Positions 1-64,000 of a stretch of 64,000 bases of DNA are shown one piece after another. The notes beneath the pieces were generated by a model that saw nothing but the letters and a program-made list of their open reading frames with translations, had not been told where the DNA came from and made no database searches. Within the stretch, counting starts at the first letter, position 1. Each line of letters starts with the position of its first letter. Source of the DNA: Hoplostethus atlanticus (lineage: Eukaryota > Chordata > Actinopteri > Trachichthyiformes > Trachichthyidae); NCBI GenBank assembly GCA_034670405.1, contig JAXDDX010000178.1, positions 186,001 through 250,000 on the forward strand, read 5' to 3'. Position numbers and translations under genes: made by a program.

Positions 1-197
1 CTGTTTCTCCCATTCTCTCTCCCTTTTCTCTCTCCCTCTCTTTTCTGCCTCCCGAAACACATAAAACACACAAGGGGAGCCGTTTTAAAGGATGGAGGTG
101 CTCGACCAAAACATTTCTTTTCATAATCCTGAAATTTGAACCCATTTGTGCCACCAACCAATACATTTGTCGTTTATGCCGGCTTAAAGAGTGCACC

Positions 198-211
198 GCG
201 CCCCCTAATGG
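198..211 (-). promoter_or_regulatory. CTCF-like core motif
   Basis: Read on the minus strand this is CCATTAGGGGGCGC, which fits the CTCF core (CCA, two variable bases, AGGGGGCGC). Only the motif is seen; occupancy cannot be judged from sequence. Confidence 0.35.
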
Positions 212-526
212 CCAACAACCTGCAGTATGAATTGTCTGACTGCTAACGTGTCAGAGCTCTATTAAGTATAATCTTGCGCCACACGTCTTCCCACAAATCC
301 CCTTGGGTGGACTGCAAAATCTCACGCCGGAGGATATCACTTTACAACCTTTCGTCATTTACCCGCCCCCCCCCCCGCCCCCTGCCTGTCTGTGAGTCTG
401 GCCTTACCGTCGAGACTCAGATGGTGACTAGTGACTTTGTAAAGAAAAAAAAGAAAAAAAAAGTCGTTGTGTTAGCATGAGTGGCCTCCCTCATGTGTTA
501 CGTGTGGTGTGTCATTGTGTGTGAAG

Positions 527-527
<1 letters not shown>

Positions 528-558
<31 letters not shown>
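528..558. repeat. (GT)n microsatellite
   Basis: About 15 uninterrupted GT units. An interrupted CA tract follows at 908-934. Confidence 0.95.
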
Positions 559-560
<2 letters not shown>

Positions 561-3500
561 TCAGGTCGTTTGTCAGGTTTTAAAAAAGCGCCCACCCTCC
601 CCCTGCTGCATTTTCCCTCACACTACTCTGCTACAGTACTGTGTAGCTCCAGCCCCACCCCTCCCACCACCCCACCCCCTCTCACTCTCCTCCCCTATTC
701 TCTCTCTCTCTCTCGCCCCTCGTCTGATAAGAGGCCTATGTTATGAGGACATTTGGTATTGGTATTTTGCACTCTGCTCGCTGATCTTAATGCACTTACA
801 AGCATGGCAGTCCCACTCCAGTCCCACACGGGGTTTTGATCCTGCTCCAGGTTTGCAACATGTTGCCCATCAACGACCCACAATGAATCCTCCTTGAAAG
901 CACAGGTGACACACACACACACCACACACACACAGGCATGCAAAGGTCCCCCCTCATTGTCTGCTTGCCAGTCCCTGCCTGGGCCAACGTTCTCCTGGGT
1001 GGCAGCTAAAATCAAAGCATTCATCCATCCTTGACCGTGAGAAGTAAAACGTGGAGCGGAGCGGCGCCAAACTGGGCTGGAGTGCGACTGCCACGCTGGT
1101 TGTGGGGAGTGACTGTGTCCTGTCAGCCTCTGGTTAGTGTTCTGTTCTAATCTGCTGGGCTCCCTTCGTGAACCTGTGGACGGTGCTTCTGTTCCGAGTG
1201 CCATGTGAGAAACAAATGCTTCAGTAAAAAGGATGTTTTACTTAATATGTTATCTTATTTTATTTTACCGTTATATTTTTTCGTTTGTTTGTTTGTTTGG
1301 TTATCCAAGGGTTTAAAGTTCAAAGTCCATACTCTTTAACGTGGGGACCTGCTAAACTGCATTCCTTTTTTAAATGTGATGAGTCTTTCTGTTGGTCTGA
1401 ACCATTTGTGCCAAATTGTATGTATTCCTCTGTCAATGCTTTGAATATTAACAGTGCACAAAAACTATGAAGAAAATGAAGAAAAAAAAATTCTGTTTCT
1501 GGATATGTTTCCTCGACCTTGTAGAAAAACAAAAATACGAAAAAAGTTGTCACAGTGTTTAATATTTGTATCCCAAATGCTCATGGGTGCTGACAGAATT
1601 TGTTGCTGCAGTTTACAAAAGGTTAAACAATTTGCAGTTTTTGATCGGTGGCAGTCTGGCTCAAGTGTAAGGCCTGCACTGTGCCTCTGTCCTTGCACAC
1701 AGCTTACCTCATTTCTGAGGCACCTCCCTCCATAATCCGTAACCTTCTCACTGTTTTACTTGCCCTCAGTTGTAGGCTAAATCATGTCAACCACTGACTG
1801 ATCCTGAAAAACCTACGTGTTTACAACCATAAAGTCAGTATCACAGTGAAAAGGGATGTGGGGAAGGTGCACGAAAGGTTCAAAACACCACCAAAAGACG
1901 CATAGAAATCTGAAATATTTCTCCGCACTCCAAAGCTCCACTGTTTTGTTTTTTTTCTTCTTTTCCTTACACATTTTTCCATACTGTGCATTTCAGTTTC
2001 TTTAAGCCTGTTTCCAAATGGCTTGTACAGCAAGTGAGGGAGCAGATGTTTTCACACAGCTGTGTAGGGATGTCATTGCTGTAACACAGCTGCACAGAAA
2101 ACCCAGCTTATTGGCTGGTCGCAGCTCAGCCCCGGCCCGTCCCAGACACAACACTTCCGCTTTACAGCTGATCTCAGTTCACTCGAGGCTTATTTGAGTC
2201 GTTCTACTTTTCCTGTGTTGCATCCCCAGAGCGTCTTGGCCGCTGCAGCATTATCAGCCAGACAAAAATCCTGCTCCGCATCTCCCCCTTCTCCATACAC
2301 TTTTGACATCTGGAATTTGAAATCGCATGCATTCATAGGCATGTGGAAAACAGATTGTAATTCTTTGTACTCAACATTTTCCCCTTGGTAATTTTGAACT
2401 AAAATGCCTTTGAGATGAACTCAGTCAGTGGGGTGGAGGTTATATGTCTAGGATCGGGGTGCAAGTGAGTAGCTTTGAGTGGATCTGTTGGCTCGACCCA
2501 CGCCCACCCCTTCCTACCCTGGCCTGCTGCCTGAAAGCTTTTCCACTACGGCGAAGCTGCAATGTATGTCATCTTGAACTGTTTTTCCAGTCATTCCAGA
2601 CATTTTTATGCAAGACAACTAATCAACTCAGAATTGCACAGGGAAAAAAACAGTGTTTGACGGTAGAAAATAAAGAAATTGGTAATTTTCTGAACGTTTT
2701 GGTTATAGATTTGATATTGCCAATAAACGTTCTTTGTTTTAGGGTCTAAATAATGAAGAAAATGAGCTTAGTAATTCCAATAGCTAGTTTGATGTCTCCC
2801 AGGCGACCACCATCCAGCTTTTGACATTCATTTGTCTCACTTTATATGGTTTCTCACAGGTCATTCCAAACAGCAGTTTCCCTTATGTCAGAAACCACTT
2901 AATTTAGCATCCATTAAAAAAAGACACCACCATTCTGCTTCACCGAATTCACTGCAGAAACTGCCACGCACCCATTTCTCCTTCGCACTTCAGTGTTTGA
3001 TGTAAACTATAGTATTCCGAGTCAGAATGAGAGCGCTCTGTCGGAGGATTGTTGCCACATGCAGAGCTGCTGTCCCCACTCGTCCACTCCCAAGAACACA
3101 AACACACACCCCTCCCTCCGAGAAAAAAACACATCTGGCTGCAGCTTCCTGTTCCTTAGCAGTCACTGTAAAGTATAGCAAATGCAGCAACACCGCCGCA
3201 ACATTGCAGAGATGCTAAGAGACCGACTTGGCTGGGCTTGTCGTGTACAGTACTAGGATCCATGTTTAGATGACCAGGAAAAGTAAGGCATGCGTGTATG
3301 TATAGCTCACCCTCTCTTTCACGTTAGTACAGTAGTCATGTAGTGGTGTGGTGCAAGGAGGGGGTGAAAGTCCTTCCGGTCGTATCAAGTTGCCAACTGC
3401 AGCCAAACCACTTCCCCCTGTGCCACTCCACCCCTGCTATCCTCACCCTCAGCATTGGCACTGTCAGGGTCAGCTGGGACATACATGATACACATTAACC

Positions 3501-3838
3501 TATCTCTGGGAATGCTTCAGAAAAACACATTTCACATCCATCCTGCTATACACCTGCTGTTAAAAGAGTTCAGTCAATACTGGTGATTTTCTACAAGGCA
3601 TACCCAACAGGTTGATTTGTTAGCTAGTTCTCCTCCACTCTCTCCTTCCTTGTGTTGTTTTTCCCAGTTGCAAACACTCTTCTCGTCTCCACTTTGGTTT
3701 TTAAACCCTTTGAATTGATGCTGCTTCTGTGCTTGACTCTGGGTTTACTGCGTGGTGCCATGTTGTCCACATGGCCTCTAGAGCTTGTAACGCTTCAGTG
3801 TGTAATGTTACCATATGCCTTACATGTTTTCCAGGACT

Positions 3839-3844
3839 AATAAA
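3839..3844 (+). terminator. Poly(A) signal of the left-hand plus-strand gene
   Basis: AATAAA follows a stretch without genes and lies 35 bases left of the oppositely oriented signal of the Deltex-like gene. It marks the likely end of the transcript entering from the left edge. Confidence 0.5.
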
Positions 3845-3878
3845 AAAGCATAACAAAAAAAAGTCAGGAGATGGGCTT

Positions 3879-3884
3879 TTTATT
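3879..3884 (-). terminator. Poly(A) signal of the Deltex-like gene
   Basis: Plus-strand TTTATT reads AATAAA on the minus strand. It lies about 580 bases beyond the stop codon at 4465, so the 3' UTR would run from 4464 to about 3865. Its end almost touches the end of the convergent transcript. Confidence 0.5.
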
Positions 3885-4464
3885 TCTGTAGTCTTTGCGT
3901 GTCTCTGGCCTCAGAGAGAACATCAGAATAGAATACAACAGAATAGAAGAATAGAATAGAAAATAATGTGTCAATTTTTACCCATTTTTTCTACAGAGTA
4001 CAAAATATACATGTATAAAATACAAGCTATATAAAATGCACTTTTACACAACAGAGCTCACAAAACGTGGAACAGTATAGGTATGTGCAGGAATGTAATC
4101 AGCAATAATGAAGACTATGGTGAGACTATGTTAGCTTCAGATTAAACAATAAGGTAGGCCTATGTGTACCGCATTGTCATCTTCATCTTTGCCATTTTTA
4201 AAGATCAGAAGTCAAATAGTGCAAATCAGGCAAGTGCAAGACAAGTTTTAAAAATAATTTTGAAAAATCAAGAATAACTGCAATGGCAATCCTAACTCCA
4301 ATCAAGGTAAGCTGAATAGGAAAATTGACATCCTACTGGTATTATGTGAAAGAACTTTTCAGAACTGTACAAATGCAGTGCAAACGACATTGCCATATAT
4401 ACAGATGAGAAAAACATATAAAAGTACATCAAAATTTAAAACAACTCCTGGTCAGTTTTTTTTT

Positions 4465-7400
4465 TTAGTCTTGAGACTTGGCTGCTGTCTCCTCGATCCC
4501 ATAAGAGGTCAAGACCTCAGATAAGCGAGTGAAGTAGCTGGAGTCTGGATAACCGTTCCTGAGAAACACAAAGAGAAAGCTGTTTATGTCAGACATATGA
4601 ACTAGTGTTTCTGACCTTTAATGCTGCGGCTCCGTTAGACGAGCCCAGCGGCCTCGCTCACCCTGATTTGCCTCCCTGTAGGCTGGTCTTGTGTGGGATG
4701 CAGTCCCAGGTCACCCTGGCCCCTGCCTCTTTGCCGGTCACAGTGAAGGTGAGTCCCAGCCTGAAGGCTCTCTCCAGCCTGGGCAACAGCTTCCTCGTTC
4801 TGTCACAGAGAGGAAGGTAGGCCTCGAACACGCCACCTTGAAATGGAAACCCAGGAGAAGGGTGACCCCCCTGGTACGACGGAAAGCAAAGAGCACGGTC
4901 ATTAACACTGCCTCCAGGTACAAATGTTAGATAAGATGGTTTTAATAGCATCAATCTAAATGGTTATGTAATTGAATACATTCATTATCTATTTTTTTTA
5001 AAGTAAGCCCCTCACCCCTTGGATACCATCAGGAATGTAGTATGTGATCTTGACGGTGCAGTCCTTGCTGTGACCAAGTAGGCTAATGGGCAGTTCAGAA
5101 TAGCTCATGCTGCCCTGGATTCCTAGGGGCACTGGCTCTGTCTTTGGACAAACCCTGCAGTGGACGTGTACTAGGATCAGGCACTTTGAGCACAAGGTCA
5201 CCCCACACTCTGTCCTCTTCACGGATGCCCCACTTTCCCCACACACACAGATGCCTCCTTGACTTGACCTGGATCCCTCCGGCATCTCTGGTCCTCTGTA
5301 CGGTCTCTTGTCCTTCTGGGTCACGTCTTGATCGGTGTGTACCGCTGTCGGCCCGATGCCATTCATGCGTCTCACGCTTGTATCGTTTCCTTTGGTAGAG
5401 TGGCTGACGAACGTGTCAGTCTTCTGTCCGTCCACCTGCATTGTACCTGCCCTTCTCACTTTCTCCTTAATGACAGGGTCTTTCCTCACTACTGGTAGGC
5501 TAACGGATCCATTCATGAGCTCTGCGTCGCTGCCCCTCCGTCTCTCACTCGAGTCACCTCTTTGGATTGCTTTCCTTTCCTGACCACTACCAGTCGCACA
5601 ATCTCTGCTTCTTTGGTTCTCTAGGTTCTGTCGAGGGTTATCGCTATCATGCAGAGTGGTATTTTGGTCATCGTTCACTTGTGCAGGGGCGGACTTGGAC
5701 TGATTCAAAATGGAAGTAAAGGGGCTTGAGGAGTCCTGCTGTTCAGGTATCTGGACCGATGTTCCAGAAAACACCTCTCTCAGTGCAGCGCCCACCTGAG
5801 AACACAACTCTTCGGGGCCAAGGAGAAATAAGCTATCTTTCAATATCTGGATGGAAACCTTCTTAAACCGGCTGCGCACTTCAGCGCAACACACTTCTAA
5901 GATTTCATCTTCTGGGTCGGACATGCCCATCTCTGACAAAGACAGCACCTGCACACAGAAATCTGCGGTAACCGTGGCCAGCAGCTTCTGTAAACTCAGC
6001 TGACAAGAACTCACTGTGGACGAGTCTACCCCTCTCATGATGACAGTCAGATCGCGGCTAGATTCTGAATCCCTCTCCTTGATCTGCAGATCAGAGGTCA
6101 AGTCTTCCAGCCGAGTGCCATAGACCTCTTTTATGTACAGCCACACCCTCTTGGCAACTGTAAACTCTGCACTATATACTTCCCTCTTGTCCCTCCCTGT
6201 TCGGTTACTGAAGCTAGATGACCTGCCCCTGGCTCTGAGCGTGGACTTCCCAGAGTCCTCTTGACCCCCTTCACCCATAACTTGGGCCTTAGGTCGGGAT
6301 ATCCCTGAGAAACTACTGGCTCGCTTCAAATTGGACCCAAACCCAGTGGGTGGGAGTGCAGTGCTGCCTGACAGATTGGTCTGAGTTGTACTGAGGGGGG
6401 CTGTCGTAACCTTATGTTGACTGTTCACTAATATTGAGTTTATGGAGGATTCATTCTGCATAGTGGTGGATGAAAATGGAGTACCTATACCCTTAAACAA
6501 GATGTCCCCTCCAGTGTTTTGTGCTGCTGCTCTGGAGGGTCCTCCACCAGCAAACCCTGCTGTTTCTGACAGTACGTCATGCCCCAACATGGGACCAAGA
6601 CCTGTTCGTCTACTGGGAGATGAGGCCCCAGGTAAGGAGAAGTCACCTGGTCGAGTCCCTAACCCACCCAACCCTGAGTCTCTAAACCGAGCAGCTAGTT
6701 TATACCTTCTGGTTCCCTCAGCTCTCCTCTCATTCTCATCTGACCTCAGCATCTTATCTGCCCTACCATCCGGTGATCCCGGTACGGAAGACAGGGAGAG
6801 GGTGAGTCTCTCCTCGTCAGCTGGTTTTGATGGCCCCGGGTCAAATGACGGAGATCTAAGAAGACTGGCCACATCCTCGCCTTTACCCCTCACCTCACCG
6901 TTGTCCAAGAGAAAAAACTGCTTGGCCTCAGACACGTCACTACTGCTCCCAATGATATAGATGTTTTGGTCATCTTCATTCAGGAGGAGTTTGGGGAGTC
7001 GGACACCTAACTCCTCCATCGCCCTTTGCAGGCCTCCTCTGGGAGAGAGGATAATCTTAGGTAGCTGAGCTCGGCGGATCTTTGCCTCATTCTCCTGGTA
7101 AAGCCTACTTAGTTCCCCACTTGCCAACTTTAGGCACTCCTGGTCACCACCTACTCCCTCCATCCATGTTGCTCTCTGCAGAAACACAGTGGTCACCCCC
7201 TGAGTGGTCATATCCACCACCTCAACGCCATACTGATTGAGGATATATTGGTACTCCTCTCTACAGTGTTTCTGCAGATACTGGAACAGGTCTGCATCCA
7301 TAATCAGTGAGAAGTCCTCCTCTGCTGTGGGAGGATCCCCGGGAAGCTGCAGAGCCACAGCCCCAACCTCCGTCTGGCCTGTGTCTTTCCAACTGTGACC

Positions 7401-8569
7401 CCCAGGTATCAGGTCTCCACGAGGGCTTGAGCTACGATCCCCAGAAGGTCTGCCTCCGCGAACTTGCTCTGTATGTTCTCTCGACTCCTTAGGTCTCCTG
7501 CCCTGACCTCCCGACTCCTGAGTGTGAGGCCTCTGCTTTGTATGGATAGCCCCGGAGCCACTGGAGGAAGGGTGACCTGTGTCCGTGTGTTCTGCAGATC
7601 CTGGACCTCCAGTAAGCCCAAGCAGTTGTGCCAAAGCAGCCTGGACCTGGGAGTAGGAACCCCTCAGCTTGCACAGTTTCTCTAGAGTGCTATAGTGTAT
7701 CTGAATTTCAGGGTGGGTCTTATTAACGGCTGTCACTGCCGTTCGTCCCAGAGGCAGCTGGCTGTAGTCAACAGTTACTGACATACTCAAGATGACCTAC
7801 AACGAGGAAAGAGGGGGAAATAAAACATTCAACGATTGATGCCCAATATCTCAACAATATTTTTTGTCATATTTTCCATTATTCTGATTATATATATATA
7901 CCTTATCTGGCTCCAGACTTTCGCGATGCTCAGTTAAGGTTAGTTCATGCTTCTTCCCATCCACTTTCAGAATGTGTTGGCCATGTTGAATAACTCTCTG
8001 TGCCACTGTGTGAGTGGGGCCACCAGAGGGAAATCAATTCTCAGTCTGTGAAGCATCCTGACTAAGCGCTTTTACCACTGGCCTCTCCACTGACATGGAT
8101 GCCAACATTCTAGCTCAGTGTAAATCAATAGTGACAGGCAATACAGCACAACACCTTACACTTAATACCTTGCAAATGACTGCAACTAAATTTTACAGTG
8201 GAAATGAGTCACGGATGCGTTCTCGTCCAGTTCTAAGTGAATGTTACCAATTACATGGGCATTATTTTAAGTGTGTGTATCATTTCACCAACATGTCTCT
8301 TGTATAAAATCAAATCACCCTCCCTGTATAAGACTGGACCCCTAGACTTAATATGCACATACATACACACTCTGATCTTACTGACCTCCACTGTCCTCAA
8401 AGGTGACGAGGGCAGAGCCAGGCATCGCCTTGACGATGGTGACAGAGGCCACTTCCCCTCCCCCGTTCCTGGCTCTAAGGAAGTGGATATATAGCTTGTC
8501 TGTCAGCTTGTCATCCTCAACGTCTGTGGGCAGGCCACTCACCCTCACCGTCCAACCCTGCTCTGCCAT
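4465..8569 (-). CDS. RBM43/NID-like and Deltex C-terminal domain fusion protein (putative E3 ubiquitin ligase)
   Basis: Coding exons on the minus strand are 8569-8386, 8005-7902, 7796-5016, 4870-4662 and 4558-4465. All have GT-AG borders and join in frame to 1123 residues. Residues 1 to about 160 resemble the N-terminal RRM/NID-type half of RBM43 and IFI35/NMI proteins (start MAEQGWTVRVSGLP). A second RBM43/KH-like segment lies near residues 260-400, followed by a long serine-rich linker and another KH-like block near 660-800. Residues 948-981 hold a cysteine cluster that looks like a broken RING: CxC at 948/950, then C962, C967, C970, C978 and C981, with Val964 where DTX3L has the zinc-binding His. 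Residues 1016-1116 form a clear Deltex C-terminal domain (YYIPDGIQ, HPSPG, AYLP, HKTS, GYPD). Deltex proteins ubiquitinate targets and recognise ADP-ribose; DTX3L acts with PARP9 in antiviral responses. That this protein does the same is inference. An upstream non-coding exon is inferred at about 9559-9610. Confidence 0.85.
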
Positions 8570-8574
8570 CTGCT
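8569..8574 (-). other. Tandem (NAGNAG) acceptor before the start codon
   Basis: On the minus strand the acceptor reads CAGCAG followed directly by the ATG. Splicing after either AG keeps the same start codon and changes only three bases of the 5' UTR. It supports the choice of ATG at 8569. Confidence 0.6.
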
Positions 8575-9557
8575 GGGTGAAACACAATCAAAGCTGTAAA
8601 TGAATACTGGAGAAATCTGGAATGACTGCATGACTGTCGTTGATCGCAAGAAACAGAAACAGTCTGGTTTCTGCGGTGACAGCGAGAGCAAACTCAAACA
8701 TCCTGATGACTACCAGCCAAAACACAACAACTCCTTATGCAACCTTTTCTTAGCAGAAATTTCAGTATCATGCAACCATTCAACAGGTCTACTCAAACAA
8801 ATTTGGAAGGGTTATGCACATATTTGATAACATAACACCCTCTGTTGGGGGTTGCTAGGACACTACATCAACATAATAAAAAAATGTCCAAGACAGCTAT
8901 CATCACCAATAAGGCTCATGTGTTGTTTAAAGCATTGCAAGCCTACGTATGGATAATTATGGATAATAAAATTGCTACTTACTCTTAACAAAGTGTCTTC
9001 TCTGATCCCTCTCTACCTGTTTCTTTGAAAGATTAACGATGGGCTAAACTGGTGTATCTTTCCTGATCTCACAGCCATGATTATGTTGTATACAATTGTG
9101 GGCTGATTCTGTATTTTCACAGAAAAGCTAAATTTCTTGTTCCCTCTTTTGGTGCAAATCACCATGTGGAAGTTGATGCAAATATGGATTTTCTGTACCG
9201 AAACGCCCCTGTTTCCTCGACTCATGTGCAACCTACAGTTTGCTGCTATCTTAATGGCAACTGGTTGAAAAAAACTAAACTGGTACAAAAACTATTTTAA
9301 CTTTCTTGACTAACGCATAAATCCACCCATCCCTCTAGATTGTATGCTGGAAATTTACTGCTACAGCATGTCAATAAACGGATGTAGAAGCGAAAAGGAA
9401 AGCTACAGTGCAGAGTAGAGCTTCAAGGAAGTGCAAAAATCAGTCACATCTAAACTGACAATCTGCTTATCTTACTCTCGCCGTATCAGGGCTTGTTTCT
9501 AAGCTCTAAGGAGTTAACATTTGTATCATCTTTTTGATTGCGTTCTCTTGATCTTAC

Positions 9558-9618
9558 CTTACAAATCGTTCACCCCCTTTCACTCAGTGATCGTCGCACT
9601 TCAACACAAAACATGGAA
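9558..9618 (-). other. Inferred non-coding exon 1 of the Deltex-like gene
   Basis: A strong donor (AAG/GTAAGA on the minus strand) ends at 9558, about 990 bases upstream of the coding exon acceptor. An IRF-type site lies just above it. The exon has a short out-of-frame ATG followed by a stop, a possible small uORF. The true 5' end is a guess. Confidence 0.45.
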
Positions 9619-9632
9619 GAAAAGTGAAAGTA
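9619..9632. promoter_or_regulatory. IRF/ISRE-like element
   Basis: GAAAAGTGAAAGTA contains the IRF core AANNGAAAG and closely resembles ISRE and PRDM1 sites. It lies directly upstream of the inferred first exon of the Deltex-like gene, whose relatives (DTX3L, PARP9, IFI35) are known interferon-induced genes. Interferon control here is inferred. Confidence 0.5.
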
Positions 9633-9661
9633 AAAAATGATTGTGCGGTGTGTCGTGTTGT

Positions 9662-9676
9662 CGCCAGGGGGCGACT
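9662..9676 (+). promoter_or_regulatory. CTCF-like core motif in the divergent promoter
   Basis: The motif CGCCAGGGGGCGACT matches the 3' part of the CTCF core. It lies between the IRF-like site and the CCAAT boxes of phb1, where an insulating role would make sense, but this is not shown. Confidence 0.35.
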
Positions 9677-9901
9677 AAGTGCTGTGTCGAGATAGAGCCA
9701 GAAGGAGAGAAGACAATAAAACATGGCAACATTTTTTTTTAAGATAACGCGCAGTAGCTAATCAAATTAAGCGCTTGACTAGAAATGCCTATATGCCCAT
9801 TTGTTTTGAAAACAGCTGCGTGGATAGATTGGCTTTCTTGAGAAACACTTATCTCTTGAACCACACAGCTCGTGAACTTTAACCACTGTTTGGCCCGTTT
9901 A

Positions 9902-9919
9902 ACTACAATTACCAGAATG
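9902..9919 (+). promoter_or_regulatory. ZNF143/STAF-type promoter motif
   Basis: ACTACAATTACCAGAATG plus the following C matches the long ZNF143 (SBS2) promoter motif, from memory ACTACAATTCCCAGAATGC, with one substitution. Such motifs are typical of housekeeping and divergent promoters, which fits its place between the Deltex-like gene and phb1. Confidence 0.65.
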
Positions 9920-9940
9920 CTCTCTGATATTTCTTGGTCA

Positions 9941-10024
9941 CCAATGAACGTCCGGCATAATCCCGACACCAATCGCTCGCCGTCCAATCGAAGAGGACGT
10001 TGTTACAACCCGTGCGCATGCTCG
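9941..10024 (+). promoter_or_regulatory. phb1 core promoter: CCAAT boxes and NRF1-like site
   Basis: Three CCAAT boxes stand at 9941, 9969 and 9984. An NRF1-like site (TGCGCATGCTCG, 10013-10024) follows just before the inferred phb1 transcription start. NRF1 commonly drives nuclear genes for mitochondrial proteins, which suits prohibitin. No TATA box is apparent. Confidence 0.55.
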
Positions 10025-10619
10025 CTAGAGGAGATGTTTCATGTGTTTTACTGCCTACGTCGATTCTGGTGGAGGTCACACACATCTAACTAAACCTGAG
10101 GTGAGTGCTAATATGAGGCGTGCTCGTATCATTGAGTATATTTAATTGAGTAATCATAACCTCATCAGATAACAGATAATAACGCCATGAATACGATGCA
10201 TTCATGAAATCTGTTATTACTACATTTTACGCGAGTGTTGAGTAACTAAATGTGAGCGTTAGTCCATTTGCGTGAGCACTGGAAGATACGTGCGTGCAGT
10301 TATCTTGCTAGTTCGATCTGTAACGTTATGACACCAGCTTGCCTATGGTTTAAGTAATTATTTAACGTTTTATATATGACTTACATGTCGCCAACCCTAG
10401 GCCATAGAAATTGGTTTAGTTAGCCGGCGAGCTAACGTTAGCTAGCATCTTCAGCCTTGGCATCACTCAGCCCAAGGCCAAAGCCAAACTGTTACTTGAG
10501 GCTTAAAGGCCAAACAGCATATAGCTGCCAAATGGACTGTAGTTTAGCATGAGAGTGTAGCTGTGTATAACTAACGTTTCAACCTCCTGCTTAATTTTCA
10601 GTGTCACTGGATTGCTGTC

Positions 10620-12330
10620 ATGGCGAAACTGTTTGAGTCCATTGGGAAGTTGGGGCTGGCCCTTGCCGTCGGTGGAGGTGTTGTGAACTCCGCCCTTTTC
10701 AATGGTGAGTGCTGGTCAATTGATCCCTTCAATAGGTTAGCCTCTCGTCGTTTTTTTTACTTATCAGATACCTTAAAAGAAATGTAAAGCTAGGGTACTG
10801 TTAAAACGTTTGATGACCATTATAATGCTTTACACTGTAAAAGGAAGCTATATGCAGCGAACCTAACTATATCCTTCTCGACACAGTTGATGCAGGGCAT
10901 CGTGCAGTGATATTTGACAGGTTCCGGGGAGTGCAAGAGGAGGTTGTTGGTGAAGGCACCCACTTTCTCATTCCCTGGGTTCAGAAACCTATCATCTTTG
11001 ATTGCCGTTCCCGTCCACGCAATGTGCCTGTCACCACAGGCAGCAAAGGTACAACAATAATCTAATGAACAATAGCTGTCCTGTCTACTTTATTTTTTGC
11101 TCATACACATTCTGTCTCTCTCACATGCATCTCAGTGATTTCCCATAGATGCACATGGGCCTTAAGGGTTCACCTGGGGTACAACTAACATCCTGGCAAT
11201 GCTATCATTTTTTTTATGTTGAGACAACTATTGTGGTCATGGCTAATATCCCAAGCTAACAACATGAAATAGATGAAATCTTTTGGGTTGAACTCTAACA
11301 CTCTATGACCACCATTAGTGTGTTCATTTACTTTTCTTAACTGAGACACTTATCTGCAGTCTGACCTCTTTATCCTTGAAACATCCACCCTACAGATCTG
11401 CAGAATGTAAACATCACACTGCGTATCCTCTTCCGGCCGGTATCTAACCAGCTCCCACACATCTTCACCAGTATCGGAGAGGACTATGATGAGAGAGTGC
11501 TACCATCTATCACCATAGAGGTCCTGAAGGCGGTAGTGGTGTGTATCAGACAAAAAGAGGGATTATACAGAAACGGGCACAACTAGTTTTGTTTAGCGAG
11601 CTGCTAAACGGACTTGTATAAACCATTCCTGTCTTTTGTGTGTGTCACAGGCTCGGTTTGATGCCGGTGAGCTCATCACCCAGAGAGAGCTGGTGTCTCG
11701 GCAGGTCAGTGAGGACCTGACAGAAAGAGCCTCTACCTTTGGCCTCATCTTGGATGACGTTTCACTGGTATGATCCTTGTTGGTAAAACTGTTTTAACAC
11801 AGTCCAGATTATCTTGTTTGTGGGCTTTTAATGGAGTAATCTTTAATCGTGTTTTTACAACAGACACACTTGACCTTCGGCAAGGAATTCACAGAGGCTG
11901 TGGAGATGAAGCAGGTGGCCCAGCAGGAGGCTGAGAGGGCCCGTTTCGTGGTAGAAAAGGTAATGTTTGTGTCTGACAGTAGTAGCCACCAACTATTATC
12001 TCCACGCCCCTCGTGCGGTCAAAAATTAGTGTGCAGTCCCTGGTGGGATGGGGGACGTTTATAACACAATGTTATTGTGGATACTAGCTTACCAGTTCTT
12101 CCTTTCATCTTTTCCAGGCGGAGCAGCAGAAGCAGGCAACCATCATCTCTGCAGAGGGAGATTCTCAGGCTGCCTTGCTCATCGCCAACTCCCTGATGGA
12201 GGCTGGAGATGGTCTGGTAGAGCTACGTAAGCTGGAGGCAGCTGAGGACATCGCTTTCCAGCTATCCCGCTCCCGAAACGTCACTTACCTGCCCTCAGGC
12301 CAGGGCACGTTGCTACAGTTGCCCCAGTGA
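10620..12330 (+). CDS. phb1: Prohibitin 1
   Basis: Coding exons are 10620-10704, 10887-11048, 11396-11538, 11651-11767, 11864-11959 and 12118-12330. They join to 271 residues, against about 272 in human. A non-coding first exon ends at 10100. The protein starts [20 protein letters not shown], a hydrophobic N-terminal anchor, followed by the SPFH/prohibitin domain ([17 protein letters not shown]-type region, [24 protein letters not shown]) and a C-terminal coiled coil ([16 protein letters not shown] to [14 protein letters not shown]). It ends QGTLLQLPQ, almost as in mammals. Prohibitin 1 forms ring complexes with prohibitin 2 in the inner mitochondrial membrane and acts as a scaffold and chaperone. 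It is transcribed away from the Deltex-like gene through a shared promoter region. Nothing is broken or missing. Confidence 0.98.
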
Positions 12331-13050
12331 TAGCACACTGCCTATCCACCCCCCTTCTCTGTCACAGCCTTTACATGGGCCATGGAAGGGGTGGCTAGAG
12401 GATTTAGTAAGGACTCCCCCAACTTCACATTCACTCCTCCCACTCTTTCTCCAACCGATGATGGACTGAGCACTGCTGATGTTAACGGCACCATGGGAGA
12501 GGGAGTGAGGGGAGGTCCATGATGGATAAGGCTATAGAGTCCACTGTGTGTGTAGGGAATTAATCGCTCCATGTATGGTAATTGACATATAGTACTTTAT
12601 TTTGAAGCAGAATTGGCAATGCGGTAAAATCTCAAGATTTGTTTTTGCTACATTGTAGCAGATACAAATCACTGCGTGTGATTATGTGGAAACCAAAATA
12701 GAGTGATTCCAAATCTAGGGAAACAGTTTGGGATTCCCAAAAAAAATCAAGATGATAAATCACTAATGTAATGACAAATGCCATTAGTTGATTATTGTTT
12801 TGCTAGGCTAGTATCATCTAATTATACAGATATATTCAAGTCTCCTTTGGATTCACTCTTTGAGACATAATTCAGTAAAGATGGTTTATTAATTTGACTT
12901 AAGTCCTCTTTGTGTGGTCACACTTGCCACATAGTGTTTAAAGTTCTTGGAATATATCTGGTTTCTAGAGCCCCTTGTGAAGAAGATATGTAAGCCCAGC
13001 ATTCCAAAATGTCTCAACAATAACAATAAAATTGTCTTTCTACATCCTAG
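12331..13050 (+). other. phb1: phb1 3' UTR
   Basis: No gene is seen after the stop codon at 12330. A canonical AATAAA at 13025-13030 gives a UTR of about 700 bases. Further AATAAA-like words near 13506 and 13795 could serve longer forms. Confidence 0.6.
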
Positions 13051-14190
13051 TGATTACTCTTGTTGTCCAAGGCCTTTTGAAGTGAATGCATTTTCTGCTG
13101 TGAGTAGTCATAGTTCTCACCACAGGAGGGTGCTCTATGCCTACCATTGCATTTTGATATGGTGCAGCAGTCAGTTGCTCTGTTACTGATGATTGAGTGA
13201 AAGTTAGGTTTTGTTGTGAGATTGATTTGAGAAAATAATGGCGGCATGAAACAGTTAAGTGGTAAACTCTGCAACTAAGGTTGTTTATTTCATCTATTCT
13301 GATGTATTCGTTCAAGTTGTATATCACGTACTTTCTAAACCTTTTTTTTGTTCAATTTTAACATTCTAACAAAAAGGATATGTCTGTTACACAAAAAATA
13401 TTTGGACAAATATTTGGACAAATTTTAAAATGTATTGAAACCTTTTATAGGGTACAAGACATTTGGAATTAAATTGTTTTCTGTTAGGAAAGTATTATTC
13501 CTGAAAATAAACAGACAATTTGCTAAATAATTGTCAGGTGGACAATTTTCTTCACATCAATATGAAATGTGGAGAAGTTGGAAACATAATGAAGAGGCAT
13601 CAACCATTTCAAGAGAGTGACACTTCCAAAAAATGTTAAATTCAAAGTTACTTACTGAAAGGAATTTTTGATTATTGAATGATGAGGGGTCAATTCCTCT
13701 ATATGAAATCTAATATTCATTACAAGGAAGGCAAAAACATCAAGTATACCTCTCTTGTTGCAAGTGTTTGAAAGAGTTTGCAACGTGCTTTAACAAATAA
13801 AAGCAAACGAACTCAAAGATTAAAAGCACAACAAAAAAGGCACCATAAAATAAAATTATGAGAATAGAGGGTAAAAAAACAACTAGATAATTACATTACA
13901 ATTTGAGACTGTCAAACTGAAGGTTTTCCTTTGAAGGGATGAAAATGGTCCTCAGTGTCTCTTCATTAATATTTCATCAATCGATAGTTTCAGCTCACCG
14001 CGTGCACGCGCACCGTGCCCTGTCTGGCTTGAAGGGGAGCCGTAAAGAATCCAGAAGCGCGCCTGCCCAGACGGCGGCCTGAAATGCTTGAGATGAGCGC
14101 GGGACGGCGGTGGTACGCGCGAGACCTTGGCCGGGCCACGTAGCGGTGCTGAGGACGCCGGTACGCAGCTATCTCCGTAGCCCACAACAA
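13051..14190. other. Intergenic spacer between phb1 and znf652
   Basis: AT-rich with no credible exon. From about 13990 it becomes CpG-rich (many CGCG and GCGC words), which marks the start of the znf652 promoter. Confidence 0.6.
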
Positions 14191-14342
14191 CAAAAATCAA
14201 CCAAATTTTTCACAAATACATTGTCCATGCTAAACGCACATCCGCGAATGTAGAGAGAGGGTGAGTGAGAGAAGTGCGCGTGCAACACTGAATCTGTGCA
14301 ACTCTGATTGCACGAAAGCAAGAGGGAGGGCTCTCGACGGAG
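13990..14342 (+). promoter_or_regulatory. znf652: CpG-rich promoter and non-coding first exon of znf652
   Basis: A CpG-rich block of about 350 bases ends in a good donor (CGGAG/GTAAGC at 14342/14343). No other gene lies between here and the znf652 coding exon, so this is the best candidate first exon. The exact transcription start is not visible. Confidence 0.55.
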
Positions 14343-17300
14343 GTAAGCCAGCAAACCGATACAAAATCTTACTATGTAACTTATTTTATATATTTACATA
14401 TATGACAATCGTGGACGATGCTAGAAAAAACAAATGTATATCACCAGTAGATAGCTGCCATAGCTATGGTGTGAATTGTCCGTGAGCCCAGCTAGCATTG
14501 ACTTTCTGACAGAGTCGAGTCCAGTGGGTTTGTCAGCACAGCAGTCTGGTTTTTGTTAGGAAAGCGGCGCTTTTCATCTTGCACGACAAGCTAGCCTGCT
14601 AACGAAGCTTGACATCGGATTTTCATGTATGTTCAGGTGCATCAAATAATTGTCACTGTCTCACATGAAAGTACAACATGGGCTTTGCGTATAACGTTAA
14701 CCCAAATATTTAACGTGAATGCTAGCTATAAGCTAACTAGCCATAATCTGGGCGGATTTGGCTTTTTAAAAAAAGTGAAAGTCCTTTAGCTGTTGTTAGC
14801 TAATGCGAGTCAGCTAACACTAGTCTTTTGGTGCAAGGTAACATTGTTTTTGAGGCTCTGTAACGTCAATTGTATTACAATCTGTCATGGCTGCACCTAA
14901 GGCTAATGTAGCCAAAGTTAGCTTGTCATGTGTGAGCAGCTTACTATCTATCGAGTATTGCTAGCTAGCTAACTAGCCTAAGTTGGCCAGGCCTGCCTAC
15001 TGTTACTGTTCTCCAGTCTACAATGTTGCCTTTTCTGTTTTAACCCTTTCTTTGCTTCACACACTACAGCGTCAACTACAACGTATTGTAGCTGAAGAGC
15101 TTGCCCTCTACCAGCTGTAAACGTTTTTTAGACCAGTCGATAAAGTAACTGCTACACCATATCTCATGTTTAATCTAACTGTTGTGTAGTTTGGGATTTA
15201 CACCTAGTAACGTTGTTGTTGACGGAGATAAAAAGCCTTGGACGAGCTGGTCCTTCCAAGTCGCAGCCTATATCACAAAACCTGTTTTACTTTGCATAAT
15301 CTGTAAAGGAAACTGTGGTATTTGTTTTTATTCTTGTTTCGTTTTTAAATAATCATGTTTCAGTATTTGTCTACAAACAAAATCTGTACACAGTGCAGAC
15401 ATCATCTGCATGTAGAATGCTATCCTTGTTATCTTTAGTATTGAGATGTCCCTGGTAGTGAAAAAGCAGGCCACTTTATTAATGGTCAGTCTTCACAATC
15501 TGTCTCGCTGTGTAGTGACTAGAATACACATATTTGATATAGGAGGGCATAGAAGTGAGATAATAATCTGCACTTTGTCTATGATACCTCAGACTGTCTA
15601 TACTGGACTAGGACCAGGTAGTGCTCTATAACCCAACTAGAGGCTTGAGGGCCAAATACCTACAGAGGCACGGAGCACTCCTGCAGTGCACCACACAGTG
15701 AGCTGGTTAAGGTCTTATGAGTTTGGATGGAGTTAGGAATGTGAACCCTCACACGTTTCTCTCAAAGCTGTGAAAGGGAAAGCTCATTAAAGTCTAGACT
15801 GAAAGGGAGCATGGATTTGAGGAGCAGTGCTATATAATATAAGGTAAAAGTGGTGTATATGACTGCTTCAAAGGCCTCACCTGCTTTACTGTGACAGTTT
15901 AGCTAAGCACTTGCTAACACATGCCATTACTTTGAATGTTTGTGTAGCTTTTCTCTCAGTAAAGCTACCATCCTGTGTCATTCAAATCTAAGCCTGAGTA
16001 GCATCTATCCGGTGTATGACATCCAGGCTTTGTGCGATGTCCTATAATAGTGGTTTGGCTGCTCGTTCTCTCTATGAAGCATGATTGAAGAAGGTTTGAT
16101 ATTGTGGATTAGACTGGGATTTCTTGGCCAAAGAGTTGCTGAGCATTAGTAATGCTGTAGATTATTGAAATTGACTGTTGTAGGGAGCTACATTGATATG
16201 CTGGTAGTGTTGTCTTTCTACTTTTTTTTGCCAGGGGGCAAAGTTCATCTTTTGAAAGCTGTCCAAACTGAAAAAGGCAGTGCCAAACGATCATCATTCC
16301 ACTAGCTTTGACCTCAAGATCTGACAAGGTGATTGTGTTGGCTAATTACCACTGATATTGAGAAGTCTGCTCTCTACTTCCTTCCACATCAAAGGACCGT
16401 GTTATTTCACTGTGAGTGAAACTCTGAAATGACTCATCGATAATGATAAGCGGGTGGAAGGATTTTACTAAACATGGGTTACATAACCACGCTGCATGTT
16501 TGTGTGTATGCGTGCGTATGTTTTTGACAATTTTAAGCGTTTGTGAATTTATCACTCTGGATCAGTTTGTTAATAGTACGAACAACACAACAAAGTTGTG
16601 TAAACTAAGATTAGCTATCATATAATTTTATGCTCAGTAATATTTGTTTATATCTGCCCATGTCTAGACCCAGCATTTGCTTATAAGAGTAGGTTTAGCC
16701 CATCAGAAGCAGCCGATGGCAAAGAGCAGTTGGGCTCAGGCAATGGTTTCTCATGCACCTTATATTATTCTGTCATCCATACACAGGATAATCTATTAGA
16801 CTTTGTGTCTAACGCAGCCATGTGAGTTGAGTTGCTCTGTCAGTGCAGAGCTCGCCCTCCCCCTGACTAATGCTCTCAGAGCTGCTGTCCAATTCTCAGA
16901 AAGGATCAGAGTCAGCACGCACAGGAAGACAGGTGTGTGTCTGCATGTGCGTAACCTCATGCAAAGTTGATAAACTAAATGATTCATTCATGTTTGCCTG
17001 TTCTGTTAGCATAGCACATATGTGGCTGCAACTTGGTAATAACTGCCTCCATTCCTGTATGCTTATTATCCTCCAGCAAGATCAAGGAATAGGAAGAATA
17101 AGAGACTCCGTTTAGGACTCATTGAGAAAGGTTGAGCTAAACTCGTGCATGTTATTATTGTGATGAGTTGAAACTGGATTTGTAATTAGGGTGGCTTGGT
17201 GGTGTATAGCACATACCATGTAATCCCATGGTGAATCTGGCTCTCATCATTTGTCACGTCACCCCCCCCCCCCCCCCCCCCTCGCTCTGTCTCTCTCGCT

Positions 17301-18875
17301 CTGTCTAACCACCTTTCTTGTCTATCTCTACTGTAAATTAAAACAGAAATGGTCTTCGTGGGGGGGGAAAGAAAATTAAATTACATCATCTATTCATGCT
17401 TTCTTGTTAGACACTAGAGAGTAGTTTGAGACTACACTAGATGTGTGACTTTTGCGGAGACAGAGGAGAGGATGTTTATTGTCTTTGAGAAAGGAAATGT
17501 GTTTTTGTGCTACTCAGGGAGGTTACTAGTAACGAAACCCGCCCTGTTGCTTACTAGTATCTAAGGTCATTTAGGGTCAACCAACTGTCACCTTAATGAT
17601 GTAGGGTCAGGATAAAAACTGTGCACAAACACTAGACACAAAAACAAGGAATCTGTAAGAATAAATACATTTATTTTTCTGATACAAACTTGTGTTCTAT
17701 GCACTTGTATGTGCATCATATTACTGTAGACTACTAACTGCTCAGTGCTCACTCATTATTGAAAAATTGAAATGCAGTTTCCTGTGGTTGTATTTGCAAT
17801 ACAAGCTCCCGAACTGTGGTTATATTATGCTCTCTAACAGACAGAGAGGTGTGCGTATGTTCCTGTCTGCATTTAAAAAAGATGACAAATTGAGCCAACC
17901 TTAGTGTTAAATTTATTTATCAGAAGTGCTTTGACATCAGCAATTCAGGTTTGTTAAATATTTTATTTTATTTTTTCTTAACTCTTACACTTGTATGACT
18001 GGTTACTATGGTTTAATGTACACTTGATCAGTTGTTTATTTGATCACTTATTAATAGTTTAAAGCTTTGAGATACTAGATGATTGTCATTGCTGAATTTG
18101 TATCTAGTGATGGCCGATATTGGACAACAAACAGAGGCATGGTGATTGATGTCCTTGCAATTAAGAAAAAGGAATATGAAGTTTAAAATCAACTCAGCTT
18201 TCCCCACAGGATGTGTGTTAGTCAAGGTTGTACTGGCTGACTAACCTAAACGCCTAAAGTAATGCACACACACACCGTTTTCTATCTGCCATTTCTCCAG
18301 GGGCAGATAAACTTGATTAGTTTGCATTGCATTTGAAATGTCAATTTTGTATCATTTTGCTTGTAGGCTAAGAAAGAAGGCCAGTAAATGCAGAAAGTAA
18401 GGCAGCTCAAACTCAACTCAAATGATTTGCAATGGCATGAGGGAAATAATTTAAAGTTGCTAATGAAGTTACTTACTTGCTAGCTGAGCTAAATACCAAT
18501 GGTTTGGGCAGTGTATGCTGATATTATGTCTTTAATGTTAGCTTAAGTTGTAACTGAATTTAATTTCCACCGGTGATGGATGTCTATTGCCGATCCCCGA
18601 TGTGTGTCCAATCGGCTAACCCTAGCATCGAGTTGGCAAAAAAACTGTTTCAGCTCATTAGACTGTAAGGAGGCCCATGCAAATATTTTTATCTGACCAC
18701 CTGCATTTTGTCTCTTTTCCATGTATATGCTTCTCCATGGCTTAATGTAGTATCTTGTTCTTTCGAAGAGATTCTGTAATTGCTATAGCCTTTATATGTA
18801 GCCTGAAGGTTGTGGTGTACTCTTGGTCGTCAATCCGGCACCTCTGCGTGAAACCCACGACCAACCCCTCTCTCA

Positions 18876-18957
<82 letters not shown>

Positions 18958-19331
18958 TACAGATTTTTTTTTTTTTTTATAAAACCCTGGCAAATCTTGA
19001 AGTTGATGAGCAGGACGGTGGTGTGTTAATCTAGGAACCAAATAATCTCTGCATTAGATTTTGCAGTGAGGTGGTACAGTTATGCCCTGGAGATATTTAG
19101 GCCGTTAGATTTTTTTCAAGTTTAATCCACACTCATTCACTTGAGTAGCTTGTGGTTTTGCCTCTCACACATAGCACTGAAACGTTTGTGGTGAAGTGTG
19201 GCGCCGAGTCTTGGTTTTCATACAATATGCTATTATTGCTCTAGTTTCAGTTCAGAGACAAAGAGAGAAAACCACCCTGTCTAACCTCATCTCTCTTTCT
19301 ACCTCTTTTTTTTCTCAATCTTATTTCACAG
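14343..19331 (+). other. znf652: znf652 intron 1
   Basis: About 5 kb with no coding exon. It holds a cluster of GCTAGC/GCTAAC/GTTAGC words at 14440-14990, a 20-base C run at 17262-17281 and a compound CA/TA microsatellite at 18876-18955. It ends at an acceptor (TTTCACAG) at 19331. Confidence 0.6.
18876..18955. repeat. Compound (CA)n(TA)n microsatellite
   Basis: About 17 CA units run into about 18 TA units, closely followed by a T run at 18964-18979. Such tracts are likely length-variable. Confidence 0.95.
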
Positions 19332-19842
19332 GTAGCAAATTGTAAATGGCTCTGGAAGGAAGACACAGACGTCCTTACTGCAGTTCCATGTATGGCATTG
19401 AGCTTGCCTTTACCTGCGCTGCAGTTTAAAGACACCGGCATCCTACAGGGCAACTGCCTTTAGAGAAATTGAACCTGGGAGCCTTTACCTTAGATAATAA
19501 CTGAATGGGAGACCTATCTTCAAATGTTCAGCATCAGAGAGACTGAACCCTTGATTTTGAAGTCTGATTGTTAAGCATATGGAACAAAACTTGAAAAAGA
19601 TTGTATGTCTTTCCAACTGCCTTTCCGACCTTGGAAAAAATGGATTCCCTCTTTGAATCAGGTTGAACATCTCTCACCTTATCCCCTATCTCTTCAGTAG
19701 CAGGAGGGGTGGGGGATTGGTGTGGCTCCCCCTACCCCTCCTTGTAGAGTAGGCTAGTCTAACTAGGCACCATAGCAATAACTTTTCCCCATTACCTAGT
19801 TACCTGCCACCACCTCCATCCTTCCGTTCCTCCTCCCTCTTC

Positions 19843-29301
<9,459 letters not shown>

Positions 29302-32290
29302 ACTATGCTCCAGGCCTGCCAGCCCACACCTCGTTCCTCCTCTTCTCATACTTGGTCCTGCCTCAGTCTCTTACCTGCAAGGCCTCTATTGTAGGGGAGC
29401 TCTTCTAAGACAGATTTTGTGTGTGTGTGTGTGTGTGTGAGTGTGTGTGAGTGTGAGAGAGTAAGTACATGCTTTAGCTAAGAGCTTAGAAACCCCCAGT
29501 CAAGTGACATAGATTTTACTTTTTATTTTCTTGAACATACTCTTAGGAAATCTGCAGAAAACAATTAGTAGAATTCCTATCACCATTGGTAGGAATGATG
29601 TTTGTGAGTTCTCCACCTGCACATTCATGGGTGTTCCTGTAAAGTATATCCTCTTCATCAATGGCTGCTGATGGAAGTCGACGTATGCATTACCTGGGCT
29701 GAGTAGATCTGTTTCATCCAACTCTATTCTTAATGTCAAGTTGGCTTATGGTTGCACATTGGTCAGGGTTATTGTTTTGTGTGCAAGTCCTCCCCACAGT
29801 AGTACTCTGCTTGTCCTGCCAGTTGTACTGCAGAGCCTTGGGCTTCACAGGTTATGTATGATGAATGTTGTAACTGGTTCTGTCTGAGCCTCTTTCCTTT
29901 GGCCCAGGCTGGAGCTTTCAGTCCTCATAGGGTCAACAGCAGTAGTCCAAGACGCAGTGCCATAGATAACAGTAAGGGGAATGTTGTTTTGTTTTTTTTA
30001 AGACTCCTTTTAAAAAAATAAAAATTAAAAAAAATGTGTAAATGGTTACTTGGATCTAGGCATAGTCTGAGATTCATGTGATGGTTTCATGGTGCTTTCC
30101 ATTCCAGTACTTCATATAGATCTTACTTTCGCTTTTCCATTTGAATTTCACAGCATTTTGTTATTACAAAATAACAGTGTATTGTGTCATATAGGAGTGT
30201 AACATGTCTAGCTAGCCTGGTTTTTATAGGTTATACGGTTGGACTAGAAATGTTGTGAGCAAAGTTCTGCAGGATATGCCCCAGGCACTCTCCCTTACAC
30301 CTACTCAACCACATACTTGCACACACACAGATTCTGTATGGTCACTTATCTACTTAGTTTGATCAATTAAACCTCAGCCTTGAGTCCTGTTGGTCAACTG
30401 ATGCTTTTAGATAAGAAATGACTGTCAAATACTGCCACTGTGAGGGGCCAGGCATATGGCCCCATCTGGATTTCTCTCTCGCTTGACCCCACCTTCCTCT
30501 GCTGCTGTCAAATTGATACGGGTTACTATGTTAAAGGTCATTTGACGTAACAAAGTACACAGACTTAGGACCTTTTTCATCACAGTTCTTAACAGACAAT
30601 TATGCATTTTCCGATCAGCCTGTATTCCACTGTTTGGTGTGGGGCTTGTTTGTAATCTAAAGGTTTTTTATTTTCCTCATACTACACCCCCACTGACATA
30701 CTTTGATACACACAGGCAAAGACATGTCAAAACGTGTTGAATGTTGCCTACCCGTAATGATGGCACAGCCTAGATGCTTTTAATCCCCCATGTCTTGATG
30801 TTGCTCTGCTCCGTTTTAAACTAACGACTGGTTCTCTGAGGTAGATGTACTGTTGCTAGCACATCATAGGAAATGTCAGAGGATAAAAGGCAACGGTTAT
30901 ACACTTTCTAATACTTAAAATTATTGTATAGATAAGCATAAATGTAATCACGTCAGTGCAAGAAATTACATTTATTGATGTAATGTCCGATCGTGTGAAT
31001 GTCATTTGTTGAAAAGGAGCGGAAAAGGCTGGCAAGTATTTTGACTGGTTTATGGTTGCTTGATGGGAGTGGGTTGTTACCCCCTCACCCAGTCTCAGAC
31101 TGTTATTAGTGTTTAGGAACGGCATTGAGCTTTGTTCCTGTGTGTGAGAGCGAGAGAGAGAGTATGTGTGTCTCTACCAGTTTGTCTGGTTGTCCCCGGT
31201 GCTCTTGTACCAAAAGCTGCTTTTACACAGTCTGCCCCAATATTTGTGTATTAGGGGATACCAGAGATGGACCATTGCAGTAAATTTAGCACGACCCTCT
31301 ATCTACCGCCCTGTGACGGTATTTGGTCCTGGAGTGGTTAAACTCAGTAGCCTAGATGTCCCTCCTCGTTTGAGACCTACAACTATCCTGCCATTTCTGT
31401 GGGTCTTAATACCCCCTGCGTTTGCTTGTCAACCTGTCCCCTCTGGTTCACTACTGTGCTGCGACATTTTGCAGTATGGATATTTTTGTCTTTTTTTTAA
31501 TTTTTTTTGTGTTCATTTTAAAGCCTTTTCATTTGTGTGTATCCTCTGCACTTTACTGCTGCGTGGGTGAGGCGCAGGGAAGGGAGGGACTGACAATGCA
31601 TTGTGGAAGAGAGTGAAGTTTTGGCTGCATGTGAGGGTGGTAGTGATTTTAATTTGGTGAGTGGATGTTTTTAAGCAAGGAAAAGGAGGAGAATCCCAAG
31701 TGGAGGTGGATAGTGTGGAAGGGACCATAGCAAACAAAGGACATTTCTTCTAGTCTGTGCATATGTTTTATTTCTACTTTTTAAAAGAAATATGCTTTTG
31801 CTCCAGTATGGACCCCCCTCAAAGTGTGAAAGTGATGTTCCTCCTGCTTTGGCAATTTTACACTAGCCCCTCCAAGCTTCATCATACCTTCTGTTGGCCG
31901 GTGTTCTCAGAGTTTCTTCTGCCGTGTCCTGTTATTTCCTTGTTTGCTGTATGATTCTCCTCCTTTTTTCTTTGTTGTATAGAATGCACTTTCTACTAAA
32001 ATTCTTGGCTAGTTAAGAAAAAATAACATTGTATATTCTTTAAAGATGTTTTAAAAAAAATCAATATACTTTTCCCCTTTGTATTTTTAACCACTTAATG
32101 TAGCATTGCGTATTTTATTATTGTATCTGGTACAAAATGTGCAGCTTTATAATGTCCTGGGTTGTCTTTATTTTTTTTGTATGTTTTCTGGAGGTTGAGG
32201 AGAAGTGGAAATGAAATGTTGGGCCTTTTTTGATAATGTACATTTAACTGCTAACTTTGAGAAGTAAAAACAAGTAGCCATGATTATCAC
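29302..32290 (+). other. znf652: znf652 3' UTR
   Basis: No gene is seen. A GT-rich tract lies at 29417-29459 and an AATAAA at 30017-30022. AT-rich sequence resembling a distal 3' UTR continues to about 32270, where variant signals such as AGTAAA occur. Long and short UTR forms are both possible. The mammalian gene also has a long 3' UTR. Confidence 0.5.
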
Positions 32291-34250
32291 ATATTTGTGT
32301 GCCTTTCTTTATCTTCAGATGTTGTGACTGTTGGGTTTACTGTGAACAATTACAAGTAGCTAAGTAATGGAGCATGGCGTGCACAATGTTTCCTGAAAGT
32401 GGATCAAAGGGTTCAACAACAGTCAGTCACCGTGATACTGTTGCACAACAAGCTTATCGGTACGACGACATTCAAGATGTAATTCTATCTGGCTGTCCTA
32501 GCTACAGAGATTTACTTTATTTGGTTGAGGACTGTTAGACTATTTACTTTGAGGTCTTGTCATAATTTCCCAGACAAGGAACTTGCGCTGGCTGCTGGCG
32601 CTCAGGATTCAGCTGCTCTGATTTTGATTTTGATTTCAGCCTTTGGTTAACTGCAGGGAAGTTGTAGGTCCTCTTCCTATTCTTTCGACGTCCTCCAACC
32701 CAATGCTTTTTCCGAGTCTTACTTTCGTAGCATTTATGGTCATTTGTGCAGTTGAACTCTGATGACCTGTGAAAGCCTCGCAGTAGGTGTAGCTCTGTTC
32801 ACGGGCAGTGACCTTGATCATCCGTGACCTTGAGGGATTCTCCAACTAGCTCAAGTACACCTCCAGTCCTTTTCATCTGGACCCACATCATTTGCTTCTT
32901 AACTTTGCTGTTACATATTGAGCTGTGTAGTGGACATAATATGGTGTGAGTCCGCTTTCCTGAGTATGTGGTTCCAATTCAACACGAGTAGAGTATACCT
33001 CCTGTAAGCGTGTATTACTGTTGCTACAATACCTCCGAACATGCTGTGTGCTTGGTATCAATATAGGTTGGTAGCGGTTCAAGTGGCGCACCAATGAGTC
33101 ACATTCAACCTATGCAGGGTATAGCGGAGCAGGGCAATTGGTAGAGAAAAGTGTTGAGTGACTCACTGCTGGCGAGTGGGTGGTCAGGTACTGTGAGGCT
33201 CACTTCACAAGCGGAGGAGAGGAGATAATAACACACCGTCTGTACATCTACATTCCCATTTGGGTTTGAAAATAGTCAGCCACCCCAGCTGTTAGTCATT
33301 ACGCCTTGTGGTGGGGGTGGGGGGGGGGGGGGGGAGGCAAGAGGGGGAGGTTGTCAGCAGGCAGATAAGGAGAGGAGGGGCTCATGCAGTGTTATCACTA
33401 ATATAACAGTTGCTGTATACAGTTCATTAATCACAGTATTTTTGCACGGTTTTGTGTAGGCTACTGTCTGGTGTCGAAGCCAACACCACCTCCCCTGCAA
33501 TGCAAATGTTCTGAAACCCAGCGGTGTTTCCTTTAAATAGCCTGTTGTGGCTATTTAAAGGAAACACCGCTGGGTTTCAGATGTGAAATAATGGAATCAT
33601 TTTGGTATACTTGATTCATTGTATTCAATTTTTCACTTTTTTTTTTTTCTTCTCTCTTGCAAGGTCAGCCAGTTCAGTTGAATTCCTTGCTCGAGGACAC
33701 ACAGGAATCTGGATCCTTCCAGTTGGAAACCGACCTGCATAATGATTCTTACTATTTGTTTAACCTGTTTTGAAGTAGCAGATAGGTTCACAACTGAATT
33801 GAATGAATATAGATTATTGAAATACTAGCTAAACTTTCAGACGCTCACCTGTGCTGGAGGCTAAAAAAAAAACAGGACTTGCGAAGACTATTTGCCCCAG
33901 ATTTGTTGACAGAAGAATGTACTCCTGCCTCACAGCCAGCAGTGTTTCTCCCACCTGCTGAATGTGTCACACCTTTGTACAGCTCCACTAGATAAGGAGA
34001 CTGTGACAGTGTGGCGCATATATGATATACAGTGTATTGTAGTCTCTCTGGTGTTCAGCTGCAGTATTTCAATGACACACATCATTAACTGCAGAAAGGA
34101 AGCCAAGACAAATATTGACTGTCTGTCAGTATATTCAGGAAGGCAACTGCGCTCTCACCCTATCCATCTTCTCTCTCTCTCTCTCTCGCTCTCTAGGTGA
34201 CATGCACAATGCCTCCTCCCCGAGTTTTCTGAAGGAACCGTGAACGCGCT
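32291..34250. other. Intergenic spacer between znf652 and phospho1
   Basis: No credible exon. It contains a G run at 33311-33334, a perfect palindrome at 33510-33581 and a CT tract at about 34168-34196. Confidence 0.6.
33510..33581. repeat. Perfect inverted repeat (33-bp arms, 6-base loop)
   Basis: The left arm at 33510-33542 and the right arm at 33549-33581 are exact reverse complements, with TGTTGT between them. Pairing stops abruptly on both sides. It could form a hairpin or cruciform. No transposon ends or target duplication are visible. Confidence 0.97.
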
Positions 34251-34262
34251 CTGTACTATTAA

Positions 34263-34440
34263 ATGGGCGGACTCCGAGGCGCGGTCACGTCCCATGCAAG
34301 CAGCGCCGGTGGCTTTGACGGCTACATAAAGCGCGCATCCCTTCGGAGAACCGGGATAGACTCTCTTCCCTTTTAGACACCGGCTCGGACCTGACTCGGA
34401 ACCAACAGCCTGTGGTCATTGTGCGTCGGATACAGCGCCG
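34263..34440 (+). promoter_or_regulatory. phospho1: phospho1 promoter and non-coding first exon
   Basis: A GC box (GGGCGG, about 34264) precedes a TATA-like ACATAAAG at 34324-34331. The transcription start would be near 34355. The first exon could end at the weak donor GCCG/GTGATA (34440/34441). A RUNX-type word, TGTGGT, lies at 34411-34416 in the leader. Confidence 0.45.
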
Positions 34441-34915
34441 GTGATATATATTTCTATTTTATTTTTTTTTTGCTCTTTTGCAAAGCGGTACAAAAAGAAA
34501 ATCCAACTTTGATCTGTTGAATAGTCTCACTGCATAATTGTGGTTGCTTGTCTGTGTGTTTGTATAGTTATAAAACCAGTTGGCTAACAAATTATTTTCA
34601 AATATTTTTTCAAAATTCAAAATATTATTTTCCAAAAAAAATTGTATTTCTATATTATTGCCATGGGGACGTATAGTGTGTCATTGGTACTAAAGCGTGA
34701 GTTTATAGTGACCTTACTGTACTTGATGGTGTTTTTCAATCTCTTATGGTATCTTTATAATATTCTGATAGCATTCCTATACTGAGTATGTGTCTGGGCT
34801 GACGGCAGCCTGCAATCAGCAATTACTGCTATGTTGTGACTGTTCACGTGGGAGCACAGTGCTCTCACTTGTTGCTGTCTTCTGCGTTAATCTTTAAATC
34901 CTTTTTATGTTCTAG

Positions 34916-34963
34916 GCTGGCAAATCAGGTTCTTCAAAGACCCACCCCACATACCATTTAAAG
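34916..34963 (+). other. phospho1: Probable second exon of phospho1
   Basis: A 48-base segment has a good acceptor (TTTTTATGTTCTAG) and donor (AAAG/GTAGGG). It is a multiple of three and stays open in the phospho1 frame when joined to the next acceptor at 35597, but contains no ATG. I treat it as 5' UTR. It could extend the protein if an in-frame start lies further upstream. Confidence 0.5.
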
Positions 34964-35635
34964 GTAGGGCTTGCAGATAATAACCTGTATATTTGCTTAA
35001 CGTGGTTTGTTGTTTTTTGTTTGCTTGCTTGTCTGCACTATTCGGACTCCTGTGATTTTACCCTCAAATTTTCACCCACTTTGCTTGTCCATCACATTCA
35101 TGCCCAGGCTATGGAGGATACGTGATTTGGGGCCCCAGGCTACCAAGGGCCCGAAAGGGACCCAGGTTCAATTGTAAATTTGCACTGATACAACTTTGCA
35201 TGTCTCAGCTGCTCCTGGGGATCTTATAGATAATCCGGGCATATATACATTTCACAAAGGCTGATGGCTGTTATTTATTGTCTTCCTTTATTGGGTCTTT
35301 CTCATATAATTCTGGTAATATTGCATTATTACAGTTTTTATACTTATTTTTCAACTTATTTTCCTATTATTCTGTTTCTATCATTCCCCTTCCCTGTCTA
35401 TTTATACACTAATGTTTCCCAGAAAGCCAACCTTGGTAGCCTCCACCTTACTGTGACCTGCTTTGCGTGGGATGTTGGAGAGTGGGAGAGCAGGAGTCGA
35501 GTTTTTTGATGCCACTTGGCAACAGTAAGAGGTGTGGCATAATCAGTCATGGGGGACTCTATCTTCAATTGCTGTTATGTCCCACCCCATCCCCCAGGCG
35601 AGGCAGAACCCCTACGATCCCGACGTTCAGAAAAC

Positions 35636-36403
35636 ATGGCCTCTCAATCGGCCCAGATCTCCTCTGACAAACGCTTCATCATCTTCTTTGACTTTGACGA
35701 GACCATTGTGGACGAGACCAGCGATGACATGGTGGTGCAGACCACCCCGGGGCAGCACCTTCCAGCCTGGCTGAAGGACACCTACCAGCCTGGCCGCTAC
35801 AATGAGTACATGCAGCGCGTGCTGGCCTACCTGGCAGAGCAAGGCGTGACCGAGAGCAACATCCGCATCATCATGGAGAAGATCCCCGCCACCCCCGGCA
35901 TGCTGACCCTCTTCCAGTTCCTTCGCACACGGCCTCCGCAGGACTTTGAGATAGTGCTGGTGTCTGACGCCAACACCTTCTTCATCGAGTCCTGGCTCCG
36001 TCGGACAGGGGCCCGTCAGCTCTTCCACAGGATCTTCACCAACCCGGCCACCTTCAATAAGGATGGGCGGCTGGTGCTGCGCCCCTTCCACTCCCACGAC
36101 TGCCAGCGATGCCCCGACAACATGTGCAAGCAGGTGATCGTCAGGGACTATGTGGCCCGCAGAACACAGGAGCGTGGCCGACCATACCAGAGGGTGTTCT
36201 ACGTGGGTGATGGCGCCAATGACTTCTGCCCGGCACTCATCTTGGGGCCCCGGGACGTGGCCTTCCCGCGGCGGGACTTCCCCATGCACCGGCTGATCAC
36301 GGAGACCCACGAGGCCATGCCAGGGGAGTTCAAGGCGGTCACAGTGCCGTGGACCAGCGCGGAGGAAGTGGTGCAGCGACTTAGGAAGTTAGTGGCAGAG
36401 TAG
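35636..36403 (+). CDS. phospho1: Phosphatase PHOSPHO1 (phosphoethanolamine/phosphocholine phosphatase)
   Basis: One coding exon encodes 255 residues starting MASQSAQISSDKRF. The acceptor lies at 35597, and the ATG has A at -3 and G at +4. The HAD-superfamily motifs are intact: the DFDET nucleophile motif (Asp19, Asp21), VLVSDANTF (motif II) and VGDGANDFCP (motif IV, metal binding). The Cys-rich CQRCPDNMCKQ and FPRRDFPMHRLI are typical of the PHOSPHO family. The enzyme releases phosphate from phosphoethanolamine and phosphocholine, in matrix vesicles of mineralising bone and cartilage. An in-frame ATG at 35549 lies left of the acceptor, so it would be used only in an unspliced or alternative transcript. 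Confidence 0.96.
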   Translation: MASQSAQISSDKRFIIFFDFDETIVDETSDDMVVQTTPGQHLPAWLKDTYQPGRYNEYMQRVLAYLAEQGVTESNIRIIMEKIPATPGMLTLFQFLRTRPPQDFEIVLVSDANTFFIESWLRRTGARQLFHRIFTNPATFNKDGRLVLRPFHSHDCQRCPDNMCKQVIVRDYVARRTQERGRPYQRVFYVGDGANDFCPALILGPRDVAFPRRDFPMHRLITETHEAMPGEFKAVTVPWTSAEEVVQRLRKLVAE

Positions 36404-36424
36404 ATATGAGCCAGAGGTGGAGGA

Positions 36425-36508
<84 letters not shown>

Positions 36509-37400
36509 AGGAGAGAGCTAGGAGATATGGGGCTAAAACTAGTTATGTACACTGCCACACACGCGTATCAAGGCATTTCAAGTTATATTCTCAGGTATCT
36601 GATGATCACACTCATTTAAAAGGCCGTTGTCTGCTCAGTGAAAAAAAACAACCAGCACTCGCGCCGATTTGTCTCTTTGCCATCCGGCCTGTGTCTCAGT
36701 CCAGCTTGTCACGTTTTGGTCCAGAGGTCACGCGAGACAGAAGCCCAGTAAAAACATCAACAGGTTAATTATTATTATTATGGAGACCCGCCACCGTCAC
36801 TGAAATTCTAGGGATCAAGACAGCACTGAGTATCCAATGCTTTGTTATACAGAATGATGTGGAAGAAGGGGAATTTTAATTAACTGAATAGGTGGTAGTG
36901 AGTGTGTGTTTGTTGTTGATTTAACAGTGAATATCCTCATTGGCTTTGCTTCAGTCTTTGCCTCATTGCTCTTTATGAGGTGCTAAACTAGGTCAGTAGG
37001 GCAATTGCCCTTATTAGTAATGGCCTTGAAATATGTAACAAAAGAAAATCCTTATTGTTATGTATGTTATTGTTATTGTTACAATAATAATGGAAACCTA
37101 TAGCTGTGTTGCTATATAATAATAATAATAATAGCAAGTGTGTTTATAAATTGCACTTATTAATTACAATTTTAAATTATTACACCAAATAAAGTTACAG
37201 AAACACTGCCATCTGGTGGTGGGTCTGAATACTCAGTAGGGACTATAACAAGTCCAATTTAGAATTTGAAAATGTATGTTTAAGTGTGTATTTTTTTCTG
37301 TTAATTGTTAATCTGTCTGTTTTGTATTGTTACTGTGTAGGCCCGGCCTACTGAAGAATCTATTAACACCAGCAGGAATAAAGCCATCAACTAAAATACT
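36404..37400 (+). other. phospho1: phospho1 3' UTR
   Basis: No gene is seen. A 39-unit AC repeat starts 26 bases after the stop codon. Two AATAAA signals stand at 37188-37193 and 37377-37382. Confidence 0.55.
36429..36506. repeat. (AC)39 microsatellite
   Basis: 78 bases of pure AC, the longest simple repeat in the window, directly downstream of the phospho1 stop codon and therefore probably transcribed. Confidence 0.97.
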
Positions 37401-39000
37401 GCCTGTGTCTGAATTTATTACCAAAGCTCCTCATCACACATCCTTGAGGAGGATGAACCCAGAAGGTGTCTTACTTATGTTTCATTTGCTGGCTATTGTA
37501 ACCCTGCTGGTCATGGCAGGCCACATTAAACAGTGAATACTCTTATCATTTACATGTTACATTGTCATTAACCACTGACCAGTATACCAATACCGCTGTG
37601 TCTAATAAGGATTTCCCCTTCCCTGGGATCTTGATGCTTGATACTTCTTGGCTAAGCCACCTGTCTTACTCTATCCCATTACGCTCACCCATAGGTCATG
37701 CAAAAATGCCAGCTGGGTGACTCAGTGTAGTAACATGCAACAGTGATTTAAATCCATGAGTCAACACTGATTTTTACAAATTAGTAAACTATATTTTAAT
37801 TAATAAATCCTATCAAGTAAGGTCAACTTTGAGCAATAGGACTTCTGTGACCTGTGGGACCCTGGCATTATAAGGTTTGATCAAACATTTTGTTCAGAAA
37901 TCTTTTCCCCAAATAGTGCTCCACTTAGAGATCGTCACCTGAGGGTGAAGTTTGATTTTTCAAAATGTTATTTAATGTGTAAAAAATGCTAACATCCATT
38001 TGTTGCCCACCCTGATCAGGTCAGTTTGTAGTATTTCTTAATGTTCAACAATGTGGGAATTAAACTAAACTAACTAGACAAGTTAGACTAAACTAAATTT
38101 AACGAAGTGGACTAAGCTTGACCTAACTAAATATACTAGACTAATTACATATAATCAGACTGAACACACAGGCAGACACACACAGATCTATATATGTCTG
38201 TATATTACATATCATTTTGTAGGGCAATTTTCATGTAGCATAAGCGTTTCGTTTCTCACACACACAAACAGAGAAGTCTATTTTTGGCTAGACTAGTTTT
38301 CCCGCTAGCCTAAATACCTTAAAGGATCCTTCAGTCATCAAGATTTATTGTGTGACTCACTACATACTATAACTTACATACTTCAGTTTGGTATTGGTAT
38401 TTGGGTTTGGTTTCCAGCTCATGGGAAGCTGTTAATGCCCTTCATAAGAAATGTACACTAAAATGATTGTGCAAATGCTAGTGTAGCGGCTGCAGAATGG
38501 TTGCTGAAGGAGACCAGTCACACCAGGCTGAAGGATCTGCACTTTTAATCTATAAAGAGCAGCACGGGGCACAATCAGTACACAGACAGTGTTGACAGAT
38601 TCTCTCTCAGTCATCAGCACAAAAGCTGTCCAAGTTTTGCCGCGAGGTTGCACCTACGTCACTTCTGCAGCTATACTGCGTCAATAATTGAAGCCCCCCT
38701 GCTACAACAGGTAAACCGGAACTATTTAGACATTCACTCCACTCATTCAATATAAAGTTGGCGATATACCAACACTTTGACTCCATAAAAGAAAATATTA
38801 CACACAGGTTTTGAGAATGTTCACAAAAATAAAAATAAAATATAAACAACATATTGACTCAGCTACACTAGGATTTAGTTTGATTTCACGAAAGAAAACG
38901 TTTATTGTGCAGTGTAAAATATCTGTTGTCTACATGCCGCCGCAGCAGTAGTGGCGGTAATGAGTATGAGCTTTGGATGCCAACCGCCATTAAACTAAAA
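37401..39000. other. Intergenic spacer between phospho1 and eftud2
   Basis: No credible exon. An LTR-like segment lies at 38481-38705. Confidence 0.6.
38481..38705 (-). mobile_element. Candidate solo LTR
   Basis: Read on the minus strand the segment begins TGTAGCAGG and ends GCCGCTACA, so it has TG...CA ends inside a short inverted repeat. It also contains CTCTTTATAGATTAAAAG, which resembles LTR promoter or poly(A) words. No target-site duplication was seen and no internal retroelement genes are present. Confidence 0.35.
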
Positions 39001-39012
39001 GAATAAGAAAAG

Positions 39013-39135
39013 CCGGAAGTAGTCCTGTGTGCGCATGGCGGTATTGGGAAATTATTTCTTATATTCTGAATAAACGCCCAACTTTCACCGCATCTTGAAA
39101 GCATATTTGGCTAGCTATATTATAACAAAATACAG
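39013..39135 (+). promoter_or_regulatory. eftud2: eftud2 promoter and non-coding first exon
   Basis: An ETS-type CCGGAAGT at 39013-39020 and a YY1-like ATGGCG at 39035-39040 lie in a TATA-less, CpG-containing segment. The first exon ends with a strong donor at 39135/39136 (TACAG/GTGAGT). Both sites are usual for housekeeping genes. Confidence 0.6.
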
Positions 39136-39863
39136 GTGAGTGTGATTTTCATATTTTGTCTTGCAGCCCAAAACATTTAATTATCGTTACAGCGTTTAAA
39201 CTCAGCAAAAACGCAACTCAAACGTCGCCCCGAAGCGTCATTCATTTCAGTGCTTGTTAGCTAGCACGCTAGTCACCTTGCTAAAGTGACAAAAGCAGTT
39301 AATAGTCATTTAAAACAGTGTGCACTTAAAAATCATGACCCTACGCCGTCGAGATATCAGTCTCAGGTTTCTCATGCCTGGAAAACATCTGTAAAGTAAC
39401 TTAAGTGTCTTGGTGCGCAGATCGCACACAAAGTTAGCATTAGCTTGAGCTGTATAATGTTAGTTAGCTAAACACGAGCCCGGCATTCATACGACCCACC
39501 AAGCAGCACTTGTTTAAAGTTTTTCAACGTGTAGAATTGATTCCCAGTGGTTGCTACCGCGGTATCTTTTGGTGGAAGAAGAGTGTGGGAATAACAAGCG
39601 GAAGGATTCTTAAAAGTAAAAAAAATATTGAAATTGGCGTTGCTTTGTGTGTTGAATATATGCCACATTGAAGATTGGCCTTAACATTTGCAAAAGTTTG
39701 GCTTGACATTCTCTAGGTATATGCATCGGGACTAGGTAAACTCCTGGAGAATTTCACCTCTAGTGTGGCATTGGTTGGCCTTGAACTGCGTTACTGTATA
39801 GGATTTTGCCAATGGTGCCTATAACCACTAACAAACCATGTATTTCTCTCAGCTCTCTGCAAG

Positions 39864-51133
<11,270 letters not shown>

Positions 51134-51600
51134 GAAACTCAGAGATGGAGTCAGAGGCCCTGCGTTTCCACCGCAACCCATTACTGCAAGCAACACCTCC
51201 ACCTCTACTAGTCACACAGCAGCGAGCCCCCACATGTTTTTGGGGCAACACTGTGGTTTCAAAGACTTCATCACTGTTGTTATCTTGTCTCCCTTTTTGT
51301 GATGGGACTCATAAAACCTACCGCTGACTAATGGGTCACTGTATTGATGAAAAACATGAAACCTTTGTGACAGGGCGGTCCTCTGTAATGGCTCAGTGTC
51401 AACTTGACAAGCTCTAATTGACAGACATCGCAGAAGTGTGTTGCGTCTCATCTTTGTCTTGTATTTTTATTTTTTATATGTATAAATTCTCAATGTTTTG
51501 TAGAATATGATAACTTGGAAAGCTGTTTTTTATTAAATTGGATGTCATTGTTCTGATCTAAGACTGTTTGAATAAAAGTCTGTAATTCATTTTATTTTTT
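51134..51600 (+). terminator. eftud2: eftud2 3' UTR and poly(A) signal
   Basis: AATAAA at 51571-51576 follows the stop codon by about 440 bases and is followed by a T-rich stretch, so the transcript should end near 51595. Confidence 0.7.
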
Positions 51601-54600
51601 TACATTGTTTTGTGTTCTTGTTTTGTACAACAGGAAGTAATCGCTCCCCCCTCATGAGGATGTTGACATCGGAGCCTTATGTAGTTATAGATGTAACTAT
51701 GTACATACTTTGGGGATCATACTGTCCAGAATGCAGTTCTGTTTGTACGGGTGGAGAATAGTGTCATGTTGGAGCTTTGCTGGTGGTTTGAGTGATTGGC
51801 GTGTCGGTCTGGGATGCTGTGTGGGCTGTGACTGATGGATGGGTCAAGGCAGGTGCAGAGGTTGGGGTCACATGGCCTGCTAAAAGGAAAAAGGGATGGT
51901 GCAGCATATCAAGGTAGACTAAGACTTGGTATTGACATTAGATTCTACTGGAAATGAAGCCTTATTTATTTTATCTTTTATTAACAGGGATTTCTAGTGG
52001 AAGTCCTATAAGAGAACTTAAAGCTGCACTAGGCACGATTATTTTAATGTAAGAAAATACTGCCAAATTAAATTCCGGTGTCTGATTTGGGCAAAACTTA
52101 CAAGCTGTCACCTAAACAGTAAGCAAACGCTCAGTCCAGAGAAAGCCAACCAACCATCAACGTTCGATCTTTTGCTCTCATCCCTTCAGTATCCTTGATC
52201 ACACCCCCTGCAACTAGGAAACCATGTATCTGAACTCTCTTCGTTCTTTAATTGTACACTTGATGACACAGCTAATTGATCGTCCCTTTGTTTTATGCTG
52301 ACTTGACATGGAAGTCTGTCACACCTAGAGAAGCCTGACATCTGAACAGCTCAGTCCCTCGTCACCACTGACAACGGCGCTGACAGTCCGCGGGTCGGTT
52401 GAGGACTACGTAGGTAAGAACGGGGGCAGGAAGGGTCGGTGATGGCTTGAGCTGCTTTGACATTTGGACAGAATGTCAATCCCATCCAGTGAGACGGGGA
52501 TTTAAAAAAAAAAAAATTGTGCAGACATGGGTAGATGGTGATAAGGGATACTGTGCCCTTTTCAAAAAGCACAAGTGAGACAAATGGTACAGACATTACT
52601 GTAAACATGCTCGGGTGTTACCATCATTGTTGTGAACGCCATTTAATGGTGCTGAATCACGCAGCGTCGTCACAGAGGGATGCGTTCAGGCTCTGGCTCG
52701 CACCGCTTTCTCTCGCATCTTCTCACCTCTGGCTTGAAGACATCTGTTCTGACAGAATGTGATCAGCTCTGCCCGTGTGTTAAGTAAGCGTGTGTTCAGA
52801 CGTTACTCCCCCCCCCCCTCCCACCCTTGCTGGCATGAGCTGGGATCGTGCGTGGCCCCGGGCTCCGAGATGGATGGCAGCAGTTCTTGCCGGTCTGAAC
52901 ACAGGCCCCCGGAGCGCCCGCTGCAATCTGTGGACCCTGTGCTAAATATAGAGAGGAGCGAGACTCTGGCTTGGTGGGGCCTGCTAGGGGCACCTTCCTC
53001 GCAAGCCGGGCCTCTCCTCCATCCTTCCCTGCTCATCCAGTCTCAACCACCTCTTTTCACCCTCCTTTTTCATGCGATGTATGTAGCTCTCCCCTGCTGT
53101 TTTCCTTCCTTCCTCTTGTCCGCTCTCTCTTCACCTACACACCTCTCTGGCTCTGTCATGTGACTGTGACTCCATCACACTTGTCCCTTTCTGCTAACAT
53201 CACAAGCAGACCCTTCCTCTCGAACATCCAGCTAGCTAGACATAGTGAGCCTTCTCATTGATTCATATTACTTCTGACTGCCCGTAGCCGAGCAGTGTCC
53301 AATTATATAAATCAATAATAGATCTACAGGATGAATGAAGATTATAAAGGTTGAATCAGCCTTTAAACAATGTCGTGTCCAAAAAAGGGGTTTAGATGAC
53401 TTCAGGTTAAATGAGAACATGCCTTATCCATTTGCTCAGGAGCATTAAGGAGCATTAGGCAAAATGACATCCTTCCATCCCTCTTCAATAGTGAGATGTA
53501 GCCTATCTTACAGACACACAGGAGGGCGCCATCACTGCCTGGCAGGTTAGTGACAAGTGGAGGTCCGGCAAGGTCGGCGCAGTGAGCAAAAGAGGAAAAA
53601 AAAAAAAACACCACCACATGACTGTGTGACTCCTGCACCCTAGGGCGCCCGAAGGACCCACAACACTGAATCATCCTCTAATCACAGAGATCAGAGGATC
53701 CAGAGGTCAATCCATCTCAGAGTATAGCCCACAGGCCGATAGACGCTGTGCAACGCACATGCATGGGTGCCTGAAAGGTCTGCTGAATTAAAGAGGGGGG
53801 TGGGGGGGGGGGGCAATCAAGCTTCAAACTCAAAGCAACTAGCTGTTTCGATTTGCCAAATGAGCCATATGTGTTCCCTTGCTCAAGGCCTTCCACAAAG
53901 GCAGATTGAGACCAGACCCAGACCCTCACACAGTGGGCTGACTGAGCTGGTAGCAAATGGTAAAGCACCTTGGATCAGATCTGATCTTTTCCACTGATGC
54001 CTGGATGGGAGGCTCATTTGATTCTATGGAATAGCAGACCTCATCTTTTTAATGGATCCTGTGGAACCCAATCATTTCCTTGGAATATGGTTTGAGGCCT
54101 GGTGGTGAAATCTGTCATTCTGCGTTGTGGGTCATCAAACTGTGTCACTCCACTTTCCATCCAACAGATGAACTCATCAAAGTTGCATTGGATCCAAGCT
54201 TTGCCATGTGTGCTCAACTAAAATCCCAATGTGATTTTAGCTTGCCTCATCTTTGGGGGCCCTCACAGTCAAGACCAGACCAGACCAGACCAGACCAATT
54301 CAAAAAGGGAGAGTGATCAGAGAAGAGTCATTCTGTTGTCACTTTCCATTTAAGTGCCCTCTGACTGCAGGCCTGTCATAAAAGAACCAGGATTTATTTA
54401 ACTGGTGTTTTTTTCTATGCTTGTCTCCATTCATGTCTCCATGCACACCTTGTAATGGGGGGCAGAGAAAAGGAGGCTTTGTAACTGACCAGCGACCCCC
54501 AAGACTCAGCAACATACAACTGAGGGTAAGGCATTTGATGCAACTACGTCACCCATTTAAAAAAATACCTACAGTAATTCTATAATACATTTTATATCAT

Positions 54601-55530
54601 TTTATATCATAATATCAATAATATCATAATATCAGTGATACCATAGGAAATGAAAATGATATAAAGTACGTAAGTTAGTTAAAAGTAGTTTAAGTAAACT
54701 AATTATTGGCATGTACTGAGAATATTAGTGATTTCTGGTTAGGTACTGGGCTTTGGGTTGATGTATAAGCCTAGCTAAAACACATAATGTTAACAAATCC
54801 ACACATTTTTTATTTTTTTAATACCTCTAGAAACTATGATTTTCCCCTTTTAATTAAGTGCATGCTTAGTCTGAATTGTGAAATATATATATATATATAT
54901 ATATATTATGGTAAATGTGGGTAAATCTGGTATAGGTGTGCAATTCCAGGTTAATATGAGTGGGTGTTTTCCACTCATAGTCACAGTAGCATGAGGCTCT
55001 CTCAGTCCTGTCACTACGTTTTTTTACGGGTAAACGTACCACGTGGCCAAAACACCTCTTTGGATTGGATTGTAGTAAACTGAGATCTGTGAGGCAGGGA
55101 GACTCATTCATGTAACACAATAACATCAGAAATCCGGTAAAGGTAGACCAGCGTTAGATGAGCTTTCATGCTTCCCCCTCCGGTTGACTTGCATCACATA
55201 GTGAGGATGGAGCATCAGAGGCCATTGTTCTCTAAACTGGTGCGCACTGGCTTGGGTGTCGCTTTACTTTTGTTTATAGGCAGACAAGACGGGTGCTGCG
55301 TTGACTATGTATTCAACGTAGATGTGGTTTAGCCAATAAATTGATTCCTGATTGATTTTATATTTCAGTCCAATAGTAAATGCACTAGACTACACAACTC
55401 ATTTCCATCCATGTGTAAAAGATGTTGATGCCAAAACATGCCTCTCAAAAAAAAAACGGACTTGGGAAAATGTGCACATTTGCCGGTAAATGCACACATG
55501 TCCCCACCTTTACTGTAACATATATGTGTA
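51601..55530. other. Intergenic spacer right of eftud2
   Basis: No supportable gene. It holds small simple repeats, including a CCAGA pentanucleotide run at 54272-54296 and an AT run at 54886-54906. Confidence 0.55.
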
Positions 55531-56450
55531 ACCTGTCGGGTGCGCGCACTGCCAAAGCCGCGTGCGCGCAGCATCCTGTGCCACAGCCCCCCTGGAAAGA
55601 CGCGTCGCCAAGCTTTCGGTCAGAAAAAAAATCCCGCTGTCACTCATTGGGATCCCCGTTTCCCCGGTGTCAGATGACTTGCCACACGGCGACTTGGTGA
55701 TAAACAGGAGCCAAAAGACACCGCTGGACGGAGGCGGACCGGTGATCAACAGATCCGCAACTCAACTGTCCGCTCCTCCGAAGATGAGAGACCCGGAGGA
55801 CAATACCGGAGACAACACATGTGAGCGACTGACATATTTATCACGATAGGCTCGAGCGAGTCGCAGCGATACGAACGCAACAGCCCTAAAGGTTTGCTTT
55901 TAATGAGCCTATGCAACTGTTTCCTGGCAGTGAAGTAGCTTTAATGACAGTCTACGCCAACATGAGCAGACTATTGTCTAGCATCGCTGTAACGGAACGG
56001 GCCCGTAGGAATTTTGGCACCGGTTTTACGCAGCAGACCACATAGTTTAATCGACGCTCCCACCTGAAGAGAGACTAGTCTAGTTGACATGGACGCAGAG
56101 TGCTTAATACCTGTCGTATCGCTGCTATGAGATAAACAAAAGAAACGACAACAACCGCACAGAATACTCTGCTGGTTCCTCCGAGAAGTGGAGCAGATAA
56201 TCAACGGCGGAATTCAAGTGTGGACCTCGATAAGTCCGAAGCGACCATTTTCTTTCACAAGGAACACCTTATATCTTAAAGCATCTTCACAGACTCGCAT
56301 AGCGGTAAGGCTCCGTCTCTTAATTCTCAATACTGTGAAGGTTATTGTCCGCTATCTGTTCTGCGTGTGGCTCATTTTCTGTGCCCGCGGAGTCTGGAGA
56401 CCGGGAGTCATATACGCACCGTTTGGCACAACACCATGACGCACAGGCAT
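55530..56450 (+). promoter_or_regulatory. CpG-rich promoter-like segment
   Basis: CG dinucleotides are dense from 55536 (GTGCGCGCACTGCC...) through the candidate exon at 55784 and on to about 56430, unlike the AT-rich flanks. This is the usual look of a vertebrate promoter and first exon. Confidence 0.5.
55784..55820 (+). CDS. Candidate first coding exon of an unidentified gene (partial)
   Basis: An ATG with A at -3 opens MRDPEDNTGDNT and runs into a good donor (ACAT/GTGAGC) at 55820/55821. The frame stays open upstream for about 220 bases but without an ATG. The exon sits in a CpG-rich block. I do not recognise the peptide. No following exon was found before the window's end, so the first intron would be more than 8 kb. 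It could also be a chance ATG in a non-coding first exon. Confidence 0.35.
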
Positions 56451-59400
56451 TTTCGTGGTTCGTTTATTTTCTCTGTAAAATACAATTTGTGTGTTGTTGT
56501 TTTTTTAAATTTGTGCATGTGTTAGACGTTTCCCAAAGCCGAGCTGCAACACGAGAGCAACTTCTCCATACAATCGTGATTTTGGGAAGCACTGAGACCG
56601 GCGCGTCTAATTGGCATAAACTGCTAATTTAGTGCCCATATGCCTGTCCAATACCCATCAGCTGTCACTAAATATTATTTTATTTTAGGTTTTAAAAGCC
56701 AATTCCACCCGCATTTTCAGACTGAATCACAGTTCCTCATAATCTTTTGTTCTCATATAATATCTATGGGTTGGATGGACGATATAGGGGCTCTCCACTG
56801 GATTGTGTTAAATCCTACAAGGGCTGATAAAATGAGTGAAAGCAGATGGTACAGTGCAGACTTTCTCATTATGACTTTACTGGTGAGGTCATGTGAGCTT
56901 AGTGAATATATTTAACAAGGTACAAAGCAATGCATTTTTTTCTAGGTTAACCAGTTTAGGTTTTACTGAATAATATCCTCTAATGTAACAAAGTCATAGC
57001 ATAAGAAAGTTGAATGATGTCAATTAGAGTGACAATGGTAATTAGAGCTAATCGCAATAGATAGTGCTGATAGGAATTTTAAATATGGCAACAAAATAAA
57101 TAATTACAAAAAAAGGGTAGCCTATTTTTTTTATTGACCATTAACATTCCAGATGTAAATAATTAGAGAAATAAGAGCAGATTAAAATACATCTAAATAT
57201 GAAATTGACCTTACATGGTGTTTACCTGGTGGTCCAGAGTTTTAAAAGCCTTTCTCCAGACAGCTCTACCTGCAGTTCCAGTCAATATGAGCTTACTATC
57301 GGTTTGATGACCCCCTCCAATCACCTATTCCTTCATTCTGTGATGATCAGATCTGGAGTCAGTCATTAGTCTGAAACACTCACAGTAACTCACCTGGGAA
57401 GTAGCTTGGACCTCGGCTACTGGTAATGAGAAACCATTTCATTGTGCAGCTTGCCTTTGAAATATGCCTGCACTGGTTTTTGCGGGGGGACATTTGTCAA
57501 TGCCACACCGGCTTTGACTCAAATATGTGCTACAGTAATGACTTTCACCCCGCGCTGCAGCAGTGCTCCCTACATGTAAAGTCTCTGTGATGGATTCCAA
57601 TGTTCATTATTGCCAGTTGAGAGAGCTTAATGCCAGTGACTGATGCTTGTTTTTTACACAACATATGGCTGTTATGTATTTATTCAGAATTTATTCTTTG
57701 GTAAGCTGCCAATTGAACCATATCTGCCTCCATTTTCCATCCATACAAGTAATTCCCTCTTCTAGATTTTCATCCAGTGGGTGTGGTTGTGTCATTTCTC
57801 AGCCTTGCATACTCTCATAACCTCTTCTATATGTGAAGGCATTTCTGGGAGGCAGTCCATCTCTGTCACCCTCCCACCCAGTTACCCCTCTCCCCCTCAT
57901 CCCCCCCAAGACCATTATTTTACTCTCTGTGGATTACAGGGGCACTGATATGGGAGGAGGGTACCGAGAGAGCGATGAGGAGCAGATTCTGTGTGGCAGC
58001 GAGGAAATGCCCCATCGCTTCAGTTATGATCATGACCAATGTGCTCCTGTCCTCTGTTTATTTAAAACCCACAGCATTTTCTCTGTTATTACACTGTTGT
58101 GGAGTGGATTGTCCAAAAAAAAAGTCAAGACACGGCAGATAATACATTTGGTGTGGATTCTTATAAACAAGAGGTGCCCAACAAGTCTTAGAAATGTTAA
58201 CTTAAAATTCTCTCACTTAGCAGGTAGGTTGTTTAAAAAATATATATCAAAATATTCTCATATAAACACTAAAATTCTGTATCTGTGCTAACCCTAACCC
58301 TAAGTGTCATACATACATACCTAACTACAACAAACACATTGTTATTGCACAAATTCAAAATCTGAAGCGTATCTAAATTAATGAAAACAAATGTACGTCG
58401 TTAAGGTAAAATAAAGGAAAATATGGATCATACGACATTCAATACAGTATTCAATTCCTTTTCATTTATGAGGCCCCAAGTACAGCAAATCAATACTGCT
58501 GTATGTTAGGATTTATTATGCTGTTCCTTTTTCAATTTACTGCAGTAAAAAGCTAAAAGAATAGCCGTGAGGGGAATAACATGTTGAAATCAAGTATAAT
58601 TGGACTGGACTTCCTAAGAGCATCTCACAGAACATCGTGGCCTATAGTCTTACATCTCACACCAAGCAAAGGCAATAAAAATACCAGTGTTACCATATCA
58701 GCACAGTCTCCTCATACAATATCTCATCAAATTTCCTGCTTTTTATGCTGCTATTTAGACGTTTTATGATAATTACTGGCTTTGTAATCAGGCATTTCCA
58801 ATCATCATGACTGTTGACTAGGATGTCTTGGGGGATTTGTCACTTCCATGCTTTATAGGCAACTGTTGTGAATAATTAGAGTAATTGACTTCCTGTTTTT
58901 CTCCAATTCTCTCTGTTTAAATGTCGCTCAGCCAGTGAGCACTAAATGATGCTCTTTAATCCAAATTTGCATTTGTGTTTGAGGCGTGTGCATTTTTCAA
59001 TAGTAGCGTCTCGAAATAGTACGTGATTGACTCGTAAATGTAGTGGCAGGCGGACTGAGAAACGCGTGGGAGTTCCATCACAGCAGGGGAGCTCGCCGCC
59101 GCCGCCTGCCGCCGCTGCTGCATACCATTTCCTAACTGGCTTTGAGGAATAAGAAAATAGCAAGGTGTTATGTCTATATCTCGTGTAGCAGATACAGGCA
59201 TACATCGGCCTAAATCCTTGGCGTGCGGCACGCAGGGGGAAAACAGTGTCTTTATGCATGCCAACTGGTCTGGATTCCCTCCGCCTGACACGGTGGACTC
59301 TGCTCTGTGTTTTTCTGGTTGCCAGTTTATACAAACCGCATCAAGCGAGAGTAGCGGGAAGGTGCTTTTTGGCTTTCAGTGTAATTACTGGGTGACTATA

Positions 59401-60530
59401 ATTGCTACAGGATATCATGTGCGAATGGTAGTTAGAGCACGTGTCTCTAATGTGTCTTTATTGAAATACACCCGCTTGTTATGTCCTCAGTGCTCATTCA
59501 GGTGTGTGGTTTTGTGTTCGTTCTGACCATATTTGAGGTTGCTGAGATGTGTTTGTGTTTTGGATTGTAATTAAGATTACAGCGGGATTATAATTACATT
59601 TGAATGGAATCTTAACATCATGCGCTTCACCGTTTATTTAGCCTGGTGCTTGCAGTGGCAAGGATTTTGACCTTCCCTAATTGAATCAGTTGATGTGCTG
59701 TTGATGAATCCATTACATGTCAGAAGAGTGTAGATTCAAGACTGCACGTTTAGAGTTCAGCTAAGACCACTTGTGTCCACAATGCCTGATCTTTGTGTGG
59801 TGGGGGGACTCCAAACGGTTAGACAACGTAGTGATGAGCGGAGGAGGATTGTGTCCTGGTCTCTGTGACTCAGGATGACTGCTGAGGAAAACGAGCCCTG
59901 CAGTCGGCCCTGACCCCTTTGCGAACAAGGATGTCTCTCCAGTTGGCGTTCCACGTGTAGCCGTGACGCAGTGGCCGATCTCTTGAGTCTTTTATTTCAA
60001 AAATAATTAAAAAAAAGAAATGTCCGATTTCCTCAAACAAAGGGAATCCTTACCACCGTGATTCATGTCAGCCAACAGTGCTGTCACAACAAGCGAACAG
60101 TGGTGCAACACACGAATTGTAAGGGTAACCGCAATGCAGCAGGGCTATAGTTACATTTATACTATATAATACAGCAATAAACACATAGGGAACTGAAAAC
60201 ATGCCACTTAGTTGAACTCCATTTTTGACACTAAATACTCTTACTGGATTAATACGCACTAAATCACTAATTTTTACTTTTATCATAAAAAAAAGAATAT
60301 TTTTGCTACATCAAATGTTCAAAAAGAGTCAGAGAGAAAGAAAGAGAGACAGACAGAGGGACGGACATCCCACTGAGTGTGTATGAAGTCAGATGTCAGA
60401 TTCACCCAGCTTGTGGTCGTTAAGAGATGAGGGCAGTCCAGCAAATGAAAACAGTCGTGAGGCTCCTTCCCACTGGGAATGTCACTACGGAATACTAGGT
60501 TCAGCTCAGACATACGTACTGTACGCCTGT

Positions 60531-60531
<1 letters not shown>

Positions 60532-60576
<45 letters not shown>
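60532..60576. repeat. (CA)n microsatellite
   Basis: About 22 CA units without interruption. Confidence 0.95.
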
Positions 60577-60580
<4 letters not shown>

Positions 60581-60829
60581 ATTTACTTGACGGCATGTAC
60601 AGAGATGTTTACGCTCCACTAATTGTTTAACATACATATTCAAAGCGATATCTCAGACACATCTACATACCAGCATGGATGTGACGCAGCAGGTTGGAAT
60701 TCAAGCTGACAAGTCTCATGCCACTTCCCTCAGGTCACCGGGTGGGCGGAGCCACAAAGCGTCAGGCAGCAGTAGGAGGGAGGCCTTTCATTCAGCACAA
60801 GGTTCTAACCACAGAGACTAACATACACC

Positions 60830-60871
60830 TTTCTTTCTTTCCTTTTTCTTTCTTCCTTCCTTCCTTCCTTC

Positions 60872-60906
<35 letters not shown>
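60830..60906. repeat. (TTTC)n/(TTCC)n tract
   Basis: A pure pyrimidine run of mixed TTTC and TTCC units; its complement is an all-purine strand, so triplex formation is possible. Confidence 0.9.
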
Positions 60907-61096
60907 GTTGTTTCACTTTAATCTGTGGGTGCTGCGGTTTGCTCTGCGGTGTAGCTCAGGTTGTCAAAGTGTGACCGATGTATCACTTCATCAACAAACA
61001 TTCAAACAAACATCTGTATTGTACCGGTATCATCCTTCAAAAAATCCTATTGGTTTAACCCTAATCCTAACCGTTAAGGGTTTTCACAAGCATACA

Positions 61097-61098
<2 letters not shown>

Positions 61099-61133
<35 letters not shown>

Positions 61134-61136
61134 ACA
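61099..61136. repeat. (CA)n microsatellite
   Basis: About 15 CA units, then a short interruption and two more; a shorter CA tract lies at 61257-61279. Confidence 0.93.
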
Positions 61137-64000
61137 GAGAAACCCACAGTGTGACACTATTAGACACGTGAAGGTCTGTGAAACATTATCAGCATAGGTG
61201 CAGTCAAGTAGGACACAGAGGTCTCCTTAAACACATGGAGTCATATTCATTATCAGGACACACACACACACACACACAGTGATCATCAGAGTGCCAGTGA
61301 CAGTGTAGAGAGCATATTTGAATCCATAAGGGGATCTGTGCCACAACGCTGCACATGGCGGAAGACACGCGCTGATCCGTCCAGAGCGCTCACGCCCGAT
61401 TGGCCCTGCCAGGGCAACCGCGGCTGGGCGACGTCCCCCTCGCTCTCTGTCACCGGGAGAGCTGAACAGAACAGCCAGGTTCAGAGGCCACGGCAGACAC
61501 CCTGTCACCGCCTTGTCCGCCACACTCCACCGCAGAGGCACAAACAAACACACACATGCATAACAACCCACAAGCATTTGCGAGGGAACCGTGGTGGAGA
61601 GAGGAGTGGATTAGGACACAGATTGCTTGAGTTTGGAAATCTCAAAAAGTAGGCGGAGTCTATTATTCCTGCTGTCATGATTCAGAACAATAAGCAAGCG
61701 TAAACACGACTCCCGTTTCGTCAGTGCTGTGTCAGCTGCCCGGTATGAAGTCACCCCTCCCCCCCGCCACGCTCCAAAAGATCACGACCTCCACCGCTGG
61801 GTCAGACTCTCACAAGTCACACAGCTAATTGCTTACCTCACGGATTTGTGATTGGTCCGTGCTAATGCAACTTTTTTTTTACAGGAAAGCCATCGCAGTT
61901 ATACCGATTAAGCAAAAATGAGACAAGCTGGAGGGCTGTTTTTTTTTTTGATATTTGGTCTAACAATTAATCAGACCGTGTTTCATTTTTCACCAGCACC
62001 TTTTGCAAATCCTGTTATTATGCAAACCCCTGCAGCGTAGTCTCTTTCCTGAACTGCATATAATGTATTATATCTGTGTAGTGAGGCAAATATTTGCAAC
62101 AGGAGCCGTGTACGTCTGTTCTCGTCGAAACCAGCGGGGTGGTGGCATCGTTTCGGCCAACTGAGCATCTGTAAAAGGGCTTCACAAAACAAAACGTCAA
62201 AAAAAGAGACGAGCTGGTGCAGTGTTATTTTTAACCTCTATTCCATATACAAAATGTTCTTCCAAGATACCGAGGGGGTCAATATTTATACAGTCTACTA
62301 TGGAAACCTCATACCTGATAATAGATTTAACTTGAGCAGTGACATTCATAGGTTTTGAGGATATAACAAAGACATGGACTCACTCTAAATGGACTAAACG
62401 GAGATCTGGAGAATGTCCACACATAGATAATGATAGATAATGGTTGATAATATGGCTATTTACAGGACCTCCCTCTGAAATAGGAACCATCTATACATAT
62501 ACTGTACGTATGAGCTCACCTGTTATTTGTCATGAGCATTACCTCTTTTTATAATGTATTTATGTACATCTACTGGTATATTACAAGTTTCATTCCAAGC
62601 AAACTATGGTACTTTTTAAAGAATAAAAGGACAAAATTATTGAAACACTGGATCTTGAATGATGATATTGATTAGATTTTTTTCAATACAGCGTTTTGGA
62701 AATGAGCCCTTAAGTCCATTTCTTGCTCAAGATCAAGGCCCGTAACTTTAAAGACACTGCAGATAAATGGTGGTGGTGTCGTGGCGTTAAAGGAGTGATT
62801 TACTTTTATTCTCTCCTAATTCAGTAGACCAAATTGTTAAAGTGACATTGCAATACAGTTTTATTATCAGTGGATTGAGGAAAGTTCCACATTTTTTCAT
62901 TGAAACAAAATCTAAAAATACTGTTTTGACTAGTCCATGGCATTACTAGTATTACGCTTCATTTCATACACTTGTATAACTCGGGTTATACAAATGGGTT
63001 TTCAAGGGTTTTCAATCCTGTGTCCTGGTACAAATCAGACCTTGTTACACTGATACACACAACCTGTCAGCTTGCTATAAGCTATAATTGATTTTTGGGT
63101 GACAAAACAACAAAGCAGCATTGCGTGCATTTTGTTTGTTCTTTTTTCTTTTCTGTTACATCACCAACATGCGATGTGTCTCGCAGGACAGTCCTGTCCT
63201 GTCCTGTCTCTTTTTCCCGGAGTCATGTTTAAACAAAGTAACATTCATACATGAGTGGGTTTCCATGGCCACAAGGCCTCAGGATAATCTGAGCCATAGC
63301 CTACCATGGTGTGATGGGTAGGACAAAAAGCCCAAAGGCGCGCACAGATGCTCTCGTGCTACTAGTGTAGCCTCGATGATAGCCTCGTAGGCTAACACTT
63401 TGAGACTCCGTGTCTGCAATGAAAAAAGAAAGGAAAAAAAGATTCACTTGACAGAAGTGCTTAAGGCCTATCTTTAAATAGCTCCTCTGTTTGTTTGTTT
63501 TTACAATGTTTATTAATGGTTTGGGTCCCGTTGTGGTCGTCCTCTGCTGTGCGGGAATGTCTTGAATGCAGTTAGGAGTCGGGAGGAAACTGAGCCTCGC
63601 TGGCAAACACGCCTAAAGACCAGACCGTTTACATAAAGATTAACTTTGATGAGGGACGTGTTTGTTCTGGGAATTATAATGACTTAGGGATTTTATGTGC
63701 AGGCCGTAGGGGAGAGCAGCGCTCCTCGACTGGCACAGCGTGATTGTGTCTGGATCTCATCGCTGCTCCCGTCTCGGGCTTGGCATGGGGAGGGCAGGAG
63801 CAGTCGTTACCCCTCAGCTTCATCCGCCGCCGCGGCCCACCTCTCCTGCCTGTCCCTCAAGGCGCCGGCACGCTTTCCCCTGAGGTCAGCGAACCTGTCC
63901 CCATGCACTAACCGTGACGAGTTGTTGTGTGTGTATTTATTTGAGCACATTGTCTTATATACCTCGCCCTCATGTGCGAGGCAGCTTCTTAATAAACCCA

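Follow-up and report, generated by a model that had tools for sequence, protein, structure and literature searches.

The window analysed here, a 64 kb stretch of Hoplostethus atlanticus DNA that looks like fish nuclear sequence to judge by the homologues, carries on its minus strand a DTX3L-like gene of five exons and four introns, all of the latter with GT-AG borders. Exon 1 (8569-8386) starts with the ATG and encodes residues 1-61, the first two thirds of an RRM of the IFI35/NMI type, and exon 2 (8005-7902, residues 62-96) supplies the end of this domain, both exons being delimited by splice sites. The long exon 3 (7796-5016, residues 97-1023) holds KH-like domains, disordered linkers, a zinc-type module and the start of the Deltex C-terminal domain (DTC); the middle of the DTC follows in exon 4 (4870-4662), and its end, with the stop codon, in exon 5 (4558-4465). 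Spliced together, the exons give one frame of 3372 nt that encodes 1123 residues and a stop. Head-to-head with this gene lies a prohibitin-like gene (10575-12330, plus strand), presumably phb1, which starts in the frame 10575-10787 and has a Band_7 match at 10841-11065; farther out lie C2H2 zinc-finger exons, followed in our list by EFTUD2 and a phosphatase of the PHOSPHO type (Put_Phosphatase).

A homologue search with the 1123-residue protein gave 203 matches at E<=1e-3, 120 of which are listed. The best is an uncharacterised protein of Centroberyx gerrardi (P0001), with 73% identity over 100% of the query, and many full-length teleost counterparts carry the name si:busm1-163l24.3. All recognised named species among the 120 listed of the 203 homologues are teleosts. 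The preliminary description of this locus had anticipated related uncharacterised fish proteins in databases; they are widespread in fish, and mostly listed as uncharacterised. One homologue, P0095 from Lampris incognitus, lacks the DTC end and has a precomputed Pfam match to PF17921, and is possibly a mis-annotated or rearranged model.

In the alignment of the 120 listed homologues, a 20-residue stretch across the protein junction of exons 1 and 2 is free of gaps in 99 of the 100 rows that cover it, and the same holds for the other three junctions, in order, in 100/102, 101/103 and 98/100. Moreover, 12 of the 26 listed 'lgn' homologues have the N-terminus and the DTC in one uninterrupted frame, as called by the RRM pattern for eleven of them and by eye for P0062. 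On those eleven contigs, which are 3.4-4.2 kb long, 267-952 nt are non-coding, and from these lengths the full-length contigs look like spliced transcripts. The DTC is absent from the remaining 14 'lgn' proteins; 12 of these, counted by eye, read through the donor at 5016 (GIQ.V...), resembling unspliced genomic DNA, while P0093 begins in exon 2. The exon borders and the single 1123-residue frame proposed in the preliminary description are thus borne out by the GT-AG introns and the conserved junctions, and its joining of the N-terminal exons to the 5016-7796 exon is supported by the twelve full-length contigs as well. That the N- and C-terminal exons belong to separate transcripts might be read from three isoform models (P0033, P0044 and P0105) that have no RRM and read exon 1 from its start in a different frame; given both ends in one frame on twelve contigs, and exon junctions conserved across homologues, we regard such an artefact as exceedingly improbable. 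The gene is real, well beyond chance.

In the three isoform models just mentioned, from Polymixia, Siniperca and Hypomesus, the alternative-frame exon 1 is spliced to exon 3, with loss of exon 2 and the RRM. In the window, too, this frame is open (8463-8386, minus strand) but has no ATG.

The encoded domains follow the order RRM, KH-like 1, KH-like 2-3, KH-like 4-5, zinc-type module and DTC. Pfam matches above cut-off are NID (PF07292; 55 bits against a cut-off of 25), RRM_PARP14_1 (34 bits), RRM_PARP14_3 (32.5 bits) and DTC (PF18102; 91 bits). The KH_DTX3L family (PF21718) reaches 15.3 bits at residues 262-390, against a cut-off of 27.4; among orthologues it scores above the cut-off in P0008 (27.8 bits) and below it in P0130 (21.5) and P0102 (16.8), Pfam lists no match to it for P0081, P0050 and P0128, and it is present as a precomputed match in some of the listed orthologues. 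An AlphaFold2 model, built on the orthologue P0001 with 102 sequences, has a mean pLDDT of 61.5, with 523 residues below 50. Its well-predicted islands comprise the RRM (1-90), KH-like 1 (~97-155), KH-like 2-3 (256-396), KH-like 4-5 (613-753), a small module (~940-976) and the DTC (~985-1114). On the minus strand of the window, the predicted KH-like 1 (residues ~97-157; 7614..7796) has the topology E-H-E-E-H at a pLDDT of about 90, KH-like 2-3 (residues ~256-396; 6897..7319) includes the KH_DTX3L match, and KH-like 4-5 (residues ~634-774; 5763..6185) corresponds to a part of the model that mostly exceeds a pLDDT of 90. The DTC (residues 990-1115; 4492..5117, exons 3-5) also matches DTX1, DTX2 and DTX3L structures in the PDB. 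Together, the model and the DTC score support what had been read from the sequence, namely a KH-like middle and a Deltex C-terminus in one frame.

One of the predicted disordered linkers, P0001 residues 397-612 (about 6896-6186 in the window, minus strand), contains short motifs that are conserved across teleosts: YKLAARFKDSGL, GPMLGHDVLSE, NTG.DILFK, LKRSSSFSG and RSSSF. Of its 216 columns, 25 are uniform to 95% or more, which places it above the other two linkers in conservation.

The N-terminal domain had been described as an RRM/NID-type start as in RBM43, IFI35 and NMI, and the profile searches did find RRM/NID similarity. The likeness to IFI35 and NMI stands: the solved NMI and IFI35 domains in the PDB match the RRM (NMI with 54.3 bits by profile), and hhalign aligns P0001 residues 4-88 to one full IFI35 RRM with a probability of 98.4 and 35% identity, and parts of the P0001 RRM to two further IFI35 stretches at 95.6 each. 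The nearest non-orthologous RRM sequences are IFI35 proteins, at 60-77 bits; they account for 13 of the 16 matches at E<=1 from 783 candidates (one of them, P0144, is unnamed and has the IFI35 domain set), and the other three are orthologue pieces. The kinship with RBM43 did not emerge, as RBM43 is absent from these 16 matches in a search that requires shared 5-residue words; we assume that the length range of the 783 candidates should take in RBM43. The protein also differs from IFI35 and NMI, which have two NID/RRM units: in the structural model a single RRM is followed by KH-like 1, to which hhalign aligned nothing credible from IFI35, and a large C-terminal part comes after it. Pfam gives no IFP_35_N match in the window protein, whereas the IFI35 protein P0136 has one.

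Human DTX3L is described as an RRM, five KH-like domains, a RING and a DTC (PMC11080071, PMC10810221), placed in the former source at 1-95 (RRM), 130-200 (KHL1), 230-365 (KHL2-3) and 366-540 (KHL4-5), with the RING and the C-terminal domain following. The fish protein shares this domain order and the DTC fold, and its DTC, like that of DTX3L, is without the 2-residue insertion of DTX1/2. In the P0001 model KHL1, KHL3 and KHL5 are each one helix short; a missing helix is also reported for human KH1 and KH3 (PMC10810221), so that only KHL5 departs from the human description. Further differences are the length (1123 vs 740 residues), a DTC loop that is 3 residues shorter, and about 490 residues with a pLDDT under 50 in three low-confidence linkers of the model. 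By phmmer the DTC scores 73 bits with DTX1, 69 with DTX2 and 65 with DTX3L, so DTX3L is not the best match, and the DTC sequence alone favours DTX1/DTX2; the assignment to DTX3L is based on the order of the domains, along with the weak match to KH_DTX3L. DTX1/2 carry WWE domains, and the DTX3L-like protein has no WWE family match in Pfam. In comparison with PARP14 and PARP10, which also have RRM and KH-like regions, there is no macrodomain, WWE or ART family match in Pfam either.

As human DTX3L already has the same domain order, the gene, as judged from its sequence and the predicted structure, is a teleost DTX3L-type paralogue (si:busm1-163l24.3) and not a joining of RBM43 and DTX3L. The suggestion that this gene unites two proteins which exist separately in mammals is therefore not borne out. 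The sharing of one frame by an IFI35/NMI-like RRM and a DTC would fit the view that an RBM43/NID start was joined to a DTX3L end, recently or in fish only, to act as a sensor-ligase, but with an RRM, KH-like domains, a RING and a DTC present together in human DTX3L, with RBM43 missing from the RRM matches, and with the catalytic DTC residues lost, which is contrary to such a sensor-ligase, we consider this very unlikely. The RRM alone may have been swapped onto a DTX3L-type gene.

At the RING position, the teleost paralogue has a zinc-type module (5148..5249, minus strand) of the form C946-x-C948-x11-C960-x4-C965-x2-C968-x4-H973-x2-C976-x2-C979. These residues (946-979) had gone unmentioned in the preliminary description. 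The pattern across homologues is C-x(1-2)-C-x(9-13)-C-x4-C-x2-C-x(3-4)-H-x2-C-x2-C, and 115 of 132 proteins have the C-x-C form; among the 17 misses are fragments, models without the region, and C-x2-C variants (for example P0059, P0097, P0115, P0125 and P0126). Canonical RINGs follow a C3HC4 or C3H2C3 pattern in which the usual fourth ligand is His. The module does not match this pattern: the RING fourth His is absent, and of the 113 rows that cover the position, 108 have A or V there and none has His. Pfam finds no RING family in the window protein, the fold comparison gives a weak RING likeness, and the PDB RING matches are insignificant (best E 0.1). The altered module may still recruit E2~Ub, and the protein could then be an active lysine E3 whose DTC presents substrates without the His/Glu pair; in view of the replaced fourth ligand and the lack of Pfam or significant PDB RING matches, we believe this to be unlikely.

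According to PMC7615817, the His/Glu pair of the DTC (H582/E608 in DTX2, H707/E733 in DTX3L) shows strict conservation across the DTX proteins. In the window protein, the positions of DTX3L H707, Y719 and E733 are occupied by P1082 (codon 4696-4694, exon 4), N1094 (4557-4555, exon 5) and V1108 (4515-4513, exon 5), all on the minus strand. The replacement extends to all covered rows among the 120 listed homologues: at position 707 there is P in 103 of 103 and His in none, Y or H occurs at position 719 in 0 of 100, and Glu at position 733 in 0 of 101. The DTC nonetheless stays conserved across homologues. Both the lost catalytic residues and the lost RING His4 set the protein apart from DTX3L, and the missing His/Glu pair and the altered RING pattern likewise distinguish it from the solved RING-DTC structures of DTX1/DTX2 (6y5n, 6y5p, 6y22, 6y2x and 6y3j). 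H1083, beside P1082, is retained, and E1107, one residue ahead of position 733, could in principle be a stand-in for the lost Glu; the loop directly after the IPHKT stretch has a pLDDT below 50 in both structural models, so the active-site geometry is poorly predicted. Because every listed homologue that covers the catalytic positions of DTX3L has other residues there, the sensor-ligase function proposed earlier is doubtful, and the database names that call listed homologues RING-type E3 ubiquitin transferases come into question. We found no published report on the replaced DTC catalytic residues, nor any on si:busm1-163l24.3 or a pseudo-ligase Deltex, in a literature search that mostly left subscription-journal papers outside its reach.

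The protein appears most likely to work within the PARP9/DTX3L network, as a pseudo-ligase or scaffold under constraint. We give roughly even weight to the joint reading that it is a DTX3L-type paralogue which lost its catalytic centre and serves as a pseudo-ligase scaffold in a PARP9/PARP14/DTX3L network. Having lost the residues with which a DTC activates the 3' hydroxyl of ADP-ribose or nucleic acid, the protein would ubiquitylate neither ADP-ribose nor single-stranded nucleic acid. In human DTX3L, RRM-KHL1 is reported to mediate dimerisation and KHL4-5 (D4) to bind PARP9 and PARP14 (PMC11080071), although another account places PARP9 binding at D3 instead (PMC10955461). Because of these human contacts, we suggest that the fish protein could be an adaptor or competitor in such complexes: it would multimerise through RRM-KHL1, bind PARP9/PARP14-type partners with its later KH-like domains, and, within a network linked to interferon, tune the catalytic DTX3L or compete with it. 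That the protein is mainly a sensor of RNA or single-stranded DNA, contacting nucleic acid through its RRM and KH-like domains and keeping the C-terminus as a structural leftover or as a pocket turned to another ligand, seems rather improbable, as the nearest RRM relatives are IFI35 and NMI, and the human KH-like domains are described as lacking GXXG and serving protein contacts (PMC11080071).

With somewhat less confidence, we propose that teleosts may have a conserved, catalytically dead Deltex class in which the DTC pocket was first rewired and then constrained, the protein acting as a built-in antagonist or adaptor of DTX3L/PARP9/PARP14 via a new ligand or partner. If true, a complete orthologous group in which the His/Glu pair is replaced while the DTC stays conserved would separate non-enzymatic roles of the DTC from its chemistry, and would offer fish virologists a well-defined candidate for regulating the PARP9/DTX3L response.

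The sequence AAAAGTGAAAGT (9620..9631, plus strand), roughly 1 kb upstream of the start codon, matches RAAASYGAAASY, which we take to be the IRF-site consensus, and a donor-like TGTAAG/GTAAGA comes after it on the minus strand, near 9557. It is possible that 9557-9640 contains an interferon-type promoter and a non-coding first exon. The 64 kb hold 3 matches to the consensus (0.36 expected; 3 were reached in 1 of 100 shuffles), the further two being at 14771-14782 (plus strand) and 30125-30136 (minus strand). Family resemblance and this single short motif make interferon control of the DTX3L-like gene a tentative suggestion. Infected trout leukocytes are reported to regulate genes annotated as DTX3L (PMC11258392), loci that are not tied to si:busm1-163l24.3. 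The prohibitin-like gene likely shares the upstream region with the DTX3L-like gene.
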